From: Chitinivibrionales bacterium | Lineage (GTDB): Bacteria > Fibrobacterota > Chitinivibrionia > Chitinivibrionales > FEN-1185 | DNA length: 64,000 bases | Direction: 5' to 3' | Assembly: GCA_035516255.1 (NCBI GenBank) | Contig: DATJAL010000017.1 | Location: 1 to 64,000 of the forward strand | In this document: positions 1 to 64,000 of the stretch, piece after piece | Layout: each line of letters opens with the position of its first letter | Numbering within the stretch: the stretch's first letter is position 1 | Notes under the pieces: model-generated | The model's input: the letters and a program-made list of their open reading frames with translations, nothing else | Databases searched by the model: none | What the model was told of the DNA's origin: nothing | Made by a program: the position numbers and the translations under genes

Positions 1-1
1 C

Positions 2-1057
2 AAGGGCGCGAAGGAGGCTCAAAACGTTCCTGAATTCCAGGCCAAGCTCCAAAAAATAACCGCCGTGGTCGACACGTTGCACGCCACCGAGCCCGGGTAC
101 TCGATCGGGGTGGTGCCGATTGACACGCTGGTGGGCTATCACGATTTCGTGCTGACCAAGACCACCACATGGACCGGCGACAAGGCCGCGTTCGATGCGT
201 TCTGGGGCGACACAAGCACCTATCCCAAGAAAGGTTCAACGCCCCAGTATATAATCCTGAACAGGACCAATGGCGTATGGCCCGACGGCAAGATTTACTG
301 GAGCCATGAACAGAACGGCGCAAAGATTCCACTTACGCAGACGAACATGAAAGTGCTCGAGAGCGAGCGGCTGTATATTTACATCGCGCCCCTGGATTCC
401 AATTCCCGGTATTTCGATTTTCTCGAAGTCAATTCGAACGGCGTCAACTGGGCCGGCAATACCACCAGGGTTGACGGATGGAGGCTTCCGATCGCTTTCA
501 GGCTGAAGACCACCGACGGCAAGGACACCATCATGGGCGACGAGTATGAAACGTTCTTTCAATCGCGCCAGGCGAAATTCGACGAATTCCTGAACGAGGT
601 GCCCAAGGAATTCACCCCGCTTGCCAAAGTGAACTTCGCCAATATTTATTCGCCCCAGATGATGGCGGTCAACTACTACAACACCGGCGGCGTGTACGCG
701 ACGTATTTCGACGAGTATCAGGACTCGGTCATCGCCAAAAACCCGGGCGCGCCGGCAAAAACCACGCCCTGGAACATTCTGGCCTGCGCCGGCCCGCTGG
801 GCGCTTCGCCCGATTATTGCGCCGCCTACAACAGGCATATTGGAACCTTGCCGCAAGGAGCGAATTTCGTGAACTGGCGCACCAACGACTCCGCGATGTA
901 TTATCAGACTGCGCCGTGCAATTATTTTTCAAGGTGGTGCCACCGCCGGGCGATAGACAATTTAACCTACGGGTTTGCTTATGATGACGATGGTGGCCAT
1001 GAGTCATACATGAATCCTAACAATGTCCAGTGGATAGCGGTGGCGATCGGGTGGTAG
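2..1057 (+). CDS. GH64-like beta-1,3-glucanase (5' end outside the window)
   Basis: Partial protein, open from the first in-frame codon (base 2) to a TAG stop, so its start and any signal peptide lie upstream. It aligns over its whole length with the next gene. The pattern fits glycoside hydrolase family 64 (thaumatin-like beta-1,3-glucanases that release laminaripentaose): a hydrophobic strand plus a FDFLEVN segment, then NTTRVDGWRLP, and near the end a CHRRAI...YGFAYDDDGGHES block. In characterised GH64 enzymes the catalytic pair is a Glu and an Asp 16 residues apart (from memory Glu154/Asp170). Here the Glu codon is at 425-427 and the Asp of RVDGW lies exactly 16 residues later. Secretion is inferred from the full-length neighbour. 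The GTG at 65 is an internal codon, not a convincing start. Confidence 0.75.
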   Translation, partial: KGAKEAQNVPEFQAKLQKITAVVDTLHATEPGYSIGVVPIDTLVGYHDFVLTKTTTWTGDKAAFDAFWGDTSTYPKKGSTPQYIILNRTNGVWPDGKIYWSHEQNGAKIPLTQTNMKVLESERLYIYIAPLDSNSRYFDFLEVNSNGVNWAGNTTRVDGWRLPIAFRLKTTDGKDTIMGDEYETFFQSRQAKFDEFLNEVPKEFTPLAKVNFANIYSPQMMAVNYYNTGGVYATYFDEYQDSVIAKNPGAPAKTTPWNILACAGPLGASPDYCAAYNRHIGTLPQGANFVNWRTNDSAMYYQTAPCNYFSRWCHRRAIDNLTYGFAYDDDGGHESYMNPNNVQWIAVAIGW

Positions 1058-1195
1058 ACGCACGGAGTTCGCGCATAAATTATATAGGAAAAGACGCATT
1101 TACCGCCGGTCAATAATTTTCGGGCTTTTAAGCGGCGAAAATGGTTTCATCCGGTTGACCATTATATTACGTTAGATCTCAACATTCAAAAAAAA

Positions 1196-1205
1196 GGGGG
1201 GGGGG
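1196..1205 (+). promoter_or_regulatory. G10 homopolymer serving as ribosome binding site
   Basis: Eight A are followed by ten G, three bases before the ATG at 1209. The G tract is the only Shine-Dalgarno-like sequence for the GH64 gene. Tracts of this length slip easily during replication, so spacing to the start codon could vary between cells; that is inference. Confidence 0.5.
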
Positions 1206-1208
1206 TCC

Positions 1209-2825
1209 ATGAAGAGAACAGCGGTAACATGCCTGATGCTTGCGTTTTTCACGGGGTCGGTTTTTTCCCAGGCCGTCAGCATTTGCGGAACGGTCACGGA
1301 CCAGAACGGACAACCCCTGACCAACACGGTGGTCAGGCTGGGCCAGACAACGTATGACAATGGGTATTGGGCGCAAGCCCCGTACTTGGCTAAAACCGAC
1401 GGCGCCGGTCATTACCAGCTTGGGACCGGAGTCTGCCCGCCCGTCAACGTCATTTCGGGCGCCGCAATGCGGGGCGAAACCTTTTCGCGGCCGATGTATG
1501 TCGGCGGCAAAGTCCTGTTCAGCCTGCCGGCGGGCGATGCAATGGTGAGGATGAGCATCTACGACCTGGCGGGCAGGTTCGTGCGCGACGTGATGAACAA
1601 AAGTCTTTCCAGGGGCAGCTATTCGGTGTCAATCGACACACGCGGTATTTCCTGCCAGTTCTACCTGCTTCGGGTGACCATCAACGGCAGCGCGTATGTC
1701 ATGAAATTGCAGCCTAGCTCGCACGTGGCGGGAGGGGCAGTTGTCCGGAGCGCTTCCGGATTTCAGACCCGGCTGGAAAAACTCGCGGCGATAGTGGACA
1801 CGGTGCATGCCACCCAGCCCGGCTATTCGATCGGCGCCGAGACGGTCTCCTCCCTGACCGGGAACGTCAACTTCACCCTCACCAGAGTCACCACCTGGGA
1901 CGGCACCAAGGCAGCGTTCGACGCCTTCTGGGGCGACACGAGCACCTACCCGAAGACCGGCTCGTACGTCATACTCAACAGAACAAACGGCAAATGGCCG
2001 GACAGTAAAATAGGCGTGACCACCAACAGAGGAGGCGCAACCACCCCCCTTTCACAAACCAACCTGAGACCGATCGGGGCGCTGTTCATTTACATAGCTC
2101 CCACCGATTCGAATATGAGATATTACGATTTCCTTGAAGTAAATGGCGGCGGCACCACCTTCTTGGGCAACACCACCCGTGTTGACGGATGGCGACTTCC
2201 CATCACCTTCCGGATAAAAACCTCCGACGGCAAAGACACGGTCATGGGCGACTCCTACGAACTCTTTTACCAATCGCGCGAATCGAAATTCGCCGAATTT
2301 ATCAATGAGGTTCCGAAGGAGTTCACCTGGGAGGCCACACACGATTTCGCGAATATCTGGGCCCCGCATAAAATGGACCCCTTCCCTTTCCGGTCCACAG
2401 GACCCTATGGCAATTACTACGAACGGTATCAGGATTCGGTCATTAAAAACTATGTCAAAGATCCGGCATGGGTGAATAAGCCGGGCTACGGCGCTCCCGC
2501 CAATGATCCCGGCCCCTATCCGGCAGCGACGCAAGCCGACGATGTTTTCGCCTGCGCGGGTGTCCTGGGCAATTTACCCATTTGGGCGGCTGCCCTGAAC
2601 CGGCATGTCTCCCATCTGCCGCAAGGTGTTGACTGTTATAATTGGAGCTACGTAGACACCGCTTATTATTATACGGACGCACCTGCCAATTTCTATTCCC
2701 GCTGGTGTCATCGGCGAGCCATCAACAACTACTGCTACGGCTTTCCCTACGATGACAATGGAGATCATGAGGCATATATTTCCATCGGCAACATCCAGTG
2801 GATGGCGGTGGCGATAGGATGGTAG
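1209..2825 (+). CDS. Secreted GH64-like beta-1,3-glucanase with an internal sorting-domain-like module
   Basis: 538 residues: signal peptide (1-20), a carboxypeptidase-regulatory-like beta-sandwich (about 23-90, starting ICGTVTDQNGQPL), a module resembling a type IX C-terminal sorting domain (about 100-168, with MSIYDLAGRFV and FYLLRVTING), then a GH64-like catalytic part (about 225-538). The expected catalytic pair is visible as Glu310 (DFLEVN) and Asp326 (RVDGW), 16 apart as in known GH64 enzymes. The C-terminal YDDNGDHEAY block also matches the family. It likely cleaves beta-1,3-glucan outside the cell. The sorting-like module lies in the middle, where it normally would be terminal. It is a tandem paralogue of the preceding gene. 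Start chosen at ATG after the G10 tract. Confidence 0.78.
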   Translation: MKRTAVTCLMLAFFTGSVFSQAVSICGTVTDQNGQPLTNTVVRLGQTTYDNGYWAQAPYLAKTDGAGHYQLGTGVCPPVNVISGAAMRGETFSRPMYVGGKVLFSLPAGDAMVRMSIYDLAGRFVRDVMNKSLSRGSYSVSIDTRGISCQFYLLRVTINGSAYVMKLQPSSHVAGGAVVRSASGFQTRLEKLAAIVDTVHATQPGYSIGAETVSSLTGNVNFTLTRVTTWDGTKAAFDAFWGDTSTYPKTGSYVILNRTNGKWPDSKIGVTTNRGGATTPLSQTNLRPIGALFIYIAPTDSNMRYYDFLEVNGGGTTFLGNTTRVDGWRLPITFRIKTSDGKDTVMGDSYELFYQSRESKFAEFINEVPKEFTWEATHDFANIWAPHKMDPFPFRSTGPYGNYYERYQDSVIKNYVKDPAWVNKPGYGAPANDPGPYPAATQADDVFACAGVLGNLPIWAAALNRHVSHLPQGVDCYNWSYVDTAYYYTDAPANFYSRWCHRRAINNYCYGFPYDDNGDHEAYISIGNIQWMAVAIGW

Positions 2826-2844
2826 CTGGAGATTCCGTTAAAAG

Positions 2845-2889
2845 TTGCCTTGCTTTCCCGAAAGATGAGGGAAGGTAAGGCAATTTTTT
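2845..2889 (+). terminator. Rho-independent terminator after the GH64 gene
   Basis: A 15-base arm starting TTGCCTTGC pairs with an arm ending TAAGGCAA around a GAAAGATGA loop, with one or two mismatches, followed by six T. It starts 20 bases after the stop codon. Confidence 0.85.
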
Positions 2890-2997
2890 ATACTGTTATT
2901 TAGTCATCCAACCTTACGTAAATAAAAGGATTTTTTTTGATCCTTTTCATGCAAAATCACGACTTTATATCCGGATAATACCGGAAAGGAGAATGGC

Positions 2998-3537
2998 ATG
3001 AAGCAAATCCTGAAAAGGTCTATTTTTTCTTTTTTTACGGTTGCGGCGTTAGTAGCCCCTCAAGCATTCGGCCAGCAGACCTTTGACGGCTGGGCCATAA
3101 CCCCGGCCCAGGACGCCAGGGCCGCCACCATGACATACGCGAACCCGTCAACATACCTTAAAATAGAATCGGACTTTGTCATTTCAGTGGATGCCGCGGG
3201 CGCACCCGCAAGCGGCATCATCCATTTCAAGAACGGCTTCCAGCGTGCCATGACCGCCGAGGAAATAGCATATTACTACCCGGAATATGGCGGAATAAAC
3301 GCCTACTGGGACTTTCGCGATAAACAGGGGACCATTTCAACTTTTGACTTCGCCACCGATGCCATCCCGCAGACGTTCGTCGGCCGCCAGGTGCGGGTGA
3401 TTTCCAAGGCTGGAAAACAGTATATCGGCCTGCTGAACCTGCAGCCGAGTACGCCCGGCTGGTTCTCGCTCAATGTCCGTGGCAATTCGGTAATGTTCGA
3501 GAAGAATGCGGTAAAGGAAATACAGGCATTCAAATAA
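2998..3537 (+). CDS. Small secreted protein with LSm-like C-terminal segment
   Basis: 179 residues with a clear signal peptide (1-25, cleaved after AFG). I do not recognise the family. The last 55 residues (GRQVRVISKAGKQYIGLL ... VKEIQAF) follow the strand pattern of an Sm/LSm barrel: a GxxVxV strand, a YxGxL strand, then two short strands. The preceding part has a conserved YLKIESDF...VDAAG segment. The convergent neighbour at 3589 is a divergent paralogue with the same order of segments. Start: ATG with GGAGAATGGC upstream. The substrate or partner is unknown, and export makes an RNA-binding role unlikely. The fold assignment is from pattern only. Confidence 0.7.
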   Translation: MKQILKRSIFSFFTVAALVAPQAFGQQTFDGWAITPAQDARAATMTYANPSTYLKIESDFVISVDAAGAPASGIIHFKNGFQRAMTAEEIAYYYPEYGGINAYWDFRDKQGTISTFDFATDAIPQTFVGRQVRVISKAGKQYIGLLNLQPSTPGWFSLNVRGNSVMFEKNAVKEIQAFK

Positions 3538-3559
3538 CTGTTATAACGGAACAAAGAGC

Positions 3560-3579
3560 GCGGCGACCCCCGACGCCGC
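3560..3579. terminator. Possible short bidirectional hairpin between convergent genes
   Basis: GCGGCG and CGCCGC flank an eight-base loop between the two convergent stop codons. It is followed by only a weak T stretch, so termination is not certain. Confidence 0.3.
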
Positions 3580-3588
3580 CTATCCTGT

Positions 3589-4176
3589 TTATTTGATCCG
3601 TTGAATCTCCCGGATAAGCGACTTGTCTATTTGCAGCGGCTGCGCGCCGCCGGTGTTGAGCAAAACGCTTTCCGGATGGGATGCGGACATCGACAATATT
3701 CCAAAATAATCCGTCAAATGCGCCGCGGATTGGTCCTTGAGAAAGAGACGGACTTTCTTTCCGAAAACATCCTGCGGAAGGCCGTCGATTGAAGCGTAAG
3801 AAATTATTTTGCCGTTTTTCTCAGCGTTGTCCCAATACTCTTGCGGCCCGCCGAACTGTTCCCATAAAAGCCGAAGCTCTCCCCGGTTAAGCTCGCGTTC
3901 GACTTCTCCGTAATAGGTGCTTCTCTTGAACTTGACTACCCCTCTGGTCGGATTACCCTGGTTGTCCACAAAAAAGTCAAATTGCTGCTCAATTTGCAGC
4001 GAGGTCAGGGGATTGGTGACGGTCATTGAGGTCATGACGCCGTTTGCGTCCGCATGCGCCGCGCAGACATTGTTTTGGCAAAAACCCCGTTGAGACCACA
4101 CTGCGATGAAAATGACAGCCGCAATGGAAAGTCCGCGCCGTTTCATGATGTCGATTTTCCTTCCCATGGTTTTCAT
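3589..4176 (-). CDS. Small secreted protein, paralogue of the convergent neighbour
   Basis: 195 residues from an ATG (4176) preceded by AAGGAGGT at ideal spacing; a longer version starting at TTG 4191 would bury the ribosome binding site in the coding region. A signal peptide runs from about residue 11 (MKRRGLSIAAV...) to FCQ. It shares with the gene at 2998 the order: SLQIEQQFDF...VDNQG, a central YWDN segment, and an LSm-like end (FGKKVRLFLKD ... YFGILSMS ... SLIREIQRIK). Identity is low, so the duplication is old. Function unknown. Confidence 0.75.
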   Translation of the reverse strand: MKTMGRKIDIMKRRGLSIAAVIFIAVWSQRGFCQNNVCAAHADANGVMTSMTVTNPLTSLQIEQQFDFFVDNQGNPTRGVVKFKRSTYYGEVERELNRGELRLLWEQFGGPQEYWDNAEKNGKIISYASIDGLPQDVFGKKVRLFLKDQSAAHLTDYFGILSMSASHPESVLLNTGGAQPLQIDKSLIREIQRIK

Positions 4177-4656
4177 GCCTACCTCCTTCAAGCGTCGTTA
4201 AAACCGCCCGCTCATTGCCGTCCAAATTTATTTGGCAAGCCCGCCCTCGCGTCATCTATGCTCCGCTCATAGCGTTTGACTTGGTTTTCAAATAAAGGTT
4301 GGTAAAAAAATCAGGCCTGTCGAAATAATACGGTCCGTTTTCCGCGCCGGCCTATGATGCGGCGGGGAAGAGGACGGCTTCGAAACAAGCCGCGGGAATA
4401 TATCTTTACCGTCTTGATGTAAAAAGATAACCAGACCGCCCCGACCGTTCCTTCCGGAAGCTCTCTCGCGACGGAATAAATTCCGATTGCCTCATCACGG
4501 GAGAACCCGACCATAATTAATTTTCCCGTTACATTCTCATGTAACGAAAAATCCCCTTCCCGCCACTTTCCCCGTCTTCAAAAGCGTTTCCCTTCCTATA
4601 TTATCATCAAATAAAAAATCCCCACATTTATTCTTTTGTAAAGGAGGGCACATTTC
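4177..4656. other. Divergent intergenic region, no gene seen
   Basis: 480 bases upstream of both flanking genes. Short reading frames are present without ribosome binding sites. A six-base-pair hairpin (CGGCTT/AAGCCG, 4375-4392) and a TATATT at 4597 without a clear -35 are the only signals found. Confidence 0.4.
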
Positions 4657-5580
4657 ATGAATCTCCGCATCAAACTTGGTCTATCATCAACATTATGCAT
4701 TCTTTTCGCATCAGTCGCGCTGGCGGCGCTGCCGCCCGGCTACAACGGCAAGATTTACGGCGGCGACACGCTGCTGGGCAAGCCCCAGGGCATCCCGGGC
4801 GTGATTAAAGGCATGTTCGTGGACAGCGGCGGCGAAGGATCGTCATGGCACTCCTGCTGCGCGCTGCAGGGTTATGCCGGTTACGATTACGACATCATCG
4901 GGTGGGGGACCAACGGCCAGAACGATTCGTCGGTCAACGCGACGCACCCCACGTCGCACCTTTCGTACATGGTGGCCGGGCAATGGATGAAATACACGGT
5001 GCACGTCAACATCAAGGGGACCTACTATGTCGATTTCAAACTGGCCACGGTCGGCTATCCAAACCTTCAGGTGCTTACCTATTACGACGGCGCGTCGATG
5101 AAGAGCGATTCCGTGCAGAACCTGCCCGTGTGCCAGACGCCGCCCGGCTGTCCTGAGCCGTGGCACGCCTGGAACTGCAACATGGCGGTCGACTCGGTCG
5201 ATCTTGACACCGGGCTGCAGGTGGTCGGGATCACGTTCGCCCAGGGTAGCTGGAATTACGATTGGACAAGGTTCAGGCTCAAGGAAGAAGCGGGAACGCA
5301 GGTATCGGGCGGTTCCATGCATAGCGCCGGGCCGGCGGGCCTTGCTACAAGGCTGACCGGCAACCGGCTCGCGATTGGTTATAAGGGCGGCACTTCATGC
5401 TCAAGAATTTCAGTGGTGGATTGCACGGGGAGAACGATGCTATCGTCCATTGATGCGAACACGGCAAATGGATACCACAGCGCCTGTCTTGACATTAGCA
5501 AATTACGTCAAGGCATATATTTTGTCAATGTTGAGCGGAAAGAAAGCAAGGAAACGACGTCTGTCACGGTTACCCGCTGA
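4657..5580 (+). CDS. Secreted CBM6-like carbohydrate-binding protein with sorting tail
   Basis: 307 residues: signal peptide (1-24), a galactose-binding-like beta-sandwich of the CBM6 type (about 30-212; the segment GQWMKYTVHVNIKGTYYVDF is typical), then a type IX-like sorting tail (about 230-307, with SRISVVDCTGRTML and QGIYFVNV). No catalytic domain is present, so it probably presents a sugar-binding module at the cell surface or binds substrate for neighbouring enzymes. AAAGGAGG lies at good distance from the ATG. It stands alone between divergent and convergent neighbours. Confidence 0.75.
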   Translation: MNLRIKLGLSSTLCILFASVALAALPPGYNGKIYGGDTLLGKPQGIPGVIKGMFVDSGGEGSSWHSCCALQGYAGYDYDIIGWGTNGQNDSSVNATHPTSHLSYMVAGQWMKYTVHVNIKGTYYVDFKLATVGYPNLQVLTYYDGASMKSDSVQNLPVCQTPPGCPEPWHAWNCNMAVDSVDLDTGLQVVGITFAQGSWNYDWTRFRLKEEAGTQVSGGSMHSAGPAGLATRLTGNRLAIGYKGGTSCSRISVVDCTGRTMLSSIDANTANGYHSACLDISKLRQGIYFVNVERKESKETTSVTVTR

Positions 5581-5656
5581 TTAGCAACAAAATTCAAGCT
5601 GATGACATCGAGCCCTCCCGGCTTCAAATAAAATGGGGGCCTTATTCTTTTCCCGC

Positions 5657-6763
5657 TTATGCCGCCCTCCATTTCAGGTCCACCACCTTCTTGCCCTCGT
5701 ATTCGGGGCACCGTACGGCGATACCTTGTTGCGCCAGGTTCTTCATCAGGCACCAGTAGGCGATCCTGGCCTCGATTTTCCACTGGCTGTGTTCCTTGAA
5801 CGGATACCTGCGCATCAAGTCGTGCAGGGACACCGGCCCGCTTTTGAGCAGTGCAAGCGCGGTCGCATTCATGTCATCTAGAAACTGCAACGAATGGCGC
5901 AGCACGGCGTCGCACCGGTCTTCTCCGACAATGGTACCGTAATGGCCGTTGGCCATCACCGCGGGGTGCTTGCCAAGCATCCATTCCAGCGTTTCGCGCA
6001 TGTCGGTCACGTTCGACAGCGGGGTGTTGATGATCGGGTGGCCTTTGTGTTCCTGCAGCAGCGCGTCGCCCGCAATCAGTATCCGCTTCGACGGCACCCA
6101 AAAGGCGACGCTATCGGGCGAGTGGCCGGGGGCGAATTTCACTTCAACCGGGAACCCGGGGTCGAGCACTTGGCCGTCGGAAAACGTGCCCGCGACGGTG
6201 AGCTTCTGCTTCTTCAGGAACAATCCGGAAAATGCGCGCAGCAGGCCCGCGCTGAACCCGGTCACCACGTCACAGTCTTCGCCGAGGGAATCGACCATGT
6301 CCTTTTCGTTGTTCTTCGGATCGCAGAGGAGCCGCACGGCCGCCGGGTGCGCGTAAATGAACGCGCCGGTGGCGGCCTGGAGAAAACCGTCGGCGCCGAC
6401 GTGGTCGGGATGCGAGTGGGTGTTCCAGATTTCGCAAATGTCAAAGGGATTCAGGCCGTCGCGCTTCATTTGTGGTACAACCGATTTCTCAAACACGTCG
6501 GTAAATTCTCCGGTGTCGATCATGACCGTTTTTTTCGGCCCCCGCAGTACGTGGATGGTCCTGGCGTGGGCGCACGTAAAGGAGGGCCGGTCTGGCTCCA
6601 CATAGGTGAAGAGCTCCTCGCAGATCCTGGTTTGCTCGCCTCCGGCTCCCTGGTCGCCCACGTCGGGCTCCCCGCCGATTAATTTGGAAGTGCCGCAGCA
6701 GCCCGGGACAAACAGCCCCGCGGCGGCGGCGGCGCCGAGCTTGACAAATGTGCGTCTGTGCAT
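5657..6763 (-). CDS. Exported metallo-beta-lactamase-fold hydrolase
   Basis: 368 residues from the ATG at 6763, chosen because AAAGG precedes it and because it gives a proper export signal; a start at 6811 would add 16 unrelated residues. The N-terminus has a twin-arginine motif (RRTFVK) and a lipobox-like VPGC (Cys22), suggesting Tat export and lipid anchoring. Zinc-binding residues of the superfamily are visible: HSHPDH (His116, His118, Asp120, His121), His214 in APGHSPD and Asp233 in IAGDALL. The C-terminal 80 residues form a helical/winged region, as in lactonase- or MBLAC-like members. The substrate cannot be told from sequence. Confidence 0.85.
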   Translation of the reverse strand: MHRRTFVKLGAAAAAGLFVPGCCGTSKLIGGEPDVGDQGAGGEQTRICEELFTYVEPDRPSFTCAHARTIHVLRGPKKTVMIDTGEFTDVFEKSVVPQMKRDGLNPFDICEIWNTHSHPDHVGADGFLQAATGAFIYAHPAAVRLLCDPKNNEKDMVDSLGEDCDVVTGFSAGLLRAFSGLFLKKQKLTVAGTFSDGQVLDPGFPVEVKFAPGHSPDSVAFWVPSKRILIAGDALLQEHKGHPIINTPLSNVTDMRETLEWMLGKHPAVMANGHYGTIVGEDRCDAVLRHSLQFLDDMNATALALLKSGPVSLHDLMRRYPFKEHSQWKIEARIAYWCLMKNLAQQGIAVRCPEYEGKKVVDLKWRAA

Positions 6764-7185
6764 TTTTACCTTTCTTCGGCGGGCCTGGATGTGGGCATGG
6801 AGCAGCGCCATTCGGCCGCATGCCGATAGTAATCACATCAGGAGGCAATCAAACTCTGCTTGCGACCGGTGGGTTAACTTGGAGAAGACGTGTCTCTCGG
6901 ATAAAAACGATGACCGAAGAAAGCGGTCTCCGGGTTACCGCGGGTTGATCATTCCTGCCGATTCATACGAGAACAAATACGCATTGACCTTCATGAATAT
7001 TTTTTAGCGTGATCGGAATTTAAAAATAGTATTAAAGTGTTCAAACGATCCACCATCAATAGCTGTCACGGGCCGCATTCCCCCCAGTACGGCCGTCACC
7101 GGCGAAGCATGGCAATATCATTCTCATCTATGGCCGGCTCGCTTAAATGATATGTATAATTATACTATTGAAAAGGGAGGTGCCT
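6764..7185. other. Divergent intergenic region, no gene seen
   Basis: Lies upstream of the MBL-fold gene and of the beta-helix gene. Reading frames here are short, lack ribosome binding sites and have no recognisable product. An AT-rich TATAAT-like stretch sits at 7155-7165, without a good -35. Confidence 0.35.
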
Positions 7186-8736
7186 ATGAAACCTGCCGGT
7201 TCAGCCCTTATTGCTTCATTATCCACGATCATGATTTTTACACCACTTCAGCCCAACGCCGCGACCTACTGCGTTGACAACGGCAACAGTCAGGCGAGTG
7301 ACGCCAACGCGGGAACAGCCGTCCTTCCCTGGAAAACGATCCAGAAAGGCGCCAACACCGCGGTCGCGGGCGACAGCGTTATCGTCAAGACCGGCACCTA
7401 CGCGGAGCGGATCACCTTTTCCGCCGGACATGCGGGAAGCGCGGGAAAGCGGGTGGTTTTTTTTGCGCAGCCGCGGCGCACGGTGTACATGCAGGGATTC
7501 AACACCGACGGCGCCGACTGGCTGAGGATCGAGGGGTTCGACATTACCAACAGTCAAGGCGGCTGGCTCAACGGCGGGATATGGCTCTCCAGCAGCCACG
7601 TGGAGGTCGTGGACAATTACCTGCACGATATCCCCGGCACCGCGATACAGGCGAGCTGGAGCGGCGGCATGTGGGACAGCGTTTACATCGCCAGCAACAG
7701 GATCTACTGCGTGAACGAGGGGATCGTCGCCTCCGGCAACGACTGGCTGGTGGAAAACAACGAGGTGGAGCGGCTCAAATATCCCGACGCGGGCGACTGC
7801 GACTATTCGCGGTTTTTCGGCAACAGGATCACGTTCCGCGGCAATTACTTTCACGGCGCGCTTCCCTCGGAGATCGGCTCCTCGCACACCGACGGGTTCC
7901 AGACCTTCGACGACAACGGCGAAAAGGCGAACAACATCACCATCGAAAACAACGTCGTGGTGAGCTTCCACGAAGGCATGATGCTGGGCATGAACAACGT
8001 CGGCGACGCGGTGAATTACACGATCCGCAACAACATCTTTCACGGCGGCGACCTCGGCGGCGCGTGGGGACTCTGCGTTGTCAACATCACCAACCTCAGG
8101 GCCGTGAACAACGCGTTCTGCAACATGATATACCACGGCATCGGGTTCAACGGAAGCAACGGCACCGGCGGCTCGACCGGCATGGTGAAGAACAACATCT
8201 TCTACAACAGCGGCAGCAACTACTGGGCCGATTCCGTGTCGACCGTGCAGGGCGGTTACAACATTATTTACGACACGGCCGGCGGCCTGAACGCCGGCGA
8301 CTATGACCCGAAGGATTTGGTGAATGTCAACCCCAAGTTCGTCAATCCGCGGCCGCTGGTCAGGGACGATTTCAAATTGCAGGCTTCAAGCCCGGCCATC
8401 AATGCCGGGACCGCTCTGGCCGGCCTGGTGGACAGCGACATGGTCGGAACTCCTCGGCCGCAGGGTGCCGGGTGGGACATCGGCCCGTTCGAATACTTCC
8501 CCGCCGCGATCTGGAACAAGCCCGCAAGCCGTAACGGGGCGGGGGAGCCCATGCCTTTTGTAAAGCCGCTCCTCACGCGCGATGCGGTGCTGGCGCTGCG
8601 ATCGAAGTTCCCGCAAATGAAGGTGTTCGGATTGAACGGCAATGCACTAAGGGACGGCGCGGTACGGTGCGACGGAATGTATCTGGTGATATTGACAAAA
8701 GGGGAGCAATGCTGGAAGGTGAGGGTGGTGCGATAG
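7186..8736 (+). CDS. Secreted right-handed beta-helix protein (polysaccharide lyase-like)
   Basis: 516 residues from the ATG with GGGAGGTGCCT upstream; an upstream ATG at 7147 lacks such a site. Signal peptide about 1-26. The mature part starts with YCVDNGNSQASDANAGTAVLPWKTIQKGANTAVAGDSV in two segments typical of the DUF1565/pectate-lyase superfamily, followed by stacked parallel beta-helix turns rich in NN/ENN ladders (ITIENNVVVS, YTIRNNIFHG, MVKNNIFYN). It ends with a shortened sorting-like tail (KVFGLNG...GMYLVILTKG...KVRVVR). It likely binds or cleaves a uronate-containing polysaccharide; the lyase family (PL6/PL31 or other) is not decidable by eye. Confidence 0.75.
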   Translation: MKPAGSALIASLSTIMIFTPLQPNAATYCVDNGNSQASDANAGTAVLPWKTIQKGANTAVAGDSVIVKTGTYAERITFSAGHAGSAGKRVVFFAQPRRTVYMQGFNTDGADWLRIEGFDITNSQGGWLNGGIWLSSSHVEVVDNYLHDIPGTAIQASWSGGMWDSVYIASNRIYCVNEGIVASGNDWLVENNEVERLKYPDAGDCDYSRFFGNRITFRGNYFHGALPSEIGSSHTDGFQTFDDNGEKANNITIENNVVVSFHEGMMLGMNNVGDAVNYTIRNNIFHGGDLGGAWGLCVVNITNLRAVNNAFCNMIYHGIGFNGSNGTGGSTGMVKNNIFYNSGSNYWADSVSTVQGGYNIIYDTAGGLNAGDYDPKDLVNVNPKFVNPRPLVRDDFKLQASSPAINAGTALAGLVDSDMVGTPRPQGAGWDIGPFEYFPAAIWNKPASRNGAGEPMPFVKPLLTRDAVLALRSKFPQMKVFGLNGNALRDGAVRCDGMYLVILTKGEQCWKVRVVR

Positions 8737-8757
8737 ACCGACCAAGGAGGACAGTTC

Positions 8758-8994
8758 ATGTCATTGGAAATCAAGCGGACCATGAAGATAACCATCAACG
8801 GTAGGGAATACCATTCACTTGATGAAGTTCTGGAACAGTTCAAGCACCTGATCAACGATGGGCTCAAGTCCGGTTTGGAAAAGGCCGCCGAGGGCGACGC
8901 GGCCGTGGCCGGGGAATTCCTGGGGTCCGACGTGTGCTCCTGCCTCCAACGCATCAGGAGATTCGGCGCGGCAATCCTTATTGTCAATATATGA
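8758..8994 (+). CDS. Small hypothetical cytoplasmic protein
   Basis: 78 residues, 21 bases after the beta-helix gene, with a good AAGGAGG before ATG. No signal peptide or membrane segment. The first 45 residues (KITINGREYHSLDEVLEQFKH...) look like a small alpha/beta protein; the last 20 (SCLQRIRRFGAAILIV) are of different character and may be read-through after an old frameshift. Probably cotranscribed with the gene before. No family recognised. Confidence 0.5.
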   Translation: MSLEIKRTMKITINGREYHSLDEVLEQFKHLINDGLKSGLEKAAEGDAAVAGEFLGSDVCSCLQRIRRFGAAILIVNI

Positions 8995-9056
8995 TCCCCA
9001 TAAGCATAACCCGTGAAGAGGGAATGCACGGCGGGAATGAAGAAAGGATGGTTCCC

Positions 9057-9203
9057 ATGAAAGGAATCCCTTGGCCGGCGGTTTTCTCTTTGGCGGCAAT
9101 ATTGACAAATACGCATGCCGCCCCGTATCCGGCAAATCCTCCGGTCACGATCTGCACCGACCAGGCCCTTTACTTCTCGAACTTGTGTTACACGTCCCGA
9201 TAA
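9057..9203 (+). CDS. Possible 48-residue secreted peptide or gene remnant
   Basis: A short frame with GAAGAAAGGA upstream encodes an apparent signal peptide (MKGIPWPAVFSLAAILTNTHA) and only about 27 further residues. It is either a tiny exported peptide or the start of a gene whose rest has been lost. Codon use is like the neighbours. Confidence 0.3.
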   Translation: MKGIPWPAVFSLAAILTNTHAAPYPANPPVTICTDQALYFSNLCYTSR

Positions 9204-9380
9204 TAAAAATCCTGAAATATTGCGATTTTTCTCTGCAATAACCACCCCAAATACCTTATATTATATTTAGGGTGATCGGGTAGGCTGTAGTCTCAGTGAT
9301 AGCGCTTAAATAGAACCGGGCAATATCGCAGGAAGCAGGCACGGCAGGGAACAAACAAAAACCATAAGGGGGGATCGATT

Positions 9381-10760
9381 ATGAGACGGATGTTTTTGTA
9401 TCTATTAGGGGCGGCTTTTCTCGTTAATGTCTGCATGGCTTCAGCGGCCACTTGTCCGGCATATGTCAAAAGATTGAATATCACGACGTATCTGGATTCC
9501 GGGTACGTTCTACCCGTAAAAGGCACGGTGGTCACCGCGGCGACATACGGGAATGGACTGTACAAGGCTGATTTGGGCACGATCACTCCGACGCTCATTC
9601 CGAATACCAATACCGGCAACTGCAACAGCACCCAGATAACCGAAGACGGACAATGGATTCTTTTCAACCAGGGCGGGCCCAACATTATTCGCATCGACGG
9701 CCAGTTCAAGACCAAGGTCCCGGTTACGTCCAGCGGCAGCGAGGGATGCTGCACTTTCTGGTGGAACGCTCCCAGCGGTAAATTGGAAATTGTCTATAGA
9801 GCCACCGACAGCGACGTGCATTCGATCCCGGTCACCCTTTCGGCGAACGCCGCTCCAACGTTCGGCACCGACCGTGAAATCATCAACGCCGGCGGGACAA
9901 TCCAGTTTTCAATGGGTTGCGCCGCCAATCATTTTTTCACCAGGATCAACGCCGCCGGTTATGATGGCCCGAAGATGGTCACCATTCCCGCCACCGGCGT
10001 TGCCACCACCGCCGATTTCTGGACGCCCAGCAGCGATCCGGTAATAGGGTGCAAATGCACGATGTCGCATGACGGCCGTCTCTGCTGCTACAATCCCGGG
10101 TACGACCAACTTCAGTGCTGTCTGGCTGATGAATTTTACCTGCTGAGGCACAAATCGTTTGCGCTCCTTCCTTTTCAGGAAAAGACCGCGCCTTCGGTGG
10201 GGTGGGATGCCGGTATGCTGGGGCAGATGGCGGCCAGCATAAATTGGTGTCCGAAAAAATATTTGTTCCTTAGCGCCACGGATTCCTGCAAGGGCGCAAG
10301 CGCGGGCACCAGCAATTTCTGGTCCGATTTCAAAGGCTGGTGCTACACGAACGATACGAATTATATCGTCGGCGACCTGAGCTCGCTTCCCTATAACGGG
10401 GGCGGGAAAGATTCAAGCGCCCACGCCAATAATCCGGACTCGGGCACGATATGGCTTGTCCATTATCCCACCAACACGTGGACGTGCATTCTCAAGCCTC
10501 CGGCTCCGGTGAGCAGGACCACGCTCCTGGCCTTCCCGTCGGTATGGATTGACACCTCTTATAAAACAGGTACCATAACCCCGCAGCATGGTAACCGTCT
10601 GCAATACCGCGGTATTCCGCTGGAGGGTATAAGCTATTATTATGATATCAGAGGCCGCCGTATCGTGGTAAACGCCAGAACAACGCAAAAACTGTACTCG
10701 GGTGTCTATTATACCGTTTCCCCGGATGGAGTCATGAAGCGCATCGTGATTGGCAAATAA
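9381..10760 (+). CDS. Secreted Cys-rich protein with sorting tail, propeller-like
   Basis: 459 residues with signal peptide (1-22) and GGGG before the ATG. The body has repeated four-strand patterns (ITEDGQWILFNQGG, CTMSHDGRLCCYN) like a TolB/WD-type propeller and is rich in cysteines, including adjacent pairs (EGCC, LCC, QCC), which suggests disulphides outside the cell. The C-terminal 70 residues (GISYYYDIRGRRIVVNA...SGVYYTVSPDG) are a type IX-like sorting tail. First gene of a likely three-gene operon with 32- and 16-base gaps. No CxxCH haem motif is present. Family not recognised. Confidence 0.65.
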   Translation: MRRMFLYLLGAAFLVNVCMASAATCPAYVKRLNITTYLDSGYVLPVKGTVVTAATYGNGLYKADLGTITPTLIPNTNTGNCNSTQITEDGQWILFNQGGPNIIRIDGQFKTKVPVTSSGSEGCCTFWWNAPSGKLEIVYRATDSDVHSIPVTLSANAAPTFGTDREIINAGGTIQFSMGCAANHFFTRINAAGYDGPKMVTIPATGVATTADFWTPSSDPVIGCKCTMSHDGRLCCYNPGYDQLQCCLADEFYLLRHKSFALLPFQEKTAPSVGWDAGMLGQMAASINWCPKKYLFLSATDSCKGASAGTSNFWSDFKGWCYTNDTNYIVGDLSSLPYNGGGKDSSAHANNPDSGTIWLVHYPTNTWTCILKPPAPVSRTTLLAFPSVWIDTSYKTGTITPQHGNRLQYRGIPLEGISYYYDIRGRRIVVNARTTQKLYSGVYYTVSPDGVMKRIVIGK

Positions 10761-10792
10761 GAAATTGACATTTTCCATTTGGGGGATTTATT

Positions 10793-11821
10793 ATGATGAG
10801 AAATGGTCTTGATGTGGTGGGCACGCGCCGGCGTTACAGCCGGCGCGTCCTTTGGACGGGCGTTTTTTTTGCAAGCATTCTTTGTTGTTGCAGCAAACCC
10901 ACGGGGCCGTCTGGAGCACCGGCAATCACCACGCAGCCGGCCTCACAAACGGAACCCTACGGCCAGCAGGTCACTTTCACCGTTGTTGCCACCGGCAACC
11001 CGACCCTCGCCTATCAGTGGCACAAGGACAGCGCCAACATTCCCGGCGCCATCTATTCAAGCTTTACCATTGCGGCGGTGACATTTGAGGACTCCGGCTA
11101 CTACGACGTGGTGGTCACCAACTCGGCGGGAAAGGTTATCTCGAATGCCGCGAAACTATCGGTCAATTCTGCCCTGGTAGCCCCAAACTTCACCTTGCAG
11201 CCGCTGTCGCAAGAGAAAACCATTGGTGAGCCGGTCACGTTCACGGCTTCGGCCGACGGTAATCCGAGTCCCACCTACCAGTGGCGCAAGGACGGCGCGA
11301 ATATCGCCGGAGCGACCGCCGCAAGCTATACCATTTCCTCGGTCGTTCTGAACAGTGCAGGCTCCTACAGCGTGGTGGCAGCCAACTCCCAGGGGAGCCT
11401 TGCGTCAAACGCCGCTTTACTTTTGGTAACGGCCGGATGCCCCTTTCCGGACACGGCGCAGCACCTTGATCCGCTTGATCCGGCGTACCACATCATCACT
11501 CCGAACGGCGGAGAGACGTTTCATGTGGGCCAGCCGTGCACGTTGATCGTGTGGTCACGGCTCTCCGGTTCGGCGGAAATCGCCTTGGTTATCGGGCCGT
11601 CCAGTCTGACCCCGCCGGAGGATTTCGGCGCATGGGGCACGACCTTTTCGGCAGACTCATCCTACGACACCGTGGTCTTTACGGTTCCCGATTCCCTGTG
11701 GGACAAATATTCCTTTCAGAATGTCAGCAGCATCACCGATTCATGTTTGTTTAATGTCACCTACTATAAATATCCGCAATTCGGTGATTACTCGGATTGC
11801 TATTTCAGGATAGCGAAATAA
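10793..11821 (+). CDS. Exported two-Ig-domain protein
   Basis: 342 residues. The N-terminus has a basic stretch and a hydrophobic segment ending in SILCCCS; it may be a lipoprotein, though the lipobox is imperfect. Two immunoglobulin-like domains follow (about 45-125 and 130-210), each with the tryptophan of YQWHKDSANI / YQWRKDGANI and the YY/YS of the F strand (SGYYDVVV, AGSYSVVA). The last 115 residues (ITPNGGETFHVGQPCTLIVWS...) resemble the Ser/Thr-rich GPI-anchor-type/PKD-like sandwich found in bacterial surface proteins. Likely a surface adhesion or binding protein. Middle gene of the operon. A perfect 10-bp inverted repeat sits inside the first codons. Confidence 0.7.
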   Translation: MMRNGLDVVGTRRRYSRRVLWTGVFFASILCCCSKPTGPSGAPAITTQPASQTEPYGQQVTFTVVATGNPTLAYQWHKDSANIPGAIYSSFTIAAVTFEDSGYYDVVVTNSAGKVISNAAKLSVNSALVAPNFTLQPLSQEKTIGEPVTFTASADGNPSPTYQWRKDGANIAGATAASYTISSVVLNSAGSYSVVAANSQGSLASNAALLLVTAGCPFPDTAQHLDPLDPAYHIITPNGGETFHVGQPCTLIVWSRLSGSAEIALVIGPSSLTPPEDFGAWGTTFSADSSYDTVVFTVPDSLWDKYSFQNVSSITDSCLFNVTYYKYPQFGDYSDCYFRIAK

Positions 11822-11837
11822 CGGATGAAAAACGGCG

Positions 11838-13328
11838 ATGAATAGAAAAAGAGATGTTCGGCAACTCGGCACGGTCCTTTTTACCGCGGGCCTTGCCTTT
11901 CTGGTCTCGCATGCGCAGGCGCAGATCAAGGCGAGGATAGTTGCCACTCAAGACCAGGTCGCCGCGGCGTGCGGCACCACCAATGTCAAGCTCGTGTTTG
12001 GGTGCCAGAGCGGACTTTATTTTGTTGACTTTTCGGAAACTTCTCCGCAGATCAGCAGCATTTCTCTCGCCGATCCCGCCTATGTGCCCGACATTTCTTC
12101 GGACGGCAACTGGGTGGCGTACCAGACCGGCTCCAACGCCGAAGGCGGCCCTTCCACGGCCGTGGCAACCGCATGGATAAGGGCGCTTGCGGCAAGCGGT
12201 ACGCCGGTGAAGGTGGCCGACACCGGTTATGTGCCGCGGTTCGTGCAGAACGCCCCGCCCGATACTCCGGAGGTCATCTACGCGACGAGCGTCGCGTGCC
12301 CTCAGGACACCTGTTACGCGCTCGGGCAGACGCTGCTAAAAAAAATCGCCGGCGGCGCGGCGGGACCGGCGGAAGTCGTTTTTGACAAGGGGAGCTATTA
12401 CGGCGGGCTCTCATGGGACAACCGGTACCTGAATTCGGCCTGGGAAGGCGGACCGAACGCCTTCATGCTCGACCTGCAGGGCGGCAACGGCGTCCCCGCC
12501 GCGCTCCATACCATGCGGGTCAAGAAAAACGTCACGAACGCCGATACCTTCGTCACCGTCAAGACGTGCAACCCTTCGCGTTCCGCAAGCAGGATTTTCA
12601 CCAATACCATGATGTTTTACGACTTCTCCTCCGCGGCCATCACGCTGGCCAAGTGCTATCACCCGATTCTCAAGACCTGGGGCACGCACCAGCTGCTGTT
12701 TATTTCCCGCAGCGATTCCGAAGATCTGAGGGTATACGATACACCGTATATGTCGCTGGTGCCCTTGAGCATTGCCCAGGGAAACGGCGAGCCCGTGGCA
12801 AAGGAATGGAACACCCCGGAATGGTCGAACCATCCGTATTTTGCCGTATCAGGCATGGTGGTCGACCGCCTCTTTTCCGCCGGCGCCGGCAGCTATGACC
12901 ATACCCTCAACAGCGAGGCCGTATATCTTGTCAATCTGAAGGATTCCCTGTATGTGCGGCTCGTTGAAACCACCGACACCTCGCACGCTTCCATGGTATC
13001 CCTGGAGAATCCGTTTGTCTGGGTGCAGGTGCCTGCAGGATTCCAGGAAGACTCCACTTGGCTCAAGCAGACCATTTGGGAGCGGGCCGCCGGCGTCATC
13101 AACCCGTACAATCCTTCCGCGGACTACCTGCGCCGCTCCGCGGGCTCTCCTGTTGAGATCGTCATTTATTCGGTATCGGGGAGGAAAATCGCCAGCATCA
13201 GCGGCGTGCAGAATGCTTCGGTTGTCATACGGGAAAAACTGCGCGCCCTGAATCCGGGAACGTACCTGGTGGCCAGCAGAGACGGGGAAGGATTGCTTCA
13301 TACGAGCAGGTGGGTGAACGTCAGATAA
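11838..13328 (+). CDS. Secreted propeller-like protein with sorting tail
   Basis: 496 residues, 16 bases after the Ig-domain gene. Signal peptide to about residue 29 (SHAQA). Repeated SSDGNWVAYQTG / LSWDNRYLNSAWEGG segments suggest a TolB-like or WD-type beta-propeller of about 390 residues, and it shares overall design with the first gene of the operon. The last 75 residues (VEIVIYSVSGRKIASISG...LNPGTYLVASRDG) are a type IX-like sorting domain. The ribosome binding site is weak, which fits translation coupled to the gene before. Ligand unknown. Confidence 0.65.
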   Translation: MNRKRDVRQLGTVLFTAGLAFLVSHAQAQIKARIVATQDQVAAACGTTNVKLVFGCQSGLYFVDFSETSPQISSISLADPAYVPDISSDGNWVAYQTGSNAEGGPSTAVATAWIRALAASGTPVKVADTGYVPRFVQNAPPDTPEVIYATSVACPQDTCYALGQTLLKKIAGGAAGPAEVVFDKGSYYGGLSWDNRYLNSAWEGGPNAFMLDLQGGNGVPAALHTMRVKKNVTNADTFVTVKTCNPSRSASRIFTNTMMFYDFSSAAITLAKCYHPILKTWGTHQLLFISRSDSEDLRVYDTPYMSLVPLSIAQGNGEPVAKEWNTPEWSNHPYFAVSGMVVDRLFSAGAGSYDHTLNSEAVYLVNLKDSLYVRLVETTDTSHASMVSLENPFVWVQVPAGFQEDSTWLKQTIWERAAGVINPYNPSADYLRRSAGSPVEIVIYSVSGRKIASISGVQNASVVIREKLRALNPGTYLVASRDGEGLLHTSRWVNVR

Positions 13329-13364
13329 CCAAGGCCAACGGATATTTCTTTTTAGTTGATTGAC

Positions 13365-13394
13365 CCTTGCTTCCGAAAAGAGGCGGGGTTTTTT
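13365..13394 (+). terminator. Terminator of the three-gene operon
   Basis: A nine-pair stem (CCTTGCTTC with GAGGCGGGG, several G-U pairs) is followed by TTTTTT, 36 bases after the last stop codon. Confidence 0.65.
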
Positions 13395-13572
13395 ATTGCG
13401 TGGTAAGAATGACATCCGGCATGATATCTGTTCGTCGGAATCTTCATGAAATTCGCCCCCGAACGACGACCTTTTTTTTACTCGTTTACGAGGATAAACA
13501 AAATATGGCTGTGCGCCTTCTGCTGCGACTGCGCCGCTGAGAAAAACAAGAGTGGTAGTTGACTTATGCCAA

Positions 13573-13744
13573 GCGTTAGGCCGGACTGGAGGCCGCGCCA
13601 AAGCGCGGTGCTGCCCGGACACCGGCGGTCTTCCGCCTTCGGGCCGTGGCAGCCCGAGCCGAAGGCGAGACCATCCGGGTCTTAACCCCGCCCAATAGGA
13701 AGGGCGGGTTACACGGCCGCCGCGGCGGAGCCGCGGAACGCCCA
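13573..13744 (+). repeat. Structured intergenic repeat, family 1, copy A
   Basis: Begins GCGTTAGGC and ends GGAACGCCC. Shares with copies at 29621, 38830 and 52424 (reverse) the block ACTGGAGG, a hairpin (CCGCGC-CAAA-GCGCGG here), GGTGCTGCCCG and GGCAGCCCGAGCC. The terminal GCGTT and AACGC can pair. Function unknown. Confidence 0.8.
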
Positions 13745-13810
13745 GACTTATTTAGCGTGCGGGGCTTGGACAGCTCGAGCAGCTTAAAAAACACAGTATG
13801 CTTTACAAAA

Positions 13811-13842
13811 GAAAAACCTCCGCGCGACTGCGCGGAGGTTTT
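13811..13842 (-). terminator. Terminator of the four-repeat lipoprotein gene
   Basis: A perfect 11-bp stem (AACCTCCGCGC/GCGCGGAGGTT) with a four-base loop. On the minus strand it is followed by TTTCTTTT. It lies 26 bases beyond the stop codon. Confidence 0.9.
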
Positions 13843-13867
13843 GTCAATTAGCCGTTCCTCAATATGA

Positions 13868-15733
13868 TTAGTGCGTCGGCAGCGTCCAATACAAATTGTC
13901 GATAACAACGGTCTCACCTGCACCGTTATACGGGTTCATGCTGACGCCGAGGAAGTAGTCGACGTCCGACAAGTCACAGGTCGCGGCCCAAGCCGAAAGC
14001 GGAATGGCCACGTCATGCCATTGGCCATCGGGCTGAAATCCGTAATTTCCTGCGGATACCCACGTTTGGTTGCCCGTACTTTGCGTTCCCTTCTTATCCA
14101 AGTTTTCCACAAGAAGGTTGAAACCGGCGCCGGCCGACGAGCACTTTATTGACACGTGCAGCGTGCAGGCCGCATAGGACGTCATGTTTGCGGACAATAG
14201 GGTGCCGTTGTATGCCGCCCATCCAAACCCTTCCCAACCTCCAGAACTGGTTATCGCCCATGCTTTTGATTGTCCGTCCTCTCCGACTGAGTCCACTGAA
14301 TCAACAGTACCGCCGTTCCAGAGCAGAAGCGGGACCGGCAGGTTGGGATTAATTGCCGTGTAACTTGTGGCCCTGGTCCCGACAATGCCGAACGCGGGAA
14401 TCAATCCTTGGTAATACACGGCGGTCTTCGTCACCGTGGTGACCGGGACAAGGTCGTTGTAAATTACCGTGACCGTGTCGCTGTCCGCCGCGGCGATGGC
14501 GCCGGCGGTCGATGCGCCGTAGGAGAATCCGACCTTGCCGGTGAATTTGCCCGCGTTGGCCTTGAGCGTGACCGTGATGCCTGCGGTGTCCTTCGTGCTC
14601 TTGACCTTCACCGTAACAGTGCTGTCAAGCACGTCTGCATCGTCGACGGTGATGGTCATCTTGCTCTGGCCCGTGTACGAGGCGGAATCGAGGGTGACGG
14701 TGCCAGCGATGCCGTTCCACTTGGCGGTTTTCGTGATCGTGGCGGCCGGGGCGCCGTCTTTATACGCCACCGTGACATTGTCGTTGTCCGAGACCTCGAT
14801 GCTGGTGCCGGCGACCGATGGCTTCAAGGTGAAGGCAACGGTGCCGCTGTAGGTCGCGGTTTTGCCTGCCACGGGATTCAATACCGCGGTGATCCCCGTG
14901 GTGTCGGTGGTGCTCTTGACCGTGACCGCGGCGGTGGCGGTGGTAAGGTCCGAATCGACGAGCGTAACCGTCATGGGCGCGGCAAAGGCCACGTAATTCG
15001 CCTTGTCAAGCGTGACCACGCCGGCAACGCCGTTCCACACCGCTTTGGCGATGGAAGATTTTACCGGATCGTTATCCGCGTAGGTCACCATGACCGTGTC
15101 CTTGTCCTTGACAAGAAGCGTATCGGCGTTGTTCACCCGCGTCGAGAAGATAATTTTGCCAGAATATTCGCCGTAATTCCCCGTTGACTTCAGCGTGACC
15201 AGGATCGTCGCGGGGCTGCTGCTGGTGCTGAGCGTGACTAGCACCGAAGGGTCGCTCACATCATTGTCGCGCACGGTGATGGTCATCGGCTTGATGACGG
15301 AGGTGTACGATGCGGCGTCGAGGGAAATGGAGCCCATGGCGCCTTTCCATATCAGCGTCTGCGTACGGTCGGCGGCGGGAAAAGCGTCTTTATAGGTTAT
15401 CGTGACCAGGCTGAAATTGTCAACCAGGATGGTGTCCTTGTCCGAGGCCGAAACCGAGAACTTGAGGGTGCCGGTAAAAACGCCGCTGCTTCCTAAAAGG
15501 GTGAGCGAGGTGCCTACCGGGTCTGCCGTGCTGGTCACTTTCACCGTTGCGGTGGTGCCGGTGAGGTCAGCGTCTTTAAGGGTGACGGTCACCGACCCGC
15601 TTGTCCCTGTGAAAACGGTGTCACTCAAGGTTATCTTGCCCGCATGTCCGATCGGCTCGGTGCCACAGCCGCTCATGCATACGAGGGCGCACAATACGCC
15701 CGCTGCCAGAACTAAACCTAGAACCTTTTTCAT
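13868..15733 (-). CDS. Surface lipoprotein with four tandem beta-sandwich repeats and a CBM-like domain
   Basis: 621 residues. Signal peptide with lipobox MSGC (Cys23), so a lipoprotein. Residues about 32-435 hold four repeats of roughly 100 residues; each starts with a G(x)ITLD..SYT / VTLDKANY strand, has a central TVTVKDxDL block and a DTVTVxYxD block, and ends with a W(K)NG/WKG segment. The C-terminal about 160 residues (QPDGQWHDVAIPLSAW...DYFLGV...VIDNLYW) look like a galactose-binding carbohydrate module. Probably a cell-surface stalk presenting a glycan-binding head. GGGGG precedes the ATG. Stands alone, with its own terminator. Confidence 0.75.
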   Translation of the reverse strand: MKKVLGLVLAAGVLCALVCMSGCGTEPIGHAGKITLSDTVFTGTSGSVTVTLKDADLTGTTATVKVTSTADPVGTSLTLLGSSGVFTGTLKFSVSASDKDTILVDNFSLVTITYKDAFPAADRTQTLIWKGAMGSISLDAASYTSVIKPMTITVRDNDVSDPSVLVTLSTSSSPATILVTLKSTGNYGEYSGKIIFSTRVNNADTLLVKDKDTVMVTYADNDPVKSSIAKAVWNGVAGVVTLDKANYVAFAAPMTVTLVDSDLTTATAAVTVKSTTDTTGITAVLNPVAGKTATYSGTVAFTLKPSVAGTSIEVSDNDNVTVAYKDGAPAATITKTAKWNGIAGTVTLDSASYTGQSKMTITVDDADVLDSTVTVKVKSTKDTAGITVTLKANAGKFTGKVGFSYGASTAGAIAAADSDTVTVIYNDLVPVTTVTKTAVYYQGLIPAFGIVGTRATSYTAINPNLPVPLLLWNGGTVDSVDSVGEDGQSKAWAITSSGGWEGFGWAAYNGTLLSANMTSYAACTLHVSIKCSSAGAGFNLLVENLDKKGTQSTGNQTWVSAGNYGFQPDGQWHDVAIPLSAWAATCDLSDVDYFLGVSMNPYNGAGETVVIDNLYWTLPTH

Positions 15734-16055
15734 CGTACCCCCTTATGGTTAAGAGTATTTGATAAATTGTTTGACGTTATTGACGTGGATATGATATATC
15801 CTTTGATTCAGTCTCAATGGAATTATGAGGCGCTTTAATGAGGGAACCCAACCCTGTACAAGGTAATATAATAAAATTTACCCGAAGGAAAAAATAGAAA
15901 TATCTTCATAAAGGATAATCAGGTGACAGGTGAAAACCGGCTTTGCACGCTTGGCTCTCCCGATGGCCGGCGGCTGTTGACAAAAACGGCAGGAAACCTT
16001 ATATTCACAAAAGGGCTGGCACAACGGATGCGACACCGATTGAAGGAATATAAAA
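15734..16055. other. Divergent promoter region
   Basis: 322 bases between two divergent start codons. It contains the promoter for the polysaccharide lyase gene, listed separately; nothing else convincing was seen. Confidence 0.5.
15977..16005 (+). promoter_or_regulatory. Sigma-70-type promoter of the polysaccharide lyase gene
   Basis: TTGACA, a 17-base spacer, then TATATT, 50 bases before the start codon. Confidence 0.75.
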
Positions 16056-17240
16056 ATGAAACCTTTGCGGTTCATGCAAAACAATATCCATTCTGTATTA
16101 CTTTTGTTAATCGTAATAGTATTTACCACTCCGTCACCCGCCGCGGTCCCCGACCCAACGCCGCAATGCCCGGCAGTCGCAGCCGGCGACCACGAGCAGT
16201 ACCATCTGCCGCCGGTCGCCCCTGCCGCAGGTGTCTCGAGTCAAATCGACTGGGGCCAGATTCCCGCGACCGGCGGCTGGTACGGCGCGCAGGTCATGGA
16301 CTCATGCCGGTATCGCGCCGATGGGTTTACGACATGGCACGGCAAGGCAGCCGCGCGTATCGAGGTCCAGCCCGGCGACGATCCGCTTGACCTTGGCGAA
16401 GGCACGGAGCGCGCCGAAATGGCGTTTCTGCAGGATTCAACGGGCAAACAGATCAACGAGACATCGGCGAGCGGCACGGTGTATTACGCGACGAGCTATT
16501 ACTTTCCGTCAACCTGGGACGGGACGTTCATCAGGGGCAACAGCAATTCATGGTCGTTCGTGTGGCAGTTTTACGGATGGCAGGGGCTCGCGGCCGGCCG
16601 CGGCTACGACGCCGACCCCGCGGCGCAGAAATACTGGTTCGGCGGCATAAGCGCGCGGTTTTCAGACGGCGGAAACATCATCAAGGGAAAATGGACCGAC
16701 TTCGTGTTCACGGTGAACTGGGGAACCGGGCGCCTGACCGTCTGGCGAAGGGACGAGGGCCAGACCGCGTTCACGCAGGTGCTCGATGCAACGGGCCAGG
16801 CGTTCTCGGGATCGATTTACATAAAGCAGGGCCTTTACCGCGGCGGCGACGTGAGCGGCCGCACCGACGTGCTCTGGGTGGGGCCAACGGCGCGCGGCTC
16901 GACGTTTTCCGCCGTGGAGATGTCGGCATTCGGGACGAACAACGGCAATCCGGTTATCATTCCTGTCTTGAAATCGCGCGGCATCGTGAATGAAAATGTA
17001 AAGGTCACTTATGACCATAGGACGGGATATTTCCGGATCGCCGCGGACAAGCCATTGACAATCGGCGTTTTCTCCGCAAGCGGAACGCTTGTTAAGTCAC
17101 TCGATATGATGATGGCTGGCACCGCTATTTGGGATGGAACGGACAGCAAGAATACGCCGGTTCCTGCGGGGATTTATTTCTTCAAGGCGAGGGGAGCAAA
17201 AGATGCCGAGGTGGTAAAGGTTTTAAAAGCCGTCCGCTAG
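16056..17240 (+). CDS. Secreted polysaccharide lyase, heparin-lyase-I-like fold, with FlgD/sorting tail
   Basis: 394 residues. Signal peptide about 1-29. The catalytic-type domain (about 45-300) has the features of the jelly-roll polysaccharide lyase group (heparin lyase I / PL13-PL20 like): GTERAEMAFLQ near the first strand, YYATSYYFPSTWDG, SFVWQFYGWQG, and a WTDFVFTVNWGTGRLTVWRRDE strand pair. The last 75 residues (LTIGVFSASGTLVKSL...WDGTDSKNTPVPAGIYFFKA) form a FlgD-like/type IX sorting domain. Likely cleaves a uronic-acid polymer by beta-elimination outside the cell. Followed after 52 bases by the DUF5010 gene, probably in one transcript. Confidence 0.75.
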   Translation: MKPLRFMQNNIHSVLLLLIVIVFTTPSPAAVPDPTPQCPAVAAGDHEQYHLPPVAPAAGVSSQIDWGQIPATGGWYGAQVMDSCRYRADGFTTWHGKAAARIEVQPGDDPLDLGEGTERAEMAFLQDSTGKQINETSASGTVYYATSYYFPSTWDGTFIRGNSNSWSFVWQFYGWQGLAAGRGYDADPAAQKYWFGGISARFSDGGNIIKGKWTDFVFTVNWGTGRLTVWRRDEGQTAFTQVLDATGQAFSGSIYIKQGLYRGGDVSGRTDVLWVGPTARGSTFSAVEMSAFGTNNGNPVIIPVLKSRGIVNENVKVTYDHRTGYFRIAADKPLTIGVFSASGTLVKSLDMMMAGTAIWDGTDSKNTPVPAGIYFFKARGAKDAEVVKVLKAVR

Positions 17241-17292
17241 GGTAACACCATAAACATGATAACAACTGCAATTATCTCATAAAAGATTATCC

Positions 17293-18993
17293 ATGAAAAA
17301 AATCAAATTGCCGCTTGTCATTTTCATCATCCTTGCCTTCTTAATTGCATTTGATCTCTCCGCCCAGGACCTCGGCATCACCTTCGGCTTCAACAGCTCG
17401 GCGCGCACGAGCACGGGCGGGACCTACAACCACAGCCTGTTTAGGCCCACGGGCCAGGACTCGGACTGGTGGAACGAGATGGCGGAGGAGATTTCGTACA
17501 GCGGCGTTGACTACATCGCGCCCGTGACGCGCGGGTACAGCCCCAACCATCCGAACACCGACGCGGGCGATCCGAGAAAACTGCCGCTGTTGTGCGCGGC
17601 GATGGACCACCGGCCGCTCGACAACACGTTCAAGATCGCGATCTTCGACGACAACGCGGCATCGTGGGCCGCCAACAGGAACCTCGACCTGGGCTTCGGG
17701 TACGGGTACAATCCTCCGTTCGACTGCGGCGACACTGCCAACTACAAGTACATCTGGGACTACGACCTCAAGGTGGCGATCCAGAACATCCCGGACGAAA
17801 AGCGCTACAAGATAAAAAACCGGATGGTGATCATATTTTGGAGCGTCAATCCGCCGTTCTGCACCAACCAGGGCAACGGACATATCAAGGCGATCGTGCT
17901 TTACATAAGGAAACAATGCCAGGCCGCGTTCGGGTTCAATCCGTACCTGGTGGCCGACGGGTCCTGGGTGAGCCAGGACCCGTCGTGCAACGACTCTGCG
18001 GTCATTGATGCGGTGCAGAACTGGTTTGCCGCGCCGGTCAATTCGTTCACGTTGTACAATTTTTTTGGAACCAAGGTGGGCGCCCTGTGTCCCGGCTTCC
18101 AGTATTCGGGCTCGAATGTTTTCATGGACCCGAACCACGGCAACCTCCTTGTCAACAACCTCACCGCAACGGTCCGTGCCGGCGCGCGGTTCACGCTCGG
18201 GGAGGGCTTCACCGACGAGGAAGAGGCATGCGCGTGGTGGCGGAGCAACGACACGGTGTATTACGATTATCCAAACCAGCGGCTCAACATCACGAGGCGC
18301 TTTACGGCAAGGGCGTTTGCCGGCACGCATAAAATAGAGGCCGAGGCGTGCGATTCGTTTTCCGGCGCTGCCGGCGCCGGCAGCGGCCTGTACCGGAGCG
18401 GCAACCTGAACATTGTCCGGTGCAACGACGCAAACGGCGGTTGGCAGGTGACCGGAACGCAGGCGGGTCTGTGGCTGCAGTGGCGGGAGCTGCCCCTGCC
18501 CGCAGCCACGAAATTCACGATCGAATACGCCTCTGCCGCTGCGTCGTCGGTGCGGTTCAGCGTGGACGGCGCGCCGCTCGCCGCTGTTTCCCTACCGTCA
18601 ACGGGCGGCGCGTGGAGCGCGGTAGACGCCGGAACATGCTCCTTTGGGTCCGACGCGCTTCACACCGTGCGGCTCAGCGTGGTATCCGGTTCGCCGGATC
18701 TTAATTATTTTCTTATAAAAGACATGAGCTTGCCGGCGGCCGCGCCGGTGCGGGAAAGGAACCCCGCCGTTCAATACACCGGTGCCGGCCGTATGGTCTT
18801 TTTCGCAAAGGGCGCGGTTTCTTTCCTGAATGTAAATCCGGAAAACGAAGGAATATACCGCGTTGAATTGTTTGATCTGTCCGGAAGAAGGGTCTTGGTT
18901 TATGATTGCACCGTGACCCCTGCAACGCGGGTCCTGCGGCTCCCAAATGCGGGCGCGGGCGCGCGTATCTGCAGGATAATAAAAATAGAATAG
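17293..18993 (+). CDS. Secreted DUF5010 protein with carbohydrate-binding and sorting domains
   Basis: 566 residues. Signal peptide about 1-24. Residues 26-345 match the DUF5010 pattern as I remember it (GITFGFNSSAR..., DSDWWNEMAEEISYSGVDYIAPVTRGY), a probable TIM-barrel glycan-active family found with glycoside hydrolases. Residues about 348-475 are a CBM6/galactose-binding-like domain (KIEAEACDSFSGAAG...WLQWRELPLPAATKFTIEYAS). The tail (IYRVELFDLSGRRVLVYD) is a type IX-like sorting domain, ending in Glu instead of the usual basic residue. Activity is undetermined. Likely cotranscribed with the lyase upstream. Confidence 0.7.
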   Translation: MKKIKLPLVIFIILAFLIAFDLSAQDLGITFGFNSSARTSTGGTYNHSLFRPTGQDSDWWNEMAEEISYSGVDYIAPVTRGYSPNHPNTDAGDPRKLPLLCAAMDHRPLDNTFKIAIFDDNAASWAANRNLDLGFGYGYNPPFDCGDTANYKYIWDYDLKVAIQNIPDEKRYKIKNRMVIIFWSVNPPFCTNQGNGHIKAIVLYIRKQCQAAFGFNPYLVADGSWVSQDPSCNDSAVIDAVQNWFAAPVNSFTLYNFFGTKVGALCPGFQYSGSNVFMDPNHGNLLVNNLTATVRAGARFTLGEGFTDEEEACAWWRSNDTVYYDYPNQRLNITRRFTARAFAGTHKIEAEACDSFSGAAGAGSGLYRSGNLNIVRCNDANGGWQVTGTQAGLWLQWRELPLPAATKFTIEYASAAASSVRFSVDGAPLAAVSLPSTGGAWSAVDAGTCSFGSDALHTVRLSVVSGSPDLNYFLIKDMSLPAAAPVRERNPAVQYTGAGRMVFFAKGAVSFLNVNPENEGIYRVELFDLSGRRVLVYDCTVTPATRVLRLPNAGAGARICRIIKIE

Positions 18994-18994
18994 A

Positions 18995-19072
18995 GTTGGA
19001 AGTTAAAGGTTGAATGTTGAAAGCAATAATACAGACAAGACACATTCAACTTCCAACTTTGAGGTGTTTTTT
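18995..19072 (+). terminator. Inverted repeat of GTTGGAAG...GTTGAATGT type, probable terminator
   Basis: The 3' arm (19042-19057) is the reverse complement of two blocks of the 5' arm separated by a seven-base bulge, and GTGTTTTTTATTTT follows. It starts next to the stop codon of the DUF5010 gene. A related repeat lies at 26901. Confidence 0.6.
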
Positions 19073-19203
19073 ATTTTCTCTGTTTCTCTGTGCCTCTGTT
19101 GCTCTCTTCTCTTCATAAGGAAGCCGGACCTTGCCAAAAAAAACAAAAAACCAATATAATCCTGCTGAATCCATTTAAACGTCAGGACCCAGACGCGCTG
19201 TTC

Positions 19204-19524
19204 ATGAAGTTCATGATCGCGCTCACCGTCGGCCTTCTGGTATGGATGGGTGTTTGGGGAAATAGAAGGTCTGTCCGGCAGGAGGACACCGAGATCAAAA
19301 GTGAGGAGGACGTTCCGGCTGAACGGACGGACACAAACCAGCTGGCGTCCGGCCTTTTTAAAGACCTGAAAGACAGCCTGCAAAACGCCGGGTATATACA
19401 CCTTACGGAAAGCGAAAAGAAAGAGCTGAAGGAGCTTGTCGGAGGACAAAATCCCGCGCCCGTGGAAATCGTTTCGCCGATCACCATCGTTCAAAAAAAA
19501 CCGCCGCAATCAAAAGCAGGTTGA
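19204..19524 (+). CDS. Small single-pass membrane protein
   Basis: 106 residues from the ATG at 19204, with one transmembrane segment (MKFMIALTVGLLVWMGVWG) and a charged C-terminal part. The open frame extends back to a GTG at 19090, and a conserved-looking QDPDALF segment lies just before the ATG. A TTG at 19131 with AAGGA before it is out of frame by one base across an A8 run (19136-19143); removing one A would give a protein starting MPKKQKTN and reading straight into this frame. The true start is therefore uncertain. No family recognised. The bactofilin gene follows after 413 bases. Confidence 0.5.
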   Translation: MKFMIALTVGLLVWMGVWGNRRSVRQEDTEIKSEEDVPAERTDTNQLASGLFKDLKDSLQNAGYIHLTESEKKELKELVGGQNPAPVEIVSPITIVQKKPPQSKAG

Positions 19525-19937
19525 ATTCCCTTTTTGTCAAAATCGCGAATGCTCTGCAATGGCTTTGGTCTTCGAATAAACGCATCAAAAACGGGTATCT
19601 CCTCAGCGGGAAGATCGTACGGGCGATTGATGCAAGGGTGGTCCCGTATATTGTCAAACAGTGATTTTTCCCTTTCGATTTTGAATGTAAAAGAACTCTT
19701 GGTTTCATGGCGGATTAAAAGGTCAATCAATCCATATTGATAAATCCAGTCCACATGATTTCTTCGCTTCTTTTTTATCACATTTGAAGTATCGTTTTCA
19801 ATTTTGAAAATCCAGCCATAGGATCGAAGAAGATTTCCTTCTCAGGGCCGGAAACCGGCCGGGCGCATTATTTGCTCTTATCTTTCTTATCGTATTAGCA
19901 CCAGATCAGTCATTGAAAACGGTATGCGAAGAATACC
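19525..19937. other. Intergenic region before the bactofilin gene
   Basis: No gene with a ribosome binding site was found. A 96-codon minus-strand frame (19491-19781) overlaps the upstream gene and has no recognisable domain. A/T-rich sequence near 19870-19930 may hold the bactofilin promoter. Confidence 0.35.
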
Positions 19938-20567
19938 ATGAAATTCATAATGGATTTTTTCAGATCGTTAATGAAACAACTGCGCAGCTTGTGGAACGGA
20001 GCGTCCGGGCAGGCGCCCGGCAATGCCATGCCCACAGGCGATCGCGGTTCAATCTTATCAAACGTGGAGGTACCAATGGCCGCACGTGAAAACCCGACGC
20101 AGGGTCCCGATGCTCGGCAGGCGCCTGCAGAGGCTACGAACATCGGGGAAAACATTTCCATAGAGGGCACCATCCGCGCCGATGAGGACATCGTCATCGA
20201 CGGGACGTTGAAAGGAAGCATTGAGGTCAAATCGCACCGGCTTACGGTGGGCGCCAAAGGCAGGATCGAAGCCGACGTTATTGCCGAGAACGTGCTCGTG
20301 GGCGGGAAGATGGCGGGCGCAATCGTCGCGCGCAACCAGGTGCACATCACCGCGAATGCGGACTTTACCGGGCAGGTGAAGGCCAGACGCATCGTCATCG
20401 AAGACGGCGCGTACATCAAGGCGTCCATCGAGCTTGAAAAAGAGGAAAAGGCAAAGCCCGCGGGCCCGACCCCGGCAAAGCCCCCTGAACCCGGGGTCCC
20501 TCCGCACGACCTGCAGGCCCAGAAAGCGAAAAAACCCGAAGTGGTCCAGAAGCAGGTCATCGGATAG
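19938..20567 (+). CDS. Bactofilin
   Basis: 209 residues. The central part (about 68-166) is a bactofilin domain: TNIGENISIEGTIRADEDIVIDG, GSIEVKSHRLTVGAKGRIEADV, VHITANADFTGQVKARRIVIEDGAYIKASIEL show the regular glycine/hydrophobic spacing of its beta-helix. Bactofilins polymerise without nucleotide into cytoskeletal filaments at the membrane and act in cell shape, stalk formation or wall enzyme placement. The N-terminal 65 residues are longer than in typical family members and begin with a possible amphipathic helix (MDFFRSLMKQLRSLW). The C-terminus is a Pro/Lys-rich tail. Only four bases separate it from the next gene. Confidence 0.9.
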   Translation: MKFIMDFFRSLMKQLRSLWNGASGQAPGNAMPTGDRGSILSNVEVPMAARENPTQGPDARQAPAEATNIGENISIEGTIRADEDIVIDGTLKGSIEVKSHRLTVGAKGRIEADVIAENVLVGGKMAGAIVARNQVHITANADFTGQVKARRIVIEDGAYIKASIELEKEEKAKPAGPTPAKPPEPGVPPHDLQAQKAKKPEVVQKQVIG

Positions 20568-20571
20568 GCGC

Positions 20572-21177
20572 ATGGAGCAGCCTGCGCTTCGAGGCGGCGC
20601 AAGGGGCGCTTTCGCGGATTCGCCCGATGTTTTTCATTCCCGGATGCTCGAGCGGTACGGGGCGTTTCTTGAAAAACGCGGCAATACAACGGTCCTTGAC
20701 ACCGGACCGGTGTCGGGAACCAATATCGATTTCTTTCTCACCATGGCAGGCCGCGTTTTCGTTTTAGACCTTGCGCGCCGCGCCGGTCTTGACGCCGGCG
20801 CAGCGGTGAATCCATCGCGAATCCTTTCTGAAATGGAATTTGGTCCGGCCCTTTTCGACGGCATCCATCTGTGGGACCTTCCCGACCACCTCGAGAGCGC
20901 CGCGCTTGTTCAGGTGGTGCGGAAATGCCAGTCGCTTCTTACTCCCGGCGGTCTTCTCACCGTGATCGCGGCCGGATCGTCCGCCCTGCAGCCATTTTCC
21001 CAGTATTTTGAGCGGGTGCGCGGGTTCGACGTAAGGCTCAAACAGGACCGATCATGCCGCCTGCCCTGGATTTTCCGTTCGAACAGGGACATCGAGCAGG
21101 AAATGCGGCCGCTCGTGCAGATCGATTCGTTTCTCTGCATGAACGGGATACGGGAGTTCCTGTTCAAGCGCAAATGA
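20572..21177 (+). CDS. Class I SAM methyltransferase-like protein next to bactofilin
   Basis: 201 residues, four bases after the bactofilin stop. Residues 40-50 (TVLDTGPVSGT) sit where SAM motif I should be, but the glycine pattern is altered. VFVLDL (63-67) and LLTPGGLLTVIAA after a FDGIHLWDLPDHL segment match later methyltransferase motifs. Catalytic activity is uncertain because of the changed motif I. The tight spacing implies cotranscription with the bactofilin. Start: ATG at 20572; the frame is open further upstream only as out-of-phase overlap with the bactofilin. Confidence 0.65.
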   Translation: MEQPALRGGARGAFADSPDVFHSRMLERYGAFLEKRGNTTVLDTGPVSGTNIDFFLTMAGRVFVLDLARRAGLDAGAAVNPSRILSEMEFGPALFDGIHLWDLPDHLESAALVQVVRKCQSLLTPGGLLTVIAAGSSALQPFSQYFERVRGFDVRLKQDRSCRLPWIFRSNRDIEQEMRPLVQIDSFLCMNGIREFLFKRK

Positions 21178-21186
21178 TCCCGATTC

Positions 21187-22041
21187 CTAACGCTCTTCCC
21201 GGCGCTCGTGCTCGCGTTTTTGGTTTTGGGGCTGATAACCGTCTTCGGACCGCTGTGGCCGCACCGCCTGATCTTCGGGCCGCGGTCGTTCCTCGTTTTC
21301 GGCGCGTGGCCGGACCTGTTCGGCGTGCGCCTCGGGACGTTTGAACTGGGGCCCCAGGTAGGGCCATGCCCCTTGGGACCGTGGAGCGGACGAGACTTGC
21401 ACTTTGTAAAGGGCGTGAGGGCCCTGCATGACGCGCACACGCTGCGGGGTGACGATGGCTATGGGCGCGCCCACCGACCGCTGCACAAGGCTGATCCCGG
21501 GAGCGCCGTGGTAAAAATTGCCCCGCACTTGATCGGTCCGCGGCCGCAACCGCATTTCAACATGCCCCAAGACGTCGGCCGCGGTGAAATTTTCAGTGGC
21601 GCAAAACGTCCATTGCTCGCGCTTGAACCCTCTTTTGTAGCCGGGCGGAAACCGGGGCACCCAGCCGATTTCGTCGTCAGTCACGAACCAATCAACGCAC
21701 GCGGGCGACCAATCGTATCCAGGTACCCACACCCAGCCCTCGGCAGCGTCGTCGTACCAGTAGCCGTAATGGCATACGATCCACCCGAACGGTTCGTCAG
21801 CGTCCCAAAACCAGCCTTCCGTAGTGTACACCCAATGACCATGCATGAAAGGCCGCCACCCCGGCCCGGCATCGGGCCGCCAGACCCTTCCCAAGCCGGG
21901 CATGTCGATCCATTCTCCGTAGTCGTTGAGCGCGCCAAACGTTATCCGCACCGAGACACCCGGTTCCTGCGCCGCAGCAGGCGCGGCGATTCCCAGAACC
22001 GATGATAAAACGAGAAAAACTAGAATTTTTCCGGATTGCAT
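21187..22041 (-). CDS. DUF6600-type secreted protein
   Basis: 284 residues with TAAGGAGG before ATG and a signal peptide (1-24, APAAAQ). Residues about 40-130 contain repeated aromatic motifs (WVYTTEGWFWDADEPFGWIVCHYGYW, GWVWVPGYDWSPACVDW) of the DUF6600 family. The C-terminal 70 residues are rich in Arg, Glu, Gln and Pro and probably disordered. A paralogue lies at 43027. Role unknown; members are commonly exported. It converges with the methyltransferase-like gene, nine bases apart. Confidence 0.8.
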   Translation of the reverse strand: MQSGKILVFLVLSSVLGIAAPAAAQEPGVSVRITFGALNDYGEWIDMPGLGRVWRPDAGPGWRPFMHGHWVYTTEGWFWDADEPFGWIVCHYGYWYDDAAEGWVWVPGYDWSPACVDWFVTDDEIGWVPRFPPGYKRGFKREQWTFCATENFTAADVLGHVEMRLRPRTDQVRGNFYHGAPGISLVQRSVGAPIAIVTPQRVRVMQGPHALYKVQVSSAPRSQGAWPYLGPQFKRPEAHAEQVRPRAENEERPRPEDQAVRPQRSEDGYQPQNQKREHERREER

Positions 22042-22436
22042 GGGACCTCCTTATGATTTATTATCACAAAAGATCGTTGCAAACCGTATGCCATGGGAGA
22101 AAATTAACGAACGAGTATTACTATTCGCCCCGGGGAAAAAAAATCAGATGATGGTCAGAATGAATTGATCGCGTTGGTTGTTTAGACATCGCCCCTGGTT
22201 CGAATCGGAGGGGGAAGAATCATTTGTATTGATTGACAATAAAGATGCCTTCAGAAGGCAGCGAGGCACATGATGCGAGAATTTTTCCATCACTAGAGCG
22301 CTCCTGTCTCAACAGAATAAAGATTAGCGGGCTCGGGCAGCCCGAGGCGTAGCCGGGACCGGAGTGAGGGCCGCCGCGACGAAGACGCGGAAGGACCAGA
22401 TTTTTTATTATTTGCAATAGGCAATTCACTTCAAAA
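22042..22436. other. Intergenic region with repeat fragments
   Basis: Lies between the EIIA stop and the DUF6600 start, both on the minus strand. It holds a partial family-1-like repeat (22325-22405) and, at 22187-22215, a short block (TAGACATCGCCCCTGG...CGGAGGGGGAAG) related to one at 38750. No gene was seen. Confidence 0.5.
22325..22405 (+). repeat. Partial GC-rich repeat related to family 1
   Basis: Shares the words CTCGGGCAGCCCGAGGCGTAG and GAGTGAGGGCC with the family-1 repeats but lacks the full ends. Confidence 0.4.
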
Positions 22437-23219
22437 TCAATTATTCCCGCCAATCTTAATCGCCAGGCACTCATGAAGAAACCTGTTGAGCGCGAAGCTT
22501 GACGACGTGCGAACGATCACCTGGTAGCCGCCGACCTCGAACGGTTCGTTTTTTTTCATGAGGTCGGAAAGCCCCGCCTGCGATTCCATGACGCGCAGAA
22601 ACGACGCATCGGGCGAGAGCACGAGGGGCTTCTGCGCCTCGACCAGGATCACCGAAAACGGGATGATGGAGACGGAAGCCTTGCCGCGCACCTCGCCGGC
22701 CGCCTCCTTCTCCTGCAGTTTGATCATCCGCGCGCGGGACTCGGGCACGGCCGAATCGAGCACGTAGCTGATCCAGTCGAGCAGCTGGTCGCGCACCGCG
22801 TGGATGTCGGTGGCGTTGTTGATCGTGGTGATGCCGCCCGCGGTCTCGATGGCCCGTGCCAGACCGGAAATCTCCTTGAGGTAGTAGTTGCGCTGCGAAT
22901 CGGGGATGTAGTACATGATCACGAGGTGCACCTTCTGGCCGTCGATCGAGCCGTAGTCGATGCCCTGCGGCGACCACCCGATGGCGCACAGCAGGTCGCC
23001 CTCGCCCTCGCGCCGCGCGTGCGGGCAGGCCACGCCCTTGCCTATGCCGGTGTTGCCGGTGCGCTCGCGCACCTTGACTTCCAGGACAATGTCGTTTTTG
23101 GCGGCGATGCCGGGAATGGCCTCGATGAGCAGGGCGAGGAACTCCAGCGCCTTTTCTTTGTTTGCATCGGGCAGCTCAACGAGGCGGCCCTCGTCGATGG
23201 CGGTAAGCAGGCTTTTCAT
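22437..23219 (-). CDS. PTS EIIA (PtsN-like) domain protein
   Basis: 260 residues. The N-terminal about 150 residues match PTS EIIA type 2 (nitrogen/fructose class): GNTGIGKGVACPHAR carries the phosphorylatable His67, and LVIMYYIPDSQRNYYLKEISGLAR is the typical following region. About 110 extra C-terminal residues (from MIKLQEKEAAGEV) follow and resemble a small ligand-binding or second regulatory region. The ATG is three bases after the stop of the P-type ATPase gene, so the two are surely cotranscribed. In other bacteria PtsN-type EIIA proteins control ion transporters by phosphorylation-dependent binding; regulation of the ATPase is a reasonable inference. No EI or HPr gene is in the window. 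Confidence 0.88.
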   Translation of the reverse strand: MKSLLTAIDEGRLVELPDANKEKALEFLALLIEAIPGIAAKNDIVLEVKVRERTGNTGIGKGVACPHARREGEGDLLCAIGWSPQGIDYGSIDGQKVHLVIMYYIPDSQRNYYLKEISGLARAIETAGGITTINNATDIHAVRDQLLDWISYVLDSAVPESRARMIKLQEKEAAGEVRGKASVSIIPFSVILVEAQKPLVLSPDASFLRVMESQAGLSDLMKKNEPFEVGGYQVIVRTSSSFALNRFLHECLAIKIGGNN

Positions 23220-23222
23220 AGG

Positions 23223-25871
<2,649 letters not shown>

Positions 25872-26164
25872 GCTGCAAACTCCGGCCGATGCCGTGCCTT
25901 CGGTGCGGCCGCCGAGGCCGAGAAGGCTTAAAAAACGCAAGCAAAAATTAGTACATGCACGCGCGGGACACTAAAAAGTATTTCAAATTTTTTTGGCGCC
26001 CGACAATTGAAGCGCCCGTGAACCGTTTTGTCCTTTGTAAAAGGAAAGATTAAATCCGGGCGCCCCGCCGCGAAGCCCGGCGGCGGTTCTCCTTCCGGGC
26101 TCGGCTATTCAGCCTCGTTGCCGGGCCGTCCGAAGTCGCCTTCGGCGAGGGGAACGCCCCGGCT
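25872..26164. other. Intergenic region between mgtA and the response regulator gene
   Basis: Upstream of the ATPase on the minus strand. No leader riboswitch was recognised. A GC-rich family-1-like repeat fragment takes up 26046-26160. Confidence 0.4.
26046..26160 (+). repeat. Partial GC-rich structured repeat related to family 1
   Basis: Ends CTTCGGCGAGGGGAACGCCC like the complete copies, but the first half (CCGGGCGCCCCGCCGCGAAG...) differs. Contains the hairpin CCGCCGCGAAGCCCGGCGGCGG. Confidence 0.5.
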
Positions 26165-26866
26165 TTACTTGTTTATTTTGTCAAGTATAATTTGATATTG
26201 CGTCCTGCTGACCGGAATCACGATGCCGTCCTGCAGCTCGAGCTCGTATTTGCCGCCGCCGTGGACAAGGATGCGCTTTGCGCCTTTAAGGTCGGCGATA
26301 TACGACTTGTGCGTGCGGCAGTAGTGCGGCGGCAGGAGCTGCATGAGCGAGTCAAGGGACTTACCGTACAGTTCCACCGATCCGCCGGCACAGTGGATCT
26401 CCACGTAATCATCGGCGCCCTTGAAAAACCGCACCGAAGCGAGCGGAACGAGACGCACCGCGCCGAGGCTTTTGACGGAAAGGTATTTCAGCCCCGACGG
26501 GTGGAGCGACCGGGCCGCGCCGAGACGGTCGAGCGCCTTCTTGAGCCGCTCCCTGTCAAACGGCTTCGGCACGAAGTCGAGCACGCCGTAGTCGAACGCG
26601 GTCACGGCCTGGTCGGTGCTGGCCGAAACGATTATGGTGTGGAACGCGCCCGCGGTGAGCCGCTTGAGCAGGTCGAACCCGCTTTCACCGTTAAGGTTGA
26701 GGTCGAGGAACACGAGGTTGACCGGGTTTTGGGCAAGGTAATGTTCCGCTTCGGCAAGCGAGCCTTGCACCGCGACCGATGTGGCGGGCCCCGGCAGCAG
26801 CTCCTCCACCATGCGCTTCAGCCGCCGCGCCGCAAGCGCCTCGTCTTCGACAATGAGGATGTTCAT
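26165..26866 (-). CDS. LytTR-family response regulator
   Basis: 233 residues from an ATG with AAGGA upstream. The receiver domain (1-120) has the acidic pair Glu7-Asp8, phospho-acceptor Asp55 (LVFLDLNLNG) and conserved Lys in FVPKPF. The LytTR DNA-binding domain (about 133-230) shows the typical FFKGADDYVEIHC, SLDSLMQLLPPHYCRTHKSYIADL and VPVSRTQ-like pattern (IVIPVSRTQYQ). It works with the histidine kinase encoded just upstream; 131 bases with an inverted repeat separate them. Confidence 0.92.
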   Translation of the reverse strand: MNILIVEDEALAARRLKRMVEELLPGPATSVAVQGSLAEAEHYLAQNPVNLVFLDLNLNGESGFDLLKRLTAGAFHTIIVSASTDQAVTAFDYGVLDFVPKPFDRERLKKALDRLGAARSLHPSGLKYLSVKSLGAVRLVPLASVRFFKGADDYVEIHCAGGSVELYGKSLDSLMQLLPPHYCRTHKSYIADLKGAKRILVHGGGKYELELQDGIVIPVSRTQYQIILDKINK

Positions 26867-26900
26867 AGAATAGTTCCTTCTGCATGATGATAAAAACACG

Positions 26901-26964
26901 GAGTTGGAAGTTGAAGGTTGAAAGTCACAGAAAGAATAAAACGCTTTTAACTCCGACTTTCAAC
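26901..26964. repeat. Inverted repeat of GTTGAAAGTC type inside the two-component operon
   Basis: GTTGAAAGTC (26917-26926) pairs with GACTTTCAAC (26955-26964), and GGAGTT can pair with AACTCC. The unit GAGTTGGAAGTTRAAGGTTGAA also occurs at 18994. It lies between kinase stop and regulator start and might attenuate the second gene. Confidence 0.55.
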
Positions 26965-26997
26965 TATAAACCATAGGTCTTTTCCATATTGCGGTGG

Positions 26998-28809
26998 TTA
27001 TCTTTTCTTGTCTGTCGATAATAATTCGATGGAAACCTCCCACCCGCCCTGCGCCGGACCGCTGCGAAGGTTCCATGCGCCGGGAAACGCCTCTTCGAGG
27101 CGCATCTTGACATAACGGAGACCGGTGCCGTCCGCGCGGTTTGTTTTTGACGCGCTGCCGCCGGCGGACCAGTCGTTGAACAGGGAATAGCGCAACCCAT
27201 GGGGTAGCGTTTCGCGCCTGAACACGAAGGCGCCGCCGTTTTTTCCGGCGCAGCCGTGCGTGAGCCCGTTCTCCACAAGGGTGTGAAAGACGAGCGGCGG
27301 AATTTTCTCTTCGCGCGGAACCTCGGCGGCGGCGAGCGTGTACTGTTTGTCGCGGCGCAGTCCCATCACCTCCAGGTGCAGCCGGCACAGCCGGAACTCG
27401 TCGGCAATCGGGACGAGTTTCTCTTTTGAAAAGTCGAGGACCAGCCGCAGCTCCTCGGCGAGCGCGTTGACCAGCCGCGTGGCCGTGGCCGGATTTTCCT
27501 CGAGCCAGGCGATGATGGAATTGAGCGAGTTGAGCAGGAAATGCGGCTGGATGTGCTTCTTGAGCAGCTCCAGCTCGAGCCGCGCGCTTTTGAGCTCGCT
27601 TTCCTGGCGCTTGCGGTTCTGCTCGGCCATCTGGCGCGACAGCGAAACCGTGAGCAGGACGATGAGCCCGCAAAAACCGAGCGCCCACGCGTATTCGACC
27701 CGCTTCTGAAACGAAATGAAAATCCCGGCAAAAAGGAGCGCGCAGCCGGCAAGCGCCAGGAGGCTTCCGCTTTTCTTCCGGACGATGTTCGCCAGCGAAA
27801 CCGCGGTCGAGAAAAGCGCCGCAGCGTACATATAGAACTGGTTGAGAACGACGAAAGCGCCGAGCCATGAAACCGGCAGCAGCCCGAACATGATGAGTCG
27901 GGGCGGAACGATCACCCCGAGCGCGGCAGCTGCGATTGCGCCGGAAACCGTCCGCCGGCGCGGCATGGCGAACTCGAATAGAAAGAACACGGGCAGAAGC
28001 GTCATCATACAGAACCAGGGGATGTCGTTGACAAGCGCTACGGCATAATAATGCCGCAGGCCAAACGGAAAATAATGCACCGCCGTGTCGATGAGCAGGT
28101 ACACGGCGCTCGACAGGCACAGGACGCTGAAGATCGCGTAGGGGAGCCCCTTGGTGCGGCCCCGCAGCACGGCCGCATGGAAAACCGCGGTAATGAAAAA
28201 TATGCCGGCGCACAGAAGCAGCAGCGCCTCGGTGACATGCAGCCGGCCCGAAAGCAGTGGAAAATATCCTATCTGCAGCGGTGTTTCCATGAGCCCAGAA
28301 AAGGTATGCGCGTTGGACACGCGCAACGCCACCACATGCCTTCCCGGCAAGGCGAGGTGCGGCGGCACCACCGTGAACTGCGCTGACCGGCCGGGCATTT
28401 CATCGCGCATGGTCGCGCCGACCTTGCCGTTGCGGCTCAGGAGAGCGCCGTCCCAGTAAAGCTCGCTTGCGCACACCACGGCGCGCTGGTATATCGCAAG
28501 GGCCTGCAGCGTATCAAGCGGCTCGGGAATAAACAGGGTCTGGCGGTACCACACGATCCCTTTGCCCGGCGCGCCTTCGCGCGGCCACAAACTCCCCGCG
28601 ATGCCGAGGCCCCAGCGGGAATCGTCGTACCCGGGGTTGCTCCAGGCGCTGCTGTCACCCTGTCTGGTTTTCCAGATTGCCAGATGCGTCACGGGTTTTT
28701 CGCCGGGAAAAAGATACACGGCGGTGGAGTCGGCGGGCTGCGCCGTTAAAGTTGCAGGCGGGGCAATAAAAATTGTGATCAAGGCGAAGTAAACAAAATA
28801 TCTGTTCAT
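26998..28809 (-). CDS. LytS-like sensor histidine kinase with 7TM region
   Basis: 603 residues. Signal-type N-terminus (1-23), an extracytoplasmic galactose-binding-like sandwich (about 35-180), seven predicted membrane helices (about 190-390), a coiled linker (QNRKRQESELKSARLELELLKK), then the LytS-type kinase core with QPHFLLNSLNSI (His423 the likely phospho-acceptor), an N-box (VFHTLVENGLTHG) and a G-box (GTGLRYVKMRLEEAF). The layout matches 7TMR-DISM kinases. The sugar-binding-like sensor domain suggests it senses carbohydrate outside the membrane; this is inference. The partner is the LytTR regulator downstream. Confidence 0.9.
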   Translation of the reverse strand: MNRYFVYFALITIFIAPPATLTAQPADSTAVYLFPGEKPVTHLAIWKTRQGDSSAWSNPGYDDSRWGLGIAGSLWPREGAPGKGIVWYRQTLFIPEPLDTLQALAIYQRAVVCASELYWDGALLSRNGKVGATMRDEMPGRSAQFTVVPPHLALPGRHVVALRVSNAHTFSGLMETPLQIGYFPLLSGRLHVTEALLLLCAGIFFITAVFHAAVLRGRTKGLPYAIFSVLCLSSAVYLLIDTAVHYFPFGLRHYYAVALVNDIPWFCMMTLLPVFFLFEFAMPRRRTVSGAIAAAALGVIVPPRLIMFGLLPVSWLGAFVVLNQFYMYAAALFSTAVSLANIVRKKSGSLLALAGCALLFAGIFISFQKRVEYAWALGFCGLIVLLTVSLSRQMAEQNRKRQESELKSARLELELLKKHIQPHFLLNSLNSIIAWLEENPATATRLVNALAEELRLVLDFSKEKLVPIADEFRLCRLHLEVMGLRRDKQYTLAAAEVPREEKIPPLVFHTLVENGLTHGCAGKNGGAFVFRRETLPHGLRYSLFNDWSAGGSASKTNRADGTGLRYVKMRLEEAFPGAWNLRSGPAQGGWEVSIELLSTDKKR

Positions 28810-28920
28810 GGGTGATGGAAATCGGAATTGTCAATTATATTTGTATATCACAAGGTAAAGATGCTCTGTTGTTAAAATAATTTACCGATGGCGATTGAAA
28901 AGCCGGGACGTGTTTTTATT

Positions 28921-29349
28921 ATGACGAACGGTTTGAATACCTGCCGCATCGCCCGCCGCACGATCCTCCTTGTCACACCTCTCATTTACCTTCAATTTTC
29001 CGCCCACGCCCAGGTCTTCCGCGGGTATTATCCGAGCGGCACGGTTGAGGTGCGCGCCAAAACCGAGGACAAGAAACAGATCATCAAGGGATATTACCCC
29101 GGCGGTAAGCTCCAGGTGGTTTACGAATACGAAAACGGCAAACTCAACGGCACCACGCGGCAATATTACGAAAACGGCGTTCTGAAGGCCGAGGTGAATT
29201 ACCTGAATGACAAGCGCAACGGTGCGGCCAAGTATTACTATTCCAGCGGCCGGCTCATGGCGCGGCTCGAGTTCAAGGACGACAAGGAGACCGGGGAATC
29301 GAAGTATTATGATGAGAAGGGGAATGTACTGCCGACAAAGAAGAAATAA
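28921..29349 (+). CDS. Exported MORN-variant (YwqK-like) repeat protein
   Basis: 142 residues from the ATG at 28921, preferred because it gives a compact signal peptide ending SAHAQ; an ATG at 28888 adds 11 residues and neither has a clear ribosome binding site. Four to five repeats of about 22 residues follow (GYYPGGKLQVVYEYENGKLNG, QYYENGVLKAEVNYLNDKRNG, YYYSSGRLMARLEFKDDKETG), the pattern of MORN_2/YwqK repeats. Such proteins are often called antitoxin-like, but no toxin is next to it. The function is likely structural or binding. Confidence 0.75.
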   Translation: MTNGLNTCRIARRTILLVTPLIYLQFSAHAQVFRGYYPSGTVEVRAKTEDKKQIIKGYYPGGKLQVVYEYENGKLNGTTRQYYENGVLKAEVNYLNDKRNGAAKYYYSSGRLMARLEFKDDKETGESKYYDEKGNVLPTKKK

Positions 29350-29360
29350 AAAAAATAATC

Positions 29361-29520
29361 TGGTGGGGGAGGTCTCCCCCTCGCTGCGGCCCGGTCGTGC
29401 TCCAATTTTTATTCAATCATTTCGTACCCGTAAAGCACGCCCGGTCCTTCGCTACCCCCTCCTGGGTGCAGCCAGGTAAATGTAGCTGCAAGCCCAAACC
29501 TTCTGCTGGGCGCACCCTTG
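29361..29520 (+). repeat. Intergenic repeat, family 2, copy 1
   Basis: Starts with a perfect seven-pair hairpin GGGGGAG-GT-CTCCCCC and ends GGGCGCACCC. About 160 bp are closely similar to 45106-45262. Shared words include GGCCCGGTCGTGCTCCAA and CCCGTAAAGCACGCCCGGTC. Both copies start soon after a stop codon on the plus strand. Confidence 0.75.
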
Positions 29521-29620
29521 TGACGACAGTTGACTCAGTAAAAAGTTGATGCCGTTGATTGAATTCTTGTGAATACCGATTGGCGCAAGAAAATGTTATT
29601 GATTGATGGGAATTCGTCTG

Positions 29621-29774
29621 CCGCGCGTTAGGCAGGACTGGAGGCTGCGCTAGAGCGCAGTGCTGCCCGGCCCACGCCGAAGGCATTCGGGGGCCGTGGC
29701 AGCCCGAGCCGTAGGCGAGACCGGAAGGAGGGCCGACCCGAGCCTGAGGCTTGACGAAGGCGAGGGGAACGCCC
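29621..29774 (+). repeat. Structured intergenic repeat, family 1, copy B
   Basis: Begins GCGCGTTAGGC and ends GGGGAACGCCC. The core hairpin reads CTGCGC-TAGA-GCGCAG, i.e. both arms differ from copy A at the same base pair, keeping it paired. Confidence 0.8.
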
Positions 29775-29796
29775 AATTTATTTTATCAAAATATTA

Positions 29797-30285
29797 TTAA
29801 TTATGCCGCACGGTCCCGGCGGTGAAATTCTTGACCGTGAGCGTGCTGGTGCCGCCCTTTGCCTTGAACGTGAAATCGGCGGAAAAGGCGGTGTCGGCAT
29901 AGGAATAGGAAAAAGAGTTGACCGTGACGGTCGCGGTCCCCGCCGAGTCGCTATAGGACGCTGCTCCATCGTTATAGGTGGCGGTAAAACCAGTGGATTG
30001 GTTGAGGTTCTTTGGAAATGCCGAATTTGTCGGGAACCTGAAAAGAAGCTCCAGACTTTGGCTTCCCGTCGCGCTTTTAACATCCACAAAGTACATCGAG
30101 GAAATAGTCGCAATGGTCATGGTCGCCGCCGCCGAATACGGCGTACCGTCGATGCTTGCCGCAACGGTAAACTGGGAGCCGCCCGGCGGCGGGGGTGTCG
30201 TATTATTCGTGGTGCCGGGAGAACTGCAGGAAACGACAAGCGCGCACGCCAGAAGCGCGGCGGCAACTGCGGTCAGGGCTTTCAT
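29797..30285 (-). CDS. Small lipoprotein
   Basis: 162 residues from an ATG with GGAGG upstream (a start at 30351 would put 22 residues before the signal). Lipobox VVSC at about residue 20. The mature part has a Pro/Thr-rich linker and a beta-rich domain of about 125 residues with FTVAASIDGTPYSA and DVKSATGSQSLELLFRF segments, resembling DUF6252-type lipoproteins. Role unknown. It has its own promoter. Confidence 0.7.
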   Translation of the reverse strand: MKALTAVAAALLACALVVSCSSPGTTNNTTPPPPGGSQFTVAASIDGTPYSAAATMTIATISSMYFVDVKSATGSQSLELLFRFPTNSAFPKNLNQSTGFTATYNDGAASYSDSAGTATVTVNSFSYSYADTAFSADFTFKAKGGTSTLTVKNFTAGTVRHN

Positions 30286-30322
30286 TGGGGCCTCCATTAA
30301 AAATTTCTCTTCTATACTATAA

Positions 30323-30351
30323 AATATATTAGCACCGCTTTGCTGTGTCAA
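30323..30351 (-). promoter_or_regulatory. Sigma-70-type promoter of the small lipoprotein gene
   Basis: On the minus strand TTGACA, 17-base spacer, TATATT, about 38 bases before the start codon. Confidence 0.75.
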
Positions 30352-30480
30352 GTAGGAGCGCAGAGTCCCGCATTGTAAGAAAAACGGTTCTTCGGCCGTC
30401 TAATATAAACGAAGTATTGATTTCCTTTGCTTTGCCACCTATTTTGAAGTCACGCTCGACATACGCTGAAGGATCGCCAC

Positions 30481-31530
30481 ATGCCCTTTAAGCTCAACTT
30501 CCTGGAACGGCAGATTTTTCTTGAGCGCAACTGGGGACCAGGCCCCTTTATCGACATGCTGGCGCCGCTCGCATTCAAGGCGGTCGCCGCGGCGCTCAAG
30601 CTCGGTGTTTTCGAGGCGCTTAATGCGAACGGCGCCCTGTCCCTTGCCGCGCTCTGCGAAAAGACTCGCGCCGACAGGCGCGGCATGGCGCTGCTGGCTT
30701 CGGCGCTTGTCGGCCTCGGCTACCTGCGGGGCTCGGGCGCGTCACGTTACGCGATCACCGCCATGGCGCGCCGGTGGATGCTTGCGGGGTCGGCTTCCGG
30801 CATCGCGGGAATGGCCGGGTATTTCGAGGACGCGGCCGACCGCTGGACCTATCTTGACAAATCGATACGCGCCGGGGGGCCGGCGCAGGCGTGCGACGGC
30901 TGGCTCAACGGCCGCGCCGGGGCGTGGGAGCGTTATCACGCCGGCATGCACGGCGTTGCGCGGCTGCTGGCCGGCGAAATTGTTTCCGCCGCGGCGGTGC
31001 CGACGGGTGCAAAACGCCTTATCGACATCGGCGGGGGCCACGGTCTCTACAGCGTGATGTTCTGCCGGCGCCACCCCTCGCTTTCCGCGACGGTCTTCGA
31101 CTGGAAACAGGCGCGCTCTCTTGCGGAAAAGACCATCGGCGAACACGGCATGCAAAACCGGATCAGGTTTGTCGCTGGCGATTTCTTCGAAGACGACCTC
31201 GGCGCCGGGTATGACGTTGCGCTGCTCTTTAACGTGCTGCGCATCTATCCGGAAGACAAAATCCGTTTTCTCCTCAAGAAAGCCGGCGCGGCGCTCGCCG
31301 CCGGCGGCAGGTTGTTCATCGCCGACCAGTTCTCCACAAAAAAGCTCCGGGGATTTGCAAAAGTAAACGAGGCCCTGGTTCTTTTGGAACTGTACAACAG
31401 CTGCGCCGGCGCGGTGCTGTCCTCGAAGGGACTCATGGCCATGCTGCGCGACACGGAATTCGGCCGCTGCCGGGAACTGTTCCTCAAGCGAGGGCCCGGC
31501 ATCAGCATAGTCGAGGCGCTGCGAAAATAA
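30481..31530 (+). CDS. SAM-dependent O-methyltransferase (plant-type, family 2)
   Basis: 349 residues, cytoplasmic. N-terminal winged-helix dimerisation domain (about 25-100: FKAVAAALKLGVFEALNANGALSLAALCEKT...) and a C-terminal class I methyltransferase domain with motif I LIDIGGGHGLYS (180-191), acidic ribose-binding residue in ATVFDWKQA, VAGDFFEDDLG and the late motif GGRLFIADQF. This is the arrangement of hydroxyindole/CrtF-type O-methyltransferases acting on small molecules. The substrate is not evident. No pathway partners are adjacent. Confidence 0.85.
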   Translation: MPFKLNFLERQIFLERNWGPGPFIDMLAPLAFKAVAAALKLGVFEALNANGALSLAALCEKTRADRRGMALLASALVGLGYLRGSGASRYAITAMARRWMLAGSASGIAGMAGYFEDAADRWTYLDKSIRAGGPAQACDGWLNGRAGAWERYHAGMHGVARLLAGEIVSAAAVPTGAKRLIDIGGGHGLYSVMFCRRHPSLSATVFDWKQARSLAEKTIGEHGMQNRIRFVAGDFFEDDLGAGYDVALLFNVLRIYPEDKIRFLLKKAGAALAAGGRLFIADQFSTKKLRGFAKVNEALVLLELYNSCAGAVLSSKGLMAMLRDTEFGRCRELFLKRGPGISIVEALRK

Positions 31531-31580
31531 TGCCGCCCGCAGCTTGCCGACCGCTGAAATCCGACCGTTGTCCCACTCGT

Positions 31581-31609
31581 TGCTGTCTTCCGCCCTTCAT
31601 GATATAATT
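31581..31609 (+). promoter_or_regulatory. Sigma-70-type promoter of the BNR-repeat gene
   Basis: TTGCTG, 17-base spacer, TATAAT, 28 bases before the start codon. Confidence 0.65.
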
Positions 31610-31637
31610 CATATACCGCTCGATCAAAGGGGGATCC

Positions 31638-33698
31638 ATGAACTATCATCACGCCGGATCGTCAATTATGAGGATTGTATTGACCGCCGCATGCCTGCTC
31701 ACGTCTTCCGCATTCGGCCAGTGGACCCAGTGCACCGGTCCGTACGGCGGAACGATCAACGCGCTTTTGTGCGACAGCGCCCTCCTGTACGCCGCCACCG
31801 ACAACGGCGCGGTGTTCCGGTCGGTAAACAACGGCGCCCTGTGGCAATACCGTTCGGAAGGGATCGGCGCCGGCGTATCGTCCGTCCAGGCGCTGCTCAA
31901 GACGACCGGGTATCTTTTTGCCGCGGGCGCGGGCGGCATGTACCGCTCGGCGGATTCGGGCGCGACATGGGCCGAGGCCGATTCCGGCCTGTCAAGCGAT
32001 CAGATGGTCACCGCGCTCTGCGCAACGGACTCCTTCCTGTACGCCGGCACCGGCGGCAACAGGATATACCGTTCAACAGACAGGGGCGCTCACTGGGCGC
32101 GGAGCGACTCCGGCATGGACAGCAGCGGCCAGGGCGTGCGGTCCATCATCGTGTACGGGAACCGTGTTTTCGCGTCCGTCCACAGCGCCGGCATCTATTG
32201 CTCCGACAGCGCCGGGACCGCGTGGACAAAGGTCAACGCGGGCCTGGCCAACCTCCAGGTGTGGTGCCTGCTCCCGTGGAACGGTTACCTGTTCGCCGCG
32301 ACCAGCATCGGCGTGTACCGGTCGGACGACAGCGGCGCGGTGTGGAAGCGGCTGGATTCCTCGTGGAGCTCCATCGTGTACACGCTCGCGGCGGGGAGCG
32401 GCTCGGTTTTCGCCGGCACGCTTGACGGCGTGTACGTTTCCACCGACAGCGGCGTCCATTTCAATTGGAGCAACGCCGTGGGGTTCCGGCCTGTCAAGTC
32501 CATCGCCTCATTTGGCGCCAAGACGTGGCTGGGCACCTACTGGGACGGCGTGTGGTACAACGGCGGCACCGGAACATGGGGCGAGGCCAACAACGGCCTT
32601 ACCGGCATACCCGTTCTTTCCCTGGCTTCCGACCCGGGAGCGGTGTTTGCCGGGATCGAGTACGGCGTCGCGCGTTCCACGGACCAGGGCGCCACGTGGA
32701 CTCGGGCCGCGGCACCCATTCCAAACGGCGTGGCCTTCGTCGCCATGGCCGCGGGAGCCGCGGGCGCGTTCGGCGGGTGCTATTACGGTCTGTACCGTTC
32801 CGTCAACAACGGCGCGGCGTGGCAGAACATGAGCGGCGGCCTCCCGGACAAAAATATCCAGTCGCTCGCCATCGGCCTCGGCTGGACGTTCGCCGGCACC
32901 GGGGACGGGTACCTGCTGCGCTCCGCCGACACCGGCGCGACCTGGACGGGCTCCGACAGCGGGCTGCCGCCGCAAGGGATCAAGTCCGTGCTCGTGGACG
33001 GCCAGACGCTCTGGGCGGGCACGGCCGCGGGCGTGTACCGCTCCGCGGACTCGGGCAGGACATGGGGCGTGGCCGACGACGGCATCACGGTCCCGCTCAA
33101 TACCTATTCGTTGATAAAAAGGAAAGACATGCTCTATGCCGGAACGTTCTCCCAGGCCGTACTCCGGGCCGCCGACACCGACACGGTCGTGTGGAAGCGG
33201 GTCGACACGAACTGGACCGACTTCGTCCCCGCGCTCGCGATAAAAGACACCGTGCTGTATGCCGCGACCACGCTCGGCGTGGCCGCGTCCAACGACGGGA
33301 CCTATTGGTCGGCATGCGGGACAGGGCTTGAAAACACGCCGGTGTACAGCCTCAGCGTGCTGGGCGGCGGGCTTTTGGCGGGCACCCTCAAGCGCGGCAT
33401 ATGGTTCAATGCCTTTCCCGCAGTGCATGCGGCCAGGGTTTCCCCAAAAGTAATAAACGGCATTACATTTATAAGGCGCGTTGCGGACAGGATTTATATC
33501 GACAACCATGGCGCGGACGAGGCGCGTGTTTCGGTGGTAAAGGCCGACGGCAGGCAGGTGATGTCGTGCGCGATAAAAAAAGACGGTTCAATGATGCTTC
33601 CTGATTTTTCGAAATCGGGGCATGCGCATGGAGTTTATTTTGTGTCAATAAAAGTGAGGGGTGCTTGCGTGGAGGCGCAGAAAGTTGTCGTGCCGTGA
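31638..33698 (+). CDS. Secreted BNR/Ycf48-like beta-propeller protein with sorting tail
   Basis: 686 residues, AAAGGGGG before ATG, signal peptide ending AFG (about residue 27). About thirteen repeats of roughly 42 residues follow, each with the BNR-type core VYRSADSGxTW followed by a GL/GI and a YAGT segment; such repeats make one or two propellers. The last about 90 residues (YIDNHGADEARVSVVKADGRQVMSC...HGVYFVSIKVRG) form a type IX-like sorting tail. Sortilin/BNR propellers at the cell surface bind proteins or glycans. No sialidase catalytic residues are apparent. Confidence 0.8.
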   Translation: MNYHHAGSSIMRIVLTAACLLTSSAFGQWTQCTGPYGGTINALLCDSALLYAATDNGAVFRSVNNGALWQYRSEGIGAGVSSVQALLKTTGYLFAAGAGGMYRSADSGATWAEADSGLSSDQMVTALCATDSFLYAGTGGNRIYRSTDRGAHWARSDSGMDSSGQGVRSIIVYGNRVFASVHSAGIYCSDSAGTAWTKVNAGLANLQVWCLLPWNGYLFAATSIGVYRSDDSGAVWKRLDSSWSSIVYTLAAGSGSVFAGTLDGVYVSTDSGVHFNWSNAVGFRPVKSIASFGAKTWLGTYWDGVWYNGGTGTWGEANNGLTGIPVLSLASDPGAVFAGIEYGVARSTDQGATWTRAAAPIPNGVAFVAMAAGAAGAFGGCYYGLYRSVNNGAAWQNMSGGLPDKNIQSLAIGLGWTFAGTGDGYLLRSADTGATWTGSDSGLPPQGIKSVLVDGQTLWAGTAAGVYRSADSGRTWGVADDGITVPLNTYSLIKRKDMLYAGTFSQAVLRAADTDTVVWKRVDTNWTDFVPALAIKDTVLYAATTLGVAASNDGTYWSACGTGLENTPVYSLSVLGGGLLAGTLKRGIWFNAFPAVHAARVSPKVINGITFIRRVADRIYIDNHGADEARVSVVKADGRQVMSCAIKKDGSMMLPDFSKSGHAHGVYFVSIKVRGACVEAQKVVVP

Positions 33699-33772
33699 AT
33701 AGAGCTGGCAGCTGAAGATCGGTAGATAGTTTATTGAGCATGATTTCGTCAATCTAAAAAATATCTTATTAA

Positions 33773-33868
33773 TGCCTTCCCGGCGGGGGAGGCTTGGAGG
33801 GTGGAATGCAAAAAGCATTTCCCTTACCGGGTCTAAGGGCCGGCGAGGCCCTTCCATGTCTTGAATTT
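33773..33868 (-). repeat. Intergenic repeat, family 3, copy 1
   Basis: Contains GCCTTCCC/GGGGAGGC and AAGGGCC-GGCGA-GGCCCTT hairpins, then CCATGTCTTGAATTT. Matches 55723-55810. It lies in the gap between convergent genes, just past the 3' end of the heparinase-like gene. Confidence 0.65.
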
Positions 33869-33899
33869 GCATTTATTCTTGATTTTCTTCTTTGTCTAT

Positions 33900-36473
33900 C
33901 TACCGTACCACAAACCTGCACCGAAACTCATCCCCTCCCTGCGTCAGCTTTAATATATAAACTCCCTTTGCCCCGCCCCTCCATGTCACCGATTCCATCC
34001 CGCCGGGAATTCCCTGCTCCACAAATTTTGCAACCCGCCTGCCTGACAAATCATAAATCGCCGCGACAGCGTCGCCTTTGTCTGGTGTGTAAAAATTTAT
34101 AGTGACACCTCGGTTGAGTCCTCTATACGGAAGCGACGCTGTCAAATGAGTCCGGTGCCGAGAACCCATGCTTGAAATCACCGGACTATTGTCAGTCAGC
34201 ACAACCGTCGTCCTTCCCGTCAAGTTGACAAACACGCGCGCAATGCCGTTCGCGTCGCCGGCGGCCTGGCCCGCGGCGGCCCCGTTGACCGTGACCGTAT
34301 AGGATTGGCCCGGGGTAAGCCCGCCCACGGCAACGGTGTCGGGCCCGCCGGCGGCGTTGTAGGCGGGCTCCGCCTCCACCGTGAATATGCCCGGCGAAAA
34401 GCGCCAGGCAAGGTTGGCCGCGATGGTGGAAGCCGTCAGGGTCTTTCCCGCCGCATTGACGTAGGTCCCCCGCGTGAGCGACGCGAAAACGGGCGCCGCG
34501 CCGCGCCGCACCAGGACGTTTGACGCATCGGAAGTGACGTCGCCCGCGGTAAACGCCGAGGCGCCGGTGCGCATGGCGAACATGTCGTTAAAGCCGGTGC
34601 CTTGCACCTGCACCGCGGCGGCGCCGATTGCGGCGGGCATGCCGCAGGTGAGCGACGGCAGGCCGTTTTTCTGCGGAGTCATCACCGCCGTGATGCGCGT
34701 GGATGCCGCGGTTACTTTCGCTGAAAGGCACGGCGGCGCCGTGAGCTCGGCCGGAAGAAACGAGGTCTGCAGCGATGCGGCCGGGGGCTCCAGAAATTTT
34801 ATCTCCAGGCGCATGTTGAACGAATCGGCCACAAAGAACTGGCCGGGCTGGCCGCCGCTCCAGGTTCCCGCCTTGTGAAGCCGCCAGTCGTACACGTGCT
34901 GGCCCGCGCCCGCGCCCACAAGATCGTCCATCGAGATGAGGTACGTTCCCTCGACAAATGCGATATGGCGCACGAACCGGTTCACGCCCCAGTACAGCTT
35001 CGTGGCGTTGCCGGCCGCGATGGCGCTTGCGCCCGACAGCATGATGTCGTCGAGATGCCCGCATGAATCGTAGGAAAACGGCTGGTACCAAGCGTCGCCC
35101 TCGCGGCGCTGGCCCTGCGAATCGACCACGATGGTGTTGTGGCTGCGCGTGAGCTTCGCCACCGTGGGATAGCCGTCGTCATCCGCGAGCATGCGGCCGT
35201 TCGCGTACAGCATGAAATGGTTCTGGTCAGGATGGTCGTGCGCCACGTTTGCATAGCCGGTGCCGCGCAACTGCTGGAGACGGTTGCCGCCGGGCGGACC
35301 GCACTTGAACACTAAGGCCGTTGCGGTGTCGCTCCACGATCCGCGGATGGAAAACATTTCGAGGTCGGGCCAAAAGCGGTACAACGGCAGCGACGAGTAC
35401 GGCCTGGGCTGCAGCGTATCGTCGTACCAGAACAGCCCGTATATGGAGAGCTGGTACGAACTGCCCGGAAGGTCGTGCATGAGCCGCCTGAATGCCGAGT
35501 CACTAGACGCGTCCTGCGCGCGGCCGATGGGAACCATCCACGTGTCGATGTTGTCGGGCGGGCCGTCGCTCGCGTCGCCGATGCCGAAGGTGTTTTTGAA
35601 CCCGGGCGTGCTCATATACAAACGGTAAAGATGGTCTGAAACGAAATGCGGTTTTCCCGCGCAGGGATCAACGCCGGTGACGTGCTGGATGAGCCCGGCC
35701 GAGGTCACCACCCAGTGGTAGCCGTAGTCCCAGTAGCCGGGCCCCTCGTGCGTGCTGCCGTCGTCGGCGAGCCAGTGGGTCACCTGCTGATAGCAACCGG
35801 TGGCGAGGTCGGCCGCGGCCTGCACGTTGACGGCCGGGTCGTCGCCGTAGATCGCGTACGCCGCGTGCGCCAGCCCGTGGATGCGGTTGTGCATGTGGTT
35901 GTTGTCAAAGTCCTCGGTCCAGTAGTTTCCGATAAAGAAAGCGGGCATGATGGTGTCGATCGAGCGCTTGAGCGCCGCGCGCAGCTCGGTTTTCTCCGAC
36001 GCGGAAAGCCGGTCGTACAAGATGTCGTAGGTGAGCGCCATGCCCGAGGTGATGTCCATGGGGATGAGGTCGTCGGTGAGCCAGTCGTTGCGCCGCGCGT
36101 AATAGAGTGCCCAGTCGCGCGCCGTGTTCGCGTACCCGGTGTCGCCCTCCACGACGTAATACATGCACATGGCGAACTGTCCCCAGAACCCGAACAGGTA
36201 GTCTTTCCACGTTCCGGGCGGGTCGGGCTGAACGCCCTCGTAGCCGGCGAAGCTCTGCTTGGAATGGTCGTAGAACCACTTGCACGGCCCCTTTGCCCGC
36301 GCCTTGATCCAGGCGGTGTCCGCTTTTGTAAAGTACAGCCGCGGGTGCTGGCCGGCAAGATCCGGTCGCATGACAAAGGTGTTGGCGGGCGGCTGGGTGA
36401 CGATGGAGGGGTCGGCGAGGCAAAGGCCTGCCATAATAATAAGAATGATGATTGATGAATGAAAAGGGCGCAT
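33900..36473 (-). CDS. Secreted heparinase II/III-like polysaccharide lyase
   Basis: 857 residues. Signal peptide about 1-20. HPRLYFTKADTAWIKARA (43-60) opens a DUF4962-type region, followed by an alpha-toroid with NNHMHNRIHGLAHAAYA (191-207) and THEGPGYWDYGYHWV (241-255), where catalytic Tyr/His usually lie. The second half is a beta-sandwich starting near GSWSDTATALVFKCGPP with the AHDHPDQNHFMLYANG signature (411-426) of heparinase II/III proteins. A fibronectin-like linker and a sorting tail (about 770-857, AIYDLSGRRVAKFVEQG...GVYILKLTQGG) end the protein. Likely cleaves a uronate polysaccharide outside the cell. Confidence 0.85.
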   Translation of the reverse strand: MRPFHSSIIILIIMAGLCLADPSIVTQPPANTFVMRPDLAGQHPRLYFTKADTAWIKARAKGPCKWFYDHSKQSFAGYEGVQPDPPGTWKDYLFGFWGQFAMCMYYVVEGDTGYANTARDWALYYARRNDWLTDDLIPMDITSGMALTYDILYDRLSASEKTELRAALKRSIDTIMPAFFIGNYWTEDFDNNHMHNRIHGLAHAAYAIYGDDPAVNVQAAADLATGCYQQVTHWLADDGSTHEGPGYWDYGYHWVVTSAGLIQHVTGVDPCAGKPHFVSDHLYRLYMSTPGFKNTFGIGDASDGPPDNIDTWMVPIGRAQDASSDSAFRRLMHDLPGSSYQLSIYGLFWYDDTLQPRPYSSLPLYRFWPDLEMFSIRGSWSDTATALVFKCGPPGGNRLQQLRGTGYANVAHDHPDQNHFMLYANGRMLADDDGYPTVAKLTRSHNTIVVDSQGQRREGDAWYQPFSYDSCGHLDDIMLSGASAIAAGNATKLYWGVNRFVRHIAFVEGTYLISMDDLVGAGAGQHVYDWRLHKAGTWSGGQPGQFFVADSFNMRLEIKFLEPPAASLQTSFLPAELTAPPCLSAKVTAASTRITAVMTPQKNGLPSLTCGMPAAIGAAAVQVQGTGFNDMFAMRTGASAFTAGDVTSDASNVLVRRGAAPVFASLTRGTYVNAAGKTLTASTIAANLAWRFSPGIFTVEAEPAYNAAGGPDTVAVGGLTPGQSYTVTVNGAAAGQAAGDANGIARVFVNLTGRTTVVLTDNSPVISSMGSRHRTHLTASLPYRGLNRGVTINFYTPDKGDAVAAIYDLSGRRVAKFVEQGIPGGMESVTWRGGAKGVYILKLTQGGDEFRCRFVVR

Positions 36474-36534
36474 GATGGGCTCCTGTTACTGTTTGTAAAT
36501 TTTCTTATAAGATAAAATAAAAATCTGGGCGTTC

Positions 36535-36580
36535 CTCCGCTACGCGGCTGCGGCCGGTGAGGCCCTTCTAGCCATTCAAG
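36535..36580 (-). repeat. Intergenic repeat, family 3, partial copy
   Basis: Shares GGCCGGTGAGGCCCTTC and TTCAAGATT with the other family-3 copies and sits just beyond the 3' end of the next gene on the minus strand. Its left end GGGCGTTCC resembles the end of family 1. Confidence 0.45.
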
Positions 36581-36581
36581 A

Positions 36582-38606
36582 TTACCGCACCGCAAACCTC
36601 CCCGAATATCCATTCTTCCCGTGCATTAACTTCAATATGTAAACTCCTTTAGTTCGTCCCTTCCAAACCAGTGATTTCGTCTCGCCGGAATTCGCATACC
36701 CCGCCAATTTTGCTACCTGCCTGCCCGACAAATCATAAATCTCCGCTTCAGCATCCCCTTTATCCGGCGAGCAGAATCTTATAATAACTCCCCGGTCGTG
36801 TCCACTATACGCGAGCGACACCGTCATCGGGGTCCGGCGCCCCGCACCCAAATTTGAAATCACCGGATTCCCGTTCTCCGGCCTTGGGCCGTACCACGGC
36901 AGCGGGGCGCCGCTTTCGTACGCGCCGAGGTCGGGGGCGCCGCCCTTGTAGTCCTGGTTGATGCCGGCGATGATGACGCCTTTGTCAATCGCGGCGCTGC
37001 CGGGCCGCAGCGTGAGACAGTGGCGGTCGTACATGCTGTCGGGGCCGAGCGAAAACAGGCTGTCGAACAGGTCCGCCTTGTCAACAGCTATGGCGTGCGT
37101 CTCGATCCCGGTCGCGGTCGCGAAAGCGGAAAGCGAGTTGAACCGCTGCGCCGGGTCGAACCATTTGAACACCGGCGCGGCGCTGTTCACGGCCGGATCG
37201 AACCCGTCGTAGTCGACGCTCGTGCGCCAGTCGGGCGTCCAGCGCTCGGGCTGTGTGCACCCGCCCGCGTCGGTGCAGGGCATGGCCTCCCAGATGTAGC
37301 CGGTGCCGCCGGCCTGCACCCACAGGTTGTTCCTTGACATTCCGTACAGAACGTTCTGGTCGAAGATGTTGAGCGTGTTCCATCCCACGAACGTGTTGTG
37401 CGCGAGCAGGAAGCGGTCCACCACGCGGTACTTGAGAAAGTAATTGCCTTCGCCCATGATCTGGTTGCGGATGAAATACCACGGCCCGCAGAACATGGGC
37501 TGGAAGCTGAGCCCGTGGTTGCGCGGGTTGGTGATGCGGTTGCACCACACGCGCACGTTGGCGTAGCCGTAGTCGGGCTCGATGCCGTCGTCCACCACGT
37601 CGAAGATGTCGTTGTTGTAGAGGTCGCAGTTGCGGCTGGTGTACGATATGCCGTCGGCGGTGCGCGTGATGCTGTTGAAGCACACGGTGTGGCCGCTGGT
37701 GTGCATGAGCTCGATGCCCTCGCCGCCGAAGTCGCCCACCACGCGCGGGTCGATCTTGTCGCCCACGATGGTGTTGTCGGCGATGTACCAATCGTCGGAG
37801 CCTTCCTGCATGGTGATGTTGTAGTTGAACCCGGTGAACGAGCAGCGCGTCACCACGTTCGCGGTGGAGCCGCTCTGGCCGACGAGCGCGTAGGTCTGGG
37901 CCTGGCTGTTGACGAACTTGAGCCCGCAGAGCCAGATGTCGTGGCCCGCGATCCGTCCGTAATCGAGCACCGCGTCGCCGTCGCCCGCCGCTTTCCAAAC
38001 GATATAGCCGGGCGCGGCGCCCGGCTTGTTGAACGAGAAATTCCCGTAATTGCCCGCGTGCACGAGCACCACGTCGCCGGGTTGTGCGGCGGATTGCGCG
38101 GCGGCAAGGCCTTTATACGGGTTTCCCGCCGAGCCGTCGCCGCCGCCCGCGCCCGGCGCCACGTGGAGCGTCCGGCCGTCCGTCGGGATCGCGGGCACCG
38201 GCCGTGTCGCTATTGTCAATGTTGTGTCCTTGCCGCCGCCGTCCGGGTCGGTCATGGACAGCTTCACCTCGTAGGTGGTGGCCGAATCGAGGAACATCAC
38301 GCTGCCGGCGAGCATGTCGTAGCGGCGGTCGGCCGAATCGGTGCCGTCCCACCCGCGGAAGTCGTCGCGGAACAGCGGCAGAAAATCCTTCCACGCCGCT
38401 GCGCCCTGCGCGCGGTATTGAACGGTGCAGGCCGCATTGTGGTTGGTGTCGCCGGTCACGTCCCATTCGATACCGATGGATTTTATGGTCGAATAATACC
38501 TGATCGGGCCGGGCACGACGGGGCTTGACAAGAGAGCGGCAGGGGAAAGAAGGATTGCGAGGGCGATAAAAAAATATTCTTGATGACGGGGAGGCTGACG
38601 GAGCAT
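36582..38606 (-). CDS. Secreted beta-helix lyase-type protein with FnIII-like and sorting domains
   Basis: 674 residues, AGGAGGT before ATG, signal peptide to about residue 27. Residues about 30-135 are a fibronectin-III-like domain (IRYYSTIKSIGIEWDVTGD). Residues about 145-560 form a right-handed beta-helix of the pectate-lyase superfamily: LHVAPGAGGGDGSAGNPYKGLAAAQSAAQPGDVVLVHAG, then ladders such as DDWYIADNTIVGD and NCDLYNNDIFDVVDDG. The sorting tail (about 590-674) is nearly the same as that of the neighbouring heparinase-like protein. Likely acts on the same polysaccharide. The two genes are in the same direction, 108 bases apart. Confidence 0.8.
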   Translation of the reverse strand: MLRQPPRHQEYFFIALAILLSPAALLSSPVVPGPIRYYSTIKSIGIEWDVTGDTNHNAACTVQYRAQGAAAWKDFLPLFRDDFRGWDGTDSADRRYDMLAGSVMFLDSATTYEVKLSMTDPDGGGKDTTLTIATRPVPAIPTDGRTLHVAPGAGGGDGSAGNPYKGLAAAQSAAQPGDVVLVHAGNYGNFSFNKPGAAPGYIVWKAAGDGDAVLDYGRIAGHDIWLCGLKFVNSQAQTYALVGQSGSTANVVTRCSFTGFNYNITMQEGSDDWYIADNTIVGDKIDPRVVGDFGGEGIELMHTSGHTVCFNSITRTADGISYTSRNCDLYNNDIFDVVDDGIEPDYGYANVRVWCNRITNPRNHGLSFQPMFCGPWYFIRNQIMGEGNYFLKYRVVDRFLLAHNTFVGWNTLNIFDQNVLYGMSRNNLWVQAGGTGYIWEAMPCTDAGGCTQPERWTPDWRTSVDYDGFDPAVNSAAPVFKWFDPAQRFNSLSAFATATGIETHAIAVDKADLFDSLFSLGPDSMYDRHCLTLRPGSAAIDKGVIIAGINQDYKGGAPDLGAYESGAPLPWYGPRPENGNPVISNLGAGRRTPMTVSLAYSGHDRGVIIRFCSPDKGDAEAEIYDLSGRQVAKLAGYANSGETKSLVWKGRTKGVYILKLMHGKNGYSGRFAVR

Positions 38607-39002
38607 GGTACCTCCTGAAGCCTTGGACGTGAAGAATCTTGTATGGTTATTTTAGAAGGGATCTTACTCTGATTGTACATTATAATTAATGACCATGCAT
38701 CAAATTCTTTTTGATTTTGTCCGATAAAATGTTTGATTGCTTTTTTGTCTAGACCTCACCCCCGGCCCCTTCTCCGGATCGGAGAGGGGAGAACTGCCAA
38801 TACAATTAAATTGCGGAATAAAACTATTGCCGCGCGTTAGGGGCGACCGCAGGCCGTCGCTGGAGCGCGGTGCTGCCCGGCCCTCGCCGAAGGCATATAG
38901 GGGCCGTGGCAGCCCGAGCCGGGGGCGGGACGGAGGGAGAACCGACCCGAGCCCGAGGGACGAAGGCGAGGGGAACGCCCAAATCTTATTTTATTACCTA
39001 TT
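38607..39002. other. Divergent intergenic region with repeats
   Basis: Between two divergent start codons. It contains a block at 38750-38800 (TAGACCTCACCCCCGGCC...GGAGAGGGGAGAAC) related to 22187, and a complete family-1 repeat that ends 22 bases before the PIG-V-like gene. Confidence 0.6.
38830..38980 (+). repeat. Structured intergenic repeat, family 1, copy C
   Basis: Begins GCGCGTTAGG and ends GGGGAACGCCC. It shares GGTGCTGCCCGGCCC, GGCCGTGGCAGCCCGAGCC and CGACCCGAGCC with copy B. It forms the immediate upstream region of the next gene. Confidence 0.8.
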
Positions 39003-40166
39003 ATGAATTTCCTGCTGCTCAAACTAAAATCCTCCTTTCCCCCCGGCCTCGGCACCATCCTGCTATTATTCTTAGCCACTCGGATTGTTCTCACTCTCAT
39101 CGGCGTCGTGTCGCATGTCATCATAGACCCGTATCACGGCCACGAATTCGTCTGGCACTATTCAAAACACCTGTGGCTGAACATCTGGGCGGTGTGGGAC
39201 TCGGGATGGTACCTTGACATTGCGAAAAACGGGTACTCGCTCTCGCTCTTGTCGGACCTGCCGAAAAACGTTGATCCCGGCCAGACAAGCTTCGGTTTTT
39301 TTCCCCTGTACCCGATGCTCATCGCCGCCCTCGGCTTCTGGAACGGCCATTACCTTGTCGCGGGGATTATTGCCTCAAACGCTTGTCTGCTCCTTTCGGC
39401 ATGGTACCTGTATAAATTGGTCTTGCTTGATTTCCCCCGGCGGGACGCTTTGCTAAGCGTCAAGTATCTTTTTTTCTTTCCAACGGCCTTCATCCTTTCA
39501 GGCGTGTTCGCGGAATCGCTCTTTCTGCTGCTGTCAATCATGTCCTTTTATTTTTTACGCAAAAAACAATGGCTGCGTGCCGGATGCGCCGGAGCTCTGC
39601 TGGGTCTGTGCAGGCCCTCTGCGGTGTTCGTGCTTCCGGTACTGTGCCTGGCATATTTCTTGGAAAAAGGATACAAGCCGAAGAACATCAGGTGGGACGC
39701 GCTTTGTCTTTTGGGAATTCCGCTGGGATACGGCCTTTTTTCCCTGTTCGGCTATTTTGTGACCGGAGACCCGTTCTACTACACCACGCTCAAGCGCGCG
39801 GCGTGGGGGAGCTATTGGGCAAACCCCTTCTTTCTGCTCGCCCATTGCCTGGTGACGAACCAGATAGTGCCGCTTGTCAACGGATGGGCGGTTGTGATCG
39901 GCGCGCTGCTTGTCGCCTTGACCTACAAGAAAGCCGGGACGGTCAATACTCTGCTCGGCCTCTGCCTTCTCATCCTGCCGCTTACCGCGGGCTACATGGT
40001 GCTGCCGGGCACGATGCGCTACATGGCATCGGTGTATCCGCTGTTTATTGCCGGCGCCCTGCTTGGCCGCAACCAGACTGCGGACACAATCCTCACCGTT
40101 CTGTTTTGTTTGCTCCAGGGATTTCTCATGGCGATCTGGTGCAACGGGTTCAACCTGATCGTGTGA
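39003..40166 (+). CDS. PIG-V-like integral membrane mannosyltransferase
   Basis: 387 residues with about ten hydrophobic helices. The first loop has IWAVWDSGWYLDIAKNGYS and, later, SFGFFPLYPMLIAAL, the two signatures of the PIG-V family (lipid-linked mannosyltransferases; bacterial members occur in glycolipid or surface polysaccharide pathways). The acidic residue in WDSGWY is the likely catalytic Asp. It stands alone, close to a family-1 repeat, with no clear ribosome binding site. Donor and acceptor are not evident. Confidence 0.75.
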   Translation: MNFLLLKLKSSFPPGLGTILLLFLATRIVLTLIGVVSHVIIDPYHGHEFVWHYSKHLWLNIWAVWDSGWYLDIAKNGYSLSLLSDLPKNVDPGQTSFGFFPLYPMLIAALGFWNGHYLVAGIIASNACLLLSAWYLYKLVLLDFPRRDALLSVKYLFFFPTAFILSGVFAESLFLLLSIMSFYFLRKKQWLRAGCAGALLGLCRPSAVFVLPVLCLAYFLEKGYKPKNIRWDALCLLGIPLGYGLFSLFGYFVTGDPFYYTTLKRAAWGSYWANPFFLLAHCLVTNQIVPLVNGWAVVIGALLVALTYKKAGTVNTLLGLCLLILPLTAGYMVLPGTMRYMASVYPLFIAGALLGRNQTADTILTVLFCLLQGFLMAIWCNGFNLIV

Positions 40167-40177
40167 TGCCAAAAAAT

Positions 40178-40265
40178 CACCGCAAAGACGCAAAGGTCGC
40201 AAAGAAGAGTTACCTGAGGACTTGCCCTTCACAAGCCAACTTTTATTGTTGCGTTCTTTGCGGTG
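40178..40265. repeat. Inverted repeat of CACCGCAAAGACGCAA type
   Basis: CACCGCAAAGACGCAA (40178-40193) and TTGCGTTCTTTGCGGTG (40249-40265) pair with two mismatches around a loop of about 55 bases, between two convergent genes. Could serve as a bidirectional terminator. Confidence 0.6.
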
Positions 40266-40277
40266 GAATTGTCCGAG

Positions 40278-41732
40278 CTATTGCGGAGAAAACGCGCCCG
40301 CGCTGTCGAGCCAATTAAAGGTCGAAATGAGCAGGTTCGTGTCGAGCACGCCGGGCGAGTCGACGAAGCGGCTGAAAAACCCGGCGATATCAGCGGAATT
40401 CCCTTCCTGTAGCACTGCCACGAATTGCCCTCTTGTAAAGGCCTTGTGGTCGTACCGCGAGCAGAGCACCCCGGTCTTCGAAAGCAGGGTCTGGCCGCTT
40501 CCGCTTGCCTGCCGCAGCAGTTTGTCAAGGATCATGTTTGCCTGCTTGCCTTTTTCATATACCAGGCCGATGCAGTTGGTCGCGGTGTCGGTGGCGTAGA
40601 GGTTCTGCCGCACATACGGCTGGGACAGGCTGACGGTTTGCGTGACGACATTTGCGGATAGATCGGTGGTCATGAGCTTCCGCAACTGCTGCCGGTCGGT
40701 GAGCATGCCGAGTTTGTAGGCAAGCAGGATGCCGAAGTAGGACGCGGTGCCCTCCTTCCACCAGGGATCGCCGGTCTCGCCGGTGCGGATGCCGACCCAC
40801 TCATGAACGCATTCGTGCGCCACGATGCCGGGGATCCACTGGATGGGGTCGGCGCCCGCCGTGTACCTGAGAAAAAAAGAATACGTTCCCTCGAGCCCGC
40901 TGCCCGAATCAACGATGAAAACGGACTTTTGCGACTCGTGCGGGGGGAAGCAGCCGAGGCACAGCCGGTCAACGGCGCTGAACGTGGAACACGTTACCGC
41001 GGAAAACGGCGCCGGCACCGCGTTTGACGAAAGGGAAATAATCGACAGGCCGGACTGGAGCGGCGGCGCGCAGGTGATGTCGAGGCCATTCACCGCAAAC
41101 TGCAGAAAAAGAATCTCATAAGGGGACCGCAGCGCCGTTCGGGCGTCTCCCGCGCCGGTCACCGTGCCGAGGCCGCCGCCATCCACGGAAACATACGCCT
41201 CCACCGGATGCCGCCACAGGCCCACGTCGTCAGACGCGTACCGCGGAAGGCAGAAAATGTACTGCCCCCGGTAATATCCCATGTTGCCGGTGCGGCCGGG
41301 GAGCATGGTGTTGTAGTTCGGCGAAGGGCTCGGCGCGTACGGAAAGGTGACTTCGTAGTCTATGGTGAGGTCTTTAAGCGAGGCGGGGAGTGAAAGCTGC
41401 TGCACCGAATCGTTGTCCCAGGGAATGCCGCCCAGTTTTTTGGCAACGGCGGTGCCGTTCACGGCCAGGCCTTGGATGTTGTCTTTTGTCAAAACAATCA
41501 CGGGGTTGTCGGCCGCGAACGGCGGGAACAGGATGCGCACGCTGTCGGATCCGGAAAAATGCCGGAGTTCCGCGTGGACGTGAAGGGAGTCGAGGGTGTA
41601 AAAGGTCACCGTATAGCTGAGGTCGGGCCCGGATGCATTCTCCGGAGGGCGCGTGGGGCCCGAACAGCCACACAGAAAAAATGCCATGACCGGAATGATC
41701 CATTGCAGGAAACGTAGTATGTCGTTTGTCAA
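40278..41732 (-). CDS. Gluzincin (M1/M61-like) metallopeptidase lipoprotein
   Basis: 484 residues if translation starts at the TTG at 41732, chosen because AAGGA lies seven bases before it and it gives a compact lipoprotein signal (LTNDILRFLQWIIPVMAFFLCGC, Cys23); upstream codons are open to 41798 but lack a site. Zinc ligands: HECVH (306-310) and Glu327 in WWKEGTASYF, i.e. HExxH plus a distant Glu as in clan MA aminopeptidases, with 16 residues between, slightly fewer than the 18 of classical M1. The N-terminal about 280 residues are beta-rich. It would cleave peptides at the cell envelope. Substrate unknown. Confidence 0.75.
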   Translation of the reverse strand: MTNDILRFLQWIIPVMAFFLCGCSGPTRPPENASGPDLSYTVTFYTLDSLHVHAELRHFSGSDSVRILFPPFAADNPVIVLTKDNIQGLAVNGTAVAKKLGGIPWDNDSVQQLSLPASLKDLTIDYEVTFPYAPSPSPNYNTMLPGRTGNMGYYRGQYIFCLPRYASDDVGLWRHPVEAYVSVDGGGLGTVTGAGDARTALRSPYEILFLQFAVNGLDITCAPPLQSGLSIISLSSNAVPAPFSAVTCSTFSAVDRLCLGCFPPHESQKSVFIVDSGSGLEGTYSFFLRYTAGADPIQWIPGIVAHECVHEWVGIRTGETGDPWWKEGTASYFGILLAYKLGMLTDRQQLRKLMTTDLSANVVTQTVSLSQPYVRQNLYATDTATNCIGLVYEKGKQANMILDKLLRQASGSGQTLLSKTGVLCSRYDHKAFTRGQFVAVLQEGNSADIAGFFSRFVDSPGVLDTNLLISTFNWLDSAGAFSPQ

Positions 41733-41877
41733 CAATGAATCCTTGGGTCTTTTTGCCGCTGATGGCGATTCGAACCACATGGTGATACTGCTAATCAAAT
41801 TATTACCGAGAGCATAAAACCTTTACACATGAACTTGCAGCCGACCGTTCACCCTGGGCAAAAATGAACAATCCGGC

Positions 41878-42768
41878 CTAAACCTGCATTTTGTCCCGTC
41901 CCACCTTAACCGGCGTCAGGCCGGCCAGGTCGCCGATCACGTTCACCAGCTCCGTGTTCGCCGGAACCACGACCTTTGCGTTGTCCTGCAGCGAGCTCTG
42001 CACCACCTCGAGGCGTTTAAGCACCTGCGCGTTGCCAGTGAAATATTTGTTCGCCGCCTCGTTCACCAGTCGTATGGCCTCCGCCTCGCCCTCGGCCTCG
42101 AGGATGCGCGCCTGCTTGATGCCCTCGGCCTTTTTGATGGCGGCCCGTTTTTCGCCGTCGGCCGAAGTTTCGGTGGCGGTCGCGTAGTCGATCGCGGCGA
42201 GCTTCTCGTTTTCGGCCTTCACGATCTTGTTCATGGTCTCCTGCACGTCCTTGGGCGGGTCGATCTCCTTGAGCTCGGTGCGCACGATGTCGATGCCCCA
42301 GGTCTGCGTTTCCTTGATGAGCACCTTGTGCAGATCCTCGTTGATCCTGCCGCGCTCGCTGTTGGCCGACTTGAGCGTGAGCGTGCCGATGATGTTGCGG
42401 AGCGTGGTCTTTGCGAGCGCGACGATCTGCAGGTTGACGTTGTTCACGTTATACTGCGAAGCCTTCACGTTCTCCTCGTCGGCCTTCACCTTGAAATACA
42501 CCTGGGAATCGACCACGGCGTTGAGGTTGTCGTTGGTGATCATCTCGCGCGGCCCCGAGTCCACCATCTGCTCCGTGACATTGACCTTGAACATGCGTTC
42601 GATGAACGGGATGATCCAATGGAACCCCGGCATGGCGAAACGGTTGTATTTGCCCAGCCGCTCGATGAGTCCGCGGTAGGTGGGCCGGACAATGCGTATG
42701 CCGTTAAAAAATACGATGATGAAAAAAATGACGAGGACGGCTGTCCAGAAAGAATGAATGGCGTCCAT
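41878..42768 (-). CDS. SPFH/band 7 (stomatin-like) membrane protein
   Basis: 296 residues; of two adjacent ATGs the second (42768) has the better spacing to AAGGGGG. One N-terminal membrane segment (about 6-25), then the SPFH domain starting GIRIVRPTYRGLIERLGKYNRFAMPGFHWIIPF, and a helical region with Ala/Glu-rich repeats (AAIKKAEGIKQARILEAEGEAEAIRLV) typical of stomatin/paraslipin oligomers. It forms membrane scaffolds. A partner NfeD-type protease, often adjacent, is absent here. Single gene. Confidence 0.9.
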   Translation of the reverse strand: MDAIHSFWTAVLVIFFIIVFFNGIRIVRPTYRGLIERLGKYNRFAMPGFHWIIPFIERMFKVNVTEQMVDSGPREMITNDNLNAVVDSQVYFKVKADEENVKASQYNVNNVNLQIVALAKTTLRNIIGTLTLKSANSERGRINEDLHKVLIKETQTWGIDIVRTELKEIDPPKDVQETMNKIVKAENEKLAAIDYATATETSADGEKRAAIKKAEGIKQARILEAEGEAEAIRLVNEAANKYFTGNAQVLKRLEVVQSSLQDNAKVVVPANTELVNVIGDLAGLTPVKVGRDKMQV

Positions 42769-43026
42769 CATGGCCCCCTTAAAAAGGTGTGCATTTTGAA
42801 AAAGGGTTTTTGCATTCGATTCAGACATTCAATTATACCATCGGGGATAGTGAAAGCGTCCAACTTAAAATTAATGGAGCCTCCCGGCTTCGCAGCCCGC
42901 AACGGCGGCATAAAAAGTACACTCTTTTATTTCCTCCCTCGGGCATCATGTAATATTTTTTCAAATGTACCCGTCTAATATGGAGGGCGTCATTTCATAC
43001 CTCACCTTTATCAAGGGGCTGGCAAA

Positions 43027-44262
43027 ATGAGAATACTGAAAATCCTTTTTATCACCGCCGCATGCGGAGCGGTCTCGCTGGTCCACGCGCAGACGCAGGT
43101 GGACGAGCTCATCAAGCTCAAACAGTCGGGCGTGGACGACGATGTCCTCATCGCGTACGTCCAGAGCGCGCCGCCGGGTCCGGCGCTCAACGCCGACGAC
43201 ATCGTGGTGCTGAGGGGCGCCGGGATATCGAACGCGGTGATCGCCGAGGCGCTGCGGCACGCTCATGCGAAGCCGCCCGCCGGACAGAGCGCCGTCGAAA
43301 GCACGGCGCCCCAGCCGCAGGAAAACGTGGATCAGACCGAGTTCGAAGAGGCCCTCAACCCCTACGGCTCATGGGTATGGATCGACGGCGTGCGCTACTG
43401 GCGGCCAGCCGCCGAAGTGGGCAATCCCGGCTGGGCTCCTTATATGTCAAGCGGCCACTGGGTATATACCGACCTCGGCTGGACATGGGTCTCCGATTAT
43501 CCCTGGGGCTGGGCGCCGTTCCATTACGGCAGGTGGCTGCACCACGGCACGTACGGATGGGTATGGTGGCCCGACGTGACCTGGGGGCCGGCCTGGGTGC
43601 GGTGGCGCACGGGCGACGAATACTGCGGCTGGGCGCCCCTGCCGCCGTTCACAGTTTTCGTGCCGAACCACGGGTTCTTTTATCACGGCCGCTTTGTGCC
43701 CGACGATTTTGAATTCGGTCTCGCGGCCAACGATTTCTTCTTCGTGCCGTCCCGGCACTTTTGCGACAAAGACGTGTTTGCCTGCCGGCTTGACATACGG
43801 CAGCGCCACATCGCCTATAAAAAGACCGTTTACATCAGGGACAACTACGCGGTCAACAACGGCCGCGTCATCGGCCGCGGGCCGTCGGCGGACTTTGTCG
43901 CGCGCGTCACGCGCACCGTGGTCAGGCCCCTCGCGGTGGAGACGCGCGTCGTGGAAAAAACGGGCCCGCATTTCCGCGGGATTACCGTTTCGGCGGGAAA
44001 ACTGGTGGTTGAGCGGCCGCGTGTCGCGGTAAAGGTGCCGCTGGCGTCCCCGCCTTCGGGCTCAAAGGCAACGAATCCTCCGCACCAGGAGCGAGCAGCG
44101 GTCAATGCACCGAGGGATGAGGGCAGGCCGAACCGGCAGGACGGAAACGCGGTGGAAAAAACGACGGAGCGAAAATCACCGGATGCCAACGCCGCGCCCC
44201 GGCAGAACGAGAAAAAGCAAGAGGGCAAGGACGAAGGGGACAGGGAGCATCGGGACCGCTAA
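43027..44262 (+). CDS. DUF6600-type secreted protein with long charged tail
   Basis: 411 residues. Signal peptide about 1-20 (VHAQ). A short helical region (TQVDELIKLKQSGVDDDVLIAYVQS) is followed by the DUF6600 region (about 110-250): SWVWIDGVRYWRPAAEV, SGHWVYTDLGWTWVSDYPWGWAPFHYGRW, TYGWVWWPDVTWGPAWVRW. A middle domain follows, then a Pro/Arg/Glu/Lys-rich tail of about 70 residues. Related to the protein at 21187 but longer. Two bases separate it from the TPR lipoprotein gene, so the two are cotranscribed. Role unknown. Confidence 0.8.
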   Translation: MRILKILFITAACGAVSLVHAQTQVDELIKLKQSGVDDDVLIAYVQSAPPGPALNADDIVVLRGAGISNAVIAEALRHAHAKPPAGQSAVESTAPQPQENVDQTEFEEALNPYGSWVWIDGVRYWRPAAEVGNPGWAPYMSSGHWVYTDLGWTWVSDYPWGWAPFHYGRWLHHGTYGWVWWPDVTWGPAWVRWRTGDEYCGWAPLPPFTVFVPNHGFFYHGRFVPDDFEFGLAANDFFFVPSRHFCDKDVFACRLDIRQRHIAYKKTVYIRDNYAVNNGRVIGRGPSADFVARVTRTVVRPLAVETRVVEKTGPHFRGITVSAGKLVVERPRVAVKVPLASPPSGSKATNPPHQERAAVNAPRDEGRPNRQDGNAVEKTTERKSPDANAAPRQNEKKQEGKDEGDREHRDR

Positions 44263-44264
44263 TC

Positions 44265-45083
44265 ATGCCCCGTCCTTCCATTTTGCTTTTCGCAATTTTT
44301 CCACTGCTGCTATTTGGTTGCGTTGCCAACCAGATCGCTACGCTCCAATCCGGCACGAACATCAATGACGTGCGCAAAAGCCTGGGCAGGGAGAAGGACG
44401 TCATCAATTATTCCGACTACATTCTTTTCGCATACGAAACCGAAGATCCCGAGAACTACACTGTATTCAAATTTGTCAATGGTTCTCTTGCGGCGCAGGA
44501 GGTCGTACCGAAGTGGGTGGTGAAAGTCATCAACAAGTCCGAAAGTTCCGTAAAAACGAGCGTGCGCGATTACTGCGCCGCGGCGCGGACGCTCCAAAAG
44601 CAAAAATTGAACAAGGCCGCCTATGCGTTGATGAGAACCTATTTCGAACAAAATCCCGATTCGGGAATGGCCCTGATCTGCCTGACCCAGCTCTATCTCA
44701 ACGATTCCCTTTTCGACAGCGCCGCGGCTGTGTACGACAACGCGCTTATGCAGGAAAAAAGGGAAAACGCGAGGTCGTCGCTGCAGAACAACAAGTTGGC
44801 GCTGTTCATCCGCGCCCGGCGATTTCAAAAAGCCGAAGACCTGGGCAAGGCCCTGCTTGCCGATTCAACAATGCCTTTCAAGCAGGGCATGCATTACAAC
44901 ATGGCCTGCATGTATTCGCTGCAGAATAAAAAAACCGAGGCGATACGGGAGCTTAAAGAGGCTTTCAACGCCGGGGATAAAGGCTTTACAAGAAAGCAGC
45001 TCGATCATGACAAGGACCTGGACAATATCAGAAAAGAGCCGGGGTATGTGGAGATTTACAAGAGGTTACCGACGGGAAAGTAA
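44265..45083 (+). CDS. TPR-like lipoprotein
   Basis: 272 residues. Lipobox LFGC (Cys19). The N-terminal 85 residues (IATLQSGTNINDVRKSLGREKDVINYSDYILFAYE) resemble a SmpA/OmlA-like module. Residues 95-265 carry three to four tetratricopeptide-like repeats (NKAAYALMRTYFEQNPDSGMALICLTQLYL, HYNMACMYSLQNKKTEAIRELKEAF). TPR repeats mediate protein binding; it probably assists the DUF6600 protein encoded just before. Confidence 0.75.
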   Translation: MPRPSILLFAIFPLLLFGCVANQIATLQSGTNINDVRKSLGREKDVINYSDYILFAYETEDPENYTVFKFVNGSLAAQEVVPKWVVKVINKSESSVKTSVRDYCAAARTLQKQKLNKAAYALMRTYFEQNPDSGMALICLTQLYLNDSLFDSAAAVYDNALMQEKRENARSSLQNNKLALFIRARRFQKAEDLGKALLADSTMPFKQGMHYNMACMYSLQNKKTEAIRELKEAFNAGDKGFTRKQLDHDKDLDNIRKEPGYVEIYKRLPTGK

Positions 45084-45452
45084 CTACAATAAATCAAGAA
45101 AAGTTTGTGGGGGAGGTTTCCCCCTCGCTCCGGCCCGGTCGTGCTCCAACATTTCCTAACTATTTCGTTCCCGTAAAGCACGCCCGGTCCTCCGCTCCCC
45201 CCTCCCGGGTGCGGCCGGATACCGACGGCGGCGAGATTCACACATCCGTTGGGCGCACCCGCGGGGAGCGGCGGATTTTTTGGTGCCAAATCGTTTATAA
45301 TCACCAAAAAATATTTTGGACAGCGGGCGGAGGGGATGGTCATGAGGTATCCTCGGGGCGGTTGAGGTATGCGTCTGTCAAAAACCCATGTGCTCCGTCA
45401 AGTAATAATAATGTAATATAACGAGAGATTGACAGAAAAGACGGAAGAAACA
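45084..45452. other. Convergent intergenic region with a family-2 repeat
   Basis: Apart from the repeat at 45106-45262, nothing recognisable is present. Confidence 0.5.
45106..45262 (+). repeat. Intergenic repeat, family 2, copy 2
   Basis: Nearly collinear with 29361-29520. The leading hairpin reads GGGGGA-GGTT-TCCCCC. Ends GGGCGCACCC. It starts 23 bases after the TPR lipoprotein stop. Confidence 0.75.
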
Positions 45453-47306
45453 TCATCCTTTTTGCATCTTCTTCGCCATGCGCTGCAGCTCGGAAACGGC
45501 CTTTTTGTTGTATTCGTGGTCCGGGTTGCCGCGCAGCGCGGTGCGCAGCTGCCACCACGAATCGAGCGCCTCCTTGTAGGTCTGCTCCGTGGGGCTCGCG
45601 TCGAACTCCGCGGTGGCGCACAGCGCGGTGTAATAGTACACCTCCTGCTTCAGCAGGTCGTAGTCGATGAAGGCGTGCGGGAGGTTCATGCATTGCGAAA
45701 GCAGCTTTTTGCAATCGTCGTAGCGCTGGTTTTTAAAGGCAAATTTCGCCTTTGCAAGCAGGAATTCCCCGTCGCCGATATTGTTGCTCTCGAGAAACTG
45801 GGCGAGCCGCCCCGTGTTCTGCGTCTTCTCGAGCGCGCGCAGCTTGAAGATGAGCGCCTGCGCCGTGTGCGCCTGCTCCTGGGAGAGCATGTCGTAGAGG
45901 CCGAGGATGGTCTGGTAATTCTTGGCCTTGAGCTCGTTTTCCATGATCACAAGGAGGTCGTCGGTGCCGTATTTTTCCTGCAGCAGCTCCACCTGCGAGG
46001 CGGCCTTTGCCGGTCTGGGCGCAGGCTTTTCTTCCGCCGGGCGGGCCGATGTCTTGACTGAAGGGAATTCTTTTCTGTGCGCCGGCATTGCCGCCGGTTC
46101 GGACACCGAAGGTTTTGCCGCGGCAAGCGTCTCGGCTGGCGAAGGCACCACCGGTTTCGGAACGGGCACGGTGACGCTGGGGACGCGGGCGGCCGCCCTG
46201 CGGTCCATGAAAAGCTTGTATTGCGGCCACAGGTACCGGTATCCGGCGGCGCCAAGCAGCGCCACCACGAGCGCCGCCGCCAGCGGCTTCCACGGGAAGC
46301 GCCGGCGCTCCGCCGCTACCACCTTTTTTCCGCCCCCGATGGCGATCTGCGCCGCCATGACCTCCTCGGGGGTCCTGCCGGTGATGTTCGCGTGTATCTT
46401 GTGCAGTTCGTCGAGCAGGGCGGCCGCGGAGGGCACGCGGTTCGCGGGGTCCTGCTCCATGCATTTGTAAATGATGCGGCGCAGACGGCCCGGAAGCCTG
46501 ATGTGGTATTCCTCGAGGGGCTTGAACTTGTTTTTTGTTTTGTCGGCGATGAGCCTGGGAAAACTCGTTTGCGGGAACGCCACGATGCCCGTGACGACCT
46601 CGTACATGGTTACGCCGAGCGCGTAGAGGTCGGTGGTTTCGTCGAGCTTTTTTTTCTCGAGCTGCTCAGGCGCCAGGTACTGCAGCGTTCCCGCGACCAG
46701 GCCGTCCATGGTGTGGAACGAGACGTCGGCGGGCCGCGCGATGCCGAAGTCCATGAGCTTGACGATGCCGTTGTTGCAAATCATGATGTTGGCGGGCTTG
46801 AGGTCGCGGTGGATCACGCCGTGGTAGTTCTTGCCGTAAATGGAGCAGTCCTGGTTGTGCGCGTAGTTGAGCGCCCGGCAGATCATGATGCCGATGGCGG
46901 TGCAGACAGAGGGGGGCAGCGCACCGCGCTCGGCGATGAGCTTGTCGAGGCCGATGCCGTCGATTTTTTCCATTTCGATGTAGGGCAGGCCGTTCCATTC
47001 TCCCACGCCGTGGATTTCCACGATGTTGGGATGGCTCAGCTTTGCGCTGATTTTTATTTCGGTCTGGAAGCGCTGCTGCACTGTCTCGGTGGCGCCTGGG
47101 TTGATGATTTTTACGGCGCGGTACATCTCGAGCTGCGCGTTCCATATTTCGTAAACCGCGGCCATGCCGCCCTGACCCAAAAGCTTTGTGATGACTCCTG
47201 AGCCAAGCGGAATCTGCTGCTTGCCGTCGGGCAACGGTACAGGGGCCACCGCACCGGGCATCGTTGCCATATTTTTCACGATGATATGGTTTTCGCGATT
47301 GTCCAT
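45453..47306 (-). CDS. Hanks-type Ser/Thr protein kinase with C-terminal repeat domain
   Basis: 617 residues. Kinase domain about 38-305 with glycine loop LGQGGMAAVY (43-52), Lys66 (RAVKII), catalytic HRDLKPANIM (166-175, Asp168), DFG (186-188) and APEQ. All key residues are present, so it should be active. A membrane helix (341-360) follows, then a Pro/Ala-rich stretch and an extracytoplasmic helical region (about 440-617) with TPR-like repeats (YQTILGLYDMLSQEQ, FLLAKAKFAFKNQRYDDCKKLL). PASTA repeats are absent. It stands alone, convergent with the TPR lipoprotein. Confidence 0.9.
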   Translation of the reverse strand: MDNRENHIIVKNMATMPGAVAPVPLPDGKQQIPLGSGVITKLLGQGGMAAVYEIWNAQLEMYRAVKIINPGATETVQQRFQTEIKISAKLSHPNIVEIHGVGEWNGLPYIEMEKIDGIGLDKLIAERGALPPSVCTAIGIMICRALNYAHNQDCSIYGKNYHGVIHRDLKPANIMICNNGIVKLMDFGIARPADVSFHTMDGLVAGTLQYLAPEQLEKKKLDETTDLYALGVTMYEVVTGIVAFPQTSFPRLIADKTKNKFKPLEEYHIRLPGRLRRIIYKCMEQDPANRVPSAAALLDELHKIHANITGRTPEEVMAAQIAIGGGKKVVAAERRRFPWKPLAAALVVALLGAAGYRYLWPQYKLFMDRRAAARVPSVTVPVPKPVVPSPAETLAAAKPSVSEPAAMPAHRKEFPSVKTSARPAEEKPAPRPAKAASQVELLQEKYGTDDLLVIMENELKAKNYQTILGLYDMLSQEQAHTAQALIFKLRALEKTQNTGRLAQFLESNNIGDGEFLLAKAKFAFKNQRYDDCKKLLSQCMNLPHAFIDYDLLKQEVYYYTALCATAEFDASPTEQTYKEALDSWWQLRTALRGNPDHEYNKKAVSELQRMAKKMQKG

Positions 47307-47609
47307 AGAAATAAAGCCATCCCATTATTCCCTGAAACCGCGGGTGGCAGCAGGGAAAAACATTCAATTACGTATAATATCTAATTATATAGTACCGGAT
47401 ATTTTTTTTCCTTGTTTTTTTTTGCAGGTGGATGCTGGCTTTTCCTGCTTGATAACAGTTGGCTTTTTCATTATTTTAAGACCGGGGAAACACCTGAAAT
47501 TTTTAATGCATTTTCCGGTGACAAAACCTATGCTGCCGGAAAATGTGGGACGCGGTGCACTTCCTTTCTAAAACGCTTAAACATATTGTCCTAAAAAGGG
47601 GGAGAATGC
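47307..47609. other. Divergent intergenic region
   Basis: 303 AT-rich bases between the kinase and mutarotase-like start codons. It must hold promoters for both; no clear -35/-10 pair was found. Confidence 0.35.
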
Positions 47610-49256
47610 ATGTCGTTGATAAATTCCAAAATTAATCTTGTGAACTCAGTCATTGTTATTACCGGAATAACGCTCTTGTCCATTGCCGCTCCGGTGGGTG
47701 CCGCGGTTACCCTTACCCAGGGCACCATCAACTACAATCATGGAACCGTCAATCTCAATCCCGACCACACCCTGGGCAGCGGCGGCGGCAGCATTCCCAC
47801 CACGCTCCCCACGCTCGTGCTGGAAAACGAGTATATTCGGGTCAAGGTGGTTCCGAGTTACGGCGCGCGCGTCATTTCTCTCTACTACAAGCCGTCCGGC
47901 CACGAGGAACTGTGGGCCGACCCCAATGCCGTGGTGATGTCGATGAGCTCGTTTTACTACAACTGGCTCATGGTGTGGGGAGGAATATTCCCCGCGTGGG
48001 GCGCGCCCGAGCACGGCAAGTACTGGTTCCTTCCGTGGGATTACAGTATTGTCAAGCAGACGAGCGACACGGTTTCCATCGCGATGTACATGACCGATTC
48101 CATTCCCTGGCGGCCAAGTTATTCGAGCGGCCATTCGGCGTACGGCGCCACGGGCATCAAGTGCACCTTCATGGTGACGCTCGTATCCGGCATGACGGGC
48201 ATCGCCGTTGACGTGACGCTGGTCAATCCAAGCGCGGCCTCGGTTGGAACCGAGTACTGGACCTGCACGACCGTGTCCCCCGGCAGCGTGCCCACCAACC
48301 TTACGCTCACCGACGGCGCGCAGATGATCATGCCCTGCGACACCATCATCATCGTGCCGGGGTACGACGGCCTGAGGGCGCAGGAGACGCCGGTGACCGG
48401 CGACTGGTTCCTGTTCAACAAGCTCCGCTGGTGGAAGAACTGGGTCGAGCAGGGCATTCTCTACGCCTATCCGAAAAGCAACCTCTGGGGCATCATGAAC
48501 CACACCCCGGCGAGCCCCGAGGCGATCATGCGCATCTGCGACAACAAGACGACGTTTTCCTGCAAGATCTGGACCTGCGGGTACGGCGGCCTGCCGTACT
48601 GGGAGCCGTGGGCCGGCATCTCGGACCAGTTTTACCATAAAGCAACGTTCGCCGCCGGCGAGACAAAGGCGTGGCATGAGTTTTTCTCGCCCTCGCTCGG
48701 CCTCGACAGCGTCACGCACGCCTCCGACGACGCCATGGCCAACCTCACGACCCCCAAGAGCAAATACGACGGCAGCGTGGACGACAGCGTGCGGGTGACG
48801 GCGCAGATGTTCCTCACGAAGCCGGCGCGCCAGGTCCATGCCGTTCTCACGCTCGACGGCGGCGGCCTTTCGCAGAGCCTTTACGATGCAACGGTATCGC
48901 CGGATTCGACAAAGGGGAACAGCGCCAGGGTTTCCATCGCCTGCAAGCAGGTGTACAACAGCGCAACCGCGCTGACGCTGAAAATTACGGATCTGCAGGG
49001 CAAACAGCTCCTCAACGCGGTCAAGCCGCTTTCCTTTGTCAATTGCGCCGCGACCGGCGTGTTTATGGGCGTTTATCCGCAGGGCATGGTAGACAGGAAT
49101 TACGGGAAAATTGCGGTTTATACGGTGAGCGGGAAGTGCATCGGCGTCTGCACAGACAAGGCCGAGCTTGAATCGATGGCCCTGGGCTACGGAACGTACC
49201 TGATTCGCTACAGCAACGGCGTCATGCAAAAATATCTGAGATCGGCATCAAAATAA
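47610..49256 (+). CDS. Secreted DUF5107/galactose-mutarotase-like protein
   Basis: 548 residues, GGGGGAG before ATG, signal peptide ending PVGA (about residue 31). Residues about 65-365 resemble the DUF5107/mutarotase-like super-sandwich: LVLENEYIRVKVVPSYGARVISLYYKPSGHEELW, then GGIFPAWGAPEHGKYWFLPW and TGIKCTFMVTLVSGMTGIAVDVTL. Members act on or bind sugars. About 180 further residues form a beta-rich domain and a short sorting-like tail (KIAVYTVSGKCIGVC...YGTYLIRYSNG). Signals for extracellular sugar handling are clear, exact activity is not. A terminator follows. Confidence 0.7.
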   Translation: MSLINSKINLVNSVIVITGITLLSIAAPVGAAVTLTQGTINYNHGTVNLNPDHTLGSGGGSIPTTLPTLVLENEYIRVKVVPSYGARVISLYYKPSGHEELWADPNAVVMSMSSFYYNWLMVWGGIFPAWGAPEHGKYWFLPWDYSIVKQTSDTVSIAMYMTDSIPWRPSYSSGHSAYGATGIKCTFMVTLVSGMTGIAVDVTLVNPSAASVGTEYWTCTTVSPGSVPTNLTLTDGAQMIMPCDTIIIVPGYDGLRAQETPVTGDWFLFNKLRWWKNWVEQGILYAYPKSNLWGIMNHTPASPEAIMRICDNKTTFSCKIWTCGYGGLPYWEPWAGISDQFYHKATFAAGETKAWHEFFSPSLGLDSVTHASDDAMANLTTPKSKYDGSVDDSVRVTAQMFLTKPARQVHAVLTLDGGGLSQSLYDATVSPDSTKGNSARVSIACKQVYNSATALTLKITDLQGKQLLNAVKPLSFVNCAATGVFMGVYPQGMVDRNYGKIAVYTVSGKCIGVCTDKAELESMALGYGTYLIRYSNGVMQKYLRSASK

Positions 49257-49742
49257 ATTTTCCTTTGTTTCGGAAGATTTCAAACCCCTTCGCTGGACAA
49301 GTGCAAGGGGTTTTTACTAGAAGAAAACTTTTCGTCTATTACTTGTCAGTCAACAGCTTTCGCGGGCGAAGTTTCCCCCTTGGGTGCAGTGTTCTGTATG
49401 GATACCTTAGGAAAAATGAATTTGAGACGGATGTTTACAAGAAAAGCATATAGGATGATGTTTCGCGCCAGTGCGGAACTGGAGGGTGAGCAAGTGCGAA
49501 TTGTCACTTTGTTCCCTGAGGTGAGGTAGTTGCGCTTCGCGTCTTTATTATGTCGTTTGCCTCATGCCAGCTACCAAATCGTCCGGTCGTCGAGTAGCCG
49601 CACTTTAGCGTGGCGTATCGAGACGCGGGCGGCCCCGCAACGAGGCGAACAGCCGAGCCCAGAAGGAGGAACGGTGCCGTGACCGGCAGGCGCCATGAAT
49701 TGACTTGACTGATTGGAAATATCTTCATGCAGGCCGGAAAAA
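49257..49742. other. Convergent intergenic region with terminator and GC-rich sequence
   Basis: Contains the terminator at 49282-49315, a fragment similar to family 2 (TTTCCCCCTTGGGTGCAG near 49370) and a GC-rich stretch at 49560-49700 of uncertain relation to family 1. The 62-codon frame at 49265 covers the terminator and is not believed. Confidence 0.45.
49282..49315 (+). terminator. Terminator of the mutarotase-like gene
   Basis: AAACCCCTT and AAGGGGTTT form a nine-pair stem around a 14-base loop, followed by further T, 26 bases after the stop codon. Confidence 0.85.
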
Positions 49743-52283
49743 TCATTTCATCACAACGATTTCTTTTCTGTAAGACGTGTTTCGTGCCGAGAGAAACGCG
49801 AAATACGTGCCCGATTCGCATCCGGTAACGTCCCATTTTATCGAATTTATCTTCGCCGAAATGGCCTTGGAAAAAACACATTGTCCTCTCAGGTTGTAAA
49901 TATGCAGGACAAGCGGACCCTGCAAGGTGAAAATCGACGATGCAATGAAGAATTGTGTGAAACGGCGCGCCGGGTTCGGGGAGCATGAGAATGCCCCCTG
50001 CGATGACATAGAGGAATTCATCCGGGGAAGAACGGGACTGGGGAGCGGCCGGGGCAGCCGGTCGGCGAACGGATATTTGCAAAATGCGACGAGGTCGCCG
50101 CGCTGCTGCGCGGAAAAGGCGAGCACCGCGGTCTTCGCTTTTTTCGCCTCTCCGTCGTGCCACAGCACCGCCTCCATGATGCTTTGGGCCCGGCCGTCGT
50201 GGAGATAACTTTCCCTGCCGCCCGCATCGCCATTGAATCCGATCCCCCACAGCGGCGGCGTACGCCACTGGCTGCCCGACGCGTTTTCCTGGCTGTAATC
50301 GTCGGCAAGGCCGGCGCCCATGTCATGGAGCAGGAGGTCGGTGAACGGCTGGATCTCAAGGTTGTTGAGTTCGGGAAATTGGCTTGATGTTCCGGTGTGC
50401 ATCGCCGGCACATGGCATTTGACGCAGCCCGCGTTTTCGAAAAGCGCTTTGCCGCGGATGGCCGAGGAATCCTGCCAGTTGCCGCGCGGCGGCGGCACGC
50501 ACAGGGCCGCATACGTCAGCAGCAGGGCGAGACCGCTGTCGGAAAGTTCCGCGCCGGCAGCGCCGCCGCTGTCCGCGGGAAAATAGCCGCTGGTGAGTCC
50601 GATGCACCGGTTGGCGAGGTATGCAATTTCGCCCTTGAGGCTGGGGACCGACGCCTTCCAGCCGAACCTGCCGAGCTTTCGCACGCCGTCAACAGGGTCT
50701 ATCGCGTAATTCGCACGGCCCGAAATCCCGTCGCCGTCCCGGTCGCTCGAGTCGGCGCGGACCAGGATGCTGTCTTCGGGCACCGCTTCGAGCAGTCCCG
50801 CCCCGCAAACCAAGGGGCTGACGCGGTAGGAAAAGACGACGGTGCTGTCGAGAGGCCCCTTGGTCATATTGACAAAAGAGACAGCCGGCTTGCGCAGGGT
50901 GTAGGCCTCGCCGTCGCTAAACGTGCCGTTCACGGGGGTGTACGACACCTTGACCTGGCCGTCCCCCGCGGCGCCGCTGGCCGCCTTGCATTGCAGCACG
51001 TCCCCGTAGACCGGGTGCGGCGCGATACCGCCCTGCTGCCGCACTCCCAGCAGCACCATGGCCTGCAGGGAATCTCCCGCGCTGTCGGCCGTGTGGCCCG
51101 CGCCTGCTTGAACGTGGCATTCATAGCAGCTCGCCTGAAGATAACCGGGTCCAAGGCTGCCGGCGGCGTAAAAGGGGCTCTTGTCAACAGGGGAAATCAC
51201 CTGGCTTCCGTTGCAGTCCGGGTCGCTGGGGAAATTTTTCAGGTTGCCCGTTTTCCAATCGGTGTCGAACAGCGCCTTGCCCGAAAGGAAATCAGGCGAC
51301 CTGCCCCAGCCCGCGTTGACGCAATGCTGGGTGAAACCGTAGCTGGGCTGGGTGATGTAGCTTATCGACGCGTCGCCGGCCGGGTTGGCCCAGGGGTGCT
51401 GAAACCGCTGCCCGAGTTTTCCGCTCCCCACATAGTAACGGTTGAGCGCCGTTGTGTAACTGCGAGTCCCGGCCGGATCAGTGAGGAGGAGCTCGAAATC
51501 GACCAGCTCGCCGACCGACACCGCGGCAACCGTGGTGGTGTACCATTGGACGCTCGGACCGAACGGCGACCCCGAGGGGAATTTCGGGTCGGGCCCGGTG
51601 TGCTGGTTGATGAGGAGATTTGCAGCGCCCATGTTCAGCGCGAACTCGGCGCGTACGCATATCGAATCAACCACGCTGTGATTGAACGCGTGGAATTCGA
51701 GCGCGGAACTGTTCATGGCGGGAAACACGGCGAACTCGATGCTGTCACCGTAATCCTTGAAAGACAACATATACGCCGTGTTCGTGAAATAAGCGTTGGG
51801 AAAATTGTCCGACCGGTACTCGTTCTCGTGGCGGTCCCTGAACCGTCCGCTCGCCGTCACGGTGAGCGGCAGTTTCGGCGAGGGCGTAAAAGGCTGCCCG
51901 AGAATTTTAGTGAACCATTTGGTGTCGTCGGAAAAAGTCCCTGTTCCGACAAGCGGCGAGCAGACAAGGGTGTAGTAAAAGTCAATCTGTGTATAGGCCG
52001 GCGCCGGCACGGTCGCGGTGTAATAGTCGCCGGCTTTTGTCATGGCAACGGTGACAAGCGGCGCGTTGCTTTTTATATAATTAAGCGAGACACCCGAAAT
52101 AACGGCCTTTTCGTCCGAGGATTTGAACGGGAAATATTTGAACACGGCGCCGGAAGCGTTCTCGGAAACGTCCTGGGTGAAAAAATTTATATGGACAAAA
52201 TTGTAGGTGACCGCCGGAGCAATAGTGAAAAATGAACATGCGAGGATGCATGCAGGAAGGACGGCTCTTTTTGTTTTCGACAT
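49743..52283 (-). CDS. Secreted di-haem oxidoreductase (DHOR/peroxidase-like) with sorting tail
   Basis: 846 residues from the ATG at 52283 (a GTG nine bases upstream is possible). Signal peptide to about residue 25. An N-terminal beta-rich part (30-290) precedes a c-type di-haem domain with CYECH (386-390) and CVKCH (620-624); RFGWKASVPSLKGEIAYLANR, HDMGAGLADDYS, WRTPPLWGIG and YLHDGRAQSIMEAVLWHDGEA are typical of the DHOR family. The last about 75 residues (LVLHIYNLRGQCVFSKA...ESGTYFAFLSARN) are a type IX-like sorting domain. A haem protein exported by this route would be placed on the cell surface. Substrate unknown. Confidence 0.85.
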   Translation of the reverse strand: MSKTKRAVLPACILACSFFTIAPAVTYNFVHINFFTQDVSENASGAVFKYFPFKSSDEKAVISGVSLNYIKSNAPLVTVAMTKAGDYYTATVPAPAYTQIDFYYTLVCSPLVGTGTFSDDTKWFTKILGQPFTPSPKLPLTVTASGRFRDRHENEYRSDNFPNAYFTNTAYMLSFKDYGDSIEFAVFPAMNSSALEFHAFNHSVVDSICVRAEFALNMGAANLLINQHTGPDPKFPSGSPFGPSVQWYTTTVAAVSVGELVDFELLLTDPAGTRSYTTALNRYYVGSGKLGQRFQHPWANPAGDASISYITQPSYGFTQHCVNAGWGRSPDFLSGKALFDTDWKTGNLKNFPSDPDCNGSQVISPVDKSPFYAAGSLGPGYLQASCYECHVQAGAGHTADSAGDSLQAMVLLGVRQQGGIAPHPVYGDVLQCKAASGAAGDGQVKVSYTPVNGTFSDGEAYTLRKPAVSFVNMTKGPLDSTVVFSYRVSPLVCGAGLLEAVPEDSILVRADSSDRDGDGISGRANYAIDPVDGVRKLGRFGWKASVPSLKGEIAYLANRCIGLTSGYFPADSGGAAGAELSDSGLALLLTYAALCVPPPRGNWQDSSAIRGKALFENAGCVKCHVPAMHTGTSSQFPELNNLEIQPFTDLLLHDMGAGLADDYSQENASGSQWRTPPLWGIGFNGDAGGRESYLHDGRAQSIMEAVLWHDGEAKKAKTAVLAFSAQQRGDLVAFCKYPFADRLPRPLPSPVLPRMNSSMSSQGAFSCSPNPARRFTQFFIASSIFTLQGPLVLHIYNLRGQCVFSKAISAKINSIKWDVTGCESGTYFAFLSARNTSYRKEIVVMK

Positions 52284-52423
52284 GGTCCGCACCGGATAAG
52301 CGATCGAACGGTTTTTTCAATACAAAAAAAACCAAAAAGATCCGCCCCCCCGGTGTTAAATATACGCTATTAGGACGGGGTTTACCAAAATTCATGAAGC
52401 GAGCATCTCGTACCATAAGATCT

Positions 52424-52597
52424 GGGCGTTACCCTTCCTCGCATTGTTATGCGAGGAGGGGTCGGCCGTCCTTCCGGTCCACCCCTTCGGGTGCTTCTCC
52501 CTCGTCAGGGATTTCCAAGGGTCACAAGGGTCGTCGTCCTTCGGCTCGGGCAGCACCGCGCCCCTGCGCGGCCTCCAGTCTTGCCTAACGCACGGCA
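52424..52597 (-). repeat. Structured intergenic repeat, family 1, copy D (reverse)
   Basis: Read on the minus strand it begins GCGTTAGGC and ends GGTAACGCCC. The core hairpin is CCGCGC-AGGG-GCGCGG. The middle differs from the other copies, with extra hairpins such as CCTCGCAT/ATGCGAGG. Confidence 0.8.
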
Positions 52598-52772
52598 AAA
52601 AATAATCTGCCGTAGTTCAAATATTTTGCTTACGAATATGGTTGCGGAAGCTGCTATCTTCAAAAAGAACACTTGACTTATAATAATTATATTGCAGTTC
52701 GTTAAACGATGCAGAAGCCGCGGAACGCCCAATTTTTTAGTAAATTTTTAAACGGCGATAGGTAAAAATAAA

Positions 52773-52870
52773 AGCGGGCATTCTCCGCAAACGGGAAGAG
52801 GTTATGGCCGACGCCGCGCACCGGTTGGGGTGTCACGCCGCCGACAATTTGCGTTATAAGAATGCCCGCT
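52773..52870 (-). ncRNA. Candidate structured RNA 1 (long stem-loop)
   Basis: Arms AGCGGGCATTCT and AGAATGCCCGCT pair perfectly (12 bp). Inside, CGCAAA pairs with TTTGCG, and a GC-rich apical part contains CACC/GGTG. On the minus strand the closing stem is followed by TTTATTTTTA, so an RNA made in that direction would end like a terminator. No match to any RNA class known to me. Confidence 0.5.
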
Positions 52871-52885
52871 GATGTATTTTGGAAA

Positions 52886-52991
52886 AACCAAGCGGCTGGA
52901 GCCTTTATGCGCAGTCTGCAGGAGACCCCCCTCTCTGCAAAAACGGCATTTACACAGGTAGAATCCGTGTTCAGCTCCAGACCGCTTGGTT
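52886..52991 (-). ncRNA. Candidate structured RNA 2 (three-way junction)
   Basis: A 17-bp closing stem (AACCAAGCGG/CCGCTTGGTT plus CTGGAGC/GCTCCAG with one bulged base). Inside, on the minus strand, are two hairpins: ACACGG with CCTGTGT (one bulge) and TGCAGAGA with TCTCCTGCA around GGGGGG. The closing stem ends in TTTTTCC on the minus strand. It lies 27 bases beyond the LamG-protein stop and 15 bases from candidate 1. Confidence 0.55.
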
Positions 52992-53018
52992 ATTATAGTG
53001 CCTTTTCCGGCGCGTTCC

Positions 53019-54620
53019 TCACTTTACAATTGAGACAAGTTTCTGGTCCGGCCGCTGGTTCTCGTACGACAGCTTCACCCAGTCGTCCGAACGGGCGGCC
53101 TTCGAAATGTGTATTTCGTCGCAATAGCCGAACAGGTATGCCCCGTCGTACCCGAAAATGACCCGGTCCTTGGGGTTGTCGGGACAGGCCGCAAACGTGT
53201 TGGATTCCACGCCGGTCTTCACGCCGTCGATGAAGAACGACGCCGTTTTCGAGGCCTGGCTCCATGAGAAAACGAGATGGTGCCATTCGTTGAGCGACAG
53301 CGCCGCGTCCGAAACGGCGGCGCCGCTTCCTTTTCCGCCGAACGACGGATGCAGCCCGCTTGAATCAGCCGCCGCGTCGCCGAGGTACAGCCGCTTGGCG
53401 CAGGAGTCCTGGGCGATGGCGGTGTCTTTCGACACGATGACACAGCGCTCCCGGCGCGGGTTGAGCCACAGGGCAATGGTGAAGTCGTTTGCGGCCATGG
53501 GGAGAATCTGTTTACTTACCAGAATGTAATCCGTGCCGTTGAAGTCACGGCCCGCGCCCGCGATTCCGGTGCGGTCAAGTGCGGTCATGAAATTCGCGCC
53601 GACGGCGTTGTTCTGCGTGGCGTCCTTGAACGGCGCGGACCCGGCCTCCTCGAGGTGATACACGCCGGAAAAGCCGAAGCCCGTGTCGAACACGGCGCTG
53701 CTTTTTGACGCGCTCGTTTTGCCGGAAAATCCCCATGTCATGGTGATGAATTGGTCGGACGAGCCGCCGAGCACGGTGTCGACGGAGACCCAGAGGGCGG
53801 CCTGCTTGAGCGCGGTGTCCCATTGCGCGATTTCGTAATTGAGCGGCGTGCCGTCCGCCTTTGCGAACCGGACGTCCCCGCCGTCGGGCCGGAACTTCGA
53901 AAAGTCAACGTCCGCCGCGGAGAGCCTCACCAGCAGCGGGAAATGCGTCACCGCGTTCTGGACATTCGCGCCCGTCGCCGACGTGTTGATGACGAGTTTT
54001 GCGGAGAAGATCAGATACGTTGTATCCTTTGGAATTACCGTGACGTTGCTCTTGAGCGTATCGGCCGGCGCGCCAAGGTTTTTCATCATGATGGCGGGAA
54101 TGCTTCCCGGCGGCACCGAATCCAGCACCACGGAGGTGGCGGACGCGGGAACGCTCTTCAAGCACGTTGTTCCCGGAATGTAAACGGCCGCGCCCGACGC
54201 GCCGGCCGGGGTCCCGAGCGCGACGACCACGGTGCCGGACGGCTTGAGCGTGCCCGTCGAGACGGTGACGGTATCTTTCTTTTTGCATTCGATGCCCGTG
54301 ATGAGCAGGGAGGTTCCGAAAACCGGGTTGTTCGCCATGATGTTGTAGGTGCCGGGCGCCACGCTGGCGAACGAATACGATCCGCCGGCGTCGGTGGTGT
54401 CGCGGGTGATCTTTTTTTCCGCGGTGTCTGTCGCCGGGTTGAACCCCGCCGGGATGAGCAGCACGTGCGCGCCGGCCGCGGGCGCGCCGGCCGTGTCGAT
54501 GATTGCGCCCTTTACTTTTGCGTTTTCGGATGAGCTGGTGCCGCCCGTGAGCGTCACGGCGGTGCACAGGCACCAGCAGAGGCATGCGGCCGCGCACAGG
54601 GCGAAAAACAGCGCTCTCAT
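53019..54620 (-). CDS. Exported DUF2341/LamG-domain protein
   Basis: 533 residues. The ATG overlaps the stop of the upstream regulator gene (ATGA), with AAGGGG before it. Signal peptide about 1-20. Order of domains: a carboxypeptidase-regulatory-like sandwich (about 35-105, AKVKGAIIDTAGAPAAGAHVLLIP), a linker, DUF2341 (about 240-340, FPLLVRLSAADVDFSKFRPDGGDVRFAKADG...WVSVDTVLGGSSDQFITMTWG) and a LamG/concanavalin-like domain (about 350-533, DFTIALWLNPRRERC, NEWHHLVFSWSQ). Likely a surface protein binding glycan or protein. Translation is coupled to the TIGR02147 gene. No sorting tail of the usual kind. Confidence 0.85.
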   Translation of the reverse strand: MRALFFALCAAACLCWCLCTAVTLTGGTSSSENAKVKGAIIDTAGAPAAGAHVLLIPAGFNPATDTAEKKITRDTTDAGGSYSFASVAPGTYNIMANNPVFGTSLLITGIECKKKDTVTVSTGTLKPSGTVVVALGTPAGASGAAVYIPGTTCLKSVPASATSVVLDSVPPGSIPAIMMKNLGAPADTLKSNVTVIPKDTTYLIFSAKLVINTSATGANVQNAVTHFPLLVRLSAADVDFSKFRPDGGDVRFAKADGTPLNYEIAQWDTALKQAALWVSVDTVLGGSSDQFITMTWGFSGKTSASKSSAVFDTGFGFSGVYHLEEAGSAPFKDATQNNAVGANFMTALDRTGIAGAGRDFNGTDYILVSKQILPMAANDFTIALWLNPRRERCVIVSKDTAIAQDSCAKRLYLGDAAADSSGLHPSFGGKGSGAAVSDAALSLNEWHHLVFSWSQASKTASFFIDGVKTGVESNTFAACPDNPKDRVIFGYDGAYLFGYCDEIHISKAARSDDWVKLSYENQRPDQKLVSIVK

Positions 54621-55474
54621 ACCGTTTTCCCCTTGTCGTGCGTGCCGATGTTCGAGACGTCCTGGCTGAGCGGGAAGATCTGGAAGTTGAACTGGTACAC
54701 CCTGTTGCTGTTCTCGTCGCGGTTGACAATGGAGATCACGCGCTCCTTGAACGCCGCGAGCTCGGCGAGCAGCACCTCGTAGCAGGCCTCGGAGATGCCC
54801 ATGGTGATGCCCGAAATATTTCTTGTGTCGGGCGGCAGCGATTCGTTGGAGTCGCGGGCGAGCAGGAGCATGGTGCTGTTGAACGAGCGCCGCGCCAGCG
54901 ACACCACGTCGCTGCCGCTCGTGATGGCCGAATTCACCTGCCGGTAGGCGCCGTTCTTCTGTTTCTTGATCAAGTTGAGCCTCAGCAGCAATTGGACCGC
55001 ATTCTTGGCGTCGCGCGGCGAAATGGCGGGCCGCAGGCTTTTCGCAATCAGCTCCCAGTTGTCGCGGAAATCGCGCAGGCACACGAGCTCCCGCACCGCG
55101 CTGTTGTACCACTTGTCGAAATAAATATACTGGTCGGCGGTGAGACGGTGCTCGTTCACGTAGTCCATCATCGACAGCATGACGCTGTAATGCTCCTGCT
55201 TCTCGTACGCCATGGTGGCCTGGTTGAACTGCACCAGGTGGCGGAAGAACACGGCCTCCTTCTTGTTGAGGCTGAGCGCGAGGATGAACTTGTCCATGGT
55301 CTGCAGGGTGAGGTTGCGCTCGCCCTCGATCACCTGCTTGAGGAACACCGGCGACTTGATTCCCGCCTTGTTGGAAAAGTAGCGGTATGAGAAGAAACGC
55401 GTGGTGCTCTTTTTCTCGTTGTAGTAGTCGAGGAGGAATTTGCGGTAGTCAATGTATTTGAAGATCTTTTCCAT
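54617..55474 (-). CDS. TIGR02147/DUF4423 family regulator
   Basis: 285 residues from the ATG at 55474 (another ATG lies six codons upstream; neither has a strong site). The start MEKIFKYIDYRKFLLDYYNEKK and the middle YFDKWYNSAVRELVCLRDF...AISPRDAKNAVQLLLRLNLI are diagnostic of TIGR02147, a paralogous family expanded in Fibrobacter. The first 80 residues contain a helix-turn-helix-like segment (FSNKAGIKSPVFLKQVIEGERNLTLQTMDKFILAL), so DNA binding is likely. The gene overlaps the LamG gene by four bases, suggesting it controls that protein or senses its state. A second member is at 63393. Confidence 0.88.
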   Translation of the reverse strand: MEKIFKYIDYRKFLLDYYNEKKSTTRFFSYRYFSNKAGIKSPVFLKQVIEGERNLTLQTMDKFILALSLNKKEAVFFRHLVQFNQATMAYEKQEHYSVMLSMMDYVNEHRLTADQYIYFDKWYNSAVRELVCLRDFRDNWELIAKSLRPAISPRDAKNAVQLLLRLNLIKKQKNGAYRQVNSAITSGSDVVSLARRSFNSTMLLLARDSNESLPPDTRNISGITMGISEACYEVLLAELAAFKERVISIVNRDENSNRVYQFNFQIFPLSQDVSNIGTHDKGKTV

Positions 55475-55722
55475 ATAGGATAAATTTAACATATAATAAG
55501 GAAAAAGAACACCATAAAAAAGCGGGGAAATATGATTCTGTATTCAGTATGTATACAAGGGGGATTGTAAGGAATTGATTTAAAAAGGGATGGAAATTAG
55601 ACAGGAGTTTTTTAGATGATGGTTTGAGTACAGAGATCGGGACGGACTTTATATCATTTGAAAATTCATTCTCGATCAATCTACTGCAACAAATTAATCA
55701 TGACAAGGAACCAACCATAAAA

Positions 55723-55810
55723 AGCCTCCCGGGGGAGGTTGAAGGGCGGTGCAATCGCATTTTCCTTGGCGGGTTTAAGGGCCGGCCAGGCCCTTCCATA
55801 TCTTGAATTT
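55723..55810 (-). repeat. Intergenic repeat, family 3, copy 2, with terminator-like end
   Basis: Beyond the 3' end of the barrel gene. Contains AAGGGCC-GGCCA-GGCCCTT and, on the minus strand, CCTCC-CCCG-GGAGG followed by CTTTTTAT, which should terminate transcription. Matches 33773-33868. Confidence 0.65.
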
Positions 55811-55834
55811 TATTTTTATCGACTCGAATAAATA

Positions 55835-57199
55835 TCAGAAATACATCGTCACCCGCATCATATAATACCAGTCCCACGACCGCGGCACCATGTCGGTGTA
55901 CTTGACAAATGAGGGCGGCCCCGGCGTATACCAGTTGCGGGGCGTGTGGTCGCTCGCCGCGGCCGCGCTGATGCGGAGGAACCTGCCGAGCCTTCGCGAG
56001 GCGTAGATCGACCATTTCCAGTCGTCGTCGGTCTTTGCCATCGAATCGTTCCAGCTTGCGTAGCTCAGCCCCGCCGAGCTGCCCGTGTACGGCACGGGCG
56101 AACCGTCTTTCCACATGAATTCCTGGGAGTTCCAGTACGGGTTTCTGAAATACTCGACTTCCACGGAGAGCACGTCGAGCAGCTTGAACGTGGGAACGTT
56201 GAGGCCGCCCATGACCGGAATCCGCTGCCTGACGTTGGCGTACCATCCGGGATAATCCTGGACGCCGAGGACCGCGGCCTCGCCGTACAGCTTCAGGTCT
56301 TCGGCGCCCAGCAGCCGCAGTTTTCCGGCAAACGTCTCGGCGAGCGCGCGTATGTCGAAGGTGGCGCGCGCCATGAGCTTGACTCCCGAGAACGTGTACC
56401 GCGTCGTGTCGCCGGTGTTCGGGTCAACATAGCCGACCCACTGGTCGAGGGTGGGATGGTAGTTGGTGTCGAGCGCGGGCGTGGTCTTGAACCTGTCCAA
56501 GACGATGAGCCGCGCAGCCTGCACGCCCGCGCCGACGGTGAACGCGGGATGGGGCATGTAGGTGGCGATGTAGGAAAGGTTCAGGTCGTGGAGCGGATAC
56601 ATGTCGAGTTCCGAATTGAGGATGAGGTCCTGCCTGAGCAGCCCGAGCGCCTTCAGGGAATAGCCGAGGTGCAGGCCGCCGAGTTTTGGTTTGTCAATTG
56701 AATTTTCGAACCCGGACATGATAACGGCCGGATAGCAGTTGCTGCGGAACATATATTCGCCGAGGTTCGTGGACTGCGGGTTGTATTTGAACGGAAAATA
56801 ACCGAACTCGATCTGCGCCGTGTCGCCGGCCGCAAGGAGCCCGGGTCTCAGATACTGCATTGAGGCGTCGAGAAGCGTCGCGGTGAACTTCTTGGCCGTG
56901 AGTTCAGCGGTGAGAAAGTTTTTCTGGCGCACCGTGGAGACGTTGGCCGCGAACCCGACATGCAGACGGCCTTCCAGTCCGGGCAGCACCTGCCGCGAGA
57001 GCCTGAGTCCTCCTTCAAAATTGGCGAGCCATTCTCCCTGGAACGGGTAGTCGTAGCCCGTTTCGGTCGCGGACGACACCACCTGTCCTATGGTGGTGCG
57101 CGCCCACATCGACAGCGCCAGCGACGGGATTGAATCGGCGGCGGCCGGGACGGCCGCGAAACAGAGGGCGGTGAGGCACGAAATCGTCGTTTTCAGCAT
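55835..57199 (-). CDS. Outer-membrane beta-barrel protein
   Basis: 454 residues, AAGGA before ATG, signal peptide ending PAAA (about residue 21). The mature protein is a series of alternating amphipathic strands with aromatic girdle residues (LANFEGGLRLSRQVLPGLEGRLHVGFAA, LHLGYSLKALGLLRQDLILNSELDMY) and ends with ...YYMMRVTMYF, a terminal Phe as needed for barrel insertion. No family name can be given. It is the last gene of a three-gene operon with a di-haem YVTN protein and a sorting-tail protein, so it may be the channel for them. Confidence 0.75.
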   Translation of the reverse strand: MLKTTISCLTALCFAAVPAAADSIPSLALSMWARTTIGQVVSSATETGYDYPFQGEWLANFEGGLRLSRQVLPGLEGRLHVGFAANVSTVRQKNFLTAELTAKKFTATLLDASMQYLRPGLLAAGDTAQIEFGYFPFKYNPQSTNLGEYMFRSNCYPAVIMSGFENSIDKPKLGGLHLGYSLKALGLLRQDLILNSELDMYPLHDLNLSYIATYMPHPAFTVGAGVQAARLIVLDRFKTTPALDTNYHPTLDQWVGYVDPNTGDTTRYTFSGVKLMARATFDIRALAETFAGKLRLLGAEDLKLYGEAAVLGVQDYPGWYANVRQRIPVMGGLNVPTFKLLDVLSVEVEYFRNPYWNSQEFMWKDGSPVPYTGSSAGLSYASWNDSMAKTDDDWKWSIYASRRLGRFLRISAAAASDHTPRNWYTPGPPSFVKYTDMVPRSWDWYYMMRVTMYF

Positions 57200-57209
57200 G
57201 CGTGTTCCT

Positions 57210-59093
57210 TTACAATGAAGAAACGTATTCGATGAGGTCGCTCAGGTCCTGGGCGCTCAGCTTGGACGCGCCCGGCGAATGCGTGGGCAGCTGGAGAATG
57301 GCGGCCAGGGAATCATAGGAGCCCAGGTGTCCGTACGGGCCCGTGCGCCACGCCTCAACGAGCGACGGCGTGTCCCACTGCGTGTTCGCGTCGAACGGGT
57401 CAGCCACGCCGGCGTTGTAAAATTTCATGTCGGTATAGAGCGGCGCGGGGTGGCAACTGACGCATCCGGCACTTGCATATATTGCCTTTCCCCTAATCGC
57501 CGCGGCGCTCAGCCTGCCCTTGACCAACCGGGGACTCGGAACGGGTTTGAGCCTCATGAGAAGCGTGTCGAGCGGCGCGGCGACCGCTTCGGTGGGATCG
57601 GTGAAGAGCTCCGAGATGATGCCGGCGCGTATCGAGCCGTCGGGCCCGCCCGCGGCCGGCCGCTTGCCCGCCCACGACGTGGGCGGCGTCCACCACGATA
57701 GCAGCATGCTCTTGGCGTTCTTGGGCGTGTTGTTGTCGTTGTTCAGGATCCAGTTGAGCGCGTCGGGCCTGGTGAACGGGTGGCACGAGAAGCACGATTG
57801 CCATTTCTGCAGGCACAATGACGCATCGGTAAAGTTGAACTCGCCCCGGCGCTCGCCGTTCATTGGCTTTGCCGGCCCGAGGCCCAGGCGCGAGACCGCG
57901 GCGGTGCCGGACGAAGAGATCGCCGCCACGTCGAGCGAATCGGAGAAATAGCCGGCGATGTACGCCGTGTTATTGACAAATGCAATTGCCCGCGGGCCCG
58001 CGGCCTGCAGGGGGACCACCGTCCTGATCGGCAGGATGCCGGTGAAATCGTGCGAAAGGTCCTGGCCGCCCGCCGCTTTCGAAAGCAGCTGGACGCAGTC
58101 GATGACGCTCATCTCGCCGGTGCCCGCGTGAAGGACGCAGAGGTATTTGCCGTCGCCGGTACATGCAAGCCCCCAGGGGTTTGCCATGCCGCGGCTCATG
58201 AAGTCGAGTTCCACGTCGTTGGCGAGCTTCCGGCCCGCAATGTCGATGACCGCGAGGTTGTTCGAATGCACCCATCCGCCGGTGATGGTGAGCGCGGGAA
58301 TGGTGAACCTGGCAAGAAGATGGGTGACGAACGCGTAGCTGCCGTCGGGCGACACGCACACGCCGAACAGCGAATGGCTGCCCACGGGCAGGGCGATGCT
58401 CGCCGCGACGCTCCGCGCCTGCGTGTTGATAAGAGAGATATTGCTTGCGATGGTCGTGGTGTCGGTCGCCTTCTGGTTCGGCAGGGAGTTGGTGACCACG
58501 AGCGTGGCGCCGTCGGGCGTGATCGCCGCGGCGTACGGCTCGCGCGTCACTGCTATACGACTTAATTCCGCGCCCGACGCGACGTCGATCACCGATACGC
58601 TGCCGTTGAAACGGTTGCACACGTAAAGCGTTTTTCCGTCCGGGCTGAGTACAGGCGATCGCGCCATATGGCCGGCGGGTATCCTGCGGCTCACGCTGCC
58701 GCTCGCAGCGTCCACCACGGCCACAATGCCGCTCGGCCAGCGTTCCGACGCACAGGTGACATAGAGCGTACGGCCGTCGGGCGAGACCGCAATGCCGGTG
58801 GGCTCGTTGGGAAGAAAAATTGTTTTAACGACCGTATTTGTTTGCCGGTTTATCACGGCAACCCGTTTTGCTGTCTGTTCGGCAACGTACAACAAGTTCT
58901 GCGCGGTGTCCTGCGGCGCTGCGACGGCGGAGGGCGACAGGTATTTCGGCTTTGCCGCTGTTTCGAGGTCGCCGTTCAGGGCCAGGAGCTCGAAAATAAA
59001 GTTGGGCGGAACGATATTTCTTGCGCCCTGGCAAAGGGCCTGATTGACAAAAAGGAAAAGACAAGAGCTCAAAATGGGGAGCGCCTTTTTCAT
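57210..59093 (-). CDS. YVTN beta-propeller di-haem cytochrome c
   Basis: 627 residues from an ATG with AAGGGAG upstream. Signal peptide about 1-22. Residues about 60-400 form a seven-blade YVTN-type propeller (GIAVSPDGRTLYVTCASE, SPVLSPDGKTLYVCNRFNGSVSVIDVASGAELSRI, AAITPDGATLVVTNS). The C-terminal about 210 residues carry two haem-c sites, CFSCH (434-438) and CVSCH (544-548), in a MauG/CCP-like di-haem arrangement (RGKAIYASAGCVSCHPAPLYTDMKFYNAG). Likely a periplasmic or surface redox enzyme. The start overlaps the stop of the upstream gene (ATGA), and the barrel gene starts ten bases after its stop. Confidence 0.85.
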   Translation of the reverse strand: MKKALPILSSCLFLFVNQALCQGARNIVPPNFIFELLALNGDLETAAKPKYLSPSAVAAPQDTAQNLLYVAEQTAKRVAVINRQTNTVVKTIFLPNEPTGIAVSPDGRTLYVTCASERWPSGIVAVVDAASGSVSRRIPAGHMARSPVLSPDGKTLYVCNRFNGSVSVIDVASGAELSRIAVTREPYAAAITPDGATLVVTNSLPNQKATDTTTIASNISLINTQARSVAASIALPVGSHSLFGVCVSPDGSYAFVTHLLARFTIPALTITGGWVHSNNLAVIDIAGRKLANDVELDFMSRGMANPWGLACTGDGKYLCVLHAGTGEMSVIDCVQLLSKAAGGQDLSHDFTGILPIRTVVPLQAAGPRAIAFVNNTAYIAGYFSDSLDVAAISSSGTAAVSRLGLGPAKPMNGERRGEFNFTDASLCLQKWQSCFSCHPFTRPDALNWILNNDNNTPKNAKSMLLSWWTPPTSWAGKRPAAGGPDGSIRAGIISELFTDPTEAVAAPLDTLLMRLKPVPSPRLVKGRLSAAAIRGKAIYASAGCVSCHPAPLYTDMKFYNAGVADPFDANTQWDTPSLVEAWRTGPYGHLGSYDSLAAILQLPTHSPGASKLSAQDLSDLIEYVSSL

Positions 59094-59941
59094 GGCAGCG
59101 CTCCCTTCCGTTCGACCATGCCCCGGGTCACGGCGGCGGTACCGCCGTTGATTGAAAGTCGGAACAGATACATGCCGGTTGCGAGCCGCACGCTGCCGTG
59201 CGCGATCCGGAATGAATATTCTCCCGCTGCGAATTGTCCGGAGAAAAGCCTTTCGACACATCTGCCCGACAGGGTGAAGATTTCCAACGAAACCGTGGAG
59301 CGTTTTTCAACCTCGAAGACCACCAGGCATTGTCCCCTGTTTGTCAAGGTGAGGACGGGCCGCACCGGTGCGTGGCCGGTTGCGCCGCGCAGCACGGCCG
59401 AGGCGCCTGTGACCGTGGCGTAATACAAAATGTCTCCCGATCTGTCAAGCACGTTGATGCGGGTGATGCCGCCGTCGGCCGCGGTGTCGTAGGTGATCCG
59501 GTTGAGCGCGGCGCCGTTCTGGGAGAGGTCGAAGGCGTTCTGGCCCGCGGCGGCATAGGTCACGGGCCCGCCCAATTGATCCAGCCCGAACTGGTCGAAC
59601 ACGGAAAACGTTGTCGCGCTTGCCGAAGGGCTGATCGAGGTATAATACGCGGTGTTACTGTCAAAATCCACGGAAGTCTCTTTGAGAATGTCGCCGCCCG
59701 CGTTTGTCTGAAACGTGGTGTGGCGTAAAAAGGTGCTGTCGCTTGTAAACACCGTGCGCCCGGTGTTTTTGCCGCTTGCGTCGTAGTCAAAGGTGACAAA
59801 CAGGAGGTGGTTGTCGGCGTTGTCGTAGAGGTCGATGCGGTCGATGCGGGGAGCGGCGAAAAGCATGCATTGACAGACGATTATCATCAACGCTGTCAAC
59901 GACAGATTCTTTCTTGCCGAAAAGTGAAAACGAAGGATCAT
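59090..59941 (-). CDS. Secreted protein with sorting tail, first gene of the redox operon
   Basis: 283 residues from the ATG at 59941, chosen for the AAAAGG site; codons upstream remain open to 59968. Signal peptide ending MLFA (about residue 29). The middle (30-190) is beta-rich with repeated Asp/Asn-containing strands (IDRIDLYDNADNHLLFVTFDYDASGKNTGRTVF). The last about 80 residues (VSLEIFTLSGRCVERLFSGQFAAGEYSF...TGMYLFRLSINGG) are a type IX-like sorting domain. It overlaps the cytochrome gene by four bases. No haem motif. Possibly a binding or anchoring partner of the cytochrome. Confidence 0.75.
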   Translation of the reverse strand: MILRFHFSARKNLSLTALMIIVCQCMLFAAPRIDRIDLYDNADNHLLFVTFDYDASGKNTGRTVFTSDSTFLRHTTFQTNAGGDILKETSVDFDSNTAYYTSISPSASATTFSVFDQFGLDQLGGPVTYAAAGQNAFDLSQNGAALNRITYDTAADGGITRINVLDRSGDILYYATVTGASAVLRGATGHAPVRPVLTLTNRGQCLVVFEVEKRSTVSLEIFTLSGRCVERLFSGQFAAGEYSFRIAHGSVRLATGMYLFRLSINGGTAAVTRGMVERKGALP

Positions 59942-60062
59942 AAAAGGCCTTTTGGCATTCATTGACAATATAACATTTTTACATTGGAAGAATCATGCGG
60001 CAAATTATGAAAATATCATTATATTTTATAGGTGGCCAAATCATTGAAGCAAAGGTGGAAAA

Positions 60063-61352
60063 ATGATCAACAATAATGCAAAAAATATTTTATTTATCGC
60101 TATTATTTTTCTTGCTCGATATTCCTTTCCCGATGAATTCTCTCCCGACTCCATCACGTCCATCATGAGAAAAGTCGCCCATTACCGTCTCCAGGGCGGC
60201 ATCCAGAAGCTCGGCGACGGTTTCGTTTCGCACTGGGACTGGGACGACGGCGCGTACATGACCGGCGTCATGGCGGTGTACCGGCGCACCCTTGACCAGA
60301 ACTACCTCGACAGCGTCAAGGCATGGGCGGGCGCGAAGAACTGGCAGACGCCGAACGACGCCGGCCTTTCGCGCAACCCGGACAACCAGTGCATCTACCA
60401 GAGCATGTGCGAAGCGTATCTGGTGAACCCGGCGCCGGCGAACGACTACATGATCGCGATGTGGAAGGCGAATTACCACCTCAATTACGACAACCCCTAC
60501 AGCCAGTGGTACTGGTGCGACGCGCTCTACATGGCGCCGCCCGCCATTTCCATGCTCGGCGCGATCACCGACAGCGCGAAATACTGGGACACGCTGTCGG
60601 TGCAGTGGTGGTATTGGGCGGGCCAACTGTATTCCCCGCAGTACCATCTTTACTGGCGCGACGCCGGGTACAAGACGCAGACCAGCCCCAACGGCAAGCC
60701 CGTGTTCTGGGGGCCGGGCGAGGCCTGGGTGCTCGGCGGCACGGCGCGGGTGCTCAAATACATGCCCTTGTCATATGGGAAACGCGACACCCTTGTGCGG
60801 CAATTCAGGGAGCAGTGCGCCGCGATCCTGCCGCTGCAGCAGGGCGACGGCCTGTGGACCACGAGCCTGCTCGACAGCACCGACTTTCCCGACCATGAGA
60901 CGAGCTGCACCGCGTTTTTCTGCCTTGCCCTGGCGTGGGGCATCAATAACGGTGTTCTTGACAAAGCGACATTCGAACAGCCCATGAGAAAAGCCTGGAG
61001 CGGACTCGTGAGCAACGTGAGTGCGGCCGACGGCAGGCTGCAACGCTGCCAGGGCGTCTCGTCCGCGCCGGGAAGCGTGGGCGTGAGCAACTCGAGCGCG
61101 GAGGGTGAAGGCGCGTTTCTGCTGGCGGGGGAGGAGATGTACAACTACGTGACCGGGCAGGTGAATACGGTTGCAATGAAATCACCGGTGATGAAAAAGG
61201 GCGAAGACGGATCGGCAAGGCTGATGGTCAGGGTTGCGGGGCAGCGGTTCATCAAGCCGCAAGGCGCCAAGGTTTATGACGTGTATGGAAGATTGATAGA
61301 TAGGAATGCGGCGTCACGGACAAAGGCGACGGGAGCGGTGATAATTCAATAG
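60063..61352 (+). CDS. Secreted GH105-like unsaturated uronyl hydrolase
   Basis: 429 residues. Signal peptide about 1-23. An alpha/alpha-barrel of the GH88/GH105 type: SIMRKVAHYRLQ, WDWDDGAYMTGVMAVYRRT with Asp-rich loop (59-62), WYWCDALYMAPPAISMLG with Asp153 at the position of the catalytic Asp of GH105 (YteR Asp143, from memory), WGPGEAWVLGGTARVLKYMP, and GLWTTSLLDSTDFPDHETSCTAFFCLALAWGI. These enzymes hydrate the unsaturated sugar left by lyases, so it would act after the polysaccharide lyases of this window. A short degenerate sorting-like end (GAKVYDVYGRLIDRN) follows. Tandem with a paralogue. Confidence 0.82.
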   Translation: MINNNAKNILFIAIIFLARYSFPDEFSPDSITSIMRKVAHYRLQGGIQKLGDGFVSHWDWDDGAYMTGVMAVYRRTLDQNYLDSVKAWAGAKNWQTPNDAGLSRNPDNQCIYQSMCEAYLVNPAPANDYMIAMWKANYHLNYDNPYSQWYWCDALYMAPPAISMLGAITDSAKYWDTLSVQWWYWAGQLYSPQYHLYWRDAGYKTQTSPNGKPVFWGPGEAWVLGGTARVLKYMPLSYGKRDTLVRQFREQCAAILPLQQGDGLWTTSLLDSTDFPDHETSCTAFFCLALAWGINNGVLDKATFEQPMRKAWSGLVSNVSAADGRLQRCQGVSSAPGSVGVSNSSAEGEGAFLLAGEEMYNYVTGQVNTVAMKSPVMKKGEDGSARLMVRVAGQRFIKPQGAKVYDVYGRLIDRNAASRTKATGAVIIQ

Positions 61353-61424
61353 CGACTTCCTCGGCGTGGAGCCCGGTCAAAGCCCGGTGCATGGAGGCGA
61401 GGGGACGTCGAGATCCCGTCGCTG

Positions 61425-61453
61425 TTGACAAAAGTCCAATAAACCCTTATATT
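61425..61453 (+). promoter_or_regulatory. Sigma-70-type promoter of the second GH105-like gene
   Basis: TTGACA, 17-base spacer, TATATT, 44 bases before the start codon. It shows the second hydrolase gene can be transcribed separately from the first. Confidence 0.75.
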
Positions 61454-61497
61454 CTTCACTTAGGCGTTGAAATGCGATAATCCTCAGGGGAGCTGCC

Positions 61498-62808
61498 ATG
61501 AAACGTTTCGTTTCCGCAATCAGCCTGCTCATTGTTCTTATCATGTCGAACTCCGTCTTTGCCGACGAGTTTTCCCTCGACAGCATAAAGAGCATCATGC
61601 GCAAGGTGGCGAACTACACGTTCACCACGTGGGGCGGCGGCACCGCCGCGGGCATCAACCACGACTGGGACGGCGGCACCATTATGACCGGCGTCGTGGG
61701 GCTGTACCGCACCACCGGGGAGCAGCAGTGGCTCGACAGCATTGACAAATGGGGAAACCGCTGGAACTGGACCTGGGGCGGCGGCACCGGCGACAACCTG
61801 TGCTGCATCCAGGGGTTCTGCGAGCGGTACATCGTCGATTCGGTCCCGGCCAATGCATCAAAGTATGCCGTATCAAAGACCGCCCTCGACGGCATCCTCA
61901 AGTCGCCGGTCAACCACCTTTTCGGATGGCAGGACGCGGTGTACATGGGACTGCCGGATTTTTCCATGATGGGATACATTACCGGAATTCCGATGTATTA
62001 TGATTCCCTCAACGTCATGTTCCGCGGCGCGGAAAAGGATTTTCAGGACACCGTGTACAAGCTCTGGTACTGGAACACCTCAGCCTCGTTTAAAACCACC
62101 CCGCAGGGACATCCCCAGTTCTGGGGCCCCGGCAATGCCTGGGTGCTGGGCGGAATGGTGCGCGCGCTCAAGTACATGCCGCAGGGATCCAAATACCGTC
62201 CGGCCTGGGAAGCGACGTTCAAGATGTTCTGCGACACCATCCGCAGCAAGCAGCAGCCCGACGGTTTCTGGCGCACGAGCCTGTTCGAGCCCACCGAATT
62301 CCCCAACCCCGAATCGAGTTGCACCGCGTTCTTCATTTACGCCATGTCACTCGGCGTCCAGTGGGGCTTGCTTGACGCGAACACCTTTGTGCCGACCATC
62401 CGCAAGGGCTGGTCCTCTCTTGTCAAGGTGGTCACCCCCGCCGGCATGGTCGGCTACGGCCAGCCGTGGAGCAACCAGCCCGGCAGCCCGGAGGCGTGGA
62501 CATCCATCCCCGAGGGCCACGGCGCGTTTCTTTTGGCGGGGGAGGGCGTGTCGATCATCGTCTCGATGGCGACCGCCATCAACGGCATTACCGCCATGAA
62601 GACACCGGGCGCGCAGGGTTCCGGAACTCTTGTTGCTTTGTCGGAAACGCGAAAATGTATAACGCTTCCTGCCGGGGCAAGCGGATTTGAAATGTATAAT
62701 GTAAACGGGGCCAGGATTTGGAAAAGCGAACGGTGCGTCGGTAAAGTTCAGTTTCTTCCCTCCTCAGTCGCAAAGGGAGGCGTTTGTTTTATAAAATTCC
62801 TGCGATGA
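61498..62808 (+). CDS. Secreted GH105-like unsaturated uronyl hydrolase, paralogue
   Basis: 436 residues, AGGGGAG before ATG, signal peptide about 1-22. Same layout as its upstream neighbour: SIMRKVANYTF, NHDWDGGTIMTGVVGLYRTT, GWQDAVYMGLPDFSMMG (Asp146 the likely catalytic acid), WGPGNAWVLGGMVRALKYMP, GFWRTSLFEPTEFPNPESSCTAFFIYAMSLG. The last about 60 residues are a shortened sorting-like tail (GFEMYNVNGARIWKS...GGVCFIKFLR). Divergence around the active-site loops suggests a different substrate from its neighbour. Confidence 0.82.
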   Translation: MKRFVSAISLLIVLIMSNSVFADEFSLDSIKSIMRKVANYTFTTWGGGTAAGINHDWDGGTIMTGVVGLYRTTGEQQWLDSIDKWGNRWNWTWGGGTGDNLCCIQGFCERYIVDSVPANASKYAVSKTALDGILKSPVNHLFGWQDAVYMGLPDFSMMGYITGIPMYYDSLNVMFRGAEKDFQDTVYKLWYWNTSASFKTTPQGHPQFWGPGNAWVLGGMVRALKYMPQGSKYRPAWEATFKMFCDTIRSKQQPDGFWRTSLFEPTEFPNPESSCTAFFIYAMSLGVQWGLLDANTFVPTIRKGWSSLVKVVTPAGMVGYGQPWSNQPGSPEAWTSIPEGHGAFLLAGEGVSIIVSMATAINGITAMKTPGAQGSGTLVALSETRKCITLPAGASGFEMYNVNGARIWKSERCVGKVQFLPSSVAKGGVCFIKFLR

Positions 62809-62890
62809 TTTGGTTCCGCTGGATCAACAGAAAAACGGATGAAATGGGTCATTCGCTCTTTTTTTTTCACCAGGATTTTTCCGGAAAAAA

Positions 62891-63262
62891 TTACCGCATC
62901 AGGTCCATAGCGACCTTAAGAACCACTTTTCTCACCTTTGATTCTTTCAGATAATTGCATCGCGGCCGGTGGATTTCGCCGGGGAACAGTATTGCGTACA
63001 TTCCCTCGGCCAGAATTATTGAAGTTTCATGAGGAACCGATTTGTAGGTGATCATGTCTTTTTTGCTGGCAAGATCCTCCATGATTTCCGCCGCCGGATC
63101 CGCCGGAGCGAATCCGGCGGTCTCGATCCCCTGATACACAAATTGGACATCGATGTATTTGAGATGGGCTTCGGCTTTTTTTGCTTCCTTGGGCTGGGTG
63201 GCATATTCCTGGACAAGCGCGAAAATGGAATCGCCATCCAATCCGTATTTGCCAGCCGCCAT
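62891..63262 (-). CDS. YhcH/YjgK/YiaL-family protein, N-terminally short
   Basis: 123 residues. Matches the DUF386 (YhcH/NanQ-like, cupin-fold sugar isomerase-type) family from AAGKYGLDGDSIFALVQEY onward, with HLKYIDVQFVYQGIE, the metal-binding region and FPGEIHRPRCN (conserved His). Typical members have about 150 residues; the first 25-30 (helices before the PxGxxxxdGD segment) are absent and the frame upstream meets a stop 12 codons earlier. Either a true short form or a truncated gene. The family acts on sialic-acid or uronate-derived sugars, fitting the GH105 genes next to it. Confidence 0.7.
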   Translation of the reverse strand: MAAGKYGLDGDSIFALVQEYATQPKEAKKAEAHLKYIDVQFVYQGIETAGFAPADPAAEIMEDLASKKDMITYKSVPHETSIILAEGMYAILFPGEIHRPRCNYLKESKVRKVVLKVAMDLMR

Positions 63263-63392
63263 TAAAAATGAATTCTTCCGGGATTCGACTGCTGGTTAAC
63301 CGTTCTCTGAAAAAGAACGTAAAATGACAAAATACTATTGCAGCAGCAAGTGTTTGTTTGTAAATTTAATATCGGACAAAAAGGAAACACCC

Positions 63393-64000
63393 ATGAAGCC
63401 AATCTTTGAATACCTGGATTATAGAAGATATTTGCTCGATTACTATAACGAGAAAAAGCGTAAAAACCCCCGTTTTTCCTACCAAACGTGGGCCTATTCT
63501 GCCGGGTTCCGGTCGAAGAGCTATTTCCCCGAATTGATTTCCGGAAAAAAGAGCGCCGGAGATGACGCAGTCGGTTCCATTGCGCGTTCTATCGGACTCG
63601 AAGGAAAGACGTTCGCTTATTTTGAGGCGCTTGTTGCATATAATCAGGCAAAGATCCACGAACAGAGTCTGCGCGCCTGGGCCAGGCTCAACGACTTCAA
63701 CCGGCGCAGCAGTGCAAGGCTCCTGATGCGCGACCAGCACGATTTTTACCGACAGTGGTACCACCATACCGTGCGGGAGCTCATCGTGATGAACGACATC
63801 GGCGGCGACTGGAAGCGCCTCGCTTCCCTCGTGGTCCCGGCGATAACGCCGCGGCAGGCAAAGGCATCGGTGAAACTGCTGTTGCGCCTGGGACTGGTGC
63901 AAAAGAAAGGAAAACGGTATGAATTGACTGACGCCGTGGTCACCAGCGGCGACGAGGTGAAGTCGGTCGCCGTGGCCGAGTTTCACCTGCAGAACCTCGA
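63393..64000 (+). CDS. TIGR02147/DUF4423 family regulator (3' end outside the window)
   Basis: 202 codons are present before the window ends, with AAAAGGAAA before ATG. MKPIFEYLDYRRYLLDYYNEKKRKN, FYRQWYHHTVRELIVMNDI and AITPRQAKASVKLLLRLGLVQKK match the family and align well with the regulator at 54617. The helix-turn-helix-like segment is FSYQTWAYSAGFRSKSYFPELISGKK. It is oriented away from the GH105 genes; what follows, possibly a LamG-type partner as at 53019, is out of view. Confidence 0.88.
   Translation, partial: MKPIFEYLDYRRYLLDYYNEKKRKNPRFSYQTWAYSAGFRSKSYFPELISGKKSAGDDAVGSIARSIGLEGKTFAYFEALVAYNQAKIHEQSLRAWARLNDFNRRSSARLLMRDQHDFYRQWYHHTVRELIVMNDIGGDWKRLASLVVPAITPRQAKASVKLLLRLGLVQKKGKRYELTDAVVTSGDEVKSVAVAEFHLQNL

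Follow-up and report, generated by a model that had tools for sequence, protein, structure and literature searches.

A conserved tandem pair of candidate structured RNAs downstream of a DUF4423 regulator/LamG lipoprotein operon in one genus of Fibrobacterota

Downstream of an operon for a DUF4423 regulator and a LamG lipoprotein, a Chitinivibrionales bacterium (Fibrobacterota) carries two conserved elements, S2 and S1, that appear to be genuine structured RNAs; they are known from one genus and lie outside the described RNA families. The elements were found in a window of 64,000 nucleotides (contig DATJAL010000017.1, positions 1 to 64,000), by which we mean the whole stretch of DNA analysed; the genome to which it belongs (G000) has a size of 4.28 Mb. 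The only same-genus genome compared was G001, the MAG 'Fibrobacteres bacterium isolate fen_1185' (contig PLWQ01000026.1).

Position and anatomy of the two elements

The first-pass annotation of the window had proposed two stem-closed structures between positions 52773 and 52991, both with T-rich ends on the minus strand, the second a three-way junction with two hairpins and a GGGGGG apical loop, positioned behind the stop codon of the LamG gene of a regulator-coupled operon. All of these features are present in the sequence. Read 5' to 3' on the minus strand, the LamG stop (53019) is followed by 27 nt, S2 (52991-52886), 15 nt and S1 (52870-52773). The elements, their parts and the neighbouring genes are:

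52886-52991, minus strand: S2, predicted three-way-junction RNA of ~100 nt with an 18-bp closing stem (10 + 8 bp), from folding and conservation in G001
about 52886-52903 / 52973-52991, minus strand: S2 closing stem, 10 bp, a U bulge and 8 bp, around two hairpins
52952-52970, minus strand: S2 small hairpin P2, ACACGG / CUGUGU, pairing kept while the sequence varies
52907-52949, minus strand: S2 large hairpin P3, with an internal loop and the tip GAGGGGGGUCUC; core ~84% identical to G001
52926-52931, minus strand: GGGGGG in the apical loop of P3, the larger S2 hairpin, invariant in both species
52881-52889, minus strand: U-tract 3' of the S2 closing stem, GGTTTTTCC / GGUUUUUCC
52773-52870, minus strand: S1, predicted RNA of ~100 nt with a 12-13 bp closing stem, an invariant inner helix CGCAAAU/GUUUGCG and a variable, covarying arm
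52807-52845, minus strand: S1 variable arm, 39 nt in both species, with three two-sided changes in a structure-guided alignment
52793-52803, minus strand: invariant AACCUCUUCCC of S1, probably single-stranded
52764-52773, minus strand: U-tract 3' of the S1 closing stem, TTTTATTTTT / UUUUAUUUUU
53019..54620, minus strand: lipoprotein gene (ORF, Pfam), 533 aa, with CarboxypepD_reg, DUF2341 and Laminin_G_3 domains
54617..55492, minus strand: DUF4423 regulator (TIGR02147-like; PF14394, E 9e-33), first gene of the operon; G001 ortholog 81% identical
49743..52292, minus strand: di-haem oxidoreductase (DHOR; Pfam) with secretion tail, the next gene downstream; ortholog in G001

From its 5' side, S2 consists of the 10-bp stem, the U bulge, the 8-bp stem, P2, P3 and the returning strand of the closing stem, which ends in UUUUU. 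S1 has the same general plan, with a 13-bp stem, the CGCAAAU/GUUUGCG helix, the 39-nt arm, the unpaired AACCUCUUCCC, the closing stem and then UUUUAUUUUU; its closing stem (52773-52784 / 52859-52870) has 12 Watson-Crick pairs, extended to 13 on the minus strand by a G-U pair. In both elements and both species the stem runs into a U-tract on the minus strand, as it does in intrinsic terminators, a likeness that presumes transcription of the minus strand, which we infer. S2 also lies at the same site past the LamG stop in G001, a position expected of a 3'UTR element.

The start of the lipoprotein gene overlaps the stop of the regulator gene by 4 nt, again in both species. The spacing between S1 and the DHOR gene is 480 nt in the window, including a dispersed repeat, and 220 unalignable nt in G001.

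Folding energies and strand

On the minus strand, S1 has a minimum free energy of -52.6 kcal/mol (z -5.5) and S2 of -54.9 kcal/mol (z -6.7), each against 200 dinucleotide shuffles; by the same measure the plus strand is weaker (z -2.7 and -5.2, respectively). When the window was tiled with 2,130 tiles of 120 nt, the mean z was -0.16 (sd 1.2) and only three tiles fell below -5. A long stem with a T-run is not rare in itself, occurring 50 times in 864 kb of G000 versus 31 times in Markov shuffles, and was rejected as evidence on its own because it is too common; the significance of the two elements comes from their fold energies, tandem layout and conservation.

Conservation in the second species

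Both elements are present at the orthologous site of G001, between the LamG/DUF2341 lipoprotein gene and the di-haem oxidoreductase gene, and the order kinase - DHOR - [S1 S2] - LamG lipoprotein - DUF4423 regulator is common to both species. The G001 copies, folded alone and without an alignment, adopt the same two shapes (z -6.0 and -6.9). The two genomes are ~71% identical over the region of the elements; in a MAFFT alignment S2 has 72% and S1 61% identity, with inner blocks of 84-100%; by contrast, the linkers have 26-50% and the downstream sequence 33%. Within the elements, sequence differences lie in the stems and the arm, and the single-stranded inner blocks of 11-18 nt have none.

The first-pass annotation had made the RNA proposal dependent on conserved pairing in relatives, and this was borne out in G001: there are 13 variable pairs between the two species, all of which are kept, six with changes on both sides and none broken. 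The minus-strand consensus fold of S2 has a z of -6.9 against 500 column shuffles; that of S1 has a z of -3.7 with the MAFFT alignment and of -7.0 with the 39-nt arm aligned gap-free, a structure-guided choice that leans towards structure. In neither case was any of the 500 shuffles as good. On the plus strand, the consensus fold of S1 does no better than chance (z -0.7) and that of S2 reaches -4.9, and for both elements the minus strand is the better supported reading. With two sequences per element, the apparent covariation is good but not abundant. A coding function was considered for both elements and rejected, as aligning the two species opens gaps of 1-3 nt within them that break any reading frame.

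Searches for copies, relatives and known families

Both elements were described in the first-pass annotation as unlike SRP RNA, 6S, tmRNA, RNase P or any familiar riboswitch, and Rfam 15 returned no match in the window at the curated cut-off (cmscan); below it there were only chance-level matches to snoRNAs and miRNAs. S1 and S2 are single-copy, with only self-matches above chance and one copy per genome in covariance-model searches. Models built from the G000/G001 pair identified no others when run against 40 genomes from the order and 168 from the phylum, and pattern scans of GTDB contigs and IMG/VR returned only the genus pair. One weak R2 match, in G028, was rejected, as it appears to lie inside a protein gene.

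Integron attC sites carry R boxes of the type RYYYAAC ... GTTRRRY at their stem feet. An attC or insertion-sequence end had been named beforehand as an identity that would undo the RNA proposal, and the findings point away from both: the stem feet are GAAAAAC/GTTATTA in S2 and GCGGGC/GCCCGC in S1, neither AAC nor GTT is found at the feet in G001, the orthologous site is kept, and the several copies per genome typical of IS ends, MITEs or REPs are absent. Hfq (PF17209) was not found in G000 or G001 by a search that was positive in control genomes, and since neither genome encodes it, S1 and S2 do not qualify as Hfq-dependent small RNAs. There is also no sigma70-like minus-strand site just upstream of S2. 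The description of the two structures as independent holds for their folding, but with no promoter-like site just upstream on the minus strand and with short gaps (27 and 15 nt) they probably belong to a single 3' UTR rather than being free-standing genes.

The dispersed structured repeat between S1 and DHOR (52424-52592, minus strand) lies ~180 bp from S1 and has further copies at loci L051-L080, with ~55 BLAST matches genome-wide (E<=0.01). The repeat has a nearly invariant, GC-rich core, GCCGAAGGACGACGACCCTTGTGACCCTTGGAAATCCCTGACGAGGGAGAAGCACCCGAAGGGGTGG, flanked by GCGTTAGGC ... GGGGAACGCCC; the hairpins at its two ends are variable, and T-rich sequence often follows. It has no Rfam match, and a search of 60 relatives with a cut-off of E<=1e-6 did not recover it; G001 has only an 80-bp fragment of 75% identity and, downstream of one LamG paralog (L142), a diverged sequence that resembles it. 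Another, inverted element, CACCGCAAAGACGC ... GCGTCTTTGCGGTG, is repeated in both genomes (window 40178-40265; L180 2397-2494; L216, L222).

A second array at a paralogous operon

The nearest LamG paralog of G000 (C52; L140, 1200-1485) and its G001 ortholog (C25; L139) have another conserved array of strong structures right behind the lipoprotein stop. Three structures make it up: the hairpin GAAAGAAAGAGGGGGGGCUC..UUCUUUU; a terminator hairpin of 14 bp with U5, five pairs of which show two-sided changes; and a domain with a long stem (CCGGAUACUUUC/GAAAGUAUCCGG) that contains a further run of six to seven G. The whole-array z is -8.6. The gene that follows encodes a secreted enzyme, GH3-like by sequence appearance. 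Homology between the S1/S2 and C52/C25 arrays was tried with covariance models and rejected, as only the short G-loop hairpin scored above chance. The arrays appear to be analogous, with no demonstrable homology.

DUF4423/TIGR02147 regulators are present in 16-23 copies per genome in the two genomes. We surveyed 38 regulator-lipoprotein operons: the 16 of G000 and, of 23 identified in G001, 22. The combination of z < -5.5 and G6 runs occurs in only four of these, at the S1/S2 and C52/C25 loci, and is absent from the other 34; three are partial cases, with a G6 run inside a dispersed repeat (L239), a lone G6 run (L246) or a z of -5.6 without G6 (L247). The clustering of G6 runs in the arrays is notable because tracts of at least six G occur about four times less often than a first-order Markov model predicts, with 107 observed versus 402 expected in 864 kb of G000 and 54 versus 238 in 430 kb of G001. 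All DUF4423 (TIGR02147-like) regulators examined at the 38 loci precede a gene, often with a 4-nt overlap, and the products of these partner genes mostly start with a lipoprotein-like signal peptide.

Proposed function and alternatives

We tentatively favour, at a little under an even chance, a model in which S2 and S1 are a tandem pair of 3'-UTR RNAs that end the transcript of the DUF4423 regulator and LamG lipoprotein, and are either retained there or released as an Hfq-independent small RNA. Transcription of the operon would pass the lipoprotein stop into S2 and then S1. Each domain, with its long stem and U-tract, would double as an intrinsic terminator, S2 acting first and S1 as back-up; the domains would shield the 3' end, or a cut between the lipoprotein sequence and S2 would yield one or two stable small RNAs. 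The invariant exposed segments (AACCUCUUCCC of S1, the G6 loop and P3 internal loop of S2) would bind an RNA or protein partner. An enclosed domain of ~75-90 nt is unusual for a terminator hairpin, and such a hairpin may terminate only once its inner domain has folded. The model is favoured by the fold z-scores, the G001 folds, the column shuffles, the kept pairs, the contrast in identity, the shared neighbourhood and the 4-nt gene overlap, and also by the U-tracts, the lack of a promoter-like site upstream of S2, the absence of Hfq and the analogous, conserved paralogous array.

Sites complementary to S1 are not enriched before start codons, and no base-pairing target is indicated. The S1 sequence CCUCUUCCC was considered as a seed against ribosome-binding sites and rejected, as GGGAAGAGG-type words before starts are no commoner than permuted words. 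Kissing of CCUCUUC in S1 with the GAGGGGG loop of S2 (7 bp, -10.5 kcal/mol) was likewise rejected: shuffles do equally well in 877 of 2000 cases, an effect of composition only.

The main rival, which we consider rather unlikely, is attenuation of the downstream gene: S2 and S1 would be a tandem leader, responsive to a ligand or protein, that gates transcription into DHOR, or into the GH3-like gene at the paralogous locus. In its favour, a regulator-lipoprotein pair and a co-directional gene for a secreted enzyme flank the structures in both species, and likewise at the paralogous locus, the invariant internal loops resemble binding sites, both elements have a terminator-like end, and some riboswitch-type attenuators are known to terminate the gene upstream as well (PMC7821165). 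However, no competing antiterminator pairing was seen in a non-exhaustive search of alternative folds, and with the unequal, unalignable spacing described above and the repeat inserted between S1 and DHOR no tight coupling to DHOR appears to be kept. Also compatible with the U-tracts after both stems and the site directly downstream of the operon is the reduction of the pair to plain tandem terminators or 3'-end stability elements with an inner sequence that recognises no particular partner; protection of 3' ends by hairpins is known (PMC7821165). Ordinary intrinsic terminators, however, need only ~30 nt (PMC7821165) and no conserved inner domain, and the invariance of the inner single-stranded blocks speaks against this reading, which we regard as unlikely. 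It is highly improbable that a DNA-level element (insertion-sequence end, MITE, REP or integron attC) has been mistaken for RNA: the genome has dispersed structured repeats, one of them close to S1, but S1 and S2 are single-copy, occupy the same place in two species, show strand-biased pairing and lack attC R boxes.

Extending the 3'-UTR model beyond this locus, some DUF4423-regulator/lipoprotein operons of this lineage could carry dedicated 3' RNA modules (long-stem domains, G6-7 loops and a terminator) as an RNA output that gates a secreted-enzyme gene or acts in trans independently of Hfq; we put this forward as a speculation that is unlikely to hold.

Significance and comparison with known systems

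Regulatory RNA has been little described in Fibrobacterota, and full-text literature searches returned nothing specific on it and no mechanism for DUF4423/TIGR02147 regulators. That two regulator-lipoprotein operons, in two species, appear to end in conserved RNA arrays offers a testable RNA link to this unexplained regulator family, and S1 and S2 are a clean example of conserved RNA found by reading raw sequence.

Judged from sequence, S1 and S2 are structured RNAs linked to a 3' UTR and terminator, a kind already known, while these two elements match no described family. With 3'UTR-derived small RNAs (type I/II; reviewed in PMC7821165) they share the site after a stop codon, the U-tract end, conserved exposed segments and possible release by processing; they differ in the absence of Hfq, in being two in tandem, and in that the terminator-like stem encloses the whole element rather than forming a terminal hairpin. 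Like intrinsic (rho-independent) terminators, they have a G+C-rich stem foot followed by a U-tract at the end of an operon, but the stems enclose ~75-90 nt with invariant unpaired sequence. Riboswitch-type transcription attenuators have comparable conserved internal loops, a terminator-like end and a position between co-directional genes; in S1 and S2, however, no expression platform or alternative pairing was found among the folds considered and the spacing to the next gene varies. Candidate structured RNAs from comparative genomics (e.g. PMC2864571) are likewise recognised by covariation and conserved loops; S1 and S2 differ from these in having no Rfam 15 match and in being represented by one genus and two sequences.
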